Part shown: positions 1-64,000 of the stretch, piece by piece
Layout: every line of letters starts with the position of its first letter
How positions within the stretch are numbered: the first letter of the stretch is position 1
Source: Desulfobacteraceae bacterium
GTDB lineage: Bacteria > Desulfobacterota > DSM-4660 > Desulfatiglandales > Desulfatiglandaceae
DNA length: 64,000 bases
Direction of reading: 5' to 3'
NCBI GenBank assembly: GCA_030613055.1
Contig: JAUWMR010000016.1
Span: 1 to 64,000, forward strand
Translations under genes and position numbers: made by a program
Notes under the pieces: model-generated
The model's database searches: none
Seen by the model: the letters and a program-made list of their open reading frames with translations, nothing else
What the model was told of the DNA's origin: nothing

Positions 1-13
1 CCACTGTAAGCAT
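1..13 (-). CDS. istA: Start of an IS21-family IstA-like transposase (runs off the left edge)
   Basis: On the minus strand a strong ribosome site (GGAGGTGAAAGGAG) sits just before an ATG at 13-11, and the first codons read M-L-T-V before the window ends. Many IS21-type IstA transposases begin this way, and the two GGTGGGTCAATTTT repeats just upstream (78-99 and 112-133) look like the repeated end sequences of IS21 elements. Only four codons are visible, so the identity rests mainly on the repeats and the arrangement. Confidence 0.45.
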
Positions 14-77
14 ACTCCTTTCACCTCCGGCAAGTGGTTTTGACGTGTCAAATACCTTTTACCAGAAGTCAGCTTCG

Positions 78-133
78 GGTGGGTCAATTTTGGGTTAGCG
101 TTTGCCCTTTAGGTGGGTCAATTTTAGGTTAGC
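78..133. mobile_element. Terminal-repeat region of an IS21-like insertion sequence
   Basis: Two direct repeats of 22 bases at 78-99 and 112-133 differ at a single position. They start GGTGGGTCAATTTT and end GGTTAGC, 34 bases apart. IS21-family elements carry such repeated transposase-binding sites at their ends, outside istA. Together with the istA-like start at 13 this places one end of an element here, the body lying to the left of the window. The exact outer end and any target duplication could not be located. Confidence 0.55.
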
Positions 134-386
134 AAAACCAAATGGGCGTAGTTACCAACAATGAAAGCCATTTCAGGCGGATTACTGATCTTCAGGTAGA
201 CAACTGGCTACACATTTGAAGGCACCATGTTTAGGAGCGGAATTCTTATGCTTTGACTAAAACCGGGGTCTGTACACTTCAAGCGGCTTTCCCCCTTATC
301 CCCTGGTCTGAGCGTCTCTGCGGCACCGGCAAAGAGAAAGGGGGCCGGCGAAAACAACCTGACCCCCTTCAAAAATTGAGTTTTTA
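134..386. other. Intergenic region between the IS21-like end and tRNA-Phe
   Basis: No coding sequence with a ribosome site is seen. The stretch lies on the 3' side of tRNA-Phe. A GC-rich segment at about 335-358 contains GGGGGCCGGCG, but no clear T-tract terminator for the tRNA was found. Confidence 0.4.
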
Positions 387-462
387 TGGTGCCGAGACCC
401 AGAGTTGAACTGGGGACACGGGGATTTTCAGTCCCCTGCTCTACCGGCTGAGCTATCTCGGC
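387..462 (-). tRNA. tRNA-Phe (GAA)
   Basis: The minus strand folds as a full cloverleaf. The acceptor stem GCCGAGA (462-456) pairs with TCTCGGC, the D arm is AGCTCAGCCGGTAGAGC, the anticodon arm is GGGGA-CTGAAAA-TCCCC with anticodon GAA, and the T arm contains GTTCAACTC. The 3' CCA is encoded at 389-387. It lies about 80 bases after the stop of the acidic zinc-ribbon gene on the same strand. Confidence 0.97.
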
Positions 463-544
463 AGGAATTAAAAGTCATAATAATTGGAGAATATATTCAG
501 GTCAAGATCAAATTGGTACATACCTGATATCAGGGCTGGAATTA

Positions 545-1852
545 TTATTTTTCAGGCTCAAGTTCAAGCTCGAGTTCAAGGGCATCAAGGTCCAGAGGAA
601 AATCTTCATCACTGGATATGGTCTCATCAGATATAGAAATATCTTCCGTAGATAAGGTATCCTCCTCGAGATCTATGTCAATCTCTTGATCAAACCTGCT
701 CGTTTTTGCTGTATCTTCTATGCTTGCAGGCTCACCAGCAAATTCGCTGGCCTCAAGATCGTCGAGGGTTAAAAGCCCGGGTTCCTCAACGCCTCCAACG
801 CCGTTTTCAATGATTGGAATTGAAATATCGGGTTCAACCGGTATTTCAATTTCTTGCTCGCTGAGCATGTCCCCCGCGTCCCCCTGCATAAGGCTTTCAA
901 GATTTAAGGCGACTGTTTTATCCAGATCAACAGGTTCCTCGCCTCCCTCTTCTTCAAGCACGATCTCCGGTTCATCCTGCATCTGGTCATCGATGTCCAG
1001 AGAAACTGTTTCGTCCATCTCAATTGGTATTTCAATGTCCTGTTCGCCCTGCGTTTGGTCGTCAAGGTCCAGTGGCGCTAACCCGTCCATCTCAATCGGA
1101 ATATCTATTTCTTGTTCTTCAAGCGTAATTTCCGGTTCATCCTGTGTATAGTCGTCGATATCAAGGGGCATTGTTTCATCCATCTCAACCGGTCCCTCAA
1201 TTTCCTGTTCCCCGGGTGTGTCTTGCGGTTCAGCCTCTGTCAGATCGTCAAGAGTTATTGTGTCCTCGAAGTCCATTTCAGGTGATTCCATTGCGGATGT
1301 CCCACCAGTGCCGGTATCTTCAGAAAGGGACAGGCCTGGGTCAAGAACAGTTTCATCCGTGCTTGAGGGCTCAGGTTCATCCGGACTGAACCCGGATTCA
1401 GAATCATCAATTGCGAGATCATCAAGATTTATGGTTTCCGCCTCATCATCTCCAGTTATGGACAAATCCACTTCCTGTATTTCTTCAGCCAGTTCTGGCA
1501 CGTCCTGAGTTTTTTCTTCAGGTGCAGTTTCAGGTTGCACTTCAAGCCTGTAGGTATCATCAAAAGAGGGTTCAGGAGCTTCTACTGTCTCTAATTCTTC
1601 GGAGTCGAACTCCAATCCTTCATCACTGAACTCGAATTCCTGATCCAGGATCTGGGTTCCTTCGGGAGTCGACATGAGATCTGTCGCATCTGCATCCCTG
1701 GATTGCCCTGTCAGCGACCCGAGAAGGAAGGGGGGAGTTGGCCTGTATGATGGAAGGTCCAGCCTGTCCCTTTCAGCGCCAATACTCTTGCTGCATTTTG
1801 GGCAGATGTCATTATGATCGAAACTTACGTAACCGCATTTTGGACATTTCAT
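545..1852 (-). CDS. Acidic repeat protein with N-terminal zinc ribbon
   Basis: This is a 435-residue protein of unknown function. Residues 3-20 form a zinc ribbon with two CPKC pairs (CPKCGY and CPKCSK). The rest is very acidic and low in complexity. From about residue 205 to 345 a unit of roughly 30-40 residues recurs, with forms such as EQEIEIP, IEMDETV and LDIDDQ. The ribosome site GGAGAAAG precedes the ATG at 1852. A zinc ribbon with a long acidic tail suggests a soluble, disordered binding or scaffolding protein, but this is only inference. No membrane segment is visible. It stands alone, transcribed towards tRNA-Phe. Confidence 0.85.
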   Translation of the reverse strand: MKCPKCGYVSFDHNDICPKCSKSIGAERDRLDLPSYRPTPPFLLGSLTGQSRDADATDLMSTPEGTQILDQEFEFSDEGLEFDSEELETVEAPEPSFDDTYRLEVQPETAPEEKTQDVPELAEEIQEVDLSITGDDEAETINLDDLAIDDSESGFSPDEPEPSSTDETVLDPGLSLSEDTGTGGTSAMESPEMDFEDTITLDDLTEAEPQDTPGEQEIEGPVEMDETMPLDIDDYTQDEPEITLEEQEIDIPIEMDGLAPLDLDDQTQGEQDIEIPIEMDETVSLDIDDQMQDEPEIVLEEEGGEEPVDLDKTVALNLESLMQGDAGDMLSEQEIEIPVEPDISIPIIENGVGGVEEPGLLTLDDLEASEFAGEPASIEDTAKTSRFDQEIDIDLEEDTLSTEDISISDETISSDEDFPLDLDALELELELEPEK

Positions 1853-1896
1853 ATCTTTCTCCAGATAAATAGTAAGATAGACAATGAAAATTGGGT

Positions 1897-1925
1897 TCTT
1901 TAAAGGTATTTAGGTATTTGTTCAA
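1897..1925 (-). promoter_or_regulatory. Possible sigma-70 promoter of the zinc-ribbon gene
   Basis: On the minus strand TTGAAC (1925-1920) and TAAAGA (1902-1897) are separated by 17 bases, about 45 bases before the start codon. Both boxes match the consensus only partly. Confidence 0.35.
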
Positions 1926-2020
1926 TACATGATAAAATACCACTCTTCTCCTTAATGGTCAAGAAATGAGTAACGCGGCACATGCTATATAAAAACCCCA
2001 CGTGAATAATGCCTGATATC

Positions 2021-2494
2021 CTACTCTTTCCCAAGGTATACTCCTTCATAATCAAGAGTGCTCAAAGGCGTATCCTTAGAAAAAACCTGTGCGCCTTTAA
2101 CTTGTCCTATAAACAGCGTGTGATTACCCGGTTGGTATGAGCATGTTACCTCACATTCCATATAAGCTATACATGACTCCAGAATAGGACAGCCCAGAAT
2201 CCCTCTCACCCAATTAATGGAGTCAAATTTGGATGCAGGGGCGGGCCCCTTAAACCGGCTCAAAAGAGAAATTTGATCTCGCGATAAGATGTTTAAGGCA
2301 AAGCAGCCGCTTTTTTCAATCAGAAGATGAGAGTAGCGGTTAGGATGGATTGCGGCCATGATCATGGGAGGGGAATATGAGATCTGTGACACCCAGGATG
2401 CAATCATCCCGTTGATTTCCTTTTTGTAGAATGAAGTGAGAACATATATCCCATAGGTCATTGTTGAAAGGGCCTGGAGCCATGCCTTTTCCAT
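2021..2494 (-). CDS. Flavin reductase domain protein (FMN-binding split barrel)
   Basis: The 157-residue protein matches the flavin reductase-like split-barrel family, which binds FMN and moves electrons from NAD(P)H or a partner protein to flavin or another acceptor. Typical parts are the N-terminal LSTMTYGIYVLTS, the strand and turn INGMIASWVSQISYSPPMI, and the segment SGCFALNILS. The C-terminal GNHTLFIGQV carries the family's conserved histidine. No signal peptide is present, so it is cytoplasmic. It starts 10 bases after rnhA stops, with ribosome site GAGGAAAT, and is the last gene of the rex-DUF1573-rnhA group. That position supports a redox role, but the actual substrate is unknown. Confidence 0.85.
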   Translation of the reverse strand: MEKAWLQALSTMTYGIYVLTSFYKKEINGMIASWVSQISYSPPMIMAAIHPNRYSHLLIEKSGCFALNILSRDQISLLSRFKGPAPASKFDSINWVRGILGCPILESCIAYMECEVTCSYQPGNHTLFIGQVKGAQVFSKDTPLSTLDYEGVYLGKE

Positions 2495-2504
2495 ATTTCC
2501 TCTA

Positions 2505-2966
2505 TTACTGTTCCAGACAATTCTTTATTGCGTCTCTGGCTATCTGGTCGCAACGTTCGTTTTCAGGATGGCCGCTATGGCCCTTAATCCATTGCCACTG
2601 AATTTTATGCGCTGCTGAGAGCCTCAAAAGATCTTCCCACAGGTCCCTGTTTTTAACCGGTTGTTTCTGAGCATTTAGCCAGTTCCTTTTTATCCATCCC
2701 TGTATCCATTCTGTCATGCCCTTTACTACGTAATTTGAATCAGTGAAGACCCTTATCTTGCAGGGTCTTTTGATCTGGCCCAATGCCTCAATGACAGCCA
2801 TCATTTCCATCCGGTTGTTGGTGGTCTCGGATTCACATCCTGAAATCTCTTTGATTTCCTGCCCGTATTTCAATATGGCCCCGTAACCACCTGGGCCTGG
2901 ATTGCCACAGCACGCACCGTCGGTAAAGATCTTAACCATCTTATTGCACTTAATAAAGGATTCCAT
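2505..2966 (-). CDS. rnhA: Ribonuclease HI
   Basis: RNase HI cuts the RNA strand of RNA-DNA hybrids, removing R-loops and primer remains. The four acidic active-site positions are visible: D in FTDGAC, E in NNRMEMMA, D in FTDSNYV, and D in ENERCDQIA. The basic helix [19 protein letters not shown] and the motif KGHSGHPEN are also present. The chosen ATG at 2966 has GGTAGG a few bases upstream and gives 153 residues, close to the E. coli length of 155. An ATG at 2939 is a possible shorter start. It begins 20 bases after the DUF1573 stop codon and is followed 10 bases later by the flavin reductase, so these genes probably share a transcript. Confidence 0.93.
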
Positions 2967-2986
2967 TGGACCTACCATCTTCACGA

Positions 2987-3685
2987 TCAACTTTTTTTTA
3001 GGATCCGTCCTCTTATTCGCAGGAGAATTTCCGGTTTTTCAGCATAATTCGTCTTCAGCTTTAGTAAGCCGTAATAATTCTGGGGGGGACCGGGGACAAC
3101 GGTGAAGCGGATCCGGAATCTCTTTCCCTTTTCTATTTCATCTATACGATACCTTACTTTTCCGGCGAGATCAAACCGGATTGGTTTCAGTTTCAAAGGT
3201 TTATCCAGTTCGGCTCTGACCTGGACTGTTCTGGAGATGGTTTGCTGTTCCCTTCCATATAAATAGACCGAGTGGGCGGACAGATATATATAGCTTTTGA
3301 TACGTGCCTTTATCCCTATTCTGACCACTTTTTTGGCAGGGTCATTGGTAAATACCCTGGCAGTCTTCTGGATAGTACCGTGGTATCCCCTGGTCCGGAT
3401 CCTGAGTTTTATTTTTCCTTCCCCTCCCGGGGGAATGGCCCTGTCAAAAAGGGCAACAGAGCAACCTCAACCGGCTTTGACCTGCTTTATTTCAAGGGTT
3501 TGATCTCCCTGGTTGAGCACTTTAAATGTATGTTCGATGGTTTTTCCTTCTTTTACATGGCCGAAATCAAATAACAGCTCTTTTAAAACTATTTTAGGGC
3601 CTTTGACCTCTTCTGCCAGTACCGGATTTCCCCAGAAGGCAAAAAGGAAAAATGGTAACAGCATAGCCTTCCAAAGCCTTTTCAT
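2987..3685 (-). CDS. Exported DUF1573 protein with in-frame TGA (candidate selenoprotein)
   Basis: Read through one TGA at 3469-3467, this is a single 232-residue frame with no frameshift. Residues 1-24 are a signal peptide ending at PVLA. Residues 30-110 match the DUF1573 immunoglobulin-like fold ([18 protein letters not shown], then [16 protein letters not shown]). The family then normally has C-G-C; here codon 73 is TGA followed by Gly and Cys75, and homology continues as [17 protein letters not shown] and on to the final KKS. The stop thus replaces exactly one conserved Cys. A hairpin follows (see the SECIS entry). The ATG at 3685 has GAGGAGG eight bases upstream; an ATG at 3691 is too close to it. 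The protein is periplasmic and its function is unknown. It starts 23 bases after rex. The alternative is a nonsense mutation or base-call error. Confidence 0.75.
3435..3457 (-). promoter_or_regulatory. Candidate bacterial SECIS hairpin
   Basis: In the mRNA the TGA is followed after 12 bases by a hairpin: GCCCU pairs with AGGGC around a 7-base loop UUUUGAC. A weaker lower stem adds a G-U and a U-A pair around one mismatch. Bacterial SECIS elements are short stem-loops placed just inside the coding region after the UGA, usually with a G in the loop. The position fits. The loop G is not among its first two bases as in the classic consensus, so the match is partial. Confidence 0.45.
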
Positions 3686-3708
3686 GGACATATCCTCCTC
3701 TTTTAAAT

Positions 3709-4341
3709 TTAAGAATTACTTAGTTTATATGTAAGGATATCAAGTTTTGCAGTAAAGTCTATGTTTTCAACCAAACAGCTTTCAGGAACGCGAATCCTGG
3801 CAGATGAAAAATTCAGGACAGCTTTTACCCGGGCGTTCAATAGCAGGTATGCCACTCCTTGTGCTGCCGAGGGAGGTGTAGTGATAACACCAATTTCTAT
3901 ATTTAATTTCTTAACAGTCTCATTCAATTCCCTGATATCCCTGATCATTAAATTTGTGGATGTAAATTCACCGATCTTGTTGTGATCATTGTCAAAAGCG
4001 GCCACACATTTAAATCTCCTTATGGGGAGGTTTTGATGCTGGAGCAGGGCTGAGCCCAGATTTCCGATTCCTACAATACCAACATTCCAGTCGCGGTTGA
4101 TAGCTAAGTTTTTTTTGATATGGGCCTGCAGTTCTATCACATCGTATCCCACTCCACGAACACCGAATTCTCCAAAGTAACCAAGATCTTTTCTCACCTG
4201 GGCCGGGTTTACCTGGCATAACCAGGCCAGCTTTTCTGAAGAGGCCATGCGATAACCGTCAAATTCCAGAAGTTCCAGCTGCCTGTAATATATAGAAAGC
4301 CTGGTGATGGTCACTTTAGGTATTCTCGTTGAATTTGTCAT
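3709..4341 (-). CDS. rex: Redox-sensing transcriptional repressor Rex
   Basis: Rex is a dimeric repressor that senses the NADH/NAD+ ratio and releases DNA when NADH is high, controlling fermentation and anaerobic respiration genes. The N-terminal winged helix is seen in IPKVTITRLSIYYRQL and PAQVRKDLGYFGEFG, the usual Rex signature. A Rossmann NAD-binding motif follows in NVGIVGIGNLGSAL. The start at 4341 has AAAGGA upstream and gives 210 residues, the usual Rex length; upstream codons to 4407 lack a ribosome site. It heads a compact minus-strand group with the DUF1573, rnhA and flavin reductase genes, which suggests the group answers to redox state. No clear Rex operator palindrome was found upstream. 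Confidence 0.95.
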   Translation of the reverse strand: MTNSTRIPKVTITRLSIYYRQLELLEFDGYRMASSEKLAWLCQVNPAQVRKDLGYFGEFGVRGVGYDVIELQAHIKKNLAINRDWNVGIVGIGNLGSALLQHQNLPIRRFKCVAAFDNDHNKIGEFTSTNLMIRDIRELNETVKKLNIEIGVITTPPSAAQGVAYLLLNARVKAVLNFSSARIRVPESCLVENIDFTAKLDILTYKLSNS

Positions 4342-4637
4342 CCGCGGCAGTCCTTTATTCAGCCAAATGTTAAAAACCCACTCTGGCGAGAGACGCAAAC
4401 CAATCAATTTTCAACTAAATAATCATGCATAAATAGTCAATGGTCAACTGTTTTATTTGGTTTTAATATTCCAGAATTATAATGACAATGCTATAGTTGT
4501 GCTATATTATTAAAAGTATCTGCTCAATAAACCGGGGTAAGTACCTTTGCATACTATTCTAATGGATTCCCGCGTAGAGCTTGCCCCAGCGAAGGGAGGG
4601 GCGGAAATCAAAGACATACCGCCGGAGTTCGATCCAT
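4342..4637. other. Divergent promoter region between rex and the histidine kinase
   Basis: This AT-rich spacer must hold the rex promoter on the minus strand; TTGACC near 4443 with an AT-rich -10 about 17 bases on is one candidate. On the plus-strand side, 4561-4600 is a fragment of a dispersed palindromic repeat (GGATTCCCGC and GAAGGGAGGGGCGG), also seen inverted near 32692-32712. Confidence 0.4.
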
Positions 4638-6992
4638 ATGAAGGATAAAAATACACCAGAAAAGAGCGAAAGGCATTTGAAACAAAACACGCAGAATGAT
4701 TCTGAACAAAAAACAGGTCCCATCAAGGAAAATATGTTGGCTGCATGTGAGACCCTGTCAGATGAGCGTTATCAGGCCTTTGTAGATAACATTAAAGAAG
4801 GCGTGTATGAGGTGGATATCCATGGCAATTTCCTGTATTTCAACAATTCTCTGTGCAGCATTTTTGGCTACCCGAGAGAGGAGATCCAGTTCCAGAATTT
4901 CACCCAATTTATGGATGAAGGGCAGGCTATCAATGTGGTTGATACATTTGCCAGAATGTATGAAACCGGACAGGGCATTTCCGAGTTGCTCTGGGAGATC
5001 ATAGACAAAGAGGGTAATCACAAGATTGTTGAGCTTTCAGCCAATCTGATTAAAAACAGGGAAGGCGAAAAGATCGGTTTTCGTGGTATTGCCCGAGATA
5101 TTACGGAAAAATTCAAGACACAGGAGGCCCTTCGCGATTCGGAAAGACGCTACAGAACCCTCCTTGATTTTGTCCCATACCCTATGGTGTTGTTTACCTT
5201 GGATGGATATGTCATGTATCTGAACCCAGCCTTTACAGAAACATTCGGCTGGTCCCTTAAGGAATTGACGGGTAAAAAGATTCCTTATGTCCCTCCGGGT
5301 CTGGAGCGGGAAACCAGTGAAGATATCAAGAGGTTTTTTAAGGAAAAGGTCATAATAGGCAAAGAAATGCAGAGGCTGACCAGGGATGGCCGCATCCTTG
5401 ACGTGGTTTTCAGCGCTGCCGTTTATTCTGAAACCGGAGATAAGCCATCCGGTGAGCTGGTAATCTTAAGGGATATCACACATGAAAAGAGGATCTCACG
5501 AAATAATGAGGCCCTGCTCAGGACAAGTCTGGCCCTACCTGAATATCCCTCATTAGAGGAGCTATTAGACTACGTCAGCGGCGAGATCAAGGACCTTTTA
5601 GGGGTTGAAGGTGCGCTGGTTATACTCTTAGACGAAGAGAAGAATGAATTTTTCTTTAAGGCTGCGGCACATGACGATTCCGCGGCTGAAAAACGGATGA
5701 AAGAAATTCGCTTCCCTGCGGACAAAGGCGTTACCGGCAAGGTAGTCCACACCGGTGAGGCCGTTATTATCGCGGATACACTCAAAGACCCCAATTTCTA
5801 TTCCGTGGTTGATACCCAGGCAGGATTCAGGACGCTGAATATGTTGGAAGTACCGCTTAGAAGCAAGGACAGAATCATAGGGGTCCTGTGCGCAATGAAT
5901 AAGAAGATGGGGTCTTTCGATAATACGGACGTCGAACTCCTGAGCATGATCGCCGGCACAGTGGCCCTTTCCATTGAAAATGTGAGGTTTTCGGATGAGT
6001 TGAAGGAAGCCTATAATGAGGTAACAAGCCTTAACCGGGCCAAGGACAAAGTTATAAACCACCTTTCCCATGAATTGAGGACGCCGATTTCGGTTCTTAG
6101 TGCCTCACTGAACATCCTGGGAAAGAGGCTCCAGACCGTGCCAAAGGAGACATGGGAATCTACAATTGAGAGGGCGCAGCGAAACCTTACGCGCATATTA
6201 GAGATGCAATATCAGGTGGAAGATATAATGCGGGAAAAGCACTATGATGTGCATTATCTCGTTTCCTTATTATTGGATGAATGTGCGGATGAATTAGAGG
6301 CGCTTGTTGCTGAAGAGGTAGGAGAAGGCAAAATAGTTGAACGTATACGAAAGCGCATTGATGAATTATTCCGCCCCAAAGTCAGCGTCCCGGAAGAAAT
6401 CGCTTTAGATGAATATGTAAAGCTAAGGCTTAAGGCCCTTGAACCGGAGTTCTCCCATCGCCAGGTAAATATCATAAGCCGGATTGGGTATACAAATCCT
6501 GTATATATGCCGCCGGAACCTCTTAAAAAAGTAATAGATGGCCTTATTAAAAACGCCATTGAAAACACGCCCGATGAGGGGAAGATAGAGGTAATTGTCC
6601 GGGGGAAAGGGAACCAAACTGAACTGGTTGTACATGACTATGGAGTTGGAATTACAGAAGAAAATCAAAGGCGCATTTTTGAGGGGTTTTTTATAACCCA
6701 GGATACGATGGACTATTCTTCAAAAAGACCTTTTGATTTCAACGCCGGGGGTAAAGGGGCGGATTTGCTGCGCATGAAGATTTTTTCAGAGCGGTTTGGA
6801 TTTAAGATAGATATGCAGTCTTCGAGGTGCGGTTTTATTCCCAGGGAGAGTGATATCTGCCCTGGAAATATTCGTGAGTGCTCGTTTTGCTCGAAGGCCG
6901 AAGACTGTTACAATTCGGGAGGAACGATCTTTAGAATTCTTTTTCCTCCCACACCTAAAGCGGAAGACTCTGAGCCGGAGAAATCCGCCTAA
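4638..6992 (+). CDS. PAS-PAS-GAF sensor histidine kinase with cysteine cluster
   Basis: This 784-residue kinase has no membrane segment and is probably cytoplasmic. Order: PAS 1 (about 45-160, GVYEVDIHGNFLYFNN), PAS 2 (about 165-290, YPMVLFTLDGYVMYLNP), GAF (about 300-455), dimerisation domain with the phosphorylated His in HLSHELRTP (about 475), and an ATPase domain with GLIKNAIENTP, HDYGVGI and GGKGADL. Inside the ATPase domain, just before its last strand GGTIFRILF, five cysteines (731, 741, 748, 751, 757) form a compact cluster that ordinary kinases lack. The ATG at 4638 is preferred because upstream codons from 4581 lie in a repeat. It ends 13 bases before gpmI. No response regulator is adjacent. 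Confidence 0.88.
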   Translation: MKDKNTPEKSERHLKQNTQNDSEQKTGPIKENMLAACETLSDERYQAFVDNIKEGVYEVDIHGNFLYFNNSLCSIFGYPREEIQFQNFTQFMDEGQAINVVDTFARMYETGQGISELLWEIIDKEGNHKIVELSANLIKNREGEKIGFRGIARDITEKFKTQEALRDSERRYRTLLDFVPYPMVLFTLDGYVMYLNPAFTETFGWSLKELTGKKIPYVPPGLERETSEDIKRFFKEKVIIGKEMQRLTRDGRILDVVFSAAVYSETGDKPSGELVILRDITHEKRISRNNEALLRTSLALPEYPSLEELLDYVSGEIKDLLGVEGALVILLDEEKNEFFFKAAAHDDSAAEKRMKEIRFPADKGVTGKVVHTGEAVIIADTLKDPNFYSVVDTQAGFRTLNMLEVPLRSKDRIIGVLCAMNKKMGSFDNTDVELLSMIAGTVALSIENVRFSDELKEAYNEVTSLNRAKDKVINHLSHELRTPISVLSASLNILGKRLQTVPKETWESTIERAQRNLTRILEMQYQVEDIMREKHYDVHYLVSLLLDECADELEALVAEEVGEGKIVERIRKRIDELFRPKVSVPEEIALDEYVKLRLKALEPEFSHRQVNIISRIGYTNPVYMPPEPLKKVIDGLIKNAIENTPDEGKIEVIVRGKGNQTELVVHDYGVGITEENQRRIFEGFFITQDTMDYSSKRPFDFNAGGKGADLLRMKIFSERFGFKIDMQSSRCGFIPRESDICPGNIRECSFCSKAEDCYNSGGTIFRILFPPTPKAEDSEPEKSA

Positions 6993-7005
6993 AAAGAGAA
7001 CTCAT

Positions 7006-8646
7006 ATGTCGTTGCTTAAACTTGAAAAACTAAAAGCATTTTCAGGCAGAAATGGACCTTTGCTGTTCATCATTATGGATGGTGTAGGCATCGGCAAGGC
7101 GTATGAAGGCAATGCCGTGTATCTCGCAAAAACGCCTAACCTTGACCGCCTCGTGGGTTCCAGGCTTTATTGCCAGCTCCAGGCCCACGGTCTTGCCGTT
7201 GGATTGCCAACGGATAATGATATGGGCAATAGTGAAGTGGGACATAACACCTTAGGTGCTGGCCGTGTGTTTGAGCAGGGAGCAAGTCTGGTCAACAGGG
7301 CCATTGAAACGGGCCGGATCTTTGACACGGATGTATGGGATAGAATCGTCCAGCGAGGAAGACAAAACGGGACCGTCCATTTTATCGGTCTGTTGTCCGA
7401 CGGGAATGTCCATTCCCACATCGAACACCTGTACCGGTTGATCGACAAATGTGCTGAATTAAAGCTCAAACGGGTGCGTGTCCACGCCCTGCTTGACGGA
7501 AGGGACGTGGGTGAAAGATCAGCGCTGGATTATATTGTGCCGGCAGAGAAAAGACTGAGGGAAATTTCGGATGTAAAGGGACTGGACTATTGTATAGCTT
7601 CCGGTGGTGGCCGGATGAAGGTGACCATGGATCGTTACAATGCGGATTGGGATATTGTTAAACGGGGATGGGATGCGCATGTCCTCGGGAAGGCACGCCA
7701 TTTTCACTCGGCAGAAGAGGCGGTTAAGACCTATTATAAAGATGATCCGGATATAACAGACCAGTACATGGATGCATTTGTGATTGTAGATCCTGATGGC
7801 CGCCCGAAAGGCCCCATTGTAGATGGGGACGCGGTGATTGATTTCAATTTCAGGGGAGACCGGGCCATAGAGGTATCCAGGGCCTTTACCGAAGAGTCTC
7901 TTGCTGAATTTGATCGTGGCCCCCTGCCGGATATCTTCTTTGCGGGGATGATGGAGTATGATGGCGATACCCATGTGCCGCCTGATTTTCTTGTACGGCC
8001 TCCGGACATAGATCGTACCGTAAGTGAATATCTCTGTGCGGAAAAAGTAAGGAGCTTTGCGATCTCAGAGACCCAGAAATTTGGCCATGTGACCTATTTC
8101 TGGAATGGTAATCGTTCGGGATATATAGATGAAACCTTAGAGAAATATGTGGAGATCCCCTCAGACAGGATTATGTTTGATAAGGCCCCAAAGATGAAGG
8201 CCGAGGAAATAAAGGAAAGCGCCATTGAGATGCTTAAAAGTGAAGCGTTCCGGTTTGGCCGCCTGAATTTTGCGAACGGTGATATGGTAGGACACACCGG
8301 AGTCATGGAGGCCGCGATTATCGCAATGGAAACAGTAGACCGGTGTGTCGGCGAACTCCTTGTGGTAATTGAAGCCCTTAATGGTATTGCCGTGGTTACC
8401 GCGGATCACGGCAATTCAGATGAGATGTTCACGATTGACAGGAATGGAAAAAGAGAAGTCAAAACCGCCCACACCCTCAACCCTGTTCCTTTTGCCATTT
8501 ACGATCCCGCATACAATGGGGAATACGAGATGGCAGACCTTGAAAGACCTGCGCTTTCCAACGTGGCTGCCACCCTCTTAAATCTCTTGGGTTATGAGAA
8601 GGTGGAAGATTACGACCCGTCACTGATTAAAATGGGAAGCAGGTAG
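7006..8646 (+). CDS. gpmI: 2,3-bisphosphoglycerate-independent phosphoglycerate mutase
   Basis: GpmI interconverts 3- and 2-phosphoglycerate in glycolysis and gluconeogenesis, using two metal ions and a phosphoserine intermediate. The alkaline-phosphatase-fold motifs are clear: D25 in FIIMDGVGIG, catalytic S76 in DMGNSEVGHNTLG, LLDGRD, the GGRMKVTMDRY segment, and the metal site TADHGNSDEM near the C-terminus. The ATG at 7006 has AGAGAA upstream and gives 546 residues, slightly long for the family (about 510-550). The frame is open further upstream but there it overlaps the kinase gene. It starts 13 bases after the kinase stop, so the two may be co-transcribed. Confidence 0.95.
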   Translation: MSLLKLEKLKAFSGRNGPLLFIIMDGVGIGKAYEGNAVYLAKTPNLDRLVGSRLYCQLQAHGLAVGLPTDNDMGNSEVGHNTLGAGRVFEQGASLVNRAIETGRIFDTDVWDRIVQRGRQNGTVHFIGLLSDGNVHSHIEHLYRLIDKCAELKLKRVRVHALLDGRDVGERSALDYIVPAEKRLREISDVKGLDYCIASGGGRMKVTMDRYNADWDIVKRGWDAHVLGKARHFHSAEEAVKTYYKDDPDITDQYMDAFVIVDPDGRPKGPIVDGDAVIDFNFRGDRAIEVSRAFTEESLAEFDRGPLPDIFFAGMMEYDGDTHVPPDFLVRPPDIDRTVSEYLCAEKVRSFAISETQKFGHVTYFWNGNRSGYIDETLEKYVEIPSDRIMFDKAPKMKAEEIKESAIEMLKSEAFRFGRLNFANGDMVGHTGVMEAAIIAMETVDRCVGELLVVIEALNGIAVVTADHGNSDEMFTIDRNGKREVKTAHTLNPVPFAIYDPAYNGEYEMADLERPALSNVAATLLNLLGYEKVEDYDPSLIKMGSR

Positions 8647-8691
8647 TATTTTACACCCTAATTGAGCGAAATAGCGCAATAAAAGGTTGTT

Positions 8692-8719
8692 GGTTACAGG
8701 TTACAGGTTATAGGTTATT
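8692..8719. repeat. Tandem 7-bp repeat, four copies
   Basis: Four head-to-tail copies of a 7-base unit, GGTTACA twice, then GGTTATA and GGTTATT, lie 45 bases after gpmI. No function is evident. Confidence 0.8.
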
Positions 8720-9403
8720 TGTTAATAGAAATGCGCTCCATCCTTTGAAAAGGGGCAACCCTGCACAATTGACAAAGTGATTTTCATCTCTACTATCATT
8801 TTGAAGTTTTTCTTAGCGTTTAATCTTTTCCAGCATTTTTGCCGATCCGTTGATTAGCCTGAGTCACTCCTGATTCTCCTATAACGAATTTCTTTCCGAT
8901 GTGTAGGTTTGCCCCCTTTGCCTTTTCTTTCTATCTGTCAAAGAACTGTGGGTGTACATCCATTACCCGGCTACCAGATTAACCGATTCTTCAATTAAAA
9001 TTCAATCAGTTAACGTAAAGTTAACCCTAACGTTGCAAAAGTCGAGGGTGCTGCTCGTAGATCCCGTCTCAGCGGGGAGATCTGAGGCGTCAAGGGTGAA
9101 GTCCCGCCATGGCGGGACTTTCCCTTCGGGTAAACAACATGGTGATTTGACGGGCCTTGCTCGAATGCACATGTGGTGAATTCCTGCAATGCCTGTGGAG
9201 CCCTACGGGCAAGCCCGTGGCACCACTTAGTTTCGCCGATTCCCTTCGCGAGCGGCGGGACTTAGTGGTACGACATCCCGACCGTAACCCCGACCACAAA
9301 AGGACGGGACTAAAGCCTTGGCGTTCTGCGGGCGGGGTGACAACGGGACGAAACACTGTAGTTTAGGGGTTTTTAATAATGTTAACCATGTTGTTTATGC
9401 AAC
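8720..9403. other. Non-coding region, structured in its second half
   Basis: No gene with a start and ribosome site is visible. From about 9040 to 9365 the sequence turns GC-rich and full of inverted repeats. One is a perfect 22-base palindrome at 9099-9120, extended by AAGGG/CCCTT arms. A hairpin with ACGGG-CAAG-CCCGT lies near 9210-9223. A longer broken hairpin spans about 9222-9272. It does not resemble tmRNA, RNase P RNA or any riboswitch core that could be recognised. It may be an unknown structured RNA or a decayed mobile element. Confidence 0.5.
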
Positions 9404-9538
9404 AGTAGGGTTTATTGTGTTCCCGAGATATTGGATAAGGAAATAGCCAGGCTGGAGCTGAAGGCTATGGGTATTAAGATCGATACACTTACTCCTCAGC
9501 AGAAAGAGTATTTGGCATCCTGGGAAATGGGAACTTGA
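9404..9538 (+). pseudogene. ahcY: C-terminal stub of S-adenosylhomocysteine hydrolase
   Basis: In frame to a TGA at 9536-9538 the sequence reads [18 protein letters not shown] and then [18 protein letters not shown], ending in ASWEMGT. This is the very conserved C-terminus of adenosylhomocysteinase. Upstream the frame closes with a stop at 9383 and no further similarity is seen, so the first roughly 90 percent of the gene is absent. A good terminator follows at 9584-9617. It is a remnant, not a working gene. Confidence 0.8.
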
Positions 9539-9583
9539 GAGGGCTGAAGGCTGAGAGCTGAAACCTGAAGTTTTGATTTAAAG

Positions 9584-9617
9584 GGCTGGTGCAAGAAATT
9601 GCATCAGCCTTTTTATT
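9584..9617 (+). terminator. Rho-independent terminator after the ahcY stub
   Basis: An 11-bp stem, GGCTGGTGCAA with TTGCATCAGCC and one G-U pair, closes a GAAA loop and runs into TTTTTATTT. It sits 46 bases after the ahcY stop and overlaps the end of the opposing glycosyltransferase gene. Confidence 0.85.
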
Positions 9618-10383
9618 TAAGGTAGCGTTTTTTGAGTTGTTCGTAGATGCAGTTTGTTGGAAAGGTTGCATTTTTATCAATATTGTTTCTGCGCCATATT
9701 TCGTTCCAGAGGTGTACGGCTTGAGATTTACCGATGAGAATTTTTGTTTTTTCCTTTATGTTTATTAAAAAGGAAGAAGATATTGAATTTTGAGCTTCCC
9801 ACCAGTTGATTGGGCAAAAAGAATAAGGATGAGTTACGTACTCTTGCAGGTGGAATTCTTGAATAGCAGCTTCGACTAATAGGGGGCCATTCTCTCCCCA
9901 TTTTAATGTTTCCTTGTCTGCTGCGCTGGATTTTTTGTAGCAGTGTTCCATTATGTCGGAACCTGGAGGTGCTTTCATTATTCCTACATTTGCCCTTTTG
10001 GTGCGTGATACATTTCTTATTTCAGAGGACTGAATATATTCACTTGAGAAAACATACTCTGACTTTGCTTTAAATGGTTTAAGACATATAGTATCGGTGT
10101 CAACCCAGTAAGATCCTTTCTCGAAAAGCAATTTATATCTAAAAAGGGTGGAGAAGCATGCGTATGAGTCGTAATCTTTGTATTTAAAAATTGCGTTTGA
10201 TGGCAATATCTGGCCAGCATCCTTAAGGATAGTCTTTTCGGGCACGCCTTTTATTTCATCATAAACATATAAGTGAAAAGGGTGTCCGTTTTGGAGAAAA
10301 GAATTGATGCATAATTTTTCCATGTTTGACAATTCTTTGCCAATCCAGAGGCTTTGTATAATTGGTAGGGAGCTATACTGCAT
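9613..10383 (-). CDS. Glycosyltransferase with DXD sugar-binding motif (GT32-like)
   Basis: The 256-residue protein resembles the small glycosyltransferases with the 'sugar-binding region containing DXD motif' (capsular or surface polysaccharide synthesis, Och1-like fold). Key parts are the start IIQSLWIGKELSNMEKLC, the segment FSTLFRYKLLFEKGSYWVD with D95 and D97 of the metal-binding DTD, and GENGPLLVEAA. The late AVHLWNEIWRR fits the family's C-terminal His-Trp. It transfers a sugar from a nucleotide sugar to an unknown acceptor. No membrane segment is visible. The gene is clearly more AT-rich than its neighbours, has no good ribosome site, and sits 6 bases after the broken purH-like gene, all of which suggest acquired DNA. 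Confidence 0.8.
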   Translation of the reverse strand: MQYSSLPIIQSLWIGKELSNMEKLCINSFLQNGHPFHLYVYDEIKGVPEKTILKDAGQILPSNAIFKYKDYDSYACFSTLFRYKLLFEKGSYWVDTDTICLKPFKAKSEYVFSSEYIQSSEIRNVSRTKRANVGIMKAPPGSDIMEHCYKKSSAADKETLKWGENGPLLVEAAIQEFHLQEYVTHPYSFCPINWWEAQNSISSSFLINIKEKTKILIGKSQAVHLWNEIWRRNNIDKNATFPTNCIYEQLKKRYLK

Positions 10384-10389
10384 TATTTA

Positions 10390-11114
10390 TTAATGTTTAA
10401 AGCTACGCTGACCTGTGTTTACCCTAACGGCATTAACTTCATTGCATGCTTCGATGCTTTCGAAATCACGTTCTGAACCGCCTGGCTGGATGACCGCCGT
10501 AACGCCTTCTTTAAGGCCCACGTCTATGCCGTCCCTGAACGGGAAGAAGGCATCTGAAACCATACAGCTTCCTATGAGGCCGCCTTTTTGTTTGGCTACC
10601 CCCCCTGTCGATATCCGCTTTTTCTACATCATCTGTAAGGTTGTTATAAGGCGTCTTGTTACTTTGCCAGCATATTTTGTCGGCCAGCTTGCGGTATGCC
10701 TTGTCTCGTGCTATTTCTGCGACACCTACGCGGTCCTGTTCTCCCGTTCCTATGCCAACGGTAACACCGTCTTTAACGTAAATAACGGAATTGCTGGTAA
10801 CTCCTGCTTCTATCATCCATCCAAAGAGCAGGTCATCATATTCTTCATCAGTAGGGATTCTGTTTGCTTTGTATTCCTGACCCTTGTAGGTTGTTTGAGC
10901 GACAACGAGATCCTCTTTCTTTCTGGCTTTAGGTACTAATAACCATTGAGCTATTATGCCACCGTCTATGAGTGATTTAAAATCAACAAATCTCTGACCA
11001 TCATAATCCTGGAGGCGTCCCATGTTTTTGATTTTCATTATACGCAGGTTCTTTTTTGTTGCGAAGTTGATAAGAAGTCGCTTTTTCGGGAGGGAGTATA
11101 GACAGATTTTGCCT
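10390..11114 (-). pseudogene. purH: purH-like (AICAR transformylase) gene, 5'-truncated and frameshifted
   Basis: The minus strand encodes the C-terminal half of a PurH-type enzyme of late purine synthesis: RFVDFKSLIDGGIIAQW, GVTSNSVIYVKDGVTVGIG, TGEQDRVGVAEIARDKAYRK. At a run of seven G residues (+ strand 10599-10605) the frame shifts. With six G the reading continues through [19 protein letters not shown] and on to NTGQRSFKH with a stop at 10390. Upstream the similarity fades near KKRLLINFATKKNLRIM and the frame closes at about 11130, so the N-terminal part is missing. The extra G could be a sequencing error, but the truncation still makes this a remnant. Confidence 0.75.
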
Positions 11115-11495
11115 TGTGTGTCAATCCGAAATCAACCTTCCCGCCTGAGGCGGGATTGTGGAGGCAACTGGCTGGCTAAAAATGAGGGTCCCGCCTATTG
11201 GGATTGGGAAGGGCGCGGAAGCCAAGACAGTGAATCGGGTGCTTGATCTTGCCGGGAGAGCGGAAAATCGAGGAAATCCGGCTAAAGCTATCCATTGCAG
11301 ATTTTAGGGTCTTCATTCTTCACATTTCCCTGAAAGGCTATTGTCTTAGGCCCTGGCAAATGACTGCAATCTGTGAAGAATGAAGATATGACGCCCATCT
11401 TTTACGATGCGGACAAAGAAAAAGGCCAAAAGTCCGCTTGATTTTTAGTATGGACAATGAATAGGATATAGTTTTGAAGAAGGAAAAGATCTGAA
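11115..11495. other. Intergenic region with a 15-bp inverted repeat
   Basis: No coding sequence is supported. It contains a hairpin (CCCGCCTGAGGCGGG near 11139-11153) and a perfect 15-base inverted repeat, TCTTCATTCTTCACA at 11310-11324 and its complement at 11372-11386. A second pair (ATTGCAG/CTGCAAT) interlocks with the first. Confidence 0.6.
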
Positions 11496-12362
11496 ATGGC
11501 AAAGGTTGAAAACAGGAAAGCCGTCGGGGAAAAAAAATCGGGTGAATCCTGGCCGTACCGGGATCTTTATATCTATCTTCTCAAAGGGCGCCTACGGGAG
11601 GACGATGAGGGCGTATTTGGGGATGCTTTTTTAGGGAACTGGGTGGAAGAGGACAGTTCATTTCTGTTTTTCTCAACACCTTCGGAAAAGGCAATATCCC
11701 TTCTGCTGAAATCACGTCCGGACCTTGAATTGATGGATGACTATCAATTCACTTATGAGCAGTGGCAGGGCGGGGGGCTGGATCGAATAGAGGTTGAGAA
11801 TTTTGTGATTGCCCCGCCGTGGGTAGAGATATATCCCGGGAAAGAGGCGATTAAGATTATACTGGACCCGGGAGTAGTTTTTGGCAATGGTCTTCACCCG
11901 ACGACAAGGGATTGTCTGAAGGCGCTTATGTGTGCTTACAGGATGATGCCGTTTTCGAGAGTTCTGGATATAGGCACAGGAACCGGCGTCCTGGCCTTAG
12001 CCGCGGCATTTCTCGGAGCGGAAAGGGTTCTGGCTGCCGATCTAAATCCGCTTTGTGTGAAAACAACGATTGAAAATGTCAGGCTTAATGATCTCGGAAA
12101 GATTATTGTGGTGGTTGAGGAACCCGCGGAAGCTCTGGCTGATGAACCGGCAGACCTGGTAATCGCCAATATACACTATGAGGTTATCCAATCTTTATTA
12201 AAAAGAAGAATTTTCCGGGACAATGACAGGCTTATTCTTTCAGGACTGATGAGAAGCCAGGCCCGGGAAGTCAGGGCACGTTTGCAAGAAAACCATCTAC
12301 GGGTTCTCCGCGAATGGGACCATGAGATGACGTGGTTTACTATGTTGGTAGAATTTGGTTAA
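11496..12362 (+). CDS. prmA: Ribosomal protein L11 methyltransferase (PrmA family)
   Basis: PrmA trimethylates ribosomal protein L11 using S-adenosylmethionine. The family signature DPGVVFGNGLHPTTRDCL is followed by the methyltransferase core VLDIGTGTGVLALAAAFLGA, the acidic end of strand 2 in LAADLNPL, and the catalytic-site ADLVIANIHYEV. At 288 residues it is close to the E. coli enzyme (293), with a divergent N-terminal domain that should recognise L11. The ATG at 11496 follows GGAAAAG. It is the first of two plus-strand genes, followed by a hotdog thioesterase. The methyltransferase call is secure; the L11 substrate is inferred from the signature. Confidence 0.88.
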   Translation: MAKVENRKAVGEKKSGESWPYRDLYIYLLKGRLREDDEGVFGDAFLGNWVEEDSSFLFFSTPSEKAISLLLKSRPDLELMDDYQFTYEQWQGGGLDRIEVENFVIAPPWVEIYPGKEAIKIILDPGVVFGNGLHPTTRDCLKALMCAYRMMPFSRVLDIGTGTGVLALAAAFLGAERVLAADLNPLCVKTTIENVRLNDLGKIIVVVEEPAEALADEPADLVIANIHYEVIQSLLKRRIFRDNDRLILSGLMRSQAREVRARLQENHLRVLREWDHEMTWFTMLVEFG

Positions 12363-12428
12363 GTAGCTGAATGGTTGAGTGGTTGAGTTGTTAACTACTA
12401 AACTACTCAACTAAAAATGGAGGGGTGC

Positions 12429-12920
12429 ATGTCAGAAGATGAGAGGGTTGCGATTGAAAAACTTGAAGGGCATAACTGCTTTGCGTGCGGGACGGCAAAT
12501 CCCATCGGCCTGAATCTTCAGTTCTACCGTTCCGGTGATTCAGTGTGTTCCGAGATTACTTTAGGGAAATATCATGAGGGATGGCAGAATATGGCACACG
12601 GGGGTATCATATCGACCCTTCTTGATGAGGTCATGTCATGGACGATTATCTATTTTAAGAAGGTCTTTTTTGTAACTCGGAAAATGGAGGTAAAATACGT
12701 AAATCCGGTATTAGTGGGAACCCCGTTAACGGTACGAGGCATGTTGATGGACGAATCAGAACCCCCAAAGATAAGGGCGAGGGCGGATATACGGAATGAG
12801 AAAGGTAGGTTGCTTGTGAAGAGTACCGGCGAGTTTATTATCCTCCCCAAAGAAAAACTTTCTTCGGTTCCAGATGACTTGAAGGAGGAGATGCTCGCTC
12901 TGTTTGAAAAATTTGAATAA
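12429..12920 (+). CDS. Hotdog-fold thioesterase (PaaI/YbgC-like)
   Basis: The 163-residue protein has the single-domain hotdog fold of acyl-CoA thioesterases. Typical features are the N-terminal HNCFACGTANPIGLNLQFY, then GWQNMAHGGIISTLLDEVM with the H-G-G-x-x-x-x-L-x-D/E catalytic helix, and the strand MEVKYVNPVLVGTPLTVRG. The ATG at 12429 is chosen because GGAGGGG lies just upstream; an ATG at 12417 overlaps that site. It probably hydrolyses a short or aromatic acyl-CoA, but the substrate cannot be told. It lies 66 bases after prmA and converges with pcm. Confidence 0.85.
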   Translation: MSEDERVAIEKLEGHNCFACGTANPIGLNLQFYRSGDSVCSEITLGKYHEGWQNMAHGGIISTLLDEVMSWTIIYFKKVFFVTRKMEVKYVNPVLVGTPLTVRGMLMDESEPPKIRARADIRNEKGRLLVKSTGEFIILPKEKLSSVPDDLKEEMLALFEKFE

Positions 12921-12943
12921 TTTTGTGAAAAATAGAAGAGGGT

Positions 12944-13597
12944 CTAATCCTTCCAGCCGTGGACGCCTACCAGATCCACAAAGCGGCAGCCTCCCAAATT
13001 TTTCTGGATAAAGTTTCCCTTTTTTTTAGTCACCTTAATCAATTCCTGGCTGAATTTATTTCCTACGGGAATAACAAGCCTTCCACCTTCAACAAGCTGG
13101 TCGAGAAGGGGCTGGGGAGTCTTTGGTGCGCCGGCCGTTACCATAATGGCATCATAGGGCTCATATTCCTTCCAGCCGAGGGTACCATCAAAGGCCTTGA
13201 ACATGATATTATTGTACCCCAATTCAGCTAAGATGTTTCTTGCCTTGACCAGCAACGGCCTGACCCTTTCAATTGTATATACCTTTTCTGATAACCCGGC
13301 CAGAATAGCGGTTTGATAACCACTGCCGGTACCGATCTCAAGCGTATTTTCTTCGCCGGTGAGCTCCAATGCCTGGGTCATGAGGGCCACTATATATGGC
13401 TGGGATATGGTTTGTTTATGGCCTATGGGCAGGGGATGATCATTGTATGCCTCACCCAAAAGGGCCTCTTCAACAAAGCGATCCCTGGGAATTTTTCCCA
13501 TTACTTCCAGCACACGCGGATCGTTGATGCCCCGGGGCATGAGCTGGTTTTTCACCATTTTTTCCCTGGCCAGATGGTAATCAATGGTGTTGGTCAT
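12944..13597 (-). CDS. pcm: Protein-L-isoaspartate O-methyltransferase
   Basis: Pcm methylates L-isoaspartyl residues in aged proteins with S-adenosylmethionine, starting their repair. Signature parts are GINDPRVLEVMGKIPRDRF, the substrate segment HPLPIGHKQTISQPYIVA, the SAM site TLEIGTGSGYQTAILAGL, and VTAGAPKTPQPLLDQL near the end. The ATG at 13597 has AAAGGGAGTG upstream and gives 217 residues, as in other bacteria; an upstream ATG at 13624 is less likely. It converges with the thioesterase gene and is followed upstream by two palindromic repeat elements. Confidence 0.95.
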   Translation of the reverse strand: MTNTIDYHLAREKMVKNQLMPRGINDPRVLEVMGKIPRDRFVEEALLGEAYNDHPLPIGHKQTISQPYIVALMTQALELTGEENTLEIGTGSGYQTAILAGLSEKVYTIERVRPLLVKARNILAELGYNNIMFKAFDGTLGWKEYEPYDAIMVTAGAPKTPQPLLDQLVEGGRLVIPVGNKFSQELIKVTKKKGNFIQKNLGGCRFVDLVGVHGWKD

Positions 13598-13664
13598 AAC
13601 ACTCCCTTTGAGGGCAGAGGACAAATGATTTAAGGGGATAAATTGAGTAATTCAATTTTGACGG

Positions 13665-13797
13665 TCTCGTAAAAAGTCGAAAAGTACGTCATTGCGAGCG
13701 TAGCGAAGCAATCTCATTGGCTGTAACAGCTTGAAATCAGGAGATTGCTTCGTCGCTTCGCTCCTCGCAATGACAGGTGAAATGACTTTTTACGAAA
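13665..13797. repeat. MITE-like palindromic element (copy 1)
   Basis: The ends TCTCGTAAAAAGTC and GACTTTTTACGAAA are inverted repeats. Inside, GTCATTGCGAGCG-type and CGCAATGAC-type arms pair over more than 25 bases around a short centre. It belongs to a family with at least three copies in the window sharing the CGTAAAAAGTC end. No gene is inside. Confidence 0.8.
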
Positions 13798-13865
13798 CTA
13801 TCAATTTTAATATAAATTTTTTAGAATGTAAACGTATGAGAAATTTCTTCGGGGTAATTATGATG

Positions 13866-14038
13866 AACTCGTAAAAAGTCAGTTAAACGCCTGGATTCCC
13901 GCCTTCGCGGACATGACGGCTATCATATCTCCTTGATATTAAATGCTTTATCGTCATTCCCGCCCCGCATCAAGTGCGGGATAAACTACGGCGGGAATCC
14001 AGATAAACAAGAAAATTCAACTTTTTACGAGGCCGTCA
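13866..14038. repeat. MITE-like palindromic element (copy 2)
   Basis: The left end CTCGTAAAAAGTC and right end CTTTTTACGAGG are inverted. Internal arms CTGGATTCCCGCC and GGCGGGAATCCAG also pair. The right flank AGGCCGTCAATT mirrors the left flank of copy 1 (AATTTTGACGGTCT), so the two copies form a nested structure from about 13655 to 14040. Confidence 0.8.
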
Positions 14039-14131
14039 ATTATGGAATATGATAAATTTGAAAAATCGTAAAGCTGTGCTATAAGAAAGTCCTATTGTGT
14101 CTTTTAAAAATACACAAAAGGGAATCTCACA

Positions 14132-15163
14132 ATGGCAAAGAAAGATAGTCGGGATGTAAATATAAGTGATTTTTCTCTGAATAAGTGGAAGAGGGCTATT
14201 GAACTCAGAAAAAAGGGAAAATATCAGGAGGCCGAGGAGGAGTTGAAGGGTGCCCTTGATGAGGACCCTGGCAATTTCCTGCTCAAGTCGAGCTTGGCCG
14301 AAACCTATCTGAGGCAAGACAGGCTTACTGAAGCCAGGATCATGGCAGAAGCGATACTTTCCTTAGATCCGCAATATCCCCAGGCTCGATATATCCTCGG
14401 AGAGGTATTTTTTAAAGAAAACAGGTTTGAACAGGCCCTCCAGTGTTTTCATCATGCCTCTCAAAAAGATCAAAGACCATATCTGATACTGCGTGTGGCA
14501 AAGACCCTTCGGAAGATGGAACGCTATGGAGAGGCCCTGGAAACCTTAGATTCCGTTTTAATAAGCGAAAGACAGAACCTGTCTTTTTTAAAGGAAAAGG
14601 CGCTTGTACTTGGCAGGATGGAACACTGGGACCAGGCACTTACGATATATGAAAAGTTATATGAACTGGATCCGGAAGATAGCTTTGTCCGTAAAGAAAT
14701 CTACAGGTTGAAGGGAAAGAAGTGGCCGGACGAGAAGGTGATCAATGAATTAAAGGCAGTGGTAAACCTTCCTTCGAGAAAGGACGATCCCCAACTCCAC
14801 GGGCTTTTAGGTCAAAAGCTCAAGGAAGCAGGGAAATTAAAAGAAGCTGCTGCCGAATTCCGTACAGCTTTGCATCTGGACCCAAACAACGTCTTTTATT
14901 TAAAGCTGGAGGGATTCTGTTATTATCGTCTCAAGGACTATGAGAAGGCAATCCAGACATTAGGCGATGCATTCCGAAGGAGGCCGGGTGACTACATTGT
15001 CAAAACAACACTTGAAAAGATATACAGGATCACGAAGGATCTCAAAGGATTTATGTCTCTGTTAGAAGAAATAATAGAAGAGCAACCTCGTAACGTGAAG
15101 CTTATTGGAACGCTGAACAGGATCAAGAAACAGGTCCATGCGAATGAGACTGGAGATAATTGA
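14132..15163 (+). CDS. Tetratricopeptide-repeat protein
   Basis: The 343-residue protein is built almost wholly of TPR helices: WKRAIELRKKGKYQEAEEEL (about 18-37), then repeats near 52-85, 86-118, 120-150, 155-185, 215-250 and 255-285, with the usual A/Y/P positions (for example YQEAEEEL, RFEQALQCF, DYEKAIQTL). TPR arrays bind other proteins; no partner or enzymatic domain is visible and there is no signal peptide. AAAAGGGAATCTCACA precedes the ATG. It ends 22 bases before recQ and is probably co-transcribed with it. Confidence 0.88.
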   Translation: MAKKDSRDVNISDFSLNKWKRAIELRKKGKYQEAEEELKGALDEDPGNFLLKSSLAETYLRQDRLTEARIMAEAILSLDPQYPQARYILGEVFFKENRFEQALQCFHHASQKDQRPYLILRVAKTLRKMERYGEALETLDSVLISERQNLSFLKEKALVLGRMEHWDQALTIYEKLYELDPEDSFVRKEIYRLKGKKWPDEKVINELKAVVNLPSRKDDPQLHGLLGQKLKEAGKLKEAAAEFRTALHLDPNNVFYLKLEGFCYYRLKDYEKAIQTLGDAFRRRPGDYIVKTTLEKIYRITKDLKGFMSLLEEIIEEQPRNVKLIGTLNRIKKQVHANETGDN

Positions 15164-15185
15164 CAATCAGGCACAGGTATAACCT

Positions 15186-17516
15186 ATGGAGAAGGCCCTT
15201 TCTTTCATGGAAAGGGTGTTTGGCTTTCGTGAGTTCAGGCCCGGGCAGGAAGAAATTTTAGAATCGGTGGTTGAGGGCTCGGACACGTTAGTGCTAATGC
15301 CCACCGGCGGGGGAAAATCCCTTTGCTACCAGGTCCCTGCATTTATCAGGCCCGGGATTACCATAGTCATTTCCCCGCTCATTGCCCTGATGAAAGATCA
15401 GGTGGACTCGCTTCGTGTTCTGGACCTGCCCGTTGACGCGGTTCACAGTCTTATGGGGCATAAGGAGCAGGAAGAGACCCTCAATATGATTGCCCAGGGA
15501 AAGCTCAGGCTTGTGTACGCTTCGCCGGAAAGGCTGAGAAACCAGCGATTCATGGAGGCGCTCAAAAAAAACACAATTTCCATGGTGGCCGTGGATGAAG
15601 CCCATTGCATCTCCCAGTGGGGACACGATTTCAGGCCTGATTATTTAAGGATCAGCCAGGCAATTCACAATCTCGGCAGGCCTCAGATCATAGCCCTTAC
15701 TGCCACGGCCACGGAAAAGGTCCGGGCAGATATTGTTCAACACCTTAACCTGAGTGCGCCCAGGATTTTTGTTACCGGGTTTGATCGACGCAATCTCTAC
15801 TGGGAGGTGACGCTGTGCGCCAATGAAAAGGAAAAAACAGCAGTAATGGGTGAACGTCTTACTGACCTGTCCGGCGCTGCCATTGTCTATACCGGAACAA
15901 GAAAGGGTGTGGAGAACACCGTCAAAAAGCTTCATAAAGCCAATCTGAGAGCTGAAGGATATCACGCGGGAATGGATGAGGTCGAGAGAATCCGGGTCCA
16001 GGAAGACTTCATGGAAGGCCGCACTAATCTGGTGGTGGCTACCAACGCCTTTGGAATGGGAATAGACCGCTCGGATATTAGAATGGTCATCCATCACACC
16101 TTCCCTGGAAGTATAGAGGCATATTACCAGGAGGGTGGCCGTGCCGGCAGGGACGATGATCCCGCAACATGTTTGCTCCTTTACGCCCCATCTGACAGGA
16201 TGCTTCAGGAATTTTTTATTAATTCGCGTTATCCACCTCGCGAAACGGTATTTCAGATTTATAATCACCTTCGGCAGCGTCCCGAAGACCTCCTGTGGTT
16301 GACCTATCGTGAAATCGGGATGATGGGGCAGGAGAGAACCCCGGATCTGACAGTGGCCTCATGCATCAAGATCTTAGAAGACGCGGCAGCAGTCAAAAGG
16401 CTTCATCGTTACGATAACCAGGCAGAGCTATATCTACAAAAAGGACTTCAAATGCTTATCAATGCGCTTCCATCAAGGGCCGTAAACATGAAAAAGCTTC
16501 TTCAAGGTCTTAAAGAGTTTTACGGAGAAGATCAGCTCACAAACGGGATCCAGTTTCTCCCTGCCGAACTGGCTAAGCGAACAGGTCTCTCTATGGATGC
16601 GCTGAGGAGATGCTTTTCGCAGATGGAGGCCGGTGGAGGAATTGCATACATTCCTCCTTTTCGCGGCCGGGGACTCCGGATCATCAGGCGCGTAAAACCC
16701 GAAAAGCTTGAGATTGATTTCCAGGCCCTTAAGGTCCGCAAGGCATATGAGTTGGCAAAACTGGATCAGATGATAGACTATGCCACTACAGAGGGGTGTC
16801 GCCGCAGCTTTTTGCTTCGTTACTTCGGGGAAACCATGAAAGGAGATAAATGCGACGCCTGTGACCGCTGTAAGGGGAGCGTTAGCCGGTCCGATTCTCA
16901 TGATACCGGGGCCGACCCGGTCCTGGCCATTAAGGTATTAAGCGGCGTGGCCCGTTTAAATGAACGCTTCGGCGCTGGCATGGCTGCCAGGGTCCTTACG
17001 GGGTCTAAGGAACGTATGCTCTTCCAGTTCCGGCTTCAGCATCTATCCACATACGGGCTCCTTTCGGATTACACACAGGTTCAGGTGCAGGACTGGATAA
17101 GAGAACTTATTGTCAGGGGATGTATTGTTTCGCGCCATGCACCCATGGGAGAAAAAAACTACCAGATTTTAAAACTCACGGATCGGGGATATCGTGTTAT
17201 GGCAGGGAATGAAGTGGTGAGTCTCTCCCCAGCAGTTTTAGAGCAAAAGCAAACCCGGACGGAATATCGAGCGCTTCAAGCGTCTGAAATGGAGGTCTTT
17301 GACAGGCTCCGTGAATTGCGTATGCGTCTTGCCAGGGAGGAAAGGCTTCCGTCTTACTGCATCTTTCATGATCGGACTCTTCGAGAAATGGCAAGGATAC
17401 TCCCGAAAACGCCTGAAGAACTCCTTCGTATTGTGGGAGTGGGAGAGGTCACATTGAGGAAGTACGGGAAGGCTTTTTTGGGACTATTGGCCGGTATTAA
17501 GGATGATATGGCGTAA
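15186..17516 (+). CDS. recQ: RecQ-family ATP-dependent DNA helicase
   Basis: RecQ unwinds DNA 3' to 5' in recombination and repair. Motif 0 is FGFREFRPGQEE, the Walker A is MPTGGGKSLCYQ (39-50), the DEAH box is AVDEAHCISQWGHDFRPDY (from 135), and motif VI is YYQEGGRAGRD. A RecQ zinc site follows with Cys near 538 (GCRRSFLLRYFG) and CDACDRC. The winged-helix region comes next, and a C-terminal HRDC domain covers roughly 690-770. At 776 residues it is longer than E. coli RecQ (about 610), because of the stretch between ATPase and zinc site. It follows the TPR gene by 22 bases and precedes the large ATPase-PglZ gene by about 315 bases. Confidence 0.93.
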   Translation: MEKALSFMERVFGFREFRPGQEEILESVVEGSDTLVLMPTGGGKSLCYQVPAFIRPGITIVISPLIALMKDQVDSLRVLDLPVDAVHSLMGHKEQEETLNMIAQGKLRLVYASPERLRNQRFMEALKKNTISMVAVDEAHCISQWGHDFRPDYLRISQAIHNLGRPQIIALTATATEKVRADIVQHLNLSAPRIFVTGFDRRNLYWEVTLCANEKEKTAVMGERLTDLSGAAIVYTGTRKGVENTVKKLHKANLRAEGYHAGMDEVERIRVQEDFMEGRTNLVVATNAFGMGIDRSDIRMVIHHTFPGSIEAYYQEGGRAGRDDDPATCLLLYAPSDRMLQEFFINSRYPPRETVFQIYNHLRQRPEDLLWLTYREIGMMGQERTPDLTVASCIKILEDAAAVKRLHRYDNQAELYLQKGLQMLINALPSRAVNMKKLLQGLKEFYGEDQLTNGIQFLPAELAKRTGLSMDALRRCFSQMEAGGGIAYIPPFRGRGLRIIRRVKPEKLEIDFQALKVRKAYELAKLDQMIDYATTEGCRRSFLLRYFGETMKGDKCDACDRCKGSVSRSDSHDTGADPVLAIKVLSGVARLNERFGAGMAARVLTGSKERMLFQFRLQHLSTYGLLSDYTQVQVQDWIRELIVRGCIVSRHAPMGEKNYQILKLTDRGYRVMAGNEVVSLSPAVLEQKQTRTEYRALQASEMEVFDRLRELRMRLAREERLPSYCIFHDRTLREMARILPKTPEELLRIVGVGEVTLRKYGKAFLGLLAGIKDDMA

Positions 17517-17603
17517 CAGCTCAATATTTCGGAGTATAATTTTTTACCACGAAGAACACCAAGAGAACGAAGAGACAGAGAACAAAAATATACAATTTCC
17601 AAT
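17516..17603. repeat. Dispersed repeat, copy at recQ end
   Basis: The segment beginning CAATATTTCGGAGTATAAT and continuing TTTACCACGAAGAACAC recurs at 33543-33617 in the same orientation with about 85 percent identity. Both copies directly follow the stop codon of a gene. No coding potential is seen. Confidence 0.75.
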
Positions 17604-17799
17604 GATCAATAACCAATGTCCAATGAAAAACACTTAAGAAATGGAAATTAAGCATTCGGCCTGTCCGCCGTAGTGCTATGGATGGCGGGCTGGGGGTATT
17701 GCACAGAAAGCCCCTGGTTATTGAGAATATACGGTAAGTATCAAAGGTGTTATGAATTTTTTTCTTGAAATGTTGATTGATTTATCGGAGATAAATCTT

Positions 17800-17835
17800 A
17801 TGGAAAGATTCTGCAAGGAAGGACGAACGTATTGA
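17800..17835 (+). CDS. Possible 11-residue leader peptide overlapping the large ATPase start
   Basis: An ATG at 17800, with CGGAG nine bases upstream, opens a frame of 11 codons (MERFCKEGRTY) whose TGA at 17833-17835 overlaps the TTG start of the next gene at 17832. This start-stop overlap is the geometry of translational coupling. The peptide is too short to judge by composition. Confidence 0.35.
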   Translation: MERFCKEGRTY

Positions 17836-20800
17836 CTCCGGAAAACGAAAACGAATCCCTGAAAATCAATGACCTGGTGGAAATACCGGATATCAGGACC
17901 GTTATACAGTTAGAAGATCTAAAGGACTCCAATCTTCGCCGGATGATCGTTGAGACCTTTGTGCTCACCTCAGAGGTTCAGAGCAACCTGGAGGCGGTTC
18001 TTACCAGCATTACCGGAAATGAGGGAAGGGGGATTTTTCTAAAAGGGCATTTCGGCTCTGGAAAGTCCCATTTTCTAAGCATGCTCAGCATTCTTATCAA
18101 GCATCCCCGTTCATGGAAATCTATCCTCTCACAGGCCCCTTCATTAACTGATCTTAAGCATGAACTCGAAAAATATCGTTTCCTGGCCGTAGAAATATCC
18201 CTTGTGCAACACCGGGGCTCTGAATTCTTAGAGGATATTGTCCTTCGCAGCATATTGAGCCAGATTGGTGATGAAGCAATGGATAGTTTTGGTGGTACGG
18301 AAACGCGACACGAGACCTTTTCAAAGCTTAAAGCTGTTTTAAATGACAGGGGCTTTTCCGGCATGGTCCTTTTGATTGACGAACTCTCGGAGTTTTTACG
18401 CTCCAAAAGTGACGCGCGCGCCTATAATGAAGATATCCGTTTTTTACAATACTTAGGCGAAGAGGCACGATCATTTCCCTTCTGGGTGGTAGCCTCTTTA
18501 CAGGAATGGATCGAAGAGACCGGAGAGATACACCAGGATACCTTCAATAAGATCAAAGACCGGTACCGCATCCGCCTCTCTTTGGGCCGCGCCCATATTG
18601 AGGAATTAGTCTCTGAGCGGTTGATCCGGCACAAAGAAGGGGCAGAGGTCAGCATAGGGAAAGTATTTGACGACCTGAAATCTTTTTTTCCGAACTTCCC
18701 TGTAACACGAGAACGGTTTGTCAGGCTTTACCCTGTTCATCCGGCTACTTCCTCACTTCTGGACAGTTTAAAACCCCTCTTCTCAGAGCACCGTGGCGTC
18801 GTTGATTTTATCCATTTCAGGCTCAAGGGAGACCCTGAGAGGCATATACCATCATGGCTTGACAGACCCGCACATGAACTGCTCACCCCTGAGGTTATCT
18901 TTGACCATTTCTTAGATCGCATACGCGAGCGCTCTGAGACCCAGGTCTATGTGCAAAGGGTATTTGAGGCCAGCCAGGATGAGATCCCTGACCTTTTTAA
19001 AGACCCTGACCAGAAAAGAATTGCCCTTGTGGTCATGAAGCTGCTGGTCCTTTTTGCCATCTCGCCTTCAAAATACAAGTATACGGTTCGTCATATGGCA
19101 GAGATGGTCCTCTTTGCGATTACCCCCTTAGAGACCGGGATCAATTACCAGTTCCTGTTTGACATCTTAGACCGCTTTGCCAAAGAGGGATCATATATTC
19201 GCGTTGAAACACGGGACGACCCCCTGAATAACCACTATTTTATTGACTTGAAGGCCGATATAGCAGGGATAACGCGCAGAAGGGTCCGGCATATGGCATC
19301 CGAATTCTTTGCCGAAGACCGGAGGCTCTTCTGGAAAACTGCTGCGATGGTGGATTCCCCGTATCTCCCCTTAGGGGGATGGGTAGACGCGGGCAGGCAG
19401 AGGATCACCCTTAGATGGCAGCACACACAACGGGGAGGAATTCTGTTGCTCCGCCAGTTAGATGAATTATCCGTTGATGAATTAGAAGGGCTTTCAAGGC
19501 AGTGGGCAAGAGGCGAAGAGGATTTTTTTGTACTGGTAGGGACTACCCATAACCATGATGAGCAATACCGGCATGTAAAGGATACCCTTCTCCCGGAAAC
19601 CCGCGAACACCATCAGGGTATGTTCCTTTTCTGGATCCCGGGTGTATTTGAAGGAGATATCAACTGGCTCAAGGAATTTTTGGCCGCAATACTGCTTCAA
19701 GAAGGAACAAACAACGAATCAAAGGAGGGTGGAAAGCAGGGAGCAGAGTTTTTAAGCGCCTTTATAGATAAGCAAAAGAACAGGCTTGCAGAACACTTTT
19801 TGAAACTCTATTTTCACGGTGTCCTGTTATGGGACGAAAACAGGGTTGACCTTTCTCGTTTTGGATACTTAAGCCAGGAGAAATTTATAATAGAATTTGT
19901 CCGGCCGTTGTTAGAACGCCGTTTCCCCGGGCACAGCCGTATTCAGCCGTTTATGGATGCCCTGGCACCGGGTATTCTCAAGGACATGCTCAAGGATTTT
20001 TTATCAAGCGGGGTACTCTTAGTAGATGAACGTTCAAAGTTCGGGATACGCGATGTATTAGATAAACTCCTGAAACCCATGGGCCTTGTAAAGAAAAAGG
20101 GTAATCAGTACCAGCTCCAGGTAAACCCCAAAAATAATGAACTGGCCCGGTACTTTTTTGAGCAAATGGCGCAGAGGGAAACCGTACCCCTGGAAGAGAT
20201 GTACTGGAGTTTTCGTAAGGGCAAATACGGCCTGCTGATGCCGCATTTTGAAATCTTAGTGCTTGCTTTACTCTTCTCAGGGCACGTAGTTGCATACAGG
20301 GGCATGAACCGGAAAGGCCCGGATGATCTTGCGCGAAGCGGGCTCAAGGGAATCACTGCCCTGGGTAAAGGAGAGATCTTAGGAGAAAATGCACGGCAGG
20401 CTATGAGCAGGCACCCTTTGATTCCGCGAAAATTCAGGGATATGCCTGTCACTTTAGCCTCCCAGGAAGAGTTGTGGGCCGAAATCAAGGGCAAAAAGCC
20501 CTCTGCCCTGGAAGACCTTGAGGCGCTGAGATCCAGAACCGAATGGGCCGCGCCATTCGAGGCATTTAAAAACATGCCTTTTAAAAAGGTGTTGGGGGAT
20601 ATTTCCGACCTGAAGGCCCAGTGGGATGAGGTCAAGGTAAGCCTCGCCTCAAAGGAAGGTCTGGAACGGTTTATAAACGCAGCCGAGAAAGAACCTTTCT
20701 TAGAAAAGAAGCTAAAGGCCATCGAGGAAATCCAGGGTTTTTTGAGGCATGCTGAACGTGCATTGTTCATCTACCAATACTTAACAGATAAAAAACTCCA

Positions 20801-23036
20801 TATCCCTGATGAAGAACCTTATGTGCAGGGGCCTTATGCCATGGAAAGCGGCATCCAGGAAGGTTATGTTCAGGAAGATTATAGACCCCTGAGGCAGGGT
20901 CGAGCAGAAATACTCATGTACTTTCAGGAGAAACCGGCGTCCCTGACTCCTCAAGCCATTGAAGAACTTTTTGACAGGTTTCAGGGTTTTCAGGAAGTCT
21001 ACACAAAGGCATACGTAAGCGCCCATCAGAGGGCCAGGGGAGGGGACCAGTTCAAACAGTATGAACAACTGACCCATTCCGACCGCTACAGGCTGATTGC
21101 ACGTCTTGATCAATTAGACATGATCTCGGTTGAACACAACCGGCGATCAATAGATCAGGGTATTTCCTCCGTCCTCCTTCATCGCTGTCTTCAACCTCCG
21201 CAAGACTATCTGCAAGGGCAGCCGTCCTGCTCCTGCGGATTTCAATTCGGTGAAAGCACCCTGTTCACACCTCTTAAAGAACTTGAAAAGGCCATTGATC
21301 AGGGGGTCATAGAGACCTTAGAGGCCCTCAAGGCCCCTGCTATCCAGGAAAAAATAGTGCCTTTTTTAGAGGGCCTGGACCTTGTTGGAAAGAAAAAGGA
21401 ATCTGATGCCATCCGGCAAATCCTGGATCTGTCCTTACATGATGAAGCTTTTTTTGATCAGTTAGATCGGATGGTTACGCCTGATGTGATCAGAAATATC
21501 AATGAGGCATTTCGCGGCAAGGTGGTTGTAGTTAAAAGGGATCTTGACAGGTTGTACCAGAGCCTTGTCCATCGAAAATATACCGTGACCCAGACCCGAA
21601 AGATCCTTGAGGACTGGCTCAAACAGGAGACCATTTCCGAGGATACATTCCTGCATTTTATAGGAAAGGGCGAAACAAGGGCTGCCGACCAGACAAAAAA
21701 TGCGTTTATAGGCATTTTAGAGGAACAGTTCAGTCACTTTGCCTCCCTTTACAGGGAAGTCGGTCACGACCAGTTTGTCAGGGCCGTGATAACGTCATAT
21801 TGGGCCGACCAGTATGATATTCCTGTTCAAAAAATCCTTGAGTTCTTCCCTTTTTTGGAAAGGGGGTCGCAAACGGAAAACGAACGATGGGTAATGCACC
21901 TCACTGAATTGGCGCGATTTCTCCGTTCTGAAGAAGCAGGGCTTTTTGAAACCCTGGTCTCAGAGATTGAGGAAAATGCGCCTTTTGTTCAGGAGCTGTG
22001 GTCTGCCTTATCTTCTTATTCCCCTTCTTTGATCTTTGAAAGAGAATCTATTTTTCATCTTGTTCTAAAGGAGGCATTTGAACGACTCCTGTATGGAGAA
22101 GTGGAAAAAACGGATTTTAAAGAACTCATAAGCTCGAAGAATTCCATCCCTGAAGAGGGTTCCCTGTGCAGGGAGCGAAAAGGCGAGATGCTGGAAGCCC
22201 TTAAAACATATGAACTTTTCAAGAAAAAGAGTTCACTCCTGAAAACTCCTAAGGATTCAGGGCCTGAGGCCTGCTCTAAGTGGGAATCCCATTTTGTCAA
22301 GACCATCTCCATTATCCCGTCTCTTTGCGCCGGTCTTTATGGACAATTAGAGCGGATCAATATCCGGGCCCCGTCATTCTTGAAAAAGGAGGAAAAGTAC
22401 GTGATGGGTAAGCTGAATGAGATAATGGAAGATTTCAGGGGGTTTTACCAGTCCGCCCTTCCTGTCTGGGAAAAAGGTGAAGGGCAGCGGCCCATGATGA
22501 TCCAGGACATTCCCTCTATTCTTTCAAGGAAGCGCGGGGCCCCGGACCACAGGCAGGTTTATTATGTTCTTATGGACGGCATGCGATGGGACCTGTGGGA
22601 TCGAATCAAATCAGATTTCTTTGGCAAATGGCCGAACATTTTTCGTTTTGTACGTGAAGGCTCCCTCTGGACAAACCAGCCTACCAATACCGGCGCCCAA
22701 ATGGCCCGTTTTGAGCAGGCATTCCGGACGGTTCACCCCACTCTGGATTATGAGGACCAGCTCTTAAAAGCTACTGGCATTGATGAGAAGATCCATACCG
22801 AAAAAGGCCCGCTGACCCATCTCTTTGCCAACATAATCAGTTATTTGGAAATTGACCTGCTCTTTCGTCTCAAAAAGCTCCCGCCAAGAACCCTTTTGAT
22901 ACTTTTTTCAGATCATGGTTTTATTGAAAACCCCGCTTTCAATCCCAAAGACAAATACGAGTCCCCTCGATACCTTCATGGAAAGGACTCCCCATTTGAG
23001 GTAATTGTGCCCTGGGCATGGGTTATGCGGCTTTAG
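17832..23036 (+). CDS. Giant BrxC/PglY-like (DUF6079-like) ATPase fused to PglZ-like phosphatase domain
   Basis: This protein has 1734 residues. The N-terminal part has a P-loop GHFGSGKS (72-79) and Walker B VLLIDELSE (about 179-187), in the style of the large BrxC/PglY (DUF6079) ATPases of BREX phage defence. The middle is long and helical, with a Cys group C-x15-C-x-C (about 1118-1137) that may bind zinc. The last 160 residues look like a PglZ/alkaline-phosphatase fold: YYVLMDGMRWDLW (about 1575), a Thr-rich NTGAQ turn, and the metal site LILFSDHGF (about 1694). The start is TTG with AAGGA upstream; the frame has no ATG alternative nearby. No BREX methylase, BrxL or BrxA/B lies beside it. 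The ATPase call is firm; the fusion and defence role are inference. Confidence 0.75.
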   Translation: MTPENENESLKINDLVEIPDIRTVIQLEDLKDSNLRRMIVETFVLTSEVQSNLEAVLTSITGNEGRGIFLKGHFGSGKSHFLSMLSILIKHPRSWKSILSQAPSLTDLKHELEKYRFLAVEISLVQHRGSEFLEDIVLRSILSQIGDEAMDSFGGTETRHETFSKLKAVLNDRGFSGMVLLIDELSEFLRSKSDARAYNEDIRFLQYLGEEARSFPFWVVASLQEWIEETGEIHQDTFNKIKDRYRIRLSLGRAHIEELVSERLIRHKEGAEVSIGKVFDDLKSFFPNFPVTRERFVRLYPVHPATSSLLDSLKPLFSEHRGVVDFIHFRLKGDPERHIPSWLDRPAHELLTPEVIFDHFLDRIRERSETQVYVQRVFEASQDEIPDLFKDPDQKRIALVVMKLLVLFAISPSKYKYTVRHMAEMVLFAITPLETGINYQFLFDILDRFAKEGSYIRVETRDDPLNNHYFIDLKADIAGITRRRVRHMASEFFAEDRRLFWKTAAMVDSPYLPLGGWVDAGRQRITLRWQHTQRGGILLLRQLDELSVDELEGLSRQWARGEEDFFVLVGTTHNHDEQYRHVKDTLLPETREHHQGMFLFWIPGVFEGDINWLKEFLAAILLQEGTNNESKEGGKQGAEFLSAFIDKQKNRLAEHFLKLYFHGVLLWDENRVDLSRFGYLSQEKFIIEFVRPLLERRFPGHSRIQPFMDALAPGILKDMLKDFLSSGVLLVDERSKFGIRDVLDKLLKPMGLVKKKGNQYQLQVNPKNNELARYFFEQMAQRETVPLEEMYWSFRKGKYGLLMPHFEILVLALLFSGHVVAYRGMNRKGPDDLARSGLKGITALGKGEILGENARQAMSRHPLIPRKFRDMPVTLASQEELWAEIKGKKPSALEDLEALRSRTEWAAPFEAFKNMPFKKVLGDISDLKAQWDEVKVSLASKEGLERFINAAEKEPFLEKKLKAIEEIQGFLRHAERALFIYQYLTDKKLHIPDEEPYVQGPYAMESGIQEGYVQEDYRPLRQGRAEILMYFQEKPASLTPQAIEELFDRFQGFQEVYTKAYVSAHQRARGGDQFKQYEQLTHSDRYRLIARLDQLDMISVEHNRRSIDQGISSVLLHRCLQPPQDYLQGQPSCSCGFQFGESTLFTPLKELEKAIDQGVIETLEALKAPAIQEKIVPFLEGLDLVGKKKESDAIRQILDLSLHDEAFFDQLDRMVTPDVIRNINEAFRGKVVVVKRDLDRLYQSLVHRKYTVTQTRKILEDWLKQETISEDTFLHFIGKGETRAADQTKNAFIGILEEQFSHFASLYREVGHDQFVRAVITSYWADQYDIPVQKILEFFPFLERGSQTENERWVMHLTELARFLRSEEAGLFETLVSEIEENAPFVQELWSALSSYSPSLIFERESIFHLVLKEAFERLLYGEVEKTDFKELISSKNSIPEEGSLCRERKGEMLEALKTYELFKKKSSLLKTPKDSGPEACSKWESHFVKTISIIPSLCAGLYGQLERINIRAPSFLKKEEKYVMGKLNEIMEDFRGFYQSALPVWEKGEGQRPMMIQDIPSILSRKRGAPDHRQVYYVLMDGMRWDLWDRIKSDFFGKWPNIFRFVREGSLWTNQPTNTGAQMARFEQAFRTVHPTLDYEDQLLKATGIDEKIHTEKGPLTHLFANIISYLEIDLLFRLKKLPPRTLLILFSDHGFIENPAFNPKDKYESPRYLHGKDSPFEVIVPWAWVMRL

Positions 23037-23132
23037 ACAGGCAGTGTATTAAAGATATCTATTCATGAAAAACACGAAGTCGGACTCCTGAAAACGATAG
23101 GCTATTTTGTATTCGGCCTGATCAAGGCCGGT

Positions 23133-23452
23133 TTACTTTTTCGCGGGCAGCCTTTCTGCCTTATAGAAGCCCTGTTCCCTTGGATCGGCAAGACCACCTA
23201 TGCCCGGGCGTGACCGAAGGTCCGCCCAGCTAACGCCCGCCTTTGAAACCTGCCATACTACTTTTATTTCAGGTGACAGCTCCACGATCCTGTCATAACA
23301 TACGAGGAGAATATTGCCGTTGGGCAGCAGGTGATTATACCGGACCAGGTCTATGTCTTTTTGCCTGAACTTGTTGACCACATCACCATCGCGTGTAACC
23401 TCAAGTAAAATTTGCGGGCCGTGTAAAGACAGCAGAATATTCCCGGGAGTCT
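23133..23452 (-). pseudogene. Fragment of an arylsulfotransferase-like beta-propeller protein
   Basis: An open frame of about 106 codons reads QTPGNILLSLHGPQILLEV and later NHLLPNGNILLVCYDRIVE, ending in LPAKK. The repeated 'NGN-I-L ... I-x-E-x-x-x-x-G-x-V' pattern is typical of arylsulfotransferase/quinoprotein-type propeller blades. It has no start codon with a ribosome site, no signal peptide, and only two blades. The natural reading is a remnant of a longer gene. A short ATG at 23381 exists but also lacks a ribosome site. Confidence 0.5.
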
Positions 23453-23553
23453 GTATTTTTTGTTACCTGGTTGAGCCTAAATGGTCAATAAGAATGTGTT
23501 TTCCGAAAAGGACAGTATGGTGTCATAAATCCGATTATATGCCTGTGAGTATC

Positions 23554-23582
23554 TTGACACCTCAATATTCGGGTGGTAACTT
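23554..23582 (+). promoter_or_regulatory. Sigma-70 promoter of glyQS
   Basis: TTGACA at 23554-23559 and TAACTT at 23577-23582 are separated by 17 bases, about 30 bases before the glyQ start codon and just upstream of its AGGAGGGAGGGAG ribosome site. Confidence 0.65.
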
Positions 23583-23613
23583 GCCATCGTGATTATTCAG
23601 GAGGGAGGGAGCT

Positions 23614-24513
23614 ATGAACTTTCAAGAACTGATTATGGCCCTTGAAAAATTCTGGGCAGATTACGGGTGCCTGATACAGCAGCCATATGACCTGGAGGTC
23701 GGGGCCGGAACCTTCAACCCGGCGACACTTTTAAGGGTGTTGGGGCCGGAACCGTGGTCCGTGGCCTATGTGGAGCCTTCCAGGCGGCCCACGGACGGGA
23801 GATATGGAGAGAACCCGAACCGTTTGGGTCATTACTACCAGTACCAGGTGATCATCAAACCCTCCCCAATAGACATACAGGATATTTATCTTGAGAGCCT
23901 GAAAGTCCTCGGGATTGATCCTTTAGATCACGATATTCGATTTGTCGAGGATGACTGGGAGTCGCCCACATTAGGCGCTTCAGGTCTCGGATGGGAGGTA
24001 TGGCTTGATGGCATGGAAATAACCCAGTTTACGTATTTCCAGTTAGCGGGCAGTATCCGGCTTGATCCTGTTTCCGTGGAATTAACATACGGGTTAGAAA
24101 GAATCTCCATGTACCTTCAAGAGAAAGAAAACGTATATGACCTCATGTGGAACGATAAGGTACGCTACGGGGACGTTCACAAGAAAGGGGAGTGGGAGTT
24201 CTCCGTATATCATTTTGAGGTGGCTGATGTGGATATGCTCTTAAAGATGTTTGGCATGTATGAGGAGGAGTCCCTTCAGCTAAACGAGAAAGGGCTGACA
24301 CTTCCGGCATATGATTACTGCCTGAAATGCTCCCATGTCTTTAATATCCTTGATGCCAGGGGGGCGATCAGCGTGACGGAGAGGACACATTATATTGATC
24401 GCATAAGGAATCTGGCGCGTATCGCAGCCAAGAACTATCTGGCACAGAGAGAGGAAATGGGATATCCTTTAGGATTGTCGATTGATGATTCGCAAATAAT
24501 TATTAACGAATAA
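23614..24513 (+). CDS. glyQ: Glycyl-tRNA synthetase alpha subunit
   Basis: GlyQ is the catalytic class II subunit of the bacterial alpha2-beta2 glycyl-tRNA synthetase, making Gly-AMP and charging tRNA-Gly. The sequence has the family start [26 protein letters not shown], motif-2 region [23 protein letters not shown], and [16 protein letters not shown]. At 299 residues it has the usual length. The ATG at 23614 follows an excellent AGGAGGGAGGGAG. glyS follows after 13 bases in the same operon. Confidence 0.97.
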
Positions 24514-24526
24514 CAAGAGAGTAAAT

Positions 24527-26602
24527 ATGTCTAATGAGCTATTATTGGAGATTGGAACGGAAGAGATACCTGCCGGTTATCTGAAAAACGGGTTGGGGGA
24601 GCTGAAGCGGCTTGCAGGGGAATGTCTTAAAGAAAACCGGATTGAAATAGCCGGCGACCTTCAAACCTGTGGAACCCCGAGACGACTAATTTTGATTGGA
24701 AACGGCATTGCCGAAAAACAGGAAGACCTTGTCAGGGAGGTCACAGGCCCTCCCAAAAGCGTGGCATATGATGGGCAGGGGAATCCCACAAAGGCTGCCC
24801 TGGGGTTTGCCGAAAAACAGGGTGTTTCCGTCGAAGAGCTGGGATTCACACAGACACCGAAAGGGGAGTATCTATACATCAAGCAACTGGTTCCCGGCAG
24901 ACCTGTAAGAGATATCTTAGCCGGGGAATTGCCGCGACTCATTGCTGAAATTCCCTGGCCGAAATCCATGCGCTGGGCCAGCCTGGCCTTTCCATTTGTC
25001 CGGCCCATCCACTGGGTGGTGGCCCTTTTCAATGGCACGGTGATCCCGTTTGAAGTGGCAGGTGTAACAAGCGGGAATATCACCAGGGGACACCGGTTCA
25101 TGTCTCCCGGGGAAAAAGAGGTCACAGGTGTTAAGGACCATTTCAAGAAAATGGAGGAGAACTTTATTGTCATCTCCCAGGAGGAACGGGAGAAGTTAGT
25201 GCAAAAGCTGGCCGAAGAGGCCGCCCGAAGGGTTAAGGGCAAGCCCGCTGATGATCCTGAGCTTCTGGCCACAGTAGCCAATCTAATAGAGTATCCTTCT
25301 GCCGTGTGCGGCAGTTTTGACGAGAAATTTCTTAAGGTTCCTGAAGCCGTCCTCATTACGGCAATGAAGGAGCATCAGAAGTATTTTTCAGTCCACGATG
25401 AGGAAGGAAAACTGATGTGCAATTTCGTGGCTGTAAACAATACGGTGGCCAGAGATGAGTCCATGGTCCAAAGGGGGCATGAGCGGGTTCTCAGGGCCAG
25501 GCTTTCCGATGCGGCCTTCTTTTTTGAGGAGGACCGAAAGCGACCGCTTAAGGAGAGACTTGAGGACTTAAAAGATGTTATCTATCAGGCTGAATTAGGC
25601 ACCTCCTACGCTAAGGTCCAGCGATTTACGAAATTAGCTGAGTATTTAGCAGGAATAGCGGCGCCGGATAAACTCAATGATATAGTAACAGCGGCAGGAT
25701 TGTGCAAATGCGATCTTGTCACCCAGATGGTCGCGGAGTTTCCGAGTCTCCAGGGTTGTATGGGGGAGGAGTACGCGCGTATTGAGGGATACAAGGAAGA
25801 TGTCTGTTTGGCGATTAGAGAACACTATCTTCCTGAAAAGGCGGGAGGGCAGCTTCCTGAATCCGTAATAGGGGCGGTCGTGGGGGTAGCGGACCGTATT
25901 GACACCATCGCGGGATGTTTTGCCGTGGGGTTGGAACCCACAGGAAGCGCTGATCCGTTCGCACTTCGCAGGCACGCCCTTGCCATTATCCGGATAATTG
26001 AAGACTTGTCATGGGACCTGTCGCTGATGGAGTTCGTAAACAAGGCCCTCGCGATCTTGCGTGAAGAGATCGAGTTTGATACGGATGAGTTGTTTGAGAG
26101 GGTAATAAGATTTTTCAGGGAGCGTTACAGGCAGATGATGTTGAGGTCGGGTTATAAATCTGACCTTATCGAGGCCGTCATCTCTGTTGAGTTCGATGAA
26201 ATCAATCAACTACGTCCGAGGATAGAACAACTCAACAGGTTTGCCCTGGAGTCGAAGGAATTTCATGATCTGGCGTTAACCTTTAAACGGATCAGCAATA
26301 TCCTCAAAAAGCAGAAAAAATCCTTCCAGGTGAATCCATCCCTGCTTCGGGAAACCTGTGAATTAGAATTATGGGAGAAGTACCAGGGACTGAAAGACGG
26401 AGTTGATCAACGCATAAAGGATAAGGAGTACTATGACGCGTTGAACCTGATGATCCGGCTCAGAAAGCCAGTAGACGAATTTTTTGATGGCGCTGAGATC
26501 ATGACTAAGGATGACACATTGAGAGAAAACAGGGTAGGGCTTTTGCAACATCTGGCAAAGCTCTTTCTCGAAGTGGCCGACTTATCGAAGTTTTCCATAT
26601 AA
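24527..26602 (+). CDS. glyS: Glycyl-tRNA synthetase beta subunit
   Basis: GlyS binds tRNA-Gly and completes the heterotetrameric synthetase with GlyQ. It starts LLLEIGTEEIPAGYL, the universal GlyS N-terminus, followed by GDLQTCGTPRRLILI, WPKSMRWASLAFPFVRPIHW, and the HD-like KCDLVTQMVAEFPSLQG-MGEEYA segment. The C-terminal anticodon-binding part follows SADPFALRRHALAIIRI. The length of 691 residues is standard. The start lies 13 bases after glyQ, with AAGAGAG upstream. Confidence 0.97.
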   Translation: MSNELLLEIGTEEIPAGYLKNGLGELKRLAGECLKENRIEIAGDLQTCGTPRRLILIGNGIAEKQEDLVREVTGPPKSVAYDGQGNPTKAALGFAEKQGVSVEELGFTQTPKGEYLYIKQLVPGRPVRDILAGELPRLIAEIPWPKSMRWASLAFPFVRPIHWVVALFNGTVIPFEVAGVTSGNITRGHRFMSPGEKEVTGVKDHFKKMEENFIVISQEEREKLVQKLAEEAARRVKGKPADDPELLATVANLIEYPSAVCGSFDEKFLKVPEAVLITAMKEHQKYFSVHDEEGKLMCNFVAVNNTVARDESMVQRGHERVLRARLSDAAFFFEEDRKRPLKERLEDLKDVIYQAELGTSYAKVQRFTKLAEYLAGIAAPDKLNDIVTAAGLCKCDLVTQMVAEFPSLQGCMGEEYARIEGYKEDVCLAIREHYLPEKAGGQLPESVIGAVVGVADRIDTIAGCFAVGLEPTGSADPFALRRHALAIIRIIEDLSWDLSLMEFVNKALAILREEIEFDTDELFERVIRFFRERYRQMMLRSGYKSDLIEAVISVEFDEINQLRPRIEQLNRFALESKEFHDLALTFKRISNILKKQKKSFQVNPSLLRETCELELWEKYQGLKDGVDQRIKDKEYYDALNLMIRLRKPVDEFFDGAEIMTKDDTLRENRVGLLQHLAKLFLEVADLSKFSI

Positions 26603-26652
26603 ATATTTATAATCCTCCTTAATATTTTACGACCCTTAGAAGAAATATCATC

Positions 26653-27696
26653 ATGATCAAGAAGATAAGAATTACGGTTATCTGTTATTTGGGTTTCCTG
26701 TTGATTTGTTTCCTATTGGAAATGGCCCCATTATATTTTTCTGTTCCGGTGGCCGTGGCTGCGGATAAAACGTTAGAGCATAATATAAAAATTCTGAGAG
26801 ACAAAAACGTTGATTTGCACAAGCGGTTAGAGGCGGCGCAGAATTTAGGGAAGATGAAATCACCCCGGGCCATACGCGCACTTATTAAGGCGGCTCAAAA
26901 GGACAGTAATAATGCCGTCCGCTCCGGCGCTGCTGAGACCTTAGGGAGGACGGGACAAACCGCGGCAGTGGATTTTCTTATTGCCGGACTGAAAAAGGAA
27001 AAATTATGGATTGTGCGCGGCGGCATGGTTCGAGGGCTTACATTATCGGGCGACCCGCGTGTGTTTGCAACGTTGGTCCGGACACTCGAATCCGATACCA
27101 ATATTTTTGTCCGAAAAGAGGCCGCACGATCCTTAGGAAAACTGGGTGACAGGCGTGCTATTGAGCCCCTGATAATGGCATTAAGAGATGAAGGTGTGGT
27201 TATTCATGCGAAACATGGTGAAGACAACATGACTGTGACCAGAGACGTTGTGCAGGCCGCGGTAGTGGCCCTTAGGGAATTCGATGTAACCGTGAGTAAA
27301 GACAGCCTTGCTTTTGACTGGATAGCATGGGATATCCACAGGCTGAAAGAACATCAGGATGAAGACGAACGTGCCATTACGGCGTGGAGACTGGGTATGT
27401 CAAAGAGCAGTAAGGCCGTTGCACCCCTTATCACCGCCCTTTTAAATGACCCCCACGTTGACGTGCGCCGCAATGCCGCCAAGTCATTGAGTAATCTTGG
27501 GGATCGACGAGCAGTCGGTCCGCTTATCAAGGCGATGGAGTCGGACAAAAAATACTGGGGTCGAATAAGCGCCGCCAGGGCCCTGGGCATTTTAGGCGGC
27601 AAACGGGCGGTAAGAGCCATCCAAAAGGCGATTCAAGACAAGAAAATCTCTCCTAAAGCCCTGAAGGATACCTTGGAGAAATTAGGTATTCAGTAA
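26653..27696 (+). CDS. Exported HEAT-repeat protein
   Basis: The 347-residue protein begins with a basic segment and a hydrophobic stretch (about 8-35, ITVICYLGFLLICFLLEM) ending VAVAA, a signal peptide or anchor. The mature part is a series of HEAT / PBS-lyase-like repeats: SPRAIRALIKAAQKDSNNAV, KLGDRRAIEPLIMALRDE, NLGDRRAVGPLIKAMESD and ILGGKRAVRAIQKAI, in two blocks separated by about 50 residues. HEAT arrays bind proteins; no enzyme motif is present. It follows glyS by 50 bases with AGAAG upstream, possibly on the same transcript. Its role is unknown. Confidence 0.85.
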   Translation: MIKKIRITVICYLGFLLICFLLEMAPLYFSVPVAVAADKTLEHNIKILRDKNVDLHKRLEAAQNLGKMKSPRAIRALIKAAQKDSNNAVRSGAAETLGRTGQTAAVDFLIAGLKKEKLWIVRGGMVRGLTLSGDPRVFATLVRTLESDTNIFVRKEAARSLGKLGDRRAIEPLIMALRDEGVVIHAKHGEDNMTVTRDVVQAAVVALREFDVTVSKDSLAFDWIAWDIHRLKEHQDEDERAITAWRLGMSKSSKAVAPLITALLNDPHVDVRRNAAKSLSNLGDRRAVGPLIKAMESDKKYWGRISAARALGILGGKRAVRAIQKAIQDKKISPKALKDTLEKLGIQ

Positions 27697-27818
27697 GCAT
27701 TCAGCGATCAGACGTCAGCCTGCTCAAATGCCCTGTTCTCACCTGATATAATACATAAAATCTAATAACAGACAACGAATAACCATTAATACCCAATCGA
27801 GTTTTGACTCGAACAGGG

Positions 27819-27963
27819 GTAACTTCTCAAAAAGTTCGGGTACTCATAACCGGATTGAGCCTTTTAGCGAATAACAATATTTATATGGCCTTTCGGAGTT
27901 TAGGCGTAAGCCTTTTATAAAACCCTTACGCATAAACTCAACCCGAAGTTATTGAGAAGTTAC
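27819..27963. repeat. 145-bp element with 23-bp inverted ends
   Basis: The ends at 27819-27841 (GTAACTTCTCAAAAAG...) and 27941-27963 are inverted repeats with 21 of 23 positions paired. An inner hairpin pairs 27896-27910 with 27925-27939 (14 of 15). The nested layout looks like a miniature transposable element; no target duplication is obvious. Confidence 0.75.
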
Positions 27964-27965
27964 GA

Positions 27966-28102
27966 TTGACAGTCTTGTAAAAAGTCAGAAAACAACCTTT
28001 TTCGTCATTCCCGCGAAGGCGGGAATCCAGGAAAATCAACCACTTGTGGACTCCCGCCTTCGCGGGAGTGACGGTCATGGAGACTTTTTACGAGATCATC
28101 AC
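27966..28102. repeat. MITE-like palindromic element (copy 3)
   Basis: Ends GTCTTGTAAAAAGTC and GACTTTTTACGAGATC match the family ends seen at 13665-14038. Inside, ATTCCCGCGAAGGCGGGAAT and CTCCCGCCTTCGCGGGAG are hairpins. Its right end lies about 45 bases before the TAXI start codon. Confidence 0.8.
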
Positions 28103-28148
28103 GATTGGGGTATCAGAAACACAAATCAATTGGCCAAAGGAGGAAATT

Positions 28149-29141
28149 ATGAAAAAGATAATCGTTTTATTGAGTCTTATTGTCTTTGTTTTTGGAATCT
28201 GCCCTGTCGCTTCAGGCAAGACATTCGTTACTATAGGGACGGGTGGAGTAACAGGTGTCTATTATCCTACGGGTGGCGCGATCAGCCGGATGATTAATAA
28301 AAGATTCAAGCAGTATGATATTAAGGCAACCGTCGAATCGACGGCAGGGTCGGTTTATAACATAAACGGGGTTCTAAGTGGTGATCTCGAGTTTGGCGTT
28401 GCCCAGTCTGACAGGCAGTACCAGGCATATAACGGCATGGCGGAATGGTCAAAAAGCGGGCCGCAAAAAGATCTAAGGGCGGTTTTTTCCATTCACCCGG
28501 AGTCCATAACACTTATCGTGTCGAATAAAAGCGGGGTCAAATCAGTTAATGATCTGAAAGGGAAAAAAGTGAATATCGGGAACCCCGGTTCAGGACAGCT
28601 TCAAAACTCCAAAGATGTGCTCTCTGCATTCGGAATCGATTTAAACAGCATAACTCCCGAACAGGTAAAGGCCGTTGAGGCTCCCGGGCTCTTGCAGGAC
28701 GGAAAGATAGACGCCTTTTTTTATACTGTAGGCCATCCTAACGGGAATATCAAAGAGGCGACTTCGGGCAGGATAAAGGTAAGGGTGGTTCCAGTAAGAG
28801 GAAAAGGAATAGACGCGTTACTGAAAAAGTATCCCTATTACGCAAAGACTATAATTCCCGGCAAGTTCTATCCCAATGCTATAAATAAAGGCGATGTGGA
28901 AAGCATTGGTGTAAAGGCCACATTCGTGGCTTCAAAGAATCTTGATGTAAAGATTGTCTATGCTGTTACCAAAGAGGTGTTTGATAATCTGGAGAGTTTT
29001 AAAAAGCTGCATCCCGCTTATTCCGTTCTAACCAAGGAAAATATGCTCGAAGGCCTCTCCGCTCCTATTCATAAAGGAGCGCTGAAATATTACAAAGAAG
29101 CGGGACTTATAAAGTATATTGATCCAAAACTTATACCCTGA
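28149..29141 (+). CDS. TAXI-family TRAP transporter solute-binding protein
   Basis: This is a periplasmic binding protein of the TAXI class of TRAP transporters, which take up organic anions by sodium symport. A signal peptide spans about 1-23 (KKIIVLLSLIVFVFGICPVA). The mature start TFVTIGTGGVTGVYYPTGGAI is the TAXI signature. VAQSDRQYQAYNG and VNIGNPGSGQLQNSKDVL follow. AGGAGG lies seven bases before the ATG at 28149; open frame upstream is MITE sequence and not part of the gene. The length of 330 residues is normal. It is followed by its permease gene, which is truncated, so the system may not work unless another permease exists. Confidence 0.93.
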   Translation: MKKIIVLLSLIVFVFGICPVASGKTFVTIGTGGVTGVYYPTGGAISRMINKRFKQYDIKATVESTAGSVYNINGVLSGDLEFGVAQSDRQYQAYNGMAEWSKSGPQKDLRAVFSIHPESITLIVSNKSGVKSVNDLKGKKVNIGNPGSGQLQNSKDVLSAFGIDLNSITPEQVKAVEAPGLLQDGKIDAFFYTVGHPNGNIKEATSGRIKVRVVPVRGKGIDALLKKYPYYAKTIIPGKFYPNAINKGDVESIGVKATFVASKNLDVKIVYAVTKEVFDNLESFKKLHPAYSVLTKENMLEGLSAPIHKGALKYYKEAGLIKYIDPKLIP

Positions 29142-29179
29142 TCGAGTCGAAACTCGCTTAACGTCAACCGGCAGCTCGA

Positions 29180-29968
29180 ATGATTTTCATAAAGGACCAG
29201 AAATCCGCGGAAGAGACACTTAAGGCTGAAGTCGGCGATGTACGGAGTTTGCAGCGCCACGAGCATTATATTGTTGCGACGATCGCAATATCCTGGGCAC
29301 TTTTCCAATTAGCGCTTGCCGGTTTCCTGGTGCTTGACAGCACGAAAGTAAGGGCGATCCATCTTGCCTTTGGAATGGCCCTTTTGTTTCTATTAAATCC
29401 CTGCATAAAGAATCCCAAAATTAATCTCGGGTTTCTCTCGGTCAAGGACCGCATATCTGTTATCGATTATGTTTTTGCCGTGGTGGGCGCTTTAAGCGCT
29501 CTTTATCTCATATTTGACTATGAAGGTATTGCCATGAGAGCGGGCGTACCGATAACAAGAGATCTTGTTGCAGGAATCGTTCTCGTGATCTTGCTCCTGG
29601 AAGCCGCAAGACGTGTAATCGGTCCGGCTCTTTCCGTTATTGCCATCCTCTTTACTCTTTATGCCTTCTTAGGGCCACACATGCCTGATATTCTTGCCTT
29701 TAAAGGTGTATCGCTCCGGAAATATCTCAGCAATATTTTCCTTTCAACAGAGGGGATTTACGGCATTCCTTTGGGAGTATCCGCATCTATAGTCTATCTG
29801 TTTGTGCTTTTAGGTGCGCTGTTGGAGAAAGCGGGGGCGGGGAGATTTTTTACAAACCTTGCCCTTTCAATTCTTGGAAAATATAAAGGGGGGCCAGCAA
29901 AGTCCGCTGTGGTCATATTCATGCAAAAAATGAGAATGAGAAGCGATCAGAGTGAATCGCCTGCCTGA
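29180..29968 (+). pseudogene. TRAP transporter fused 4TM/12TM permease, truncated
   Basis: The first about 245 residues match the start of a fused TRAP permease: several membrane segments (IAISWALFQLALAGFLVL, YVFAVVGALSALYLIF, LVAGIVLVILLLEAARRVIG, LSVIAILFTLYAFLG), then GIPLGVSASIVYLFVLLGALLEKAGAG and KYKGGPAKSAVV. Complete proteins continue for roughly 400 more residues from this point. Here similarity stops near 29916 and about 17 unrelated codons run to a TGA at 29966-29968, overlapping the end of mltA on the other strand by 22 bases. The junction looks like a deletion or inversion end. Confidence 0.8.
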
Positions 29969-31170
29969 GGTTTTTTGATCAGTATGTACAACTCCCCGTC
30001 ATGCTGCATGTGGCCTGCTGCCACTTCGGCATAGGCGCCGCTTCCCCAAAAAAGGTCGGCCCTTCCAGCCCCTCTGATTGCACCCCCCGTGTCCTGGTTC
30101 AAGACAAAGCGTGAGAACTTAATCCACTTTGTGATCACGCCTTGATCGTTAACAACCGGCTTTTTGCATGAAATGAAGGAGAGGGCTCCTTTCGGGAAAA
30201 GGTCTCTGTCTAAGGCAAGGGATCTTCCGGGAGTGAGTGGAACGCCGATATTCCCTAATGGATTATCTCCAAGCATCCGGAAGAAGACATAAGAAGGATT
30301 GTGGTTAAGAACGTCCTCAACAATTTCGGGATGTTCGGACAGATAGCTTCGTATGCTCTGCATGGAAATTTTTTCTTTCTTAAGGAAGCCCTTGTCTATC
30401 ATGTACCGTCCGATACTGCGATATGGCCGGCCATTTTTTGCCTGGTAGCCAACCAGGATGCTGTTTCCGTCAGGCAGTCTCAAACGGCCGGAGCCCTGGA
30501 TATGAAGAAACGCAACATCTACCGGGTTTTTTAGCCAGGCAATTTCCAGATTTCGTCCCCTAAGCGCTTTATCAGCCTCTATATTGTATCTTGAATAATA
30601 GGGCAGGATTTTCTTGTCTTCGATCCTTGCGAAGATGCTTTCCCCTTTAAATTTGCTACTAAAAGGAGATAGATTGATTCTAATGAGATCGTCGGGCTTT
30701 TTGTATATGGGATATTTGAAGACCCCGTCAGCGGTGAGGCTCCCATCGTATACCGGCTCAAAGTAGCCCGTAAAAAGGATCTTATTGTTGCCCACGCGAC
30801 CGGCGGCCCTGTAGAGCTGGAAATGCCTTTTGAGCATCTTATTTAATTGACTGGGGTCTTGATTTTTTATTAGAAGTTTTCGAAAGATTTCCTGGCTTTC
30901 CCTGACCTGCTGGCAGGTGAACGAGTGGGAGCCATAACGAAAGATCTTCTCGGGATCAAGACGGTTCAGGTATTCGAGGTTTCTTTCTATGGCTAAGATA
31001 AGGGAATCGGAATGCATGTCATCACTGAAGGTTGGGTAGAAAAACCTGACCTGTTTCAGGGCGTCTTTAGGGTGCTGGGCCTTTTTTTTCAGTGTTGGAT
31101 AACAGCCGAATAGCCCTATGATAAGAAAGACGAGGAGTAATTTCGGTATTATTCTTGCGGTAGTTAGCAT
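29947..31170 (-). CDS. mltA: Membrane-bound lytic murein transglycosylase A
   Basis: MltA cleaves peptidoglycan glycan strands with formation of 1,6-anhydro ends. The N-terminus is a lipoprotein signal with lipobox LFGC (C23), placing it at a membrane in the periplasm. The MltA domain includes FTGYFEPVYDGSLTADGVFKYPIY and DVAFLHIQGSGRLRLPDG. The C-terminal 3D domain carries the catalytic Asp region VLNQDTGGAIRGAGRADLFWG. The length of 407 residues fits. A promoter is seen upstream at 31224-31252. The stop overlaps the tail of the truncated TRAP permease. Confidence 0.94.
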   Translation of the reverse strand: MLTTARIIPKLLLVFLIIGLFGCYPTLKKKAQHPKDALKQVRFFYPTFSDDMHSDSLILAIERNLEYLNRLDPEKIFRYGSHSFTCQQVRESQEIFRKLLIKNQDPSQLNKMLKRHFQLYRAAGRVGNNKILFTGYFEPVYDGSLTADGVFKYPIYKKPDDLIRINLSPFSSKFKGESIFARIEDKKILPYYSRYNIEADKALRGRNLEIAWLKNPVDVAFLHIQGSGRLRLPDGNSILVGYQAKNGRPYRSIGRYMIDKGFLKKEKISMQSIRSYLSEHPEIVEDVLNHNPSYVFFRMLGDNPLGNIGVPLTPGRSLALDRDLFPKGALSFISCKKPVVNDQGVITKWIKFSRFVLNQDTGGAIRGAGRADLFWGSGAYAEVAAGHMQHDGELYILIKKPQAGDSL

Positions 31171-31223
31171 AATTGCCTCGAAGCATGTGTTGTTTGGTGT
31201 ACTGAAGTTGTTTTCCCTGTCAG

Positions 31224-31252
31224 TTCATAATATAAAAGCCCCTGTTTTTCAA
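31224..31252 (-). promoter_or_regulatory. Probable sigma-70 promoter of mltA
   Basis: On the minus strand TTGAAA (31252-31247) and TATGAA (31229-31224) are spaced by 17 bases, about 55 bases before the mltA start. The palindromic repeat array at 31291-31354 lies about 40 bases upstream of the -35 box. Confidence 0.5.
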
Positions 31253-31290
31253 GGACTGTGGGCTGAGAAATACAGAAACATCCCCATGAA

Positions 31291-31354
31291 GTGTTGTTTT
31301 TGTGCAACACCGATGTGTTGTTTTTGTGCAACACTGATGTGTTGCTTTTGACAC
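31291..31354. promoter_or_regulatory. Array of 24-bp-spaced palindromic repeats (operator candidate)
   Basis: The unit GTGTTG-N8-CAACAC, itself an inverted repeat, occurs at 31291-31310 and identically at 31315-31334. A third, shortened copy starts at 31339 and merges with the lpxC -35 box. Units are spaced 24 bases apart with a (C/T)GAT linker. Even spacing near two helical turns, with the last unit overlapping a promoter, is what cooperative binding of a regulator would need. Confidence 0.7.
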
Positions 31355-31376
31355 AGTTTGAAGTTTTACCTATAAG
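31348..31376 (+). promoter_or_regulatory. Sigma-70 promoter of lpxC
   Basis: A perfect -35 TTGACA at 31348-31353 is followed after 17 bases by TATAAG at 31371-31376. The expected start point near 31383 leaves a leader of about 150 bases before lpxC. Confidence 0.75.
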
Positions 31377-31532
31377 TTGCTATTTCAATATAGCCGCTCG
31401 CCGCTATTTTGTACCTGATATATCAAGGACTTATGAGGAGTTGCATTTGATAGCCTCTTGTTTTTCTTTTGGCATGTCAATTGCAATATTTAAAACGGTC
31501 GATAAAATTAACACCAAAGACAGGAGCGAATT

Positions 31533-32462
31533 TTGGACTATAGACAACGGACCCTGAGAAACGAGGTTGGCTGCACAGGTATTGGACTGCATTCCGGTGA
31601 GAAGGTAAGGATTAACATCAAGCCTGCTCCGTGCGATACCGGCATAAGATTCGTGAGGACTGATTCGGATGGCCATCCAATGGTGGAAGCGCGCTTTAGC
31701 AATGTGTATGACACAACCTTAGCCACAAGCATCGGATCAAACGGGTGCAAGGTTGCGACCATAGAACATTTGATGGCAGCATTTTTCGGATTGGGTATAG
31801 ATAATGCCGTTGTAGAGCTTAACGGTCCGGAAGTCCCTATCATGGACGGCAGTTCAGCCCCTTTTGTCTTCCTTATCAAAAGCGCCGGGATCAGGGAACA
31901 AAAGGAACCCAAACAGTTCATTGTCATAAAAAAAACCTTTAAAGTAGACGATGGGAATCGATCCGTTTGTATTTATCCATCCAGAGAATTAAAAATCACA
32001 TACATGATTGATTTCAAGCATCCTCTTTTGACAAATCAGGAATATAAACTGAGGTTTTCCGGGAAGGATTTTGTTAGAGAAATCAGCAGGGCCCGAACTT
32101 TCGGGTTTCTGAGAGACGTCCAGACGCTCAGGGAAAATGGGTTTGCAAAGGGGGGGTCCCTTGATAACGCGATTGTAATAGATGAATTCAGGGTAATCAA
32201 TGAAGACGGGTTGAGATTCAAGGATGAATTTGTAAGGCATAAAATACTTGATTTTATTGGAGATCTTTCTATCGTCGGGCCTCCTGTTATCGGCCATTTT
32301 GTGGTTAAAAAATCCGGGCATTTTCTCAACCAGGAAATGTTGAAAAGGTTGATGAAATCAAAGAAACACTGGAAGCTGATGACCTTTAAATCACCGGAGG
32401 AATGCACAAAAAACAGCGTGAAAATACCGGCTTTTGGTGTGGCAGAACCTGTTCCCGCCTGA
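31533..32462 (+). CDS. lpxC: UDP-3-O-acyl-N-acetylglucosamine deacetylase LpxC
   Basis: LpxC catalyses the committed, zinc-dependent deacetylation step of lipid A synthesis. The zinc ligands fall at H79 (ATIEHLMAA), H236 and D240 (DEFVRHKILDFIGD), and the general histidine at H263 (SGHFLNQE), matching E. coli numbering closely. The length of 309 residues is normal. The start is TTG with AGGAG eight bases upstream. It stands alone between its own promoter and a terminator, apart from the other lipid A genes at 35928-42097. The repeat array over its promoter suggests transcriptional control. Confidence 0.96.
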   Translation: MDYRQRTLRNEVGCTGIGLHSGEKVRINIKPAPCDTGIRFVRTDSDGHPMVEARFSNVYDTTLATSIGSNGCKVATIEHLMAAFFGLGIDNAVVELNGPEVPIMDGSSAPFVFLIKSAGIREQKEPKQFIVIKKTFKVDDGNRSVCIYPSRELKITYMIDFKHPLLTNQEYKLRFSGKDFVREISRARTFGFLRDVQTLRENGFAKGGSLDNAIVIDEFRVINEDGLRFKDEFVRHKILDFIGDLSIVGPPVIGHFVVKKSGHFLNQEMLKRLMKSKKHWKLMTFKSPEECTKNSVKIPAFGVAEPVPA

Positions 32463-32495
32463 TGTAACAAAACTGTCCGTTTACGCATTAGCAGC

Positions 32496-32538
32496 AAAGC
32501 CATCTATCTTAGACGTGCGAAAGAGATGGCTTTTTTAT
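32496..32538 (+). terminator. Rho-independent terminator of lpxC
   Basis: The 10-bp stem AAAGCCATCT / AGATGGCTTT closes an 18-base loop and runs into TTTTTTATTT, 34 bases after the lpxC stop. Confidence 0.85.
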
Positions 32539-32540
32539 TT

Positions 32541-32594
32541 CGATTTTAAAACCATGTCCTTCCCCGCATAGCGGGATCTTCGGTGGGCGTGGAT
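32541..32594. repeat. 54-bp dispersed repeat with palindromic core (copy 1)
   Basis: It starts CGATTTTAAAACCA and contains the hairpin core CCCCGCATAGCGGG. A copy with about 90 percent identity lies inverted at 43783-43835. Confidence 0.75.
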
Positions 32595-32944
32595 GCTTTA
32601 CTTAAAATTCATGTCTTTCAAGTATGACCTATCTCATTTTTCCCACTTCTTAATATGTAAGTTCTCAATAAATCAGGATAACGACTCATGGATTCCCGCC
32701 CCTCCCTTCGCTGAGGCAAGCTTTTGAGGGAATGACTAATTAATGCAATCACCTGATATTCCCGTAAAGTCGTTGGGTGGCTTCGCCTCCTTGGCAGTTG
32801 AAAGCTGAATGCTAAGACCTGACCGGTTTACTTAGAGGATATCGCTTGCGTTTTAAGGGACTCTGACGTATTATATTTATTTAAAATTTTTCGTATTTTA
32901 TGTTTTCATAACTATGCGGATTGCATTGATTTAAGGAAGAGGAG

Positions 32945-33532
32945 ATGAATATCCGATCATTTCTTACGAGCAGAAGTTTAAGATCAGCGGTAGTGATGTT
33001 TTTCTTGCTCGAATCGCTCCTGATAACGACAGTGCGGGCTGAGGAGGCAGCCCTCACGGATATCGTGGTCACAAATACAATGGATCATCTCCTTGTTTAT
33101 TTCAGGGTTACTAACTGCTTTACAGAAGACATGACAAAGGCAATCCATAACGGGATCAATACCACATTTACCTTTTTAATCAGGCTGCATAAAGACAAGA
33201 ATTTCTGGATGGACAGTGAAATAGCCGATCTGAAAGTGAGTCATTCCATCCAGTACGATAATCTCAAAAAGGTCTACAATATAAGGCTTTCTGAAAAAGG
33301 CAATGAAGTGATTTCGGTGAAGGATTTCGAAAAGGCAAAGAGTTTGATGTCCGAAGTCGTTGACGTGAAGGTCTGTGAGCTAAAGGAGTTAGAAAGGGAC
33401 AGTAGTTACTATGTCAGCATGATGGCTGAGCTCGATAAAATAAGACTCCCCCTCCTTCTCCACTATATATTTTTCTTTCTCTCATTGTGGGACTTTGAAA
33501 CAGAGTGGTACATTGTTGATTTTAGATACTAA
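32945..33532 (+). CDS. DUF4390 family exported protein
   Basis: The 195-residue protein has a signal sequence (about 14-32, SAVVMFFLLESLLITTVRAEE). The body matches the DUF4390 pattern: LTDIVVTNTMDHLLVYFRVTNCF near the start, then AIHNGINTTFTFLIRL, and a hydrophobic late segment LPLLLHYIFFFLSLWDFETEWYIVDF. Its function is unknown. In many Desulfobacterota a DUF4390 gene sits directly before an NtrY-type kinase, as here, so it may be a sensor partner in the periplasm. GGAAGAGGAG precedes the ATG. Confidence 0.8.
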   Translation: MNIRSFLTSRSLRSAVVMFFLLESLLITTVRAEEAALTDIVVTNTMDHLLVYFRVTNCFTEDMTKAIHNGINTTFTFLIRLHKDKNFWMDSEIADLKVSHSIQYDNLKKVYNIRLSEKGNEVISVKDFEKAKSLMSEVVDVKVCELKELERDSSYYVSMMAELDKIRLPLLLHYIFFFLSLWDFETEWYIVDFRY

Positions 33533-33542
33533 TACAAAATTG

Positions 33543-33617
33543 TAACAGTTCAATATTTCGGGGTATAATATTTACCACGAAGGACACGAAGAGACAGAGT
33601 GCAAAAATATCCAATGC
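33543..33617. repeat. Dispersed repeat, second copy
   Basis: This is the direct-orientation partner of the repeat at 17516-17603 (CAATATTTCGGGGTATAAT, then TTTACCACGAAGGACACG). It lies between the DUF4390 gene and the kinase gene. Confidence 0.75.
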
Positions 33618-33692
33618 CCGCGAAGGCGTGGGGTTGGTTCAAATGTGATTTGCCCCGGTTTATTGAGCAGATAAGCCACATATGTTTTGATT

Positions 33693-35927
33693 ATGGCAGA
33701 TTATTTAGATGCTAAAAAACAGGATCTAAAAAGACGACGCAGGGAAAGATACCTGATTATCTCCCTGTTTGTCGTTATTTTTATCTTGATGACATGGCTT
33801 GGGATACGTCGTTTTGATCCGGGCCTGGACCTGCCGTTTTCAAGCAGCATCCTCGTGTTTGTTGTCATTAATATTAATGTAATTTTGCTCCTCCTTCTTC
33901 TCTTCCTCACTGTCAGAAATGTTGTCAAACTGCTATATGAAAGAAAAAGAAGCATTATGGGCGCGAAACTCAGGTCCAAACTGGTTCTTGCTTTTGTGAC
34001 CCTTTCACTCTTGCCGACAATCATTCTTTTTTTCGTCTCTGTGCAGTTTATTTCTTTGTCCATCGAATACTGGTTTAAGCTTCAGATCGAACAGTCATTG
34101 GAGGACTCATTAGAGGCTGGTCAGGACTATTATAGCCAGGTGGCTGATGAAATCCTGTTTCTCGGAAACAGATTGAGCCGTGTGATTAGCCACGAAGGTT
34201 ATTTGTCGCTTTCCATGAAAGGGGATCTTGAACGATTCATTGATGAAAAAAGGAAGGAGTACCGGTTGGCATCCCTTAAGGTATTATTGGTAGATCTTTC
34301 CCAGAGGACTGCTTCTGAGGGGCACCGGATTGATTTGAGCATCTTTAAAGGGCCCGACGAGGATGTTCTGAGAAAAGGCCTTGATAAAGGGACGGATACC
34401 CAGCACATCGAGTCCTCCCCATATGGCGACCTGGTAAGTGGTATTGTTCCTGTATTTTCAAAGACCGAATCTAAGGCAGTGATAGGCCTGATCGTTTTAG
34501 CAAAATTTATTCCCGGTACGTTTGTCAACAGGTTAAAGGCCATTTCGAGCGGACTTCAGAAATACCGTCAATTAAAGATGCTAAAAAAACCAATAAAAAC
34601 AACCCACATGATAACGCTTTCTATTGTTACTCTTCTGATTATATTTTCATCCGTATGGTTCGGGTTTTATATTTCAAAGGAGATTACTATTCCCATCAAG
34701 GAATTGGCTGAGGGAACCAATAAAATTGCTTCAGGAGATTATGATTTTTTTATTGATCTGGAGGCAAAAGATGAAATTGGAGTCCTGGTAAATTCATTTA
34801 ACCGGATGACAATGGATCTGAAAACGGGTAAGAGTAAGCTTGAGGAGGCCAATAAGGAGCTGGTAAGGAGCAATATTGAACTGGAGCAGCGACGGCTGTA
34901 CATGGAGATTGTATTAGCCAATGTGGCCGCCGGTGTTGTATCGGCGGATACCGATGGCAGCATTCTCACAATCAACAAATCAGCAGAGAGGATGCTGGAC
35001 ATAAAGGCCGAAAGGATCATCGGAAAGAATTATAATGAAATCCTGTCAGAGGATTATACTAATGTAATAGATGGGTTTTTAGCTGATAAGGCGCTTTTTC
35101 AAAAAGGCTCTTTAAATAAACAATTCAGGTTGTCTGTAGGGGACAAGAGGCTTACGTTGTTAGTATCTCTGAACGTTCTCCGTGATGATCGCGGAAATTA
35201 TCTTGGCATTGTTGCCGTTTTCGAGGATTTGAGTGAGATCGAAAAGGCCCAGCGCATGGCTGCCTGGAGAGAAGTGGCAAGGCGCATTGCCCATGAGGTC
35301 AAGAATCCTTTGACACCCATCCAGCTCTCTGCCCAGCGGCTCAAGAAAAGATATGGAAAGAATATTGTAGGCGAGGATGGAATAATTTTTCATGAGTGTA
35401 CTGAGATGATTATCCGGCAGGTGGAGGAGTTAAAGCGCCTGGTAAATGAGTTTTCCAATTTTGCACGCATGCCTGCCTCCAATCCGGCACCTGCCGATAT
35501 CAGCAAGATCATTAAAGAGGCCCTGAGCCTTTACAGGGAGGCTCACAAAAACGTGAAGTTTATTTTCAAGGACAAAGATGGCGTTCCGGCCTTTAATCTT
35601 GACAGGGAACAGATAAAAAGGGTCATGATAAATCTTCTGGATAATGCTATCGAAGCAATCAATGGTGAGGGGGAGATAATTGTCGATCTCAATTATGATG
35701 ATATCCTCCAGATGGTTATTGTCGAAGTTGCAGACAATGGAAAGGGAATATCCCCCGAGAATAAGACACGGCTGTTTGAACCTTATTTTTCCACGAAGAA
35801 ACAGGGGACCGGATTAGGCCTTGCTATAGTGAGCACAATAATAGCGGATCACAACGGGTTTATCCGGGTCCAGGATAACAGGCCAAGGGGCACTAAATTT
35901 GTCATAGAACTACCTGTCAGGATTTGA
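33693..35927 (+). CDS. NtrY-like membrane sensor histidine kinase
   Basis: This 744-residue kinase has two N-terminal membrane segments (about 20-40 and 45-75), a third pair around 90-115 and 305-325, a HAMP domain (ISKEITIPIKELAEGTNKIASGDYDF), and a PAS domain (about 400-510). The kinase core has His534 in RRIAHEVKNPLTPIQLSAQR and ATPase motifs MINLLDNAIEAI, VADNGKGI and KKQGTGLGLAI. The H-box form HEVKNPLTPIQ is that of NtrY-type kinases. The ATG at 33693 is chosen; a TTG at 33687 is possible and no clear ribosome site is seen for either. waaA follows with no gap. No NtrX-like regulator is adjacent, so its partner must be elsewhere. Confidence 0.9.
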   Translation: MADYLDAKKQDLKRRRRERYLIISLFVVIFILMTWLGIRRFDPGLDLPFSSSILVFVVININVILLLLLLFLTVRNVVKLLYERKRSIMGAKLRSKLVLAFVTLSLLPTIILFFVSVQFISLSIEYWFKLQIEQSLEDSLEAGQDYYSQVADEILFLGNRLSRVISHEGYLSLSMKGDLERFIDEKRKEYRLASLKVLLVDLSQRTASEGHRIDLSIFKGPDEDVLRKGLDKGTDTQHIESSPYGDLVSGIVPVFSKTESKAVIGLIVLAKFIPGTFVNRLKAISSGLQKYRQLKMLKKPIKTTHMITLSIVTLLIIFSSVWFGFYISKEITIPIKELAEGTNKIASGDYDFFIDLEAKDEIGVLVNSFNRMTMDLKTGKSKLEEANKELVRSNIELEQRRLYMEIVLANVAAGVVSADTDGSILTINKSAERMLDIKAERIIGKNYNEILSEDYTNVIDGFLADKALFQKGSLNKQFRLSVGDKRLTLLVSLNVLRDDRGNYLGIVAVFEDLSEIEKAQRMAAWREVARRIAHEVKNPLTPIQLSAQRLKKRYGKNIVGEDGIIFHECTEMIIRQVEELKRLVNEFSNFARMPASNPAPADISKIIKEALSLYREAHKNVKFIFKDKDGVPAFNLDREQIKRVMINLLDNAIEAINGEGEIIVDLNYDDILQMVIVEVADNGKGISPENKTRLFEPYFSTKKQGTGLGLAIVSTIIADHNGFIRVQDNRPRGTKFVIELPVRI

Positions 35928-37196
35928 ATGAGACATAAAATGCTTGTATTTCTGTACCATTTCGCATGGACGCTCCTTATTTTTTTTTGTATCCCACTCC
36001 TCCCATTGACAAGCAAAAGGCGTCTTATCGAGAGACTGACATTGAGCTTGCCACGGGATTTCCTTGATGCGGGCAATATATGGATACACGCACTGTCTGT
36101 AGGGGAAGTTGTTTCGGCGCTGCCACTTGTTGAGACATTGAGACTGAAATACCCCGAAAAGGATATTGTTTTTACGGTGGCGACTACCAGAGGAATGGCT
36201 GTTGCGCGAAAGGAATTGGAGGGCAAAGTCAGGGTACTGCTTACGATGCCCGTTGATTTCTGGTGGTGTATTTTTCGGATAACAAATTTTGTCAAACCTT
36301 CTGTTTTTGTTCTTGTTGAAACTGATATCTGGCCCGGGCTGGTCGATCATCTGAGAAGAAGGGGTGTTAAAAGCGTTTTAATCAATGGGCGTATTTCTCC
36401 CCGGACTTTCAGATCCTATCAAAGGTTTCCTCTTTTTGTTCGAGCCATGTTTAGGCCGTTTGAATCGTGCCTGATGCAGTCTGATTTAGACAGGGAAAGG
36501 CTTTGTAAAATCGGAATAAACCCTGAAAAAGTCAGGACAGTGGGCAATATCAAGTTTGACCGCGATTGGACGCCGATGGGTCAGGAGGAACATAAAAAGT
36601 GGCTGGATTGCCTGCGTCTTGAGCCTGACAGACTGATATGGGTAGCCGGAAGTATCCACCGGGGAGAGGAAGAAATCTTATTAGATGTTTTTAAAAAACT
36701 GCATCGGTCTTTTGAAAAGCTGCACCTTATTCTTGCCCCGAGAAGGGTAGAGGAATCTTATGACATCCTGAGACAGGCCCGGGGTATGGGATTAAACGCA
36801 GTGCTAAAGACCGAAGTCAAAAACAATACGCATCACCATGACGTCCTTATTCTGAATACCTTAGGAGAGTTAGGGCGTATCTACGGGCTTGGCCAGGTGA
36901 GCTTTGTTGGCGGAAGCCTTGTGCCTGTCGGGGGGCATAACTTGCTCGAGCCCGCTAATTTCGGCTGCCCGGTTCTTTTCGGGCCTCATACCCACAATTT
37001 TGTTCAAATGTCAGAGTCTTTGGTTGAGGCGGGAGGGGGATGGCGTGTCAGCAACGGTGATGAACTCTGTGAGGCCGTTAGAACGTTGTTCGCGGATAAA
37101 GGGATGCGAAAAGAGCTGGGCAGGCTTGCAAAAGGGTTTGTTGAAAAAAACAGGGGCGCTGTAGAACGGGTAATAGAATCGCTTGGTGATTTGTAA
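35928..37196 (+). CDS. waaA: 3-deoxy-D-manno-octulosonic acid (Kdo) transferase
   Basis: WaaA (KdtA) adds Kdo to lipid IVA at the inner membrane, starting the lipopolysaccharide core. The N-terminal anchor is about 10-25. The GT-B signature regions are IWIHALSVGEVVSALPLVETLR, LVETDIWPGLVDHLRRRGV, LINGRISPRTFRSY and the C-terminal SFVGGSLVPVGGHNLLEPA with the nucleotide-sugar site. The length of 422 residues is typical. The ATG immediately follows the kinase stop codon, so translation is probably coupled. lpxK follows 200 bases later. Confidence 0.95.
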   Translation: MRHKMLVFLYHFAWTLLIFFCIPLLPLTSKRRLIERLTLSLPRDFLDAGNIWIHALSVGEVVSALPLVETLRLKYPEKDIVFTVATTRGMAVARKELEGKVRVLLTMPVDFWWCIFRITNFVKPSVFVLVETDIWPGLVDHLRRRGVKSVLINGRISPRTFRSYQRFPLFVRAMFRPFESCLMQSDLDRERLCKIGINPEKVRTVGNIKFDRDWTPMGQEEHKKWLDCLRLEPDRLIWVAGSIHRGEEEILLDVFKKLHRSFEKLHLILAPRRVEESYDILRQARGMGLNAVLKTEVKNNTHHHDVLILNTLGELGRIYGLGQVSFVGGSLVPVGGHNLLEPANFGCPVLFGPHTHNFVQMSESLVEAGGGWRVSNGDELCEAVRTLFADKGMRKELGRLAKGFVEKNRGAVERVIESLGDL

Positions 37197-37397
37197 TAAC
37201 CCGGTTGAGCGAATAACGCTCGATTGGATCGGCAATAAGCATTCAGCGTTCAGATTTCACATTCCTTGCGCCTTGCGTCTTGAACCTTGAGCCTATTTTC
37301 AAATGCGGACTATGCTAATTCCAGCATAACGAATGTTTTGCGTGTGCCCGGTTTAAGATACAAGACACAATAATTTACATTTTGGAGGTTTCAAATA

Positions 37398-38513
37398 ATG
37401 GGGGTTTTTGGTCCTGGCTGGTCCCTGATTCATCAGAAGAAATCCACAGGGCTTTTGACCCCCATACTGGCTTTTCTTTCGGTTTGTTACGAGGCCGGTC
37501 TCAGAATTCGTCTATCCGCTTACCGTCGAGGTATATTTAAAAGAGAATCCCTCCCAGGATTTACGGTCAGTATCGGCAACCTGACTACCGGGGGAACAGG
37601 AAAGACTCCCGCCGTCATTATGCTGGCAAGGTGGGCGCAAAAAGAGGGGTTTCGTGTGGCAGTGCTTTCCAGGGGCTATGGCGGTCGTTACAAGGATGAT
37701 GTCTTAGAGGTATCCGATGGGAACAGCACTAAAACTGATGCTAACAAGGCAGGGGATGAACCCTTTCTTCTTGCAAGAAGGCTTTCCGGGATTCCTGTAG
37801 TAATATCGAAAAAACGTTTTAAGGCCGGATTGTATGCGCATGAAAAGTACGGATGTGATTTTTTTATTCTTGATGACGGGTTTCAGCACCTGAAACTGAA
37901 AAGGGACCTGGACTTAGCGCTGATTGATGCCGCCAGTCCATTTGGAAATGGACACCTGCTGCCCTGGGGACCCCTAAGAGAGTCTGTTGATAAATTGGGC
38001 AGGGCGGATGCCTTTGTCATAACTCGATCAAGCAGGCAGGGTGCCGGTGAAAGGCTGTCAAATATACTCACGAAGAAATTTCCTTCAACCCCTGTTTATT
38101 ATGAAGACCACCTGGTAGAAAAGGTTGTGTTTCCTTTTAATAAGGAGATCCTTGACCCTGAATTCTTGGGAGGAAGGCGTATTGTCGCATTTGCCGGCAT
38201 TGCTCGACCCGAGGTATTTAAAAATACCCTGATTGGATTGGGATCAGACGTTGTTCATTTCATGGGATTCAGAGATCACCACAGATTCGGACGTGATGAG
38301 ATAGAGGCATTGGTTGATGTCAAAGAAAAACTCGAAGCGGAGTACATACTAACTACGGAAAAGGACTGGGTGAGGATGTCTGCTTTTTCCTCTTTATGTC
38401 CTGAGATGGGGTATTTACGCATCAGATTTACCCTGCTTTCAGGACAGGATAATTTTTTTCAAATGATAAAAAATGGAATCGATCAAAAAAATATTTCTGA
38501 CACTGATATTTAA
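37398..38513 (+). CDS. lpxK: Tetraacyldisaccharide 4'-kinase LpxK
   Basis: LpxK phosphorylates the 4' position of the lipid A disaccharide at the inner membrane using ATP. The P-loop is in SIGNLTTGGTGKTPAVIML, followed by VAVLSRGYGGRY, DEPFLLARRL and the family motif FFILDDGFQHLKLKRDLDLALID. There is an N-terminal hydrophobic patch (LLTPILAFLSVCYEAG). The length of 371 residues fits. TTGGAGG lies about nine bases before the ATG. Its 3' end overlaps the next gene by 41 bases. Confidence 0.95.
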   Translation: MGVFGPGWSLIHQKKSTGLLTPILAFLSVCYEAGLRIRLSAYRRGIFKRESLPGFTVSIGNLTTGGTGKTPAVIMLARWAQKEGFRVAVLSRGYGGRYKDDVLEVSDGNSTKTDANKAGDEPFLLARRLSGIPVVISKKRFKAGLYAHEKYGCDFFILDDGFQHLKLKRDLDLALIDAASPFGNGHLLPWGPLRESVDKLGRADAFVITRSSRQGAGERLSNILTKKFPSTPVYYEDHLVEKVVFPFNKEILDPEFLGGRRIVAFAGIARPEVFKNTLIGLGSDVVHFMGFRDHHRFGRDEIEALVDVKEKLEAEYILTTEKDWVRMSAFSSLCPEMGYLRIRFTLLSGQDNFFQMIKNGIDQKNISDTDI

Positions 38514-39408
38514 ATTAATATTTACGGTTGTGTGGCTTGTATCTATGATTCCTTTTCATACAGGGCAATTGATCGGCCGGACCCTGGGACGGGCGTTTTC
38601 TTTAATTCCCATGGGTCGTACAAAGATATCATTAGATAATCTTTGTCACGCCTTTGGGGACAACATGACGGAGGATGAATTAAAGGAACTCAACAGGCAG
38701 GTTGTAATGCATTTTGGACAGATGCTGTTTGAAGTACCGCATATTCTGAGGTTGAGCCTTTCCAACCTGGACAGGTACCTGACCTGGGAAAACGAAGAGA
38801 GGTTTTTTGCTGCAATTGAAAAGGAAAAAGGGGTCTTTATCCTCGGCGGCCATTTTGGAAATTGGGAACTCCTGTCGGCAGCGATCAATATCTACCTGAC
38901 CCCTAACATGGCCGTTATCGCGAGGGAAATTGACTTTGTACCGCTTGACCGTGTTATTAATACCCTGCGTTCCAACTTTGGGGTCGAGGTTATCAACAAG
39001 CAGCGCGGGATCCGGAAGATCATGAAGGCTCTTAAGGATAAAAAATCAGTCGGAATTCTCCTGGATCAAAATGTGGATCGGTATGAGGGTGTGTTCGTGC
39101 CGTTTTTGGGCAGGCAGGCATGTGTGAACAAAGGGCTTGCACTTATGGCCCTGAAGACGGGAACCCCCGTAGTTCCCGTGTTTTCAGTCAGGCAGCCGGA
39201 CGGAAGATACCGGATTTTCGTTGAAAAGGAAGTCGAGCTGATAAGGACCGGGGACAAGACCAGAGACGTTGAAGAAAACACGGCCCTTTTTACAGGGATA
39301 ATAGAGAAATATATCAGGCAGTATCCGGATCAGTGGTTCTGGTTTCACAGGCGATGGAAGACCATGTTCTATTGTCCGTTGCCTAAAGATTTCTACAGCA
39401 AGACATGA
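38473..39408 (+). CDS. lpxL: Lipid A biosynthesis acyltransferase (LpxL/HtrB family)
   Basis: This 311-residue LpxL/LpxM-type acyltransferase adds a secondary acyl chain to (Kdo)-lipid A at the inner membrane. An N-terminal membrane segment (about 5-25) is followed by the catalytic region GGHFGNWELLSAAI. MKALKDKKSVGILLDQNVDR and FFGR-like VPFLGRQACVNKGLALMALKTGTPVVPVF come next, ending in QWFWFHRRWKTM. The ATG at 38473 overlaps lpxK by 41 bases; a later start is possible but would cut the membrane segment. waaF starts inside its stop codon. Confidence 0.92.
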   Translation: MESIKKIFLTLIFKLIFTVVWLVSMIPFHTGQLIGRTLGRAFSLIPMGRTKISLDNLCHAFGDNMTEDELKELNRQVVMHFGQMLFEVPHILRLSLSNLDRYLTWENEERFFAAIEKEKGVFILGGHFGNWELLSAAINIYLTPNMAVIAREIDFVPLDRVINTLRSNFGVEVINKQRGIRKIMKALKDKKSVGILLDQNVDRYEGVFVPFLGRQACVNKGLALMALKTGTPVVPVFSVRQPDGRYRIFVEKEVELIRTGDKTRDVEENTALFTGIIEKYIRQYPDQWFWFHRRWKTMFYCPLPKDFYSKT

Positions 39409-40475
39409 TGCAACTGGCTAACAGAAAAAAAATTGATAAGACTGGAATAAGGCGTATCCTGATTCGTTCCACCAACTGGGTTGGTGACGCGGTTATGACA
39501 CTGCCCGCCATCAAGGCCGTAAAACAAAATTTCCCTGAAAGCTCAATCACGGTCCTTGCAAAACCCTGGGTCGTTCCATTATTTAAGGATAACCCTGATG
39601 TGGATAAAATCATCCAATATAAAAAAGGAAAAGGCTTTATCACGGATTTAGCGGAAATGGCCCGGGTTATTGGTGTCATTCGAAAACAGGAATTTGATCT
39701 GGCCATCCTTTTTCAGAACGCCTTTGAGGCGGCCTTTTTGACCTATTTCGGTGGAGTCAGATACAGGTTAGGCTACAATACGGATGGACGCGGGATTTTA
39801 TTAAGCCATCGGATCATCAGGAACGAAGAGGTCTTAAAGGTACACCAGGTGGAATATTATTTATCCCTCCTGGGAGCCATGGGGTTGGAAGCGGCTAATG
39901 CGGACCCGTCAATATATATTGCCGGCGAGGACATGGAAAAGGCCGGTGATCTTCTTCATGCGAAAGGGGTTGAAAGCCGGGACTTTCTGGTCGGCCTCAG
40001 CCCGGGGGCTATATACGGAGAGGCTAAACGATGGCCTCCGGATCGATTTGCAAGGATCGGGGATTGGGCCGCTGAAAAGTGGCATGCAAGGGTCCTGGTA
40101 ATGGGCAGTCCAAAAGAAAGGGATATCTGTGAGAGTGTATGCGGGTTCATGACAAACAGGAGTTATAATTTCTGTGGTCGAACCTCGCTCTCTGAGGCCA
40201 TGGGCCTGATCAAGCATTGTGGTTTTTTTGTGACCAATGACTCAGGGCTCATGCATGTAGCGGCAGCCCTGGGCGTGCCTACGGTGGCTGTTTTTGGTTC
40301 AACCGATCCGGTGGCCACCGGGCCGCGTGGGCCTAATACAAGGGTTGTCAAACACGATATTGAATGTGCTCCGTGCCTTAAACCTGAATGTCCCACCGAC
40401 TATCGCTGTATGCTGTCTATCCAGCCGGAAGAGGTCTGGAGTGAGATGGAGAATTTAAAGGAGACCCTCGGGTGA
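39405..40475 (+). CDS. waaF: ADP-heptose:LPS heptosyltransferase II
   Basis: WaaF adds the second heptose to the lipopolysaccharide inner core from ADP-heptose. The family features are IRRILIRSTNWVGDAVMTLPAIKAV, GLSPGAIYGEAKRWPPDRFA, NFCGRTSLSEAMGLIKHC and VTNDSGLMHVAAALGVPTVAVFGSTDP. The conserved late Cys-rich segment CAPCLKPECPTDYRCM is also there. At 356 residues the length is standard. Its ATG overlaps the lpxL stop by four bases (ATGA) and its stop overlaps gmhB's GTG by four, so the three genes are coupled. Confidence 0.94.
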   Translation: MMQLANRKKIDKTGIRRILIRSTNWVGDAVMTLPAIKAVKQNFPESSITVLAKPWVVPLFKDNPDVDKIIQYKKGKGFITDLAEMARVIGVIRKQEFDLAILFQNAFEAAFLTYFGGVRYRLGYNTDGRGILLSHRIIRNEEVLKVHQVEYYLSLLGAMGLEAANADPSIYIAGEDMEKAGDLLHAKGVESRDFLVGLSPGAIYGEAKRWPPDRFARIGDWAAEKWHARVLVMGSPKERDICESVCGFMTNRSYNFCGRTSLSEAMGLIKHCGFFVTNDSGLMHVAAALGVPTVAVFGSTDPVATGPRGPNTRVVKHDIECAPCLKPECPTDYRCMLSIQPEEVWSEMENLKETLG

Positions 40476-41050
40476 AAAAACCGGCTGTTTTTATTGATCG
40501 TGACGGCACCATAAACGAGCAGATGGGTTATATCAACCATGTGAGCCGTTTTATTCTTCTTCCAGGTGCGGCGGAATCCGTAAGGCTTTTAAACGGGCAT
40601 GGTTATTTAGCGATTGTCGTGTCCAATCAATCAGGTGTTGGCAGGGGATATTTCCCGATAGAATTAGTCCACGACGTACATGAATATATGAAGTCTTTAC
40701 TGGAAAAAGAGGGGGCGGCCGTTGATGGAATATATTTCTGTCCCCATCATCCGGAGGCTTTGGTGCCTGAATACAGAATTGACTGCAATTGCAGGAAGCC
40801 GAAGACAGGTCTCATTGAAAAGGCATGCGAGGATTTCGATATTGACATGAAAAATTCCTATGTCATTGGAGACCGCTGTTCAGATATTGAATTAGCGGAC
40901 CGTTCAGATCTGAAAGGGCTGATGGTAAAGACAGGGTATGGGCTTGGAGACATTGAGTATGTCCTGCCCAACACGTCGTTTGAGCCTGTTTATATAGCAA
41001 AAGACCTGCTATATGCGGTCAGGTGGATTATTGAAAGAGAAGATCTTTGA
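40472..41050 (+). CDS. gmhB: D-glycero-D-manno-heptose-1,7-bisphosphate 7-phosphatase
   Basis: GmhB removes the 7-phosphate in ADP-heptose synthesis. It is a HAD phosphatase: nucleophile D9 and acid D11 in FIDRDGTINE, motif II VVSNQSG, and the late DRCSDIELA. The zinc loop of GmhB is present in YFCPHHPEA...IDCNCRKPKTGL. The start is GTG overlapping waaF by four bases, with GGAG-type sequence upstream in GAGACCCTCGG only weakly matching. The length of 192 residues is normal. waaC begins directly after its stop. Confidence 0.94.
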   Translation: MKKPAVFIDRDGTINEQMGYINHVSRFILLPGAAESVRLLNGHGYLAIVVSNQSGVGRGYFPIELVHDVHEYMKSLLEKEGAAVDGIYFCPHHPEALVPEYRIDCNCRKPKTGLIEKACEDFDIDMKNSYVIGDRCSDIELADRSDLKGLMVKTGYGLGDIEYVLPNTSFEPVYIAKDLLYAVRWIIEREDL

Positions 41051-42097
41051 ATGGAAAGGCCGAACAGTATCCTTATTATAAAATTGAGCGCAATCGGGGA
41101 TGTGGTTCACTCGCTGCCCTTTTTAGAGGTGTTAAAAGAAAAATATACCGGTGCACGAATTGACTGGGTCGTGGAAGAGGGGGCTTCGCAGATCGTAAAG
41201 GGTCATCCTGCCCTGGATCGAGTGTTTGTCTCCCGCAGGAAATCGTGGCAAAAGAATCTGGTAAAAGGTCCGGGACGCTTATCAGCGATCCGGGAGATCC
41301 AGCGGTTTGTAAGAGAGCTGAGGTTACGCGAGTACGATCTTGTGATTGATCTTCAAGGTCTTTTCAAGAGCGGTATCCTGACCGGTCTTTGCAGGGGAAA
41401 AAGAAAGGTCGGAATGGAAGGCGCCAGAGAGGGAGGCAGGGTGTTTCTGAATGAAAGGCCCGTTTCCGTAAACTATGACCAGCACGCGATTGACCGCTAC
41501 CTGCAAATAGCCGGATACCTTAAGTGTGATTCCACGGCGTGGAAAGGCAAAATACCTGTTTTTGACCCTGACAGGAGACAAATTGATTACCTGCTTAAGA
41601 ACAATGGGTCAGGCAACCGGCCTCTTATAGCCATTAACCCCATGGCAAAATGGGAGACAAAGCTGTGGGAGGAGGAACGATTTGCAGGTATTGCGGACAG
41701 GCTGAAGGACGAATTATCCTGCGAGGTAATTTTTACCGGGAGCAGGCAGGACAGGGAAGTTATTGAACGTATTTTAAAAATGATGAAAAAAAGGCCCATG
41801 AATCTTGCGGGTCAAACAAGCCTCAAGGAATTAGCATGCCTGTATGAGAGATGCGGGGCCGTTGTTACCACTGATACAGGCCCCATGCATATTGCCGCTG
41901 CCATGGGGTGCCAGGTTGTAGCACTGTTTGGTCCAACCGCTCCGTGGCGTACAGGCCCGTACGGGAACGGGCACAGGGTAATCAGGGCGGAAATCGAGTG
42001 CAGTCCATGTTTTAAGAAAAGGTGCGACAATACGATCTGTATGAAAGAGATTACAGTGGAAGCTGTATTTGAAGCCGTTAGAGATATTATAAAGTGA
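41051..42097 (+). CDS. waaC: LPS heptosyltransferase I
   Basis: This enzyme transfers the first heptose onto Kdo2-lipid A. The N-terminus ILIIKLSAIGDVVHSLPFLEVLK and IDWVVEEGASQIV are WaaC-like. DYDLVIDLQGLFKSGI-type sequence (EYDLVIDLQGLFKSG), KVGMEGAREGG, and VTTDTGPMHIAAAMGCQVVALFGPT complete the GT9 signature, with CSPCFKKRCDNTICM near the end as in its paralogue waaF. The length of 348 residues is typical. It starts on the base after gmhB stops and is followed by a Trm112-like gene after 127 bases. Confidence 0.93.
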   Translation: MERPNSILIIKLSAIGDVVHSLPFLEVLKEKYTGARIDWVVEEGASQIVKGHPALDRVFVSRRKSWQKNLVKGPGRLSAIREIQRFVRELRLREYDLVIDLQGLFKSGILTGLCRGKRKVGMEGAREGGRVFLNERPVSVNYDQHAIDRYLQIAGYLKCDSTAWKGKIPVFDPDRRQIDYLLKNNGSGNRPLIAINPMAKWETKLWEEERFAGIADRLKDELSCEVIFTGSRQDREVIERILKMMKKRPMNLAGQTSLKELACLYERCGAVVTTDTGPMHIAAAMGCQVVALFGPTAPWRTGPYGNGHRVIRAEIECSPCFKKRCDNTICMKEITVEAVFEAVRDIIK

Positions 42098-42126
42098 CAC
42101 GGGTCTTTTTTTTGGACGCGGACACG

Positions 42127-42146
42127 CCTGCCGGACGGCGGGCAGG
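42127..42146. repeat. Short GC-rich hairpin after waaC
   Basis: CCTGCCGGACGGCGGGCAGG forms a near-perfect stem (CCTGCC with GGCAGG) between waaC and the Trm112-like gene. No T-tract follows, so it is not called a terminator. Confidence 0.5.
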
Positions 42147-42224
42147 TGAACGCAGAACACCTTCAGCCTGACTACGTGAGTAGTCACTAACTTTTTACTT
42201 CTAACTTAATTGCAAGGAGCTATC

Positions 42225-42398
42225 ATGGCCATTAGTAAAGAACTTTTAGATATTTTGGCGTGCCCCAAGTGCAAGGGAGACATATACTTAAACGAAGCAG
42301 GGGATGGGCTCATCTGCGACAATTGTAAATTGCTTTACGAGATCAAGGATGATATCCCTATAATGCTCATTGATGAAGCCAAACCCCTTGACACGTGA
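42225..42398 (+). CDS. Trm112-like zinc-binding small protein
   Basis: The 57-residue protein has the YcaR/Trm112 form: LLDILACPKCKGDIYL with one Cys pair, ICDNCKLLYEI with the second, and the end DDIPIMLIDEA. Such proteins bind zinc and, in some organisms, activate methyltransferases. In bacteria they often sit beside lpxK or lipopolysaccharide genes, as here. AAGGAG precedes the ATG at 42225; an ATG at 42210 lacks such a site. Confidence 0.88.
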   Translation: MAISKELLDILACPKCKGDIYLNEAGDGLICDNCKLLYEIKDDIPIMLIDEAKPLDT

Positions 42399-42712
42399 TC
42401 TCATCTTTTCAGCGGGAGACCTTCCCCTTAGCAAAAACAACCCGCCAAAGAAACGGCTGAATTTCGACCTTAGAACTTACCTGAAGAGAGTCGCTGTTAT
42501 TAACCTGGCAATTTAATATACGAAAACCGTCATGCCGGACTTGATCCCCGCTGATCACGGTATCTTCGACTGGCATCCAGTGAAATTCTGGATTCCCGCC
42601 TTCGCGGGAATGACGTTCTTTAGTGTATTTAATTGCCGGAGTAATAAATAACTAAATAACTCAATACAGTTAGTTTTAGTCCGATTCTGTGATGGAATTA
42701 GCCAGGCAACCA
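42399..42712. other. Intergenic region with a palindromic repeat
   Basis: About 42528-42615 is a repeat related to the other GGATTCCCGCC elements: CGTCATGCCGG at one end, and ATTCCCGCCTTCGCGGGAAT with GACG at the other. Nothing else is recognised. Confidence 0.6.
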
Positions 42713-42868
42713 ATGCACCCATCACACCGCATCTATGGAATTGATTTCAGTGTGGCTCAAGACGCATGCAAGAAGATCTGGATTGCGAAAGACCTTATAG
42801 AAGGGCAATCACTTCTAATTGAAGATTGCTTTAAGACAAGAAAAATGCCTGTATCAAGAAAGCATTAG
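42713..42868 (+). pseudogene. N-terminal stub of a DUF429 protein
   Basis: A 51-codon frame reads MHPSHRIYGIDFSVAQDAC and then KKIWIAKDLIEGQSLLIED, ending with TAG at 42866. The start GIDFSxAxDAxKKIWIA is the hallmark of DUF429, a predicted RNase H-like nuclease family whose complete members exceed 200 residues. The next codons carry no DUF429 similarity. There is no good ribosome site. It is a 5' stub. Confidence 0.6.
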
Positions 42869-42938
42869 GATAGAGACTGCATGGTGGACAGTCTGAACAG
42901 GTTTAATTTTGGAGGAAGGGTTAAAAAAATCCCCCGGA

Positions 42939-42967
42939 TTGACAATCAAGTGATATAATAGTATAAG
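42939..42967 (+). promoter_or_regulatory. Sigma-70 promoter of the PilZ gene
   Basis: TTGACA at 42939-42944 and TATAAG at 42962-42967 are separated by 17 bases, the same boxes and spacing as the lpxC promoter. The expected leader to the PilZ start codon is about 150 bases. Confidence 0.65.
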
Positions 42968-43126
42968 ATATGAAATTACGGCAAAGATGCGAGATGGGTG
43001 TACCTTCTAATTCGTATGATCTGAAGCACAACGAATAACCCGCGAGCAAGTGTGCCACAGACTGAATATCACGGTTATATTTTTTTATGTTGGAAGTCAA
43101 CGTCTTGTGGTTTTGGTGAGGCCAAC

Positions 43127-43717
43127 ATGAATAAAAACTCGGAAAAAAAATTACGCCTCTATGTTGATGCGTTAGAAAAAACAAATAGACATCTAATGAT
43201 TGCTTTGCGTGAAATGCACAAATATACGGTTTCAATAGAAGAAACCAAACAGGAATTAGTAAATCAATTGAACACCTGTGAAGACCCTTCCGGCACGGCT
43301 GGTTTTGGCAGACAATTGAACGAATCCCCTGTTACTGCTCGTTTGTTAGAACTGATCATTGATATGCCTGAAGAGGATCAGCGAATTTTGTTAGAAGACC
43401 TGGAGGCAAAACTATCTAACGATACAAGAAAAAATACCAGGAAACCATTTAGCATGGTCGTTGACTACGTCGCTAAAGATCGTATCTGTAACGATTTCAT
43501 CAAAGACATAAGTGCTGGGGGGATGTTTATAGAAAACCGCATGCAATTTTTGGTTGGGCAGGAACTTTTACTGACTTTTCCGCTTCCTAATAACAGAAAA
43601 CACATCAAGATTGCAGCCAGAGTTATCAGGACTACTCCTAAGGGAATTGGCGTCAAATTCATTATAGCCGGCAATGAGCAGGAGGAGATGATTAAATCCC
43701 TTTTGGGGATGACTTAG
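43127..43717 (+). CDS. PilZ domain protein (cyclic-di-GMP binding)
   Basis: The 196-residue protein has an N-terminal helical part (about 1-90, LRLYVDALEKTNRHLMIALREM, likely coiled coil) and a C-terminal PilZ domain. The cyclic-di-GMP motifs are RKNTR (RxxxR, about 102-106) and DISAGG (D/NxSxxG, about 127-132). The domain ends in IKIAARVIRTTPKGIGVKFI. The ATG at 43127 follows GGTGAGG. It is monocistronic, with its own promoter, and lies next to an HD-GYP gene that could degrade the same messenger. Its output is unknown. Confidence 0.88.
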   Translation: MNKNSEKKLRLYVDALEKTNRHLMIALREMHKYTVSIEETKQELVNQLNTCEDPSGTAGFGRQLNESPVTARLLELIIDMPEEDQRILLEDLEAKLSNDTRKNTRKPFSMVVDYVAKDRICNDFIKDISAGGMFIENRMQFLVGQELLLTFPLPNNRKHIKIAARVIRTTPKGIGVKFIIAGNEQEEMIKSLLGMT

Positions 43718-43782
43718 CATGGAGGGAGGGAGTGGGTCGTATGCTATCAGGTTCAAATTTCCTTTTTACTTTAAAATGGAAA

Positions 43783-43835
43783 TCCACGCCCATCGAAGAT
43801 CCCGCAATGCGGGGAAGGCCGTGGTTTTAAAATCG
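43783..43835. repeat. 54-bp dispersed repeat with palindromic core (copy 2, inverted)
   Basis: Read on the minus strand it matches 32541-32594 at about 90 percent, from CGATTTTAAAACCA to GGGCGTGGAT, with the hairpin core CCCCGCATTGCGGG. Confidence 0.75.
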
Positions 43836-43913
43836 AAATAAACTAAATAATATAAGATACTTATTTGTATCCTCTGAAGAAATGAGTATTTGGTAAAGAG
43901 GGTGAAAGTACCA

Positions 43914-45407
43914 TTAGAAGTAATGAGCGGAACCCATCATTGCCTTTTGGATATTGTTACCAATTATGTTGAGGTCTTCTACATCCATTCCCAACAGTTC
44001 CCTGGATTTGAGTGCTGAGAGATCCACTTCTTCATCAAAGAGACTATAACCGATATTTCGCGTTAGATAGTTTGAGAGGTTGACAACTAAAATTCCTTTT
44101 TCCGTGGAAGGGGAAAATACATCCCCTTCATGGAATTTTGCAGCTTCAATAAATACCTTGTTGAATCCCCAACGTTGCAGCACAGATTCCCCAAACACAC
44201 AATGGTATTGCTGTACACTTTCCGTGATATCTTGCTTCCTTAGTAATAGCTTCAGGGAAGGCATTTCGGAAAGGGCCTTGATCAAAAGAACTTTTCCAAT
44301 ATCATGCATAAGCCCCATGAGAAAAAAGATTTCAATACTGCCGAGCTCCAGCTTTTTTGCTATTGCCCTTGAACCGTATGCACAGGCAAGAGAGTGTAAC
44401 CAGAGATTTTCAAACAAACGTCTGAACAGAGGGCTCTTCGTTTGATAAAGGCTTTTGTTTGCAATGGCTGAGACCAGTTTATCGACCTGATTTTCGCCCA
44501 AGCGAGAAATTGCGCTTCTCACCGTGTCAATTTCATTGAGTCCCCGGTAATAGGGAGAATTGACTAAGGCTAACAATCGAACGGAAATAACCGCGTCTTT
44601 TTCAACGACCTTTGCAAGATCATTAGCGGTTGCATTTTCATCTTCTAAGACCTTTTTTACCTCCTGATAAATTTGTGGCAAAACAGGCAAATCAAGTTTG
44701 CCCGAATTGAATTTGGCAATGATTCCTTTAAATACAGCATGAAATGAGGCATCCTCTTCTTCCTTACCTTCTCCCTTTTGTTTTGGTATCTGGCTCTTAA
44801 TGGCATCTCCTGGAGTTGGCACGGTCTTTTCAATGAACTCTAAAAATGCATTGGCCAAATTGCTATCAAATTGATTTCCCGACTTTCCATAGATTTCTTC
44901 CAGTGCCTTTTCCATACTCATTGCGGTTCTGAAAGGACGAGCTGAAGTCATGGCGTCATAGCTACTAAAAAGGTTGAGGATTCGAGCACCCAGTGGGATT
45001 TCGTCGCCTTTGAGCCCATCCGGATATCCTGTTCCGTCAAAGGCTTCGTGGTGATGCCGGACAGTGGGTAAAATATCCTTCAGAAATGTCACGTTTGAGA
45101 GGATTTTTTCGGAAATGACCGGATGTTGCTTCACCATAATCATTTCATCACGGGAAAGTTTTCCTTCCTTCTGGATAATACCGTTAGGTAAATAAACCAT
45201 CCCGATATCATGAAACAGACCTGCATAATAAATCTTCTCGAGATTTTCTTTTTCAGCACAATCCAGTTGATTGCAAAAATTCGAGCAATTTTCGGCCACA
45301 CGTTCCGCATGCCCACGCATATATACGTCTTTTTCTTCAATGACCGAGACAAGGGTTCGAATTAATTCATTGAGAAATCGATGAATATCCTTTTTTCCTG
45401 CTTCCAT
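43914..45407 (-). CDS. HD-GYP and HDOD two-domain signalling protein
   Basis: This 497-residue protein has an HD-GYP domain (about 10-190), which in active members cleaves cyclic-di-GMP: HAERV, GLFHDIGMVYLP, HHEAFDGTGYPDGLKGDEI and RPFRTAMSME are all intact. The C-terminal part (about 235-480) is an HDOD domain (LPVLPQIYQEVKKVLEDENA, LALVNSPYYRGLNEIDTVRSAISRLG, GLMHDIGKVLLIK), a helical module common in signalling. No membrane segment is present. The gene is 26 bases downstream of an unknown 352-residue gene on the same strand, and convergent with the PilZ gene. Confidence 0.9.
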   Translation of the reverse strand: MEAGKKDIHRFLNELIRTLVSVIEEKDVYMRGHAERVAENCSNFCNQLDCAEKENLEKIYYAGLFHDIGMVYLPNGIIQKEGKLSRDEMIMVKQHPVISEKILSNVTFLKDILPTVRHHHEAFDGTGYPDGLKGDEIPLGARILNLFSSYDAMTSARPFRTAMSMEKALEEIYGKSGNQFDSNLANAFLEFIEKTVPTPGDAIKSQIPKQKGEGKEEEDASFHAVFKGIIAKFNSGKLDLPVLPQIYQEVKKVLEDENATANDLAKVVEKDAVISVRLLALVNSPYYRGLNEIDTVRSAISRLGENQVDKLVSAIANKSLYQTKSPLFRRLFENLWLHSLACAYGSRAIAKKLELGSIEIFFLMGLMHDIGKVLLIKALSEMPSLKLLLRKQDITESVQQYHCVFGESVLQRWGFNKVFIEAAKFHEGDVFSPSTEKGILVVNLSNYLTRNIGYSLFDEEVDLSALKSRELLGMDVEDLNIIGNNIQKAMMGSAHYF

Positions 45408-45433
45408 ACTTACACCAATGCTGGTCTCAAATG

Positions 45434-46492
45434 CTACGAGCTTGTATAAACCCAGTCATAGACAATGGGTTTCGCGTCGAGGGCATCTACTTTTGGGTGT
45501 AGCAGCTCATTTTCCAGTTTTAGCCAGTTATAAGCAGGTTTTAGTTTCCTGAGTTTTCCATCCTCCGGGGGCTTTGAATATTTAGTATGATTGTAGTATG
45601 CCTCGGAAATACCGATATGAAACCTTTCCGAAGGATAGAGATACTTAGATATGAAAGTTTGAACTTTCATCTCTTCTCGCTGGGCTAAGGCATTGATCTG
45701 TTTCCGCGTTAACTTGATCAGAAAAAACTTTGATACACCCAGTTCAGAATATTTATACATAGCCCTGGACTCGGAACTTGAGACAAACACGGTTGATATG
45801 AAATCCAGATTTCCCAAAAGCTGGGCAGCGATAAGCCCGGCTGTGCGTCTACCGCCTACGCTGTGATGGCAGGCGTAGTATTCAAAAAGCTTGTTCTGGA
45901 GGATACGCGCATCCTCGTCTCCATTTTCATAAAGATTATTCTGGATATACCTGAGCCATTTGGCCAGGTCTTCGGCGGCATCAGCAATAGGCCAGTCAAT
46001 TTTGACATGGAAATGAGTAAGGGAATAGCGGTTTATCTTTTTGACAGAAGGATCCTGTTGAATAAGCAGGGCGTAATCAATGTTCAACAACTTCTCAAGA
46101 AAATCCAAAAACCCCGGGTTTTCAAAGTGCTTGAGGTTCTGATGAAATCGTTTGTATAAGAAAAAGTCGGCTAAATATTCCAGGTTTTTTTTAACTACGC
46201 TGTTTTCAGGGAAAAAGCGAACATAGTTCTTTAATTTTCGGCTGACAACACCCTCGCAGAAGATGACAATAAACCTGCTAAACAGGTCGGATTCCTTTCC
46301 CTTCTTCTTTGATTTCGGTTTCAGTTCGCTTTTGTCTAAGAAGCAGTATTCAACCCCTGTTTTCTTATAATTGTAAAATGAGTCGATGAGGGAAATCTTC
46401 ATTAATCGACGCTCTAAGGCATCTCTCAAGATTTTATAGACTGAACGCCTCAGTTTTTCATAATAAGTAAGCCGTGCTCCGGATCTCCACAT
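45434..46492 (-). CDS. Unrecognised 352-residue protein upstream of the HD-GYP gene
   Basis: No family was recognised. The protein is basic, rich in Lys, Tyr and Phe, with no signal peptide or convincing membrane segment. Visible features are a Lys-rich patch (KPKSKKKGKESD, about 58-70) and a segment HHSVGGRRTAGLIAAQLLGN (about 206-225). A helical middle lies around residues 90-130. AGGTG lies about five bases before the ATG at 46492. It is followed 26 bases later by the HD-GYP/HDOD gene, so the two probably form an operon and a signalling link can be guessed. Confidence 0.75.
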   Translation of the reverse strand: MWRSGARLTYYEKLRRSVYKILRDALERRLMKISLIDSFYNYKKTGVEYCFLDKSELKPKSKKKGKESDLFSRFIVIFCEGVVSRKLKNYVRFFPENSVVKKNLEYLADFFLYKRFHQNLKHFENPGFLDFLEKLLNIDYALLIQQDPSVKKINRYSLTHFHVKIDWPIADAAEDLAKWLRYIQNNLYENGDEDARILQNKLFEYYACHHSVGGRRTAGLIAAQLLGNLDFISTVFVSSSESRAMYKYSELGVSKFFLIKLTRKQINALAQREEMKVQTFISKYLYPSERFHIGISEAYYNHTKYSKPPEDGKLRKLKPAYNWLKLENELLHPKVDALDAKPIVYDWVYTSS

Positions 46493-46914
46493 AAGGCACC
46501 TGAATAATTGTTTTATAGCTCAAGGTTTAAATATTTTTGTTACGAATAAATAAATGGAAATATAGATAAAATGGGCGTAAGTGTCAAGAAAAAAAGAACA
46601 AATTTGAAACAACCTGTCATTTTGTAACCGTTCACCGTACCCTGCAGGAGCGGATTTATCCGCGATTTTCAAATGGCATCAACGTTCCGGGTCGCGGTTA
46701 AAACCGCTCTTACGACAGATTGGCGATTAATGCGGTTAACTATTACGTCATTTTTAATAGGCGACGCAATAAAGTGTTGATGCAGGGTGTATCGTATTAT
46801 ATGATAAAATTTGTAACTCTTCAGCGCTTTGAAAACAGGACAGGCAGGCGCAGACAGGGCAGAACCTGTGAACGCCTGCGATTTTATAATAAGGGGATCG
46901 AGAATATTTTGACT
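46493..46914. other. Intergenic region before mutL with a REP-like palindrome
   Basis: 46647-46718 is a REP-like element: AGGAGCGGATTTATCCGCGA on one side and TCGCGGTTAAAACCGCTCTT on the other, each a hairpin. The frame upstream of the mutL ATG stays open but its codons resemble intergenic sequence and lack MutL similarity. Confidence 0.6.
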
Positions 46915-48636
46915 ATGAATGCCATCAGGATCCTGCCAGAGAAGGTTGCCTCCCAGATTGCGGCTGGTGAGGTTGTTGATAGACCTGCTTCAGTTGTCAG
47001 AGAACTGGTTGATAACAGCCTTGATGCCGGCGCTGATCGAATTACCATAAGCATACAAAATGGAGGAAAGGCCCTTATTAAAGTTGCGGATAATGGTGAG
47101 GGCATGTCCAGAGATGATCTTCTCCTGTCCGTGGAAAGGCATGCTACAAGCAAGATAAAGACGGCATCAGATCTTTTTTCCGTAAAATCTCTGGGTTTCA
47201 GGGGAGAGGCCCTCCCGAGCATTGCTTCTGTATCCAAAATGCAAATCATTTCACGTCCCAGGGACCTGCTCGCAGGACATAAGCTAATGATTTATGGCGG
47301 GAAACTCGGGGCGATCGAGGAGGCCGGGACCCCTTCCGGTACTATTGTCGAAGTGCAGTCGCTTTTTTATAACGTGCCCGCGAGACGGAAGTTCCTGCGG
47401 ACAACGCGGACCGAAACCCGGTATATCATAGATGTCATAACGCGGGTGGCCCTCCCTTTTCCCGCTATTAGCTTCCAGCTGAATGATGCAGAAAAATCGA
47501 TAATGAACCTTCCTGCTTCAAATCAACAACTCCACAGGCTTTCTGTTTTGATGGGAAGGAATTTTGCTGAGTCTGTCACAGAATACCAGGGAGGGAATAG
47601 CGAAGTAATGATCAGGGCCTATTTAGCACCATCTGATCTGGCAAGAACAAGAGGAGATCGCTTGTTTATTTATGTGAACAGTCGAAATATAAGGGATCGA
47701 CTTGTGACAAAGGCTATTATGGAAGGCTATGGTCAGCGTCTTATGAAGGGGCAATACCCTCAGGCCGTTATTTTCATGAAAATTGATCCTTTAAGTGTTG
47801 ATGTCAATGTCCACCCGACCAAACAGGAGGTGCGCTTTCGTAATAGTCGTGCCGTGTTTGACACTGTCGCATCAGTCATTCAAAAGGCATTGGCCTCTTC
47901 ATCTCACACCTTCTTTGGGCCGGTGACAATAAAAGAGAAGGGGATCGCCACTCAAGCGAAAGATCTCAATTTTATGTCTGAGCCTGTATGGCATTATTCG
48001 GAAAGGGGGCAGGATGTTGAAGTTGTGACCTGGTCGGAAGAGGGCAAACAGGAAATTGGTGTGGGGGACGCAGAGGTTATCGGGCAGTTAGGAAACACCT
48101 ATATTCTGTGCCAGACAAAGGACGGGTTCCTTATGGTGGATCAACATGCAGCCCATGAAAGGATCGTGTATGAGAATCTAAAGAAAGGTTTTTCTGCCTC
48201 GCAGATTGAGCGGCAGACGCTGCTGATCCCACATAAGTTAGAATTGAGCGCTAAGGAAAAGCAAATTGTCCTGGAAAAAGGTGGTGAGCTATGCCATGTC
48301 GGTATTGAACTTGAACATTTCGGAGGCAGCACTTTTTTGTTGAGGTCTGTGCCAACCTTATTAAGAAACGTTAAATGGGATGTCTTTATATCTGAACTTA
48401 TAGGAGAAATTGAGGAGGGTAAACTGGAGGATGACAGTGTTTTAGACAGTGTGTTGACCGTTATGGCGTGTCATGGTGCTATCCGGGCAGGATACCACAT
48501 GGCCCGTGAAGAAATGAGTCATTTATTGAGACAGTTGGAGGAGATGGAATTGCCCACGAACTGCCCTCACGGGAGACCAACATTCAAACACTTCACATAT
48601 TATGAAATCGAGAAGATGTTCAAGCGTGTAGTATAA
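46915..48636 (+). CDS. mutL: DNA mismatch repair protein MutL (endonuclease type)
   Basis: MutL couples mismatch recognition by MutS to strand removal. The N-terminal GHKL ATPase has IRILPEKVASQIAAGEVVDR, VRELVDNSLDAGAD, VADNGEGM and LGFRGEALPSIASV. The C-terminal domain carries the nuclease motif DQHAAHERIVYE (DQHAxxExxxxE) and CPHGRPT, so it should nick DNA itself, as in organisms without MutH. The ATG at 46915 begins the canonical MNAIRILP; the length is 573 residues. The ribosome site is weak (AAGGGG is about 18 bases upstream), and a TTG at 46909 is an alternative. Confidence 0.95.
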   Translation: MNAIRILPEKVASQIAAGEVVDRPASVVRELVDNSLDAGADRITISIQNGGKALIKVADNGEGMSRDDLLLSVERHATSKIKTASDLFSVKSLGFRGEALPSIASVSKMQIISRPRDLLAGHKLMIYGGKLGAIEEAGTPSGTIVEVQSLFYNVPARRKFLRTTRTETRYIIDVITRVALPFPAISFQLNDAEKSIMNLPASNQQLHRLSVLMGRNFAESVTEYQGGNSEVMIRAYLAPSDLARTRGDRLFIYVNSRNIRDRLVTKAIMEGYGQRLMKGQYPQAVIFMKIDPLSVDVNVHPTKQEVRFRNSRAVFDTVASVIQKALASSSHTFFGPVTIKEKGIATQAKDLNFMSEPVWHYSERGQDVEVVTWSEEGKQEIGVGDAEVIGQLGNTYILCQTKDGFLMVDQHAAHERIVYENLKKGFSASQIERQTLLIPHKLELSAKEKQIVLEKGGELCHVGIELEHFGGSTFLLRSVPTLLRNVKWDVFISELIGEIEEGKLEDDSVLDSVLTVMACHGAIRAGYHMAREEMSHLLRQLEEMELPTNCPHGRPTFKHFTYYEIEKMFKRVV

Positions 48637-48705
48637 ATGAAAAATTTTTATCAAGAAATACCAGATTCCTAAATGCAATAACCCTGCTTTATTCATAATC
48701 AGGTA

Positions 48706-48750
48706 GGATAACCCCGCGTTCCGCGGGGCAGGCAAAGATTGACCAGATAG
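48706..48750. repeat. Direct repeat left of the toxin-antitoxin-like pair
   Basis: It contains the palindrome CCCCGCGTTCCGCGGGG followed by CAGGCAAAGATTGACC. At least 35 consecutive bases are identical to the copy at 49406-49452, in the same orientation. Confidence 0.9.
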
Positions 48751-48757
48751 TTTTAAT

Positions 48758-49096
48758 CTATAAAATCTCTTTTTCTTCTAAAAATTCCATCGACTCTCTT
48801 ACGAAGTCCTGAATGGATTTCTTTTCATCGATAAATATATGTTCATCAGGGGCATCAATGGGATGGCAATGGTATTTGCCACCTTCAGAGTCATAGCCAT
48901 AAAGCCTTCTGTTTTTGAAAACAAGGGATAGATTGAGCTTTTCTTTTTGAGTATTTCCATATACTTGAATAAACAGCTCATTGTCTATTACCAACTTCAG
49001 GCTGATGATATTATCAGTTCTGTCCTTTTCAACCAATTTCAGATTATGTTTTTCTGCAACATCGTTGAGATCTGTGATAATCGTGCTAATTTTCAT
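48758..49096 (-). CDS. Toxin-like partner of a two-gene module (TumE/DUF6516-like)
   Basis: The 112-residue protein has the pattern of the TumE (DUF6516) toxin family: NELFIQVYGNTQKEKLNLSL, then YGYDSEGGKYHCHPIDAPDEH with the family's His-Pro and late His, and an end VRESMEFLEE. The match is by pattern only. It overlaps the upstream 93-residue gene by 11 bases, a typical antitoxin-then-toxin arrangement. The module is bracketed by direct repeats. If the call is wrong it is an uncharacterised small protein pair. Confidence 0.6.
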   Translation of the reverse strand: MKISTIITDLNDVAEKHNLKLVEKDRTDNIISLKLVIDNELFIQVYGNTQKEKLNLSLVFKNRRLYGYDSEGGKYHCHPIDAPDEHIFIDEKKSIQDFVRESMEFLEEKEIL

Positions 49097-49367
49097 CAGA
49101 AAGGTCTTTCAGCTTTTTTTTAACAGTATTTATCCCATCGAGTGCAAGTTCCCATTCCTGTGCATCTGATTCAACTTCAAAGGTATAGTCCTCCCTCTGG
49201 ACAACATTTGTCTTCTCGAAGATGTCAAAATCCATTCCATATTTTTTCCTGAAAAAATCGTCCATCATTCTATAGCGAGTGAGCCTTCTCAAATAATCTC
49301 TTCTAAGGAAATGCTGAAGATCATCTTCGGTCATTTCATCGAGCTGTTTTTTAAGAGCTGCTTTCAT
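49086..49367 (-). CDS. Antitoxin-like partner of the two-gene module
   Basis: The 93-residue protein is highly charged and helical (MKAALKKQLDEMTEDDLQHF, RRLTRYRMMDDFFRKKYGMD), ending in DAQEWELALDGINTVKKKL. No helix-turn-helix is obvious. CAGGAG lies about nine bases before the ATG at 49367. It is the first gene of the pair and overlaps the toxin-like gene by 11 bases. Size, charge and order fit an antitoxin; the family was not recognised with certainty. Confidence 0.6.
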   Translation of the reverse strand: MKAALKKQLDEMTEDDLQHFLRRDYLRRLTRYRMMDDFFRKKYGMDFDIFEKTNVVQREDYTFEVESDAQEWELALDGINTVKKKLKDLSDEN

Positions 49368-49405
49368 GATTTCATCTCCTGTGATATTCGGGGCTGTTTT
49401 TTGTC

Positions 49406-49452
49406 AGGATTAACCCCGCGTTCCGCGGGGCAGGCAAAGATTGACCGGATAA
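49406..49452. repeat. Direct repeat right of the toxin-antitoxin-like pair
   Basis: This is the near-identical partner of 48706-48750. The promoter of the two-gene module must lie in or next to this copy, since only 38 bases separate it from the antitoxin-like start codon. Confidence 0.9.
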
Positions 49453-49564
49453 TTATTATGTCTGTCCCGCATGTGACGGGATTATCCTTATCAAATATTT
49501 TTCTGTTCTTATATCATGAAATTTATTTTGAATCAAGTTATACAATCGCTTCGCGATTCTATAT

Positions 49565-49717
49565 TCACCTCTCTCCCTCAGCGTAGTTTTCAAACCTGGC
49601 ATATTCTTTTAAGAAGGTTAACCTGAATTGTCCGGTTGGACCGTTTCGCTGTTTGGCTAAGATGATCTCCGCTATGTTTCTGTTTTCAACAGAGGATGGG
49701 TTATAAGGAATATGATC
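49565..49717 (-). pseudogene. dnaB: C-terminal stub of replicative DNA helicase
   Basis: The minus strand reads [20 protein letters not shown] then [19 protein letters not shown] and a TGA at 49567-49565. [14 protein letters not shown] followed by F-L-x-x-Y-x-R-F-E-N is the invariant end of DnaB. The frame is closed by a stop about 50 codons upstream, so only the last tenth of the gene is here. Confidence 0.8.
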
Positions 49718-49746
49718 TTTTCATTCATAATGCATCCAGGACCTAA

Positions 49747-50085
49747 GATCTCCCACCCGCTCTGATCAAGGCAGTGATCCGAGCGGAAAGTTCCTTTGTT
49801 AAAAATGCCATATCAAAAAAGGGGGCCTTAGGGTTGATGCAGCTCATGCCGGGTACTGCAAGGGAAATCAATGTGCTCGATCCTTTAGATCCCCGGGCCA
49901 ATATATTTGGAGGCTCAAGGCTCCTAAGGAAATACCTTGATGAATTCGGCTCTCTAAAGAAAACGTTGATTGCCTATAATGCTGGACCAGGTTGGGTGAG
50001 AAAGAGAAAAGGGATGCCGGGTGAAACAAGGAAATATATCAGAAGGGTAATCCGCTATTACAATATCTACAAGAGGGAGATCTAA
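49747..50085 (+). pseudogene. Lytic transglycosylase (SLT domain), 5'-truncated
   Basis: The frame reads LPPALIKAVIRAESSFVKNA with the catalytic Glu in AESSF, then SKKGALGLMQLMPGTA, NIFGGSRLLRKYLDEFG and LIAYNAGPGWV. This is a nearly whole soluble lytic transglycosylase catalytic domain, which cuts peptidoglycan. A TAA at 49744 directly before LPPAL removes the signal peptide and anything upstream. A GTG at 49774 has no proper ribosome site. Without export the domain could not reach its substrate, so it is called a remnant. Confidence 0.75.
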
Positions 50086-50193
50086 ATACCCAGCGCGTAT
50101 AAAAATCCTTATGGAATGTCAAATTCGAATCAGCAAACAGAAATCAATTAATTCAGTTCCATTCCAGTACCACATTTTGACTGAATCCAACTA

Positions 50194-50224
50194 AATAAAA
50201 AAGCCACCCTGTTTCATGTGGCAT
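50194..50224 (-). terminator. Rho-independent terminator of tRNA-Val
   Basis: On the minus strand GCCAC and GTGGC pair around a 10-base loop and are followed by TTTTTTATTTAG. It lies about 30 bases after the tRNA 3' end. Confidence 0.7.
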
Positions 50225-50252
50225 ATTATCTAAGTGTCTGATTTTATTAAGG

Positions 50253-50327
50253 TGGTGGGCGGTGCGAGATTTGAACTCGCGACTTCCACCGTGTGAGGAT
50301 GGCACTCTCCCGCTGAGTTAACCGCCC
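50253..50327 (-). tRNA. tRNA-Val (CAC)
   Basis: The minus strand forms a full cloverleaf. The acceptor stem is GGGCGGT/ACCGCCC, the D arm AACTCAGCGGGAGAGT, the anticodon arm CCATC-CTCACAC-GGTGG with anticodon CAC, and the T arm GCGAGTTCAAATCTCGC. The 3' CCA is encoded at 50255-50253. Confidence 0.97.
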
Positions 50328-50425
50328 GGACTTTTGGTTGAGTAGTTGAACAGTTGAGTAGTTAAGTGGGATAAAAAGTCAAAACTATGTATACAATATA
50401 CTTTTAGTAGTGTAAATAAAATAAT

Positions 50426-51205
50426 TCAAGCCATTCCCGCATGTTTTTTCATAGCTTCCACCTCCACGGTTTCGAGGTGTCTGTATTTGCCTATCTTTAG
50501 ATCACCCAGCATTAAGGTACCGTAGCTAATCCGTATAAGGTGAATCACTTTATATCCAACAGCCTCCAACATACGCCTTACCAGTCTTGTCCTTCCCAGT
50601 GTAATGGTCATCCTGAGGATACTCTGTTTTGGATTCCGGCTGACCAGATTGACCACAGAGGGACCAGAAGGGCCATCTTCCAGTCGAACGCCTTTTTTAA
50701 GCAGGTTTATGGCCTGATAACTGATCTGGCCTGCTACTGTAACTTTATATGTACGGGATACCCGGTAGCGAGGATGAGTGAGGCGATGAGCCCACTCGCC
50801 ATCATTAGTGAGCAGGAGCAGTCCAAGAGTATCAAAATCAAGGCGTCCAACCGGGTATACCCTTTGATGGATGTCTTTTATAAGATCGGTTATAAGGGGT
50901 CTTCCTTGAGGGTCCCTGAGGGTGCAAATGTAGCCAAAGGGCTTATTGAGCATCAGGTATGTCCGTGCGGAAGGTCCGGGAATTTCCAGGCCATCAACCT
51001 CTATTCGATCAACACCCCAGAGCACCTTGATGCCTGGCTCCGTGACCTGACGCCCTTTTACTGTTACTCTTCCGGATTTGATCCACTCATCGGCTTTCCG
51101 TCTTGAAGTGAGACCGGCCGAAGACAGGACCCTGTTAAGCCTCCGGGCTTGTTCGCCATCACGTGCTGGTTTCCCCTGACGCTTCGTTTTCATCACTCGC
51201 GGCAT
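50426..51205 (-). CDS. rluB: 23S rRNA pseudouridine synthase (RsuA/RluB family)
   Basis: It isomerises a uridine in rRNA to pseudouridine. An N-terminal S4 RNA-binding domain (about 22-70, RRLNRVLSSAGLTSRRKADEWI) is followed by the catalytic domain with YLMLNKPFGYICTLRDP and the active-site D123 in VGRLDFDTLGLLLLTNDG. It ends HLIRISYGTLMLGDLKIGKYR. The exact rRNA position (RluB, RluE, RluF or RsuA) is inferred; RluB is usual beside scpB. The start at 51205 has AAAGGA very close; an ATG at 51193 is possible. It overlaps the end of scpB by about 46 bases. Confidence 0.9.
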   Translation of the reverse strand: MPRVMKTKRQGKPARDGEQARRLNRVLSSAGLTSRRKADEWIKSGRVTVKGRQVTEPGIKVLWGVDRIEVDGLEIPGPSARTYLMLNKPFGYICTLRDPQGRPLITDLIKDIHQRVYPVGRLDFDTLGLLLLTNDGEWAHRLTHPRYRVSRTYKVTVAGQISYQAINLLKKGVRLEDGPSGPSVVNLVSRNPKQSILRMTITLGRTRLVRRMLEAVGYKVIHLIRISYGTLMLGDLKIGKYRHLETVEVEAMKKHAGMA

Positions 51206-51791
51206 TTTCCTTTCCGGATGTCTCTATTTTTTGCCTTTCGTCCCGGGCTTGTGCGAGCTGCTCCTGCTCGACACCAAGTTCCCTGATCTCTCTTAGTTTT
51301 GGAAGTGAATCAAGGTCCTTCAGATCAAATACCTCAAGGAACTTTCTGGTTGTTCCATAGATGAGCGGCCTTCCGGGAAGGCTCTTGCGGCCCATTATCC
51401 TGATCAAATCCTTTTCCAGAAGTGTTTTGAGTATCCCCCCGATATCTACTCCTCTCAGTCTTTCAATCTCGTGACGGAGTGCAGGCTGTCTGTAGGCGAT
51501 GATGGCTAATGTTTCAAGAGCGGCACGGGATAAGCGCGTAGGTGATGTTTTCAGCATACGAAGAATATAAGGTGCATATACGGATTGTGTCCTGAGCTGG
51601 TAACCCCCTGCCACCTCTTTCAGCACAAAGCTCCTTTGTAAAGAATCATATTCGGCCTGGAGTTCTTTCAGGGCCAGTGCAATACTGGAAGGGGTTTCAC
51701 CAAGCAGCCAGGACTGAATTTCGCGCAAGGTGATTGGCCTGTCAGAGGCAAAAAGGAATGCTTCAATAATCAGTTTTAACGGTTTATCCAT
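51159..51791 (-). CDS. scpB: Segregation and condensation protein B
   Basis: ScpB is a kleisin-binding subunit of the SMC-ScpAB condensin that organises and separates chromosomes. The tandem winged-helix domains show LIIEAFLFASDRPITLREI, LETLAIIAYRQPALRHEIERLRG and RPLIYGTTRKFLEVFDL. A charged tail rich in Glu, Ser and Ala follows (about 185-210). The ATG at 51791 is chosen because the protein then begins MDKPLKLIIEA, as in other ScpB; it overlaps the scpA stop by eight bases. The length is 210 residues. Confidence 0.94.
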   Translation of the reverse strand: MDKPLKLIIEAFLFASDRPITLREIQSWLLGETPSSIALALKELQAEYDSLQRSFVLKEVAGGYQLRTQSVYAPYILRMLKTSPTRLSRAALETLAIIAYRQPALRHEIERLRGVDIGGILKTLLEKDLIRIMGRKSLPGRPLIYGTTRKFLEVFDLKDLDSLPKLREIRELGVEQEQLAQARDERQKIETSGKENAASDENEASGETST

Positions 51792-52515
51792 TATTATTTT
51801 CCCCGTTTTCGTCAAAAGAAGGTGCCAACCGGATTTCACTTTCGGCCGTTCGCTGTAACGCCTTTACCAGGCCAACATGAATAAGCTCCAGAAGGGCTAA
51901 GAAGGTGACAATGAATTCCGAAACGGTTTGGTCTTCGCTAAAGAGCTCATGAAAGAAGATGGATCCTTTTTGTTTCAGATGTGCTATGATGAATTCTGTT
52001 TTTTCCTTTACAGACCATTTCTGAAGCTGGAGTTTCAGTTGTACGCCGGGTAACTTCTGATCCACGATTCGTCTAAACGCGTCCATTAATTGGAAGAGGT
52101 TGACGTCTAACTGTGACCCTTCATCTGCTAATTGTTCCCGTAAATAAGGTTGTATCTGTCTGACAAATACATCCCTGTTTAATAGTTCCCTTTCAGAAAA
52201 GTCACCTGCAATTTCTTTGAATTTCATATATTCCATTAGTGGCCGGGTAATTTCAAAACGAGGATCCTCCTCCTCTTCATCCTTTAGATCGGGGAGTAAC
52301 ATTTTTGATTTTATATAAATCATCGTAGCGGCCATTACCAGGAAATCACCTGCCACATTTATATTGAGGGCCTGCATAACGTCTAAATACTCTAAATATT
52401 GATCTGTAATAGTCGCTATGGGAATATCAAAGATATCTACCTCATTCTTTTGAATCAGGTGAAGCAGAAGGTCTAAAGGGCCTTCGAATATTTCCAGTTT
52501 TACTTCGTAATCCAT
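51784..52515 (-). CDS. scpA: Segregation and condensation protein A
   Basis: ScpA is the kleisin that bridges the SMC heads. It starts EVKLEIFEGPLDLLLHLIQKNEVDIFDIPIATIT, the universal ScpA N-terminus, followed by FLVMAATMIYIKSKMLLP and a C-terminal winged helix (VSEFIVTFLALLELIHVGLVKALQ). The length of 243 residues is normal. The order trpS, scpA, scpB, rluB is a common bacterial arrangement, with 55 bases from trpS and an eight-base overlap with scpB. Confidence 0.95.
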   Translation of the reverse strand: MDYEVKLEIFEGPLDLLLHLIQKNEVDIFDIPIATITDQYLEYLDVMQALNINVAGDFLVMAATMIYIKSKMLLPDLKDEEEEDPRFEITRPLMEYMKFKEIAGDFSERELLNRDVFVRQIQPYLREQLADEGSQLDVNLFQLMDAFRRIVDQKLPGVQLKLQLQKWSVKEKTEFIIAHLKQKGSIFFHELFSEDQTVSEFIVTFLALLELIHVGLVKALQRTAESEIRLAPSFDENGENNNG

Positions 52516-52570
52516 AAATCAATCTCAAATCAGAAACAGGGATTTCATTCCAACGAAAATAGTGAAGAAA

Positions 52571-53554
52571 TCATATTTTCACTGCCTCCCTTACCTCTAA
52601 CATTGTCTCCCGGGCAACCATTCTTGCCTTTCTGTTTCCTTGTTCAACTATTTCCTTTACCTTTTTTGGGTCGGCCTCCAGCTTTTTTCTTTTGGCTCTT
52701 ATTGGTTTAAGGCCCTTTTTCAGATTTGCTGCCATCAATTTTTTACAATCAACGCAGCCGATATCGGCGGATCGGCATTCCCTGTTGATGCTTTCGATAA
52801 TTTCAGAGCCCGTATATATTTCATGAAAGGAAAAGACATTGCATATGTCAGGGTTGCCAGGGTCGTTTCTTCTCGCCCGTTGCGGATCAGTGATCATCTG
52901 GCCTACCTTATTGTCAATCTCCTCATCAGTGTCTGTAAGGAATATGGCGTTTCCGTAGCTTTTGCTCATTTTACGTCTGTCCGTGCCAAGCATCTTTGAC
53001 GTGGGAGTAAGAAGGACGTCAGGAACCGGAAAAACCTCGCCGTACAGATGGTTGAACCGTCGGGCGATTTCCCTGGTCAGCTCCACGTGGGGGGCCTGAT
53101 CCTTGCCCACAGGTACACCTCTGGCCTTGTACATGAGTATATCGGCTGCCTGGAGCACCGGGTAGCCTAAGAAACCGTAAGTATAAACATCCTTCTGTGT
53201 GAGTTCATTGAGCTGCTCTTTGTAAGTTGGATTTCTTTCCAGCCAGGGCAGGGGGGTAATCATGGAAAATATCAGATGGAGTTCAGCGTGCTCTTTAAGC
53301 TGGGATTGGATAAAAAAGGTGGAAACTTCCGGATCAAGTCCTATGGAAATCCAGTCCATGATAATTTCATAAGTGCTTTCCCTGATAATATCCGGGCAAG
53401 TGTATTCGCTTGACAGGGCATGCCAGTCAGCAATAAAATAAAAACACTCATATTCTTCCTGAAGTTTTTTCCAGTTTAGAAGGGCCCCGTGCAAGTGGCC
53501 AAGGTGAAGTTTTCCAGTGGGCCTCATTCCACTAAGTATCCTCTTTTTTTTCAT
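52571..53554 (-). CDS. trpS: Tryptophanyl-tRNA synthetase
   Basis: TrpS is a class I synthetase charging tRNA-Trp. The HIGH motif appears as PTGKLHLGHLHGALLNW and the KMSKS motif as DRRKMSKSYGNAIFLTD. VPVGKDQAPHVELTREIARRFN lines the active site. At 327 residues it has the usual length. A Cys pair near the end (IGCVDCKKLMAANL) is seen in many relatives. It heads the scpA-scpB-rluB group. Confidence 0.96.
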   Translation of the reverse strand: MKKKRILSGMRPTGKLHLGHLHGALLNWKKLQEEYECFYFIADWHALSSEYTCPDIIRESTYEIIMDWISIGLDPEVSTFFIQSQLKEHAELHLIFSMITPLPWLERNPTYKEQLNELTQKDVYTYGFLGYPVLQAADILMYKARGVPVGKDQAPHVELTREIARRFNHLYGEVFPVPDVLLTPTSKMLGTDRRKMSKSYGNAIFLTDTDEEIDNKVGQMITDPQRARRNDPGNPDICNVFSFHEIYTGSEIIESINRECRSADIGCVDCKKLMAANLKKGLKPIRAKRKKLEADPKKVKEIVEQGNRKARMVARETMLEVREAVKI

Positions 53555-53703
53555 AGGTTGTAAGTCCTCTCTTCTGGATTGAAGATTGTCAGTTGTCGTA
53601 GCATTTTAGCTCGTAGAAAAAATCGATCACGAATTGTGGGAGTATGGGGATCTCTTTTTTAAAAGCCGCATAAAACGATCTTATTTGAGTGTAACCTTTT
53701 TTT

Positions 53704-53758
53704 GTAGCGCAGAGCTTTAGCGGGACCATTTTGATGCAGGGCTAAAGCCCTGCGCTAC
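53704..53758. repeat. REP-like inverted repeat upstream of trpS
   Basis: GTAGCGCAGAGCTTTAGC at 53704-53721 pairs with GCTAAAGCCCTGCGCTAC at 53741-53758 with one mismatch around a 19-base loop. It lies between trpS and the DHH-CBS gene. Confidence 0.75.
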
Positions 53759-53789
53759 GCTATGAGAGAGAATGCACGCAAATTCGTTT

Positions 53790-56477
53790 TCAGTCGCCGG
53801 CACTAAAGGTTTTTTTTACAAACTGGATTTCATCCTCTTTTGTCTTTATCAAATTATTTACCCTGGCCTTTAGAAGGTGATCAAAGATCTCTTTGAAGAT
53901 TGGACCGGGTTTATATCCCATACTTACCAGATCCTTTCCCTTAAGTTGAATTTTTATCCCATTCAACTTAGTGAAATAGTTGGAGATATGCTGCTTAATG
54001 CTTCTGTTGTTAGCCTTTGCCATAACATAAAGCAATGTCTCTGTATCATAAGGAACCAGCATTGTATAGAGTTGATAACTGTCTCCACTAAAATTGTAAA
54101 GTGAACCAAGAAGCTGTTCTGCCTTTTCCCTCTGGGAAAGCATCTTGCGCCCGTCCAGATCAACAACGCCCATTTTTCCGGAAAGTGCCTTCAATGACTT
54201 GGTCTCAAGGGGGCTGGTAAGACCGTGCCAGTATACTTTCCAGGGCTGAAATGGGCCCTCCAGATACAGAAGATTGTACCAGGTAATAACCCTTTTTGTT
54301 TCTTCCAACAGGGCCTGAAGGGATTTTGTTAGTTTGATTTTCGGAGAAATAAGATGAAGAAGATTATATTCATTCATCCTGTAAATGGCCCCTACCGGAT
54401 CGTCCTCTTTAAGAACAAGCTTCAGTTCAAGAAAAAGACGACGTCCTGAAATATCTTTAAAATAATCGGACTTTACGGCATTTTTAATCAGCGCATGTGT
54501 GAGCTTGCCGATCTTAAAGCCGAATCTTTGTTCAAATCTGATTGCCCTGAGCACCCGGGTTGGATCTTCTACAAAGCTCAAGTTATGCAGGACCCTGAGC
54601 ACCTTTTCCCTGATGTCCTTTTGTCCACCGAAATAATCAATAAGTGTGCCATAGTGTCTCTTGTTCAGCCTGATTGCAAGTGTGTTAATTGTAAAATCGC
54701 GCCGGTAGAGATCACGTTTCAGGGAACTCGTTTCAACAACAGGGGGAGCTCCCGGGGATTCGTAGTACTCCATCCGGGCCGTAGCAACATCTACCTTAAA
54801 CCCGTCAGGCAAGATTAGCACGGCAGTGCCGAATTTCCTGTGACTCCTCACCCTTGCATCATAGTGTTCAGCAAATTCATGGGCAAACTCGATGCCGTCA
54901 CCTTCAATGACGATATCAACATCAAAGTTTTCTTGTTTTAGCAATATATCCCTTACAAGCCCACCCACAAGGTAGGCGTTATACCCAAGAATATCAGCTA
55001 TATGCCCAATATTTTTAAGGATCTGGGTAATCTTTCGCGGGATCCTTTCTTTCAGCATGGCCGCCATATTCTTCTTTCTCATGAAATGAGAGGCGTTTGT
55101 CGCGTCATAGAGGAATTCAGGGACCAGCGGGTCACCGATCAGAATGTTGAGAAGGTCAGTCCTGGTAATTACCCCCACCACCTTACCACTTTTTTCCACC
55201 GGAAGTATTCTCAGCCTGTTTCTGATGATCAACCCCTGCACTTTTTTAAGTGATGTGTCAGGGTTGACGGTGGAAAACTCTATGTTCATGTATTCATTCA
55301 CCTTTTTATGTTCAAGGCCCAAAAACACCGCTTTTTCAACAATCTGCCTTGTAATATATCCTTTTAAAGCATCTTTTTTGTCGGTAACCAAAAGGACATT
55401 TATGTTGTATCTCGTCATTAAATCCGCGGCCTCTTTAACGGCCTCTTCAGGAGGGATGTGAATTACGGGCGAAGACATCAGATCCCCTGCTTTTTTCGTA
55501 GGGTTGATCCTTTTTCTCAGCAGGGTCTGGAGGGATCTTTCTACCTGGGTCAGGGTCTTGTTCTTTATGGTAGCTGAAGCGGCCTGTGGGTGCCCACCGC
55601 CCCCTAAGGCGATGGCTATCTCCGCCACGTTCACCTCATCCACCCGGCTTCGCGCCACAAGGTAGATTCTATCTTCCATTTGTGCCAGGGCGAAAACAAT
55701 GCTTAAGTTCTCCATTTCCATGAACTTATGGACAAGTACTGCAAAATCACCGATATACTCATCCCTTATAACCTTTGTAATGACTATATCAACACCATTT
55801 ATTATACGCGTTGTGGCTGATCGCATGAGATCGTTAAGCAACCAGACCTGCTCCGCGGTTAATTCCCTTGTAAGCATATCGGCGATGACATTATGGTCTG
55901 CGCCCAGCGATGTAAGCCACGCGGCTGCCTCGTAGTCTTCAGGGGTTGTGGAAGAGAAGGTGAATGATCCGGTATCCTCATGGATTCCCAGGCACATGAC
56001 GGTTGCTTCATCAGGGGAAAGAGAGATCTTTTTTTCTCTGATCAGACTCGTGAGAATTGCTGTAGCTGAGCCAACCTTGCGAATGACCTCCACCTGCCCA
56101 TGGATATCGTCCGGAGAATCAGGATGATGATCATAGATGTGTATCTCGACGCTGTTTCTGCCGGCTAACTTTGCAAATTTACCTATACGGCTTTTCTGCC
56201 GGGTATCTACGAGAATCAGTCTCTTGACATGATCAAGATCAATTTGCTTTATTTTAATGAAGTTAAATAGATATGATGTTGAATGAAGGAAAAAATTTCT
56301 GAGGTTTTTTTCCTGAGATCCGGGGAATACGAGAACTGCACGTGGATAGAGCTTGCCCGCAGCAATCATGGATGCTAAGGCATCAAAATCAGCGTTGATA
56401 TGGGTAGTTATTACCTCTTCGTGGATATTTTGTTCCTGTTTACGCTTTTTAGATGTTTTTATGTTTTTTGTTGCCAT
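53790..56477 (-). CDS. DHH-CBS-CBS-tRNA nucleotidyltransferase multidomain protein
   Basis: This 895-residue protein joins three parts. Residues about 20-310 are a DHH phosphoesterase (THINADFDALASMIAAG, LVDTRQKSR, IYDHHPDSPDD, and the DHHA1 end ALGGGGHPQAASATI). About 325-450 are two CBS domains (SPVIHIPPEEAVKEAADLM and NPDTSLKKVQGLIIRNRL), which usually bind adenine nucleotides. About 480-890 are a class II tRNA nucleotidyltransferase (YLVGGLVRDILL, DVDIVIEGDG, RRDFTINTLAIRLN). Related fused proteins include the A-adding enzymes known from organisms that split CC- and A-addition between two proteins. It probably matures or repairs tRNA 3' ends; whether it adds CCA, CC or A is not visible. 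Confidence 0.9.
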   Translation of the reverse strand: MATKNIKTSKKRKQEQNIHEEVITTHINADFDALASMIAAGKLYPRAVLVFPGSQEKNLRNFFLHSTSYLFNFIKIKQIDLDHVKRLILVDTRQKSRIGKFAKLAGRNSVEIHIYDHHPDSPDDIHGQVEVIRKVGSATAILTSLIREKKISLSPDEATVMCLGIHEDTGSFTFSSTTPEDYEAAAWLTSLGADHNVIADMLTRELTAEQVWLLNDLMRSATTRIINGVDIVITKVIRDEYIGDFAVLVHKFMEMENLSIVFALAQMEDRIYLVARSRVDEVNVAEIAIALGGGGHPQAASATIKNKTLTQVERSLQTLLRKRINPTKKAGDLMSSPVIHIPPEEAVKEAADLMTRYNINVLLVTDKKDALKGYITRQIVEKAVFLGLEHKKVNEYMNIEFSTVNPDTSLKKVQGLIIRNRLRILPVEKSGKVVGVITRTDLLNILIGDPLVPEFLYDATNASHFMRKKNMAAMLKERIPRKITQILKNIGHIADILGYNAYLVGGLVRDILLKQENFDVDIVIEGDGIEFAHEFAEHYDARVRSHRKFGTAVLILPDGFKVDVATARMEYYESPGAPPVVETSSLKRDLYRRDFTINTLAIRLNKRHYGTLIDYFGGQKDIREKVLRVLHNLSFVEDPTRVLRAIRFEQRFGFKIGKLTHALIKNAVKSDYFKDISGRRLFLELKLVLKEDDPVGAIYRMNEYNLLHLISPKIKLTKSLQALLEETKRVITWYNLLYLEGPFQPWKVYWHGLTSPLETKSLKALSGKMGVVDLDGRKMLSQREKAEQLLGSLYNFSGDSYQLYTMLVPYDTETLLYVMAKANNRSIKQHISNYFTKLNGIKIQLKGKDLVSMGYKPGPIFKEIFDHLLKARVNNLIKTKEDEIQFVKKTFSAGD

Positions 56478-56611
56478 TTATGTAACTATACCATTTTCGA
56501 AAACGGGTGTAAAAAAAAGCCGGGCATTGAGTCTGCACCGGCCAGGTCATTCGAATTCGGGATTAATGCATTTTTTTGTTCTGTTTCGCCCTCCGATTTT
56601 CGACTTAATAC

Positions 56612-56977
56612 TTATTCTCCCCTGAGTTTTTCGTAATTTTCCTGCATTTTTTTACAATTAATGCACAGGGTAGTGACTGGACGGGCCTTTAGTCTTTCAT
56701 TCGATATCTCCTCGCCGCATTCTTCACATATGCCGAATGTACCCTCATCAAGCCTTTCTAAGGCTTCTCTGATTTTTCCAATCAGTTTTCTTTCCCTATC
56801 CCGGATCCGAAGTGTAAAATTTCTATCGGATTCCATTGTGGCCCTGTCCGTTGGGTCAGGATAGGTTTCTCTCAGGTCAGTCATCCCACTGACCGTTTTA
56901 TTGGCTTCATTTAAAAGTTTATCTAACCTCTTGGATAGCAACTTATTGAAATATTGTTTCTTTTTACTGGTCAACAT
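56612..56977 (-). CDS. dksA: DksA/TraR-family zinc-finger protein
   Basis: The 121-residue protein has the DksA coiled coil (about 1-85) and a C4 zinc finger, GICEECGEEISNERLKARP...LCINC. DksA-like proteins enter the RNA polymerase secondary channel and, with ppGpp, adjust transcription. The coiled-coil tip DLRETYPDPTDRATMESDR holds acidic residues as in DksA, but whether it is the main DksA is not certain. The start at 56977 lies alone between the DHH-CBS gene and dnaJ, all on the minus strand. Confidence 0.88.
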   Translation of the reverse strand: MLTSKKKQYFNKLLSKRLDKLLNEANKTVSGMTDLRETYPDPTDRATMESDRNFTLRIRDRERKLIGKIREALERLDEGTFGICEECGEEISNERLKARPVTTLCINCKKMQENYEKLRGE

Positions 56978-57070
56978 GGCTTATAAGTTGTGCTCCTTAG
57001 AATAACAAAATAATTTAAATTGTATATCCCTATTTTAGAACAATGTAAAGAAGTTTAATTGCTATTTTTT

Positions 57071-58180
57071 TTACTTTTTCCAAAAAATCTTGCCCTGTTT
57101 CTTTCTCCCTGGTAAAGACGTACCTTCTGTTTCGGCGAATGCTTTCAGCAGTTCTTTTTGGCGTGAGTTCAATTTTTCCGGAACTTTAACAATGATCTTG
57201 ACATAAAGACTTCCTCTCGTCCTGTGGTTTGTTAAACTTGGCATGCCGTGTCCGGGCATTCTTATGACATCACCCGGCTGAGTCCCTGCGGAAATTACGA
57301 GTTTAGGGCTATCTTCATTTCCCAATACCGGTATTGTGATTGAATCGCCCAGCGCGGCCTGCACGAAAGATATGGGGATTTGACAGAAAAGATCATCCTC
57401 CTCCCTTGTAAAAAAATCGTGTTCCTTTATATGGATGACCACGAAAAGGTCGCCCGGTGGCCCGCCATGTTCGCCGGGCTCGCCTTCTCCCCTCAGCCTT
57501 AATTGGGATCCGGTGTCAACCCCGGGTGGGATTTTGACACTGATCTTCCTTTTGATTCTGACCTTTCCTTCACCCTTGCACGCATGGCAGGGATCAGTAA
57601 TGATTTGCCCCAGGCCATGACACGAAGGGCAGGTTGTGCTTATTTGAAAAAAACCCTGGGAATGTATAACCTGGCCCCTGCCCTGACAGGTATTGCAAAT
57701 CTGGGGCGCACTTCCCGGGCTTACACCTGACCCATTGCAAGTCTGGCAGTTTTCCAGTTTGTGGAATACAACATCGTCTTCTTTGCCAAAAAAGGCATCC
57801 TCCAAGTCAAGTTCCAGGTCATATCTCAGGCTTCTCCCCTGTGCGGCACGGGACCTCCTTCCCCTTCTATTGCCAAAGCCGAAAAAACCTTCAAAAATAT
57901 CCCCGAAGCTGGAAAAGATATCTTCAAAACCGCTAAAGCCGGTAAAACCTCTTCCCTCAAGGCCTTCATGTCCGAACCTATTATATATATCTCTTTTTTC
58001 AGGATCTCTCAGGACTTCATATGCCTCAGCGGCCTCCTTGAATCGTTCTTCTGCCTCCTTATCTCCTTGATTTCTATCAGGATGGTGTTTGAGTGCAAGT
58101 TTTCGATAGGCTTTTTTTATCTCTTCATCTCCTGCATTGTTGGAGACGCCCAAGACCTCATAGTAATCTCTTTTATTCAT
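57071..58180 (-). CDS. dnaJ: Chaperone protein DnaJ
   Basis: DnaJ delivers unfolded proteins to DnaK and stimulates its ATPase. The J domain (1-70) has the HPD motif in [13 protein letters not shown] Gly/Phe-rich segment follows ([19 protein letters not shown]), then four zinc-finger repeats ([32 protein letters not shown]) and the two C-terminal substrate domains. The length of 369 residues is typical. It starts two bases after rpoZ stops, so the pair is co-transcribed. No dnaK is nearby. Confidence 0.96.
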
Positions 58181-58182
58181 CG

Positions 58183-58494
58183 TTACTTACCTTCAGGCAC
58201 TGCATCCTGATCCACTTGTCCTTCATCCGGAGTCACTTCTTCGGTTGTCTCGGGTGGTTTTTCAAGGTCTGAATCAGCATTGTTTTCAATGACAAAACCA
58301 TTTTCTATTTTCTCTGTCTGAAAGACTTCCCCTGCAGCAATCTCCCTTAATGCCACTACAATATCTGTATTCTTGCATGTTATTAGGGGTTCTGCTCCTT
58401 TTCTCAAGTGACGAACACGCCTGGCTGCTAAGTGAATCAACCCAAATCGATTGTCCACTTTCTCCAGGCAGTCTTCTACTGTGACTCGGGCCAT
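58183..58494 (-). CDS. rpoZ: RNA polymerase omega subunit
   Basis: Omega helps assemble RNA polymerase and is part of a ppGpp site. [29 protein letters not shown] and the [11 protein letters not shown] segment are diagnostic. At 103 residues it has a longer acidic tail (about 70-103) than E. coli (91). It lies two bases ahead of dnaJ and is divergent from comM. Confidence 0.94.
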
Positions 58495-58662
58495 AAAGCT
58501 CTCCTATTTATGTTTGATGTAGCGGGTTTGCACCGGCCTTGGGATCACCGAGGACAGTGGATATGTACCAGAAATAAACTTTACTTTATACAGCATTGCA
58601 TGATAACTGTAAAGGACAAAAACGGTAATGTTTATGATAAATATCTAAATGGTTTATTGTAT

Positions 58663-60192
58663 ATGCTGGCCAGGATCCTCAGTAGTGCTGTAATTGGCAT
58701 TGACGCGTACATTGTTGAAGTAGAAGTGGACATCTCTCGGGGTCTGCCTTCGTTTGCAACGGTAGGTTTACCAGAGGGGGCTGTTCGGGAAAGCAAAGAG
58801 AGAGTTAAAGCAGCTATCAAGAACTCCGGGTATCATTTTCCCTCTGACCGGATTACGGTGAATCTTGCCCCTGCGGATATTAAGAAGGAAGGGTCTGCTT
58901 TTGATCTTCCCATGGCGCTTGGGATTTTAGCCGCGACGGGATTGGTGGAAAAAACCGGTTTTTCTGACTATTTGTTCTTAGGCGAATTGTCTCTTGACGG
59001 ACGGGTAAGACCTGTCAAGGGTGTTTTGCCCATAGCCATCGCTGCAAAAAACGAGGGGCTTTCAGGTATTTTCCTACCCCTGGAGAATGCTCCGGAGGCT
59101 GGTGTTGTGAAAGGAATTAATATCTATCCTGTTGACACACTGTCGCAAGTAGTTGAGGCGGTGATAGGTATTTCCGGTATCCGCCCTTTCAATGTTGACA
59201 TCAACATGCTCTTTACGAGACCGGAACTCGAGGCCGACTTCACTGATGTACGCGGACAGGAGAACGCAAAAAGGGCTATGGAAATCTCGGCGGCCGGTGG
59301 GCACAACCTGATAATGATCGGGCCTCCGGGTTCGGGAAAGACAATGCTGGCAAGGCGTCTGGCTACTATTCTTCCAAACCTCACTTTTGATGAGTCTCTT
59401 GAGACATCGAAAATATACAGCATCATGGGGCTCATGCCCCAGGGCTGTGGATTGATCACAACCCGTCCTTTTCGGGCACCTCATCACACGGTTTCCGATG
59501 CGGGTTTAATAGGCGGTGGCCAAAATCCCAGGCCCGGTGAAGTGAGCATTGCCCACAACGGCGTCCTCTTTTTGGATGAACTACCCGAGTTCAGGAAAAA
59601 TGTTCTCGAGGTATTAAGACAGCCTATGGAAGACAGGTATGTAACCATTTCGCGTGCCAATTCAACGGTTACATATCCTGCCAATTTTATGTTAGTGGCA
59701 GCAATGAATCCATGCCCGTGCGGTTATTTAGGTGATCCGAAGCGAGAGTGTACGTGTTCCCTGGTCCAGATCCAACGATATAGATCGAAGATATCGGGCC
59801 CCCTTATGGACAGGATAGATATTCATTTGGAGGTGCCTTCAGTCCCTTATAAAGACCTTTCCGCCATTCATGATGGCGCCTCATCCGAGGAAATTTTAGA
59901 ACGGGTGATGAAGGCAAGAGCGATCCAGAACAGGAGACTTCACAGGACCAAAATCCACACCAATGCTGACATGAACGGCCGTCATATAAAACAATTTTGC
60001 AAAATAGATGAAGAGTCCGGGTTCCTACTGGAAAAGGCCATGGAAAAATTCGGTCTCAGCGCAAGGGCGCATGCCCGCATATTAAAGATCGCCCGGACTA
60101 TTGCCGATTTAGAAGAGGATTCTGAAGTAACTGCGCATCATGTGGCCGAGGCCATTCAATACAGAACGCTTGATCGAAGGGTACTGAGGTGA
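58663..60192 (+). CDS. comM: ComM/YifB-family Mg-chelatase-like AAA+ ATPase
   Basis: The protein has 509 residues. The N-terminal Lon-like domain begins MLARILSSAVIGIDAYIVEVE and continues GLPSFATVGLPEGAVRESKERVKAAI. The AAA+ core has Walker A in MIGPPGSGKTMLARRLATILP, FRAPHHTVSDAGLIGGG, Walker B in GVLFLDELPEF, and the zinc-like CPCGYLGDPKRECTC. In naturally competent species ComM is a hexameric helicase that aids integration of incoming DNA. The canonical start is 58663, although no clear ribosome site precedes it and the frame is open to 58432. The next gene overlaps by four bases. Confidence 0.92.
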   Translation: MLARILSSAVIGIDAYIVEVEVDISRGLPSFATVGLPEGAVRESKERVKAAIKNSGYHFPSDRITVNLAPADIKKEGSAFDLPMALGILAATGLVEKTGFSDYLFLGELSLDGRVRPVKGVLPIAIAAKNEGLSGIFLPLENAPEAGVVKGINIYPVDTLSQVVEAVIGISGIRPFNVDINMLFTRPELEADFTDVRGQENAKRAMEISAAGGHNLIMIGPPGSGKTMLARRLATILPNLTFDESLETSKIYSIMGLMPQGCGLITTRPFRAPHHTVSDAGLIGGGQNPRPGEVSIAHNGVLFLDELPEFRKNVLEVLRQPMEDRYVTISRANSTVTYPANFMLVAAMNPCPCGYLGDPKRECTCSLVQIQRYRSKISGPLMDRIDIHLEVPSVPYKDLSAIHDGASSEEILERVMKARAIQNRRLHRTKIHTNADMNGRHIKQFCKIDEESGFLLEKAMEKFGLSARAHARILKIARTIADLEEDSEVTAHHVAEAIQYRTLDRRVLR

Positions 60193-62540
60193 AAGGGTTT
60201 ATTAAATTTTTAGTGGTGATTTTATTCCTTGCCGTTTTTATCGCCGCCGGCACAGGTGCCTATTTCTGGTATATCTGGTCCAGTAACCTGCCTTATATCG
60301 GCTCGGTAAAGGAATACCGTCCCCCGATTATTACGGAAATCTACAGCGATGATGGTGAGGTTATAGGGAGGTTCTGGGAAGAAAAGAGGATCGTTATTCC
60401 ACTCAAGCAGGTGCCGGACCACATGATCCAGGCCTTTGTGGCGGCAGAGGACGCCCGCTTTTTTAGACACGAAGGAGTGGATATTATCAGCATTGCCCGG
60501 GCGTTCATGAAAAACATCACTGCAGGTAAAATTGAGCAGGGTGGAAGTACAATTACACAGCAGGTGACCAAATCCCTTCTTCTTAAAAATACCAAGAGGA
60601 CTTACAGGAGAAAAGTCAGGGAAGCAATTCTTTCCATCCAGTTTGAAAAGAGTTTTTCCAAAAACCATATCCTTTTTCTATATATGAACCAGATCTATCT
60701 GGGGCAGGGAGCTTATGGTGTGGAGGCTGCTGCGCGCACCTATTTCAATAAGTCTGCCAGGGGTTTAACCCTTGCGGAAGCAGCGCTTTTAGCTGGATTG
60801 CCCCAGGCACCAGCCAGATATTCGCCTGTATCCCACTTTAACAGGGCAAAGGCAAGGCAGAGATATGTGCTTCAAAGGATGGTTCAAGAAAGATACATTA
60901 CTGAAAAACAGCGCAGGGATGCCCTGGCCGAGCAACTCGAAATCCAGACAAAAACGGAAAATACCTTTGCCAAGGCACCATACTTTACCGAGAATATCAG
61001 GCGATACCTCCTGAAGAAATATGGCCGGAACCTTTTATACCGTGGAGGTCTCAAAATCTACACTACCCTGAATTTGCAAATGCAGCAAACCGCCAGAGAT
61101 GCCATGAGAAAAGGGCTGACCGAGCTGGATAAGAGGGAAGGGTACAGGGGATCCCTGAAGCATCTGGCTCCCGAAGAGATATCCGAATTTAAACTGCAGG
61201 CATTGCAGAAGTTAGAGTCAACACCTCCTGAAATCGGTTCGGTTGTCGAGGTCGTTGTCGTTGAGGTGGATGACGAAAAAATGGAGGCCATAGTCCTGAT
61301 CGGTGAAGAAACGGGTCGCCTTGCGCTTTCGGAAATGAAATGGGCGAGGATGCCTGATCCCGAGGTCCCTTATTACGCCAGTAGGGTGAAAAAGCCCTCT
61401 GAGGTATTGAAAAATGGGGATGTTATCCTTGTTCGTCTTTTGAAAAGCGGGAATGATCCCTTTGCCTGGGAGGTTTCTTTAGAGCAAACCCCGGTGGTAC
61501 AGGGGGCGCTTTTTTGTATGGTTCCCGGGACAGGCGAAGTGCAAGCCATTGTTGGTGGAAAGGATTTTACCGAAAGCCAGTTTGACAGGGCAATTCAATC
61601 CAGACGCCAGCCCGGATCGGCCTTTAAACCAATTATATATTCTGCGGCACTTGACTGGGGTATGAATCCCGCTGAGATGATTATTGATGCACCGTACATA
61701 TCAGGTGAGAATCCTGATGAAGAAGCCTGGAAACCGAAGAACTACAAGGAAAAATTCTTCGGTCCTACACTGCTCAGGACAGGACTTATCAAGTCAAGAA
61801 ATGTTATGACTGTGAAAATACTCAGAAAAATCGGGGTGAAATATGCAATTCAGTACGCGAGAAATATGGGGATAGAATCGAACTTAAGCCCTGACCTTTC
61901 CATGGCCCTCGGTTCTTCGGGGCTTTCACTGATGGAGATCACACGGTCTTATGCGATTTTTGCCAATGACGGCATGTTGGTAAAGCCAATTTTTGTTAAA
62001 CGGATTATAGATCGGAGTGGTCAGGTCATAGAGGAGAACCAGCCTGAATCCGTTGATGTTATATCGAAAGAAACCGCTTATGTGATGACAGATCTGTTAA
62101 AGGCGGTTATTCAGGAAGGGACAGGTTGGAGAATCAGGGCGCTAAAAAGGCCTGCGGCCGGCAAAACCGGGACCACAAATAATTTACGAGATGCCTGGTT
62201 CATTGGATATACACCCGATCTGGTAACAGGTGTCTGGGTTGGTTACGATGATCAAAAGGTCATGGGAAAAGGCGAAACAGGTTCAAGGGCGGCCAGTCCA
62301 ATATGGCTGTATTTTATGTCTAAAGTACTTGAGGGCCGACCAAAGGTCGACTTTCAGGCTCCTGATGGGGTTGTTTTTGCAAAAATTGATGCAAAGACCG
62401 GTCTTTTAGCCAGCCCGCATTCCGCAAAGACCGTTTTCCAGACGTTTAAGGAGGGAACAGAGCCAAAAAAATATTCCCCTAAACCTGAGGCCCCCAAGTC
62501 CGGCCAGTTTCTACAGTATGATATGGATGCGGCAAAATAA
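60189..62540 (+). CDS. mrcA: Penicillin-binding protein 1A (class A, bifunctional)
   Basis: It polymerises and crosslinks peptidoglycan at the outer face of the inner membrane. A membrane anchor spans about 7-28. The glycosyltransferase domain has catalytic E87 in AFVAAEDARFFRHEGVD, then GGSTITQQVTKSLLL and MNQIYLGQGAYGVEAAA. The transpeptidase has S477 and K480 in QPGSAFKPIIYSA, SRN in IKSRNVMTV, and KTGTTNN. At 783 residues it fits PBP1A, including an insertion between the domains (about 330-430). GTG start overlaps comM by four bases. Confidence 0.95.
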   Translation: MKGFIKFLVVILFLAVFIAAGTGAYFWYIWSSNLPYIGSVKEYRPPIITEIYSDDGEVIGRFWEEKRIVIPLKQVPDHMIQAFVAAEDARFFRHEGVDIISIARAFMKNITAGKIEQGGSTITQQVTKSLLLKNTKRTYRRKVREAILSIQFEKSFSKNHILFLYMNQIYLGQGAYGVEAAARTYFNKSARGLTLAEAALLAGLPQAPARYSPVSHFNRAKARQRYVLQRMVQERYITEKQRRDALAEQLEIQTKTENTFAKAPYFTENIRRYLLKKYGRNLLYRGGLKIYTTLNLQMQQTARDAMRKGLTELDKREGYRGSLKHLAPEEISEFKLQALQKLESTPPEIGSVVEVVVVEVDDEKMEAIVLIGEETGRLALSEMKWARMPDPEVPYYASRVKKPSEVLKNGDVILVRLLKSGNDPFAWEVSLEQTPVVQGALFCMVPGTGEVQAIVGGKDFTESQFDRAIQSRRQPGSAFKPIIYSAALDWGMNPAEMIIDAPYISGENPDEEAWKPKNYKEKFFGPTLLRTGLIKSRNVMTVKILRKIGVKYAIQYARNMGIESNLSPDLSMALGSSGLSLMEITRSYAIFANDGMLVKPIFVKRIIDRSGQVIEENQPESVDVISKETAYVMTDLLKAVIQEGTGWRIRALKRPAAGKTGTTNNLRDAWFIGYTPDLVTGVWVGYDDQKVMGKGETGSRAASPIWLYFMSKVLEGRPKVDFQAPDGVVFAKIDAKTGLLASPHSAKTVFQTFKEGTEPKKYSPKPEAPKSGQFLQYDMDAAK

Positions 62541-62578
62541 ACCACTATCTGCTAAAGCAGGTGGGTTTCTTATTTGAA
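62539..62578. terminator. Probable terminator between mrcA and the aminotransferase
   Basis: AAACCAC..CTGC and GCAG.GTGGGTTT pair with two small bulges around a TAAA loop, followed by TTTCTTATTT on the plus strand. It sits between two converging genes. Confidence 0.55.
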
Positions 62579-62600
62579 TGTTACGGGATATATGCCTACC

Positions 62601-63917
62601 TTATGATTCCAGGTCTTTCACACCCTGGAGCACGAGATCAAAAAGCTCCTGAACGTCTTCTTTTTCAAGACATGAAAATGCCACCCTGAGATCAGTTTTT
62701 CCGAGGGAAATCAGACCAACGCCGTATTTTTCAAGAAGATGAACCCTGAGCCTTTCTGCTTCCACGGTCTTTAACTTCAGGCACATGAAATATCCGGAGT
62801 TAAACGGATAGGCATCCCATGCCCGCCGGTATTTTGCGTCGGAAAGGACCCTTTTTACCTCAATGGCCCGGTCTTTCATAATCCGAAACTTGTCCTGTTT
62901 TTCTGTCTCATACGATTCGGAATTCAGAGATTTTAACAGGATCTCCTGGCCGAGATGAGAAGCATTGGAGATAGAACCTCTTACTGCACCTGCTGTTTTT
63001 CTTTCCAGGGCATCATAGAGTCCTGTCGAATCGGTCGAAGAAGATATGCCATAGGTAATAAATCCGACCCTTAGTCCCCATATGTAATTCTCTTTGGTGC
63101 CCCCGTCTAATTTGACGGCAAGCAACCTGGAATGGCGGTCAATTAACCTGGAAAAGATTGACTCTATAAGCACGTCTTCTTCATAAAAAAGCCCAAAATA
63201 TGCATCATCCGTAACAGTTAGCACATTAACTCCCCCTTCGGCGACGCTTATGAGTATATCAACAATCGAGTCAGCCTCTTTTGGGCTTACAGTATAACCG
63301 GTGGGATTGTTGGGGAAATTGAGGATAACAATGATCTTTTCCCTGTTTTTAGCCTCAGACCGCACACAGGCCTCCAGGGCCTTTAGATCAAATCTTGACT
63401 GGCGGTCAAATAGTGAATAATTGACGATTTTAGCACCTCTGCGGACTGCGAATATAAGATTGTAGTTTCCCCACATCTTGTCAGGGAGAATTATCGTATC
63501 ACCCGGATCAACCCACATGTCCGAGATCACGCTTAACCCGTGTGTGATGGCATTAGTCACTACAGGGAGGCTAATCTCTTTACCTTTGAGAGAGGGGTTC
63601 TTTTTATAAATTGCTTCCCTCCAGTTCTGACGCAGGGGCATAATACCGAAGGAGGGGGCGTAGGTGAGGGCCTCCTCCGGTTCAAGTCCATTCACCATGG
63701 TCATAACAGAGGGCAGGTACATGGTCCTGCCTTTTTCGGTTGCCATTCCGATAGTGGCATTAAATTTATGGGCCTTTTCCCTGGCCTCGGCGCTCTGGGA
63801 AAGTATTCCCTTAGGGAAAAACAGGTTTTTCCCCACATCAGACAGCATTTCATATATATGCTCGTTACCTTGCCTTATAATTTCATTCAGCTCTTTCGCG
63901 ATAGGGTTCATAGGCAT
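62601..63917 (-). CDS. PLP-dependent aminotransferase, class I/II
   Basis: The 438-residue protein is a fold-type I aminotransferase. GNYNLIFAVRRGAKIVNYSLF and VILNFPNNPTGYTVSPKEA are the substrate and cofactor segments, VTDDAYFGLFYEED holds the pyridine-N Asp, and the likely PLP lysine lies in LDGGTKENYIWGLRVGF. It belongs to a subgroup in which the lysine sits in a D-G-x-T-K-E context. Its substrate is unknown; aspartate or aromatic amino acids are plausible. The start at 63917 has AAGGAG six bases upstream; earlier codons to 63950 are unlikely. It converges with mrcA. Confidence 0.9.
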   Translation of the reverse strand: MPMNPIAKELNEIIRQGNEHIYEMLSDVGKNLFFPKGILSQSAEAREKAHKFNATIGMATEKGRTMYLPSVMTMVNGLEPEEALTYAPSFGIMPLRQNWREAIYKKNPSLKGKEISLPVVTNAITHGLSVISDMWVDPGDTIILPDKMWGNYNLIFAVRRGAKIVNYSLFDRQSRFDLKALEACVRSEAKNREKIIVILNFPNNPTGYTVSPKEADSIVDILISVAEGGVNVLTVTDDAYFGLFYEEDVLIESIFSRLIDRHSRLLAVKLDGGTKENYIWGLRVGFITYGISSSTDSTGLYDALERKTAGAVRGSISNASHLGQEILLKSLNSESYETEKQDKFRIMKDRAIEVKRVLSDAKYRRAWDAYPFNSGYFMCLKLKTVEAERLRVHLLEKYGVGLISLGKTDLRVAFSCLEKEDVQELFDLVLQGVKDLES

Positions 63918-64000
63918 ACTTTTCTCCTTAAAAATATTAGAACAGGGCAAAGGTTTTTTTGCGGTATTTGAGATTGATTAGCTGGTAGTTCATAGAATTG

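Follow-up and report, generated by a model that had tools for sequence, protein, structure and literature searches.

A probable selenocysteine-decoded member of the DUF1573/OS_HP2 family in a Desulfobacteraceae genome, with a candidate SECIS downstream of its in-frame TGA

The DUF1573 gene and its neighbours

The window (the whole 64,000-nucleotide stretch analysed, from a Desulfobacteraceae bacterium) carries on its minus strand a DUF1573 gene (2987-3685). The upstream gene is rex, encoding a redox-sensing repressor (3709-4407, minus; PF06971, PF02629), and the next downstream gene is rnhA, encoding ribonuclease HI (2505-2990, minus; PF00075, E 2.9e-50). A flavin reductase-like protein is encoded further downstream (2021-2494, minus; PF01613, E 1.9e-36). 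The first-pass annotation had named Rex and a flavin reductase as neighbours, and these domain matches agree with it, with RNase H sitting before the flavin reductase. The rex-DUF1573-rnhA order recurs widely among relatives (rex at 28 of 70 loci, rnhA at 34 of 70), many of the loci being fragmentary. Downstream of the flavin reductase gene (545-1852, minus) lies the gene of a 435-aa, zinc-ribbon-headed protein that is very acidic and rich in repeats; it has no Pfam or NCBIfam match, and part of it is conserved beside the operon in relatives.

The 232-codon frame (3685-2987) is open from signal peptide to terminator save for one internal TGA (3469-3467, minus) at residue 73, and the terminator (2989-2987) is also a TGA. 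Reading through the internal codon gives a 232-aa protein with a signal peptide, two Ig/ASH-like domains and the motif U73-G74-C75, which is secreted, probably to the periplasm. The read-through product matches the Pfam DUF1573 model PF07610 (E 2.1e-21; 76.2 bits, above the gathering cut-off of 26.1 bits) and passes the curated cut-off of the NCBIfam "OS_HP2 family (seleno)protein" model NF041425 (111.4 bits against 100). The internal TGA aligns with an otherwise near-invariant cysteine of homologues, and among 23 aligned relatives the only invariant cysteine positions are U/C73 and C75. The frame, the PF07610 match and the alignment thus confirm the earlier placement of this TGA on the first cysteine of the C-G-C motif in an exported DUF1573 protein.

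The AlphaFold2 model consists of two all-beta domains (pLDDT 90.5), in which U73-G-C75 occupies a turn between strands 64-71 and 76-80. Fold searches return tandem Ig-like domains, with matches to the HYDIN/ASH/SPD-2 Ig domains and to 2qsv from Porphyromonas gingivalis. The latter is a solved DUF1573-like structure that shares the tandem Ig-like fold with the window protein and matches it weakly in sequence (E 0.013), whereas the proteins matched through HYDIN/ASH/SPD-2 domains have structural roles in eukaryotes, unlike the bacterial protein of the window.

The internal TGA among homologues

The genome contains a complete set of the selenocysteine genes sought: tRNA-Sec (71.7 bits), selA (E 6e-187), selB (E 3e-117) and two copies of selD (L018, L019). 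Each selD copy carries one in-frame TGA, within a GSG-U motif, and a G-rich hairpin follows the UGA in both. Other single-TGA frames of the window were also scanned, with a filter that would miss the DUF1573 gene itself because this gene ends in TGA, and the scan gave no convincing second selenoprotein in the window.

Matches occur in 69 of the 85 genomes of the same order, and almost every full-length close match holds exactly one TGA. The codon at the selenocysteine column is TGA at 64 of 70 order-level loci and TGT or TGC at the other six. A single-sequence scan of contigs from named genomes gave no match, and an alignment-based repeat supplied the loci; TGA is found at 78 of these 79, a biased ratio since the set was selected by pattern and overlaps the order-level one. 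The carriers include five cultured strains (Desulfoferrobacter suflitae, Desulfacinum infernum, Desulfacinum hydrothermale, Desulfocicer vacuolatum and Desulfamplus magnetovallimortis), and tRNA-Sec is present in all five. Both the Sec and the Cys form also occur in a phylum-wide sample.

When the sets are combined, the 149 distinct homologues comprise 120 with Sec (TGA), 28 with Cys (TGC/TGT) and one with Thr, so that the TGA proposed for the window gene is common in the family, with TGC or TGT as its alternative. On the tree of these homologues the state at this codon has changed at least eight times. The single Thr belongs to L147 (Syntrophobacteraceae), where T-G-C stands in place of the Sec or Cys of all other homologues and the pair with the second Cys is therefore lost. 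After the TGA, dN/dS ranges from 0.07 to 0.45 in eleven pairs, similar to the portion before it; purifying selection persists downstream of the codon.

The family itself is not new. The entry "DUF1573 domain-containing protein, PF07610, UGC" appears in two reviews on selenoproteins, and the U-G-C motif of the window protein, with its one Sec, matches this entry (PMC9312934, PMC13188914). The review entries credit the DUF1573 UGC selenoprotein to the 2007 study of the Olavius algarvensis Delta 1 symbiont by Zhang and Gladyshev (PMC9312934, PMC13188914). The first-pass suggestion that the gene adds DUF1573 with a U-G-C motif is accordingly wrong, as family and motif are already given in both reviews and in NF041425. 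The NF041425 and Olavius proteins resemble the window protein in domain, motif and bacterial group, and nothing essential differs; the window copy has a second Ig-like domain (in the model) and lies in a rex/rnhA operon. Membership of the gene in this selenoprotein family, known since 2007, is well supported, and the gene is an ordinary representative of it.

The RNA downstream of the TGA

An overlapping RNA element of two hairpins follows the codon. The proximal one, H1 (3438-3454, minus; +13 to +29 after the TGA), has the form GCCC-UUUUUGACA-GGGC and starts 12 nt past the TGA; it is the hairpin that the first-pass annotation had noticed. The distal one, H2 (3417-3438, minus; +29 to +50; CCATTCCCCCGGGAGGGGAAGG), which that annotation missed, carries GG in its apical loop and is the best SECIS candidate. 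The published bSECIS rules ask for a loop of 3-9 nt, a stem of 4-16 bp, a G in the first two loop positions, a spacing of 16-37 nt and an energy of at most -7.5 kcal/mol (PMC13188914). In the window copy H2 has the loop CGGGA, an energy of -10.1 kcal/mol and a distance of 37 nt from the UGA, and it conforms to every one of these constraints; the spacing is at the far limit of the accepted UGA-loop range, and the stem is interrupted. The first register tried for H2 was not the favoured one.

Folding of the single sequence is uninformative: the 66-nt stretch after the TGA folds no better than its dinucleotide shuffles (z 0.25). An Rfam scan of the DUF1573 region returned no curated RNA, and the consensus from RNAalifold was no more than weak, since the register of the stem shifts among sequences. 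The comparative evidence is stronger. Among 93 testable columns, the synonymous bias at third bases peaks in the codons that directly follow the TGA, where it averages 0.75 against 0.18 (p = 8e-6), and eight of the ten most biased columns fall within codons +1 to +18. When the codons of 116 Sec homologues are randomised synonymously, the pairing of H1 (+12 to +15 with +27 to +30) stands out at a z of about 20, and that of H2 (the stem around the GG loop at +40/+41) at about 18. The same randomisation of 19 Cys homologues at the same spacing yields no significant pairing (H1 z 0.9, H2 z 0.6); in this small set one of five measures, the local energy at +10 to +33, is mildly low (z -2.7). The hairpin reported 12 bases past the TGA is thus real across homologues, while its single-sequence energy is unexceptional.

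Covariation within H2 can be followed at the third bases of the P-P-G-G codons (+36 and +45). Where +36 is C the pair is C-G in 44 of 47 sequences, and where it is G the pair is G-C in 11 of 12. With T at +36 the partner at +45 varies, which a shift of the bulge would fit. A phylogenetically paired test of this covariation goes in the expected direction and stays below significance with few independent pairs. H1 is under selection too, so that the RNA element may be bipartite.

These results bear on the ways in which the TGA could be something other than a selenocysteine codon. As a genuine stop it would end a protein of 72-74 aa and leave the remainder as a relic or as a separately restarted gene, for which a GTG at 3328 offers a possible start; the unexceptional single-sequence fold is also compatible with this. 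Against it stand the recurrence of this TGA in 120 distinct homologues with intact frames, the purifying selection on the part that follows, the fact that Cys alone commonly replaces it, the Sec machinery and the synonymous constraint past the codon. Because different families and cultured strains keep the TGA at this one codon, a stop or pseudogene is effectively refuted and left as very improbable. That an error of sequencing or assembly turned TGC or TGT into TGA might be suspected of a draft genome in 97 contigs, but the codon recurs in genomes obtained independently, among them those of cultured strains and assemblies in a single contig; at the level of the family this account is refuted, and for the window copy it is very improbable. 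A pseudogene, a sequencing error and a plain stop are excluded by the conservation pattern of the TGA column together with dN/dS.

There is likewise only a very slight probability that the UGA is decoded otherwise, as Trp or Cys or by plain read-through. Read-through is possible in principle, but it is almost always Cys that the UGA replaces, the RNA element is detectable in TGA forms only, and UGA is also an ordinary stop here because the DUF1573 gene itself ends in TGA. Each of the sequence-based checks that the first-pass annotation had suggested (Sec machinery, TGA in homologues, a bSECIS hairpin) favours selenocysteine. The window gene is thus almost certainly a Sec-decoded member of the DUF1573/OS_HP2 family, a confidence that covers decoding and membership and leaves the redox role to be judged separately.

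Paralogue neighbourhoods and a proposed periplasmic role

Sec-DUF1573 paralogues are found co-directional with genes for thioredoxin, CcdA/DsbD-TM, a transporter and/or rhodanese (L172, L146, L155, L101, L103, L119). The proteins encoded there (L172:5822-10655 and the other five loci) include a SurA_N-thioredoxin fusion, CcdA, an SBF transporter and a rhodanese whose N-terminus bears a hydrophobic segment. In the literature searched, such a neighbourhood of Sec-DUF1573 was not found described. This arrangement belongs to the paralogues and not to the rex-linked window copy, and the CcdA adjacency comes from genomes other than those of the five cultured strains. The same genome encodes a second Sec-DUF1573 paralogue (G000:C72:28874-29566; L084:2075-2767, minus) with the motif U-S-C (TGA AGC TGC), which scores 98.8 with NF041425 against the cut-off of 100 and adjoins a 4-hydroxyphenylacetate 3-hydroxylase-like gene. 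In six further genomes (G058, G059, G061, G062, G039 and G040) a second stretch resembling the C-terminal domain (query residues ~126-231) follows just past Sec-DUF1573 on the same strand and lacks a TGA.

SelB-GTP-Sec-tRNA, guided by the RNA element within about 50 nt past the UGA, very probably inserts Sec at residue 73, and translation then continues to the TGA at 2989-2987. After export, U73-G-C75 in the turn of the first Ig-like domain may cycle between a selenosulfide and a selenol-thiol pair, making the protein a redox relay or a thiol/sulfane-sulfur oxidoreductase that CcdA/thioredoxin systems of the membrane could feed. The operon with DUF1573 would be redox-responsive, with Rex and the flavin reductase as part of it. 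Sep15/SelM-type C-x-U oxidoreductases, also exported or luminal and with a close Sec-Cys pair, are a possible functional analogue; they are non-homologous, with a thioredoxin-like fold and Cys first, whereas the window protein has an Ig/ASH-like fold and the order U-x-C.

A periplasmic selenol-thiol redox role is suggested because the paralogues adjoin CcdA, thioredoxin and rhodanese genes, and the conserved rex-DUF1573-rnhA order also counts for it; no activity or function of any DUF1573 protein was found in the literature searched. The main rival accepts the insertion of Sec and gives the UGC pair another task, either the binding of a soft metal or metalloid or a structural one, with no thiol redox cycling. 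The Ig/ASH-like fold is usually non-catalytic and some paralogues adjoin cation-efflux or transporter genes, both of which speak for such a role, but the position of Sec at the first Cys of C-x-C, its exchange with Cys, and the thioredoxin, CcdA and rhodanese genes beside paralogues favour redox chemistry, so that metal binding or a structural role appears possible and somewhat unlikely. The chance is roughly even that the window protein works in the periplasm as a selenol-thiol relay or as a redox protein that handles sulfur. A more specific proposal, in which H1 (+12 to +30) folds the spacer away so that the distal H2 (+32 to +51) of a bipartite SECIS reaches SelB, and in which the family serves sulfur redox as a periplasmic selenol relay with an Ig-like fold in place of a thioredoxin one, is speculative and as a whole rather unlikely. 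Without such folding the GG loop of H2 would sit at, or past, the greatest UGA distance that is accepted; synonymous sites conserve the two hairpins in Sec homologues and not detectably in Cys homologues.

What this analysis adds to earlier knowledge of the family is that it is broadly distributed, that an overlapping RNA element of two hairpins follows its TGA, that the gene order rex-DUF1573-rnhA is conserved, and that paralogues lie beside CcdA, thioredoxin and rhodanese genes. The gene is also an annotation trap, in that plain gene callers truncate the exported protein at residue 72 although the complete selenoprotein occurs widely across Desulfobacterota. The comparative RNA evidence provides a concrete and testable SECIS for the DUF1573/OS_HP2 family, and the neighbourhoods of the paralogues suggest a plausible source of electrons for the DUF1573 selenoprotein.
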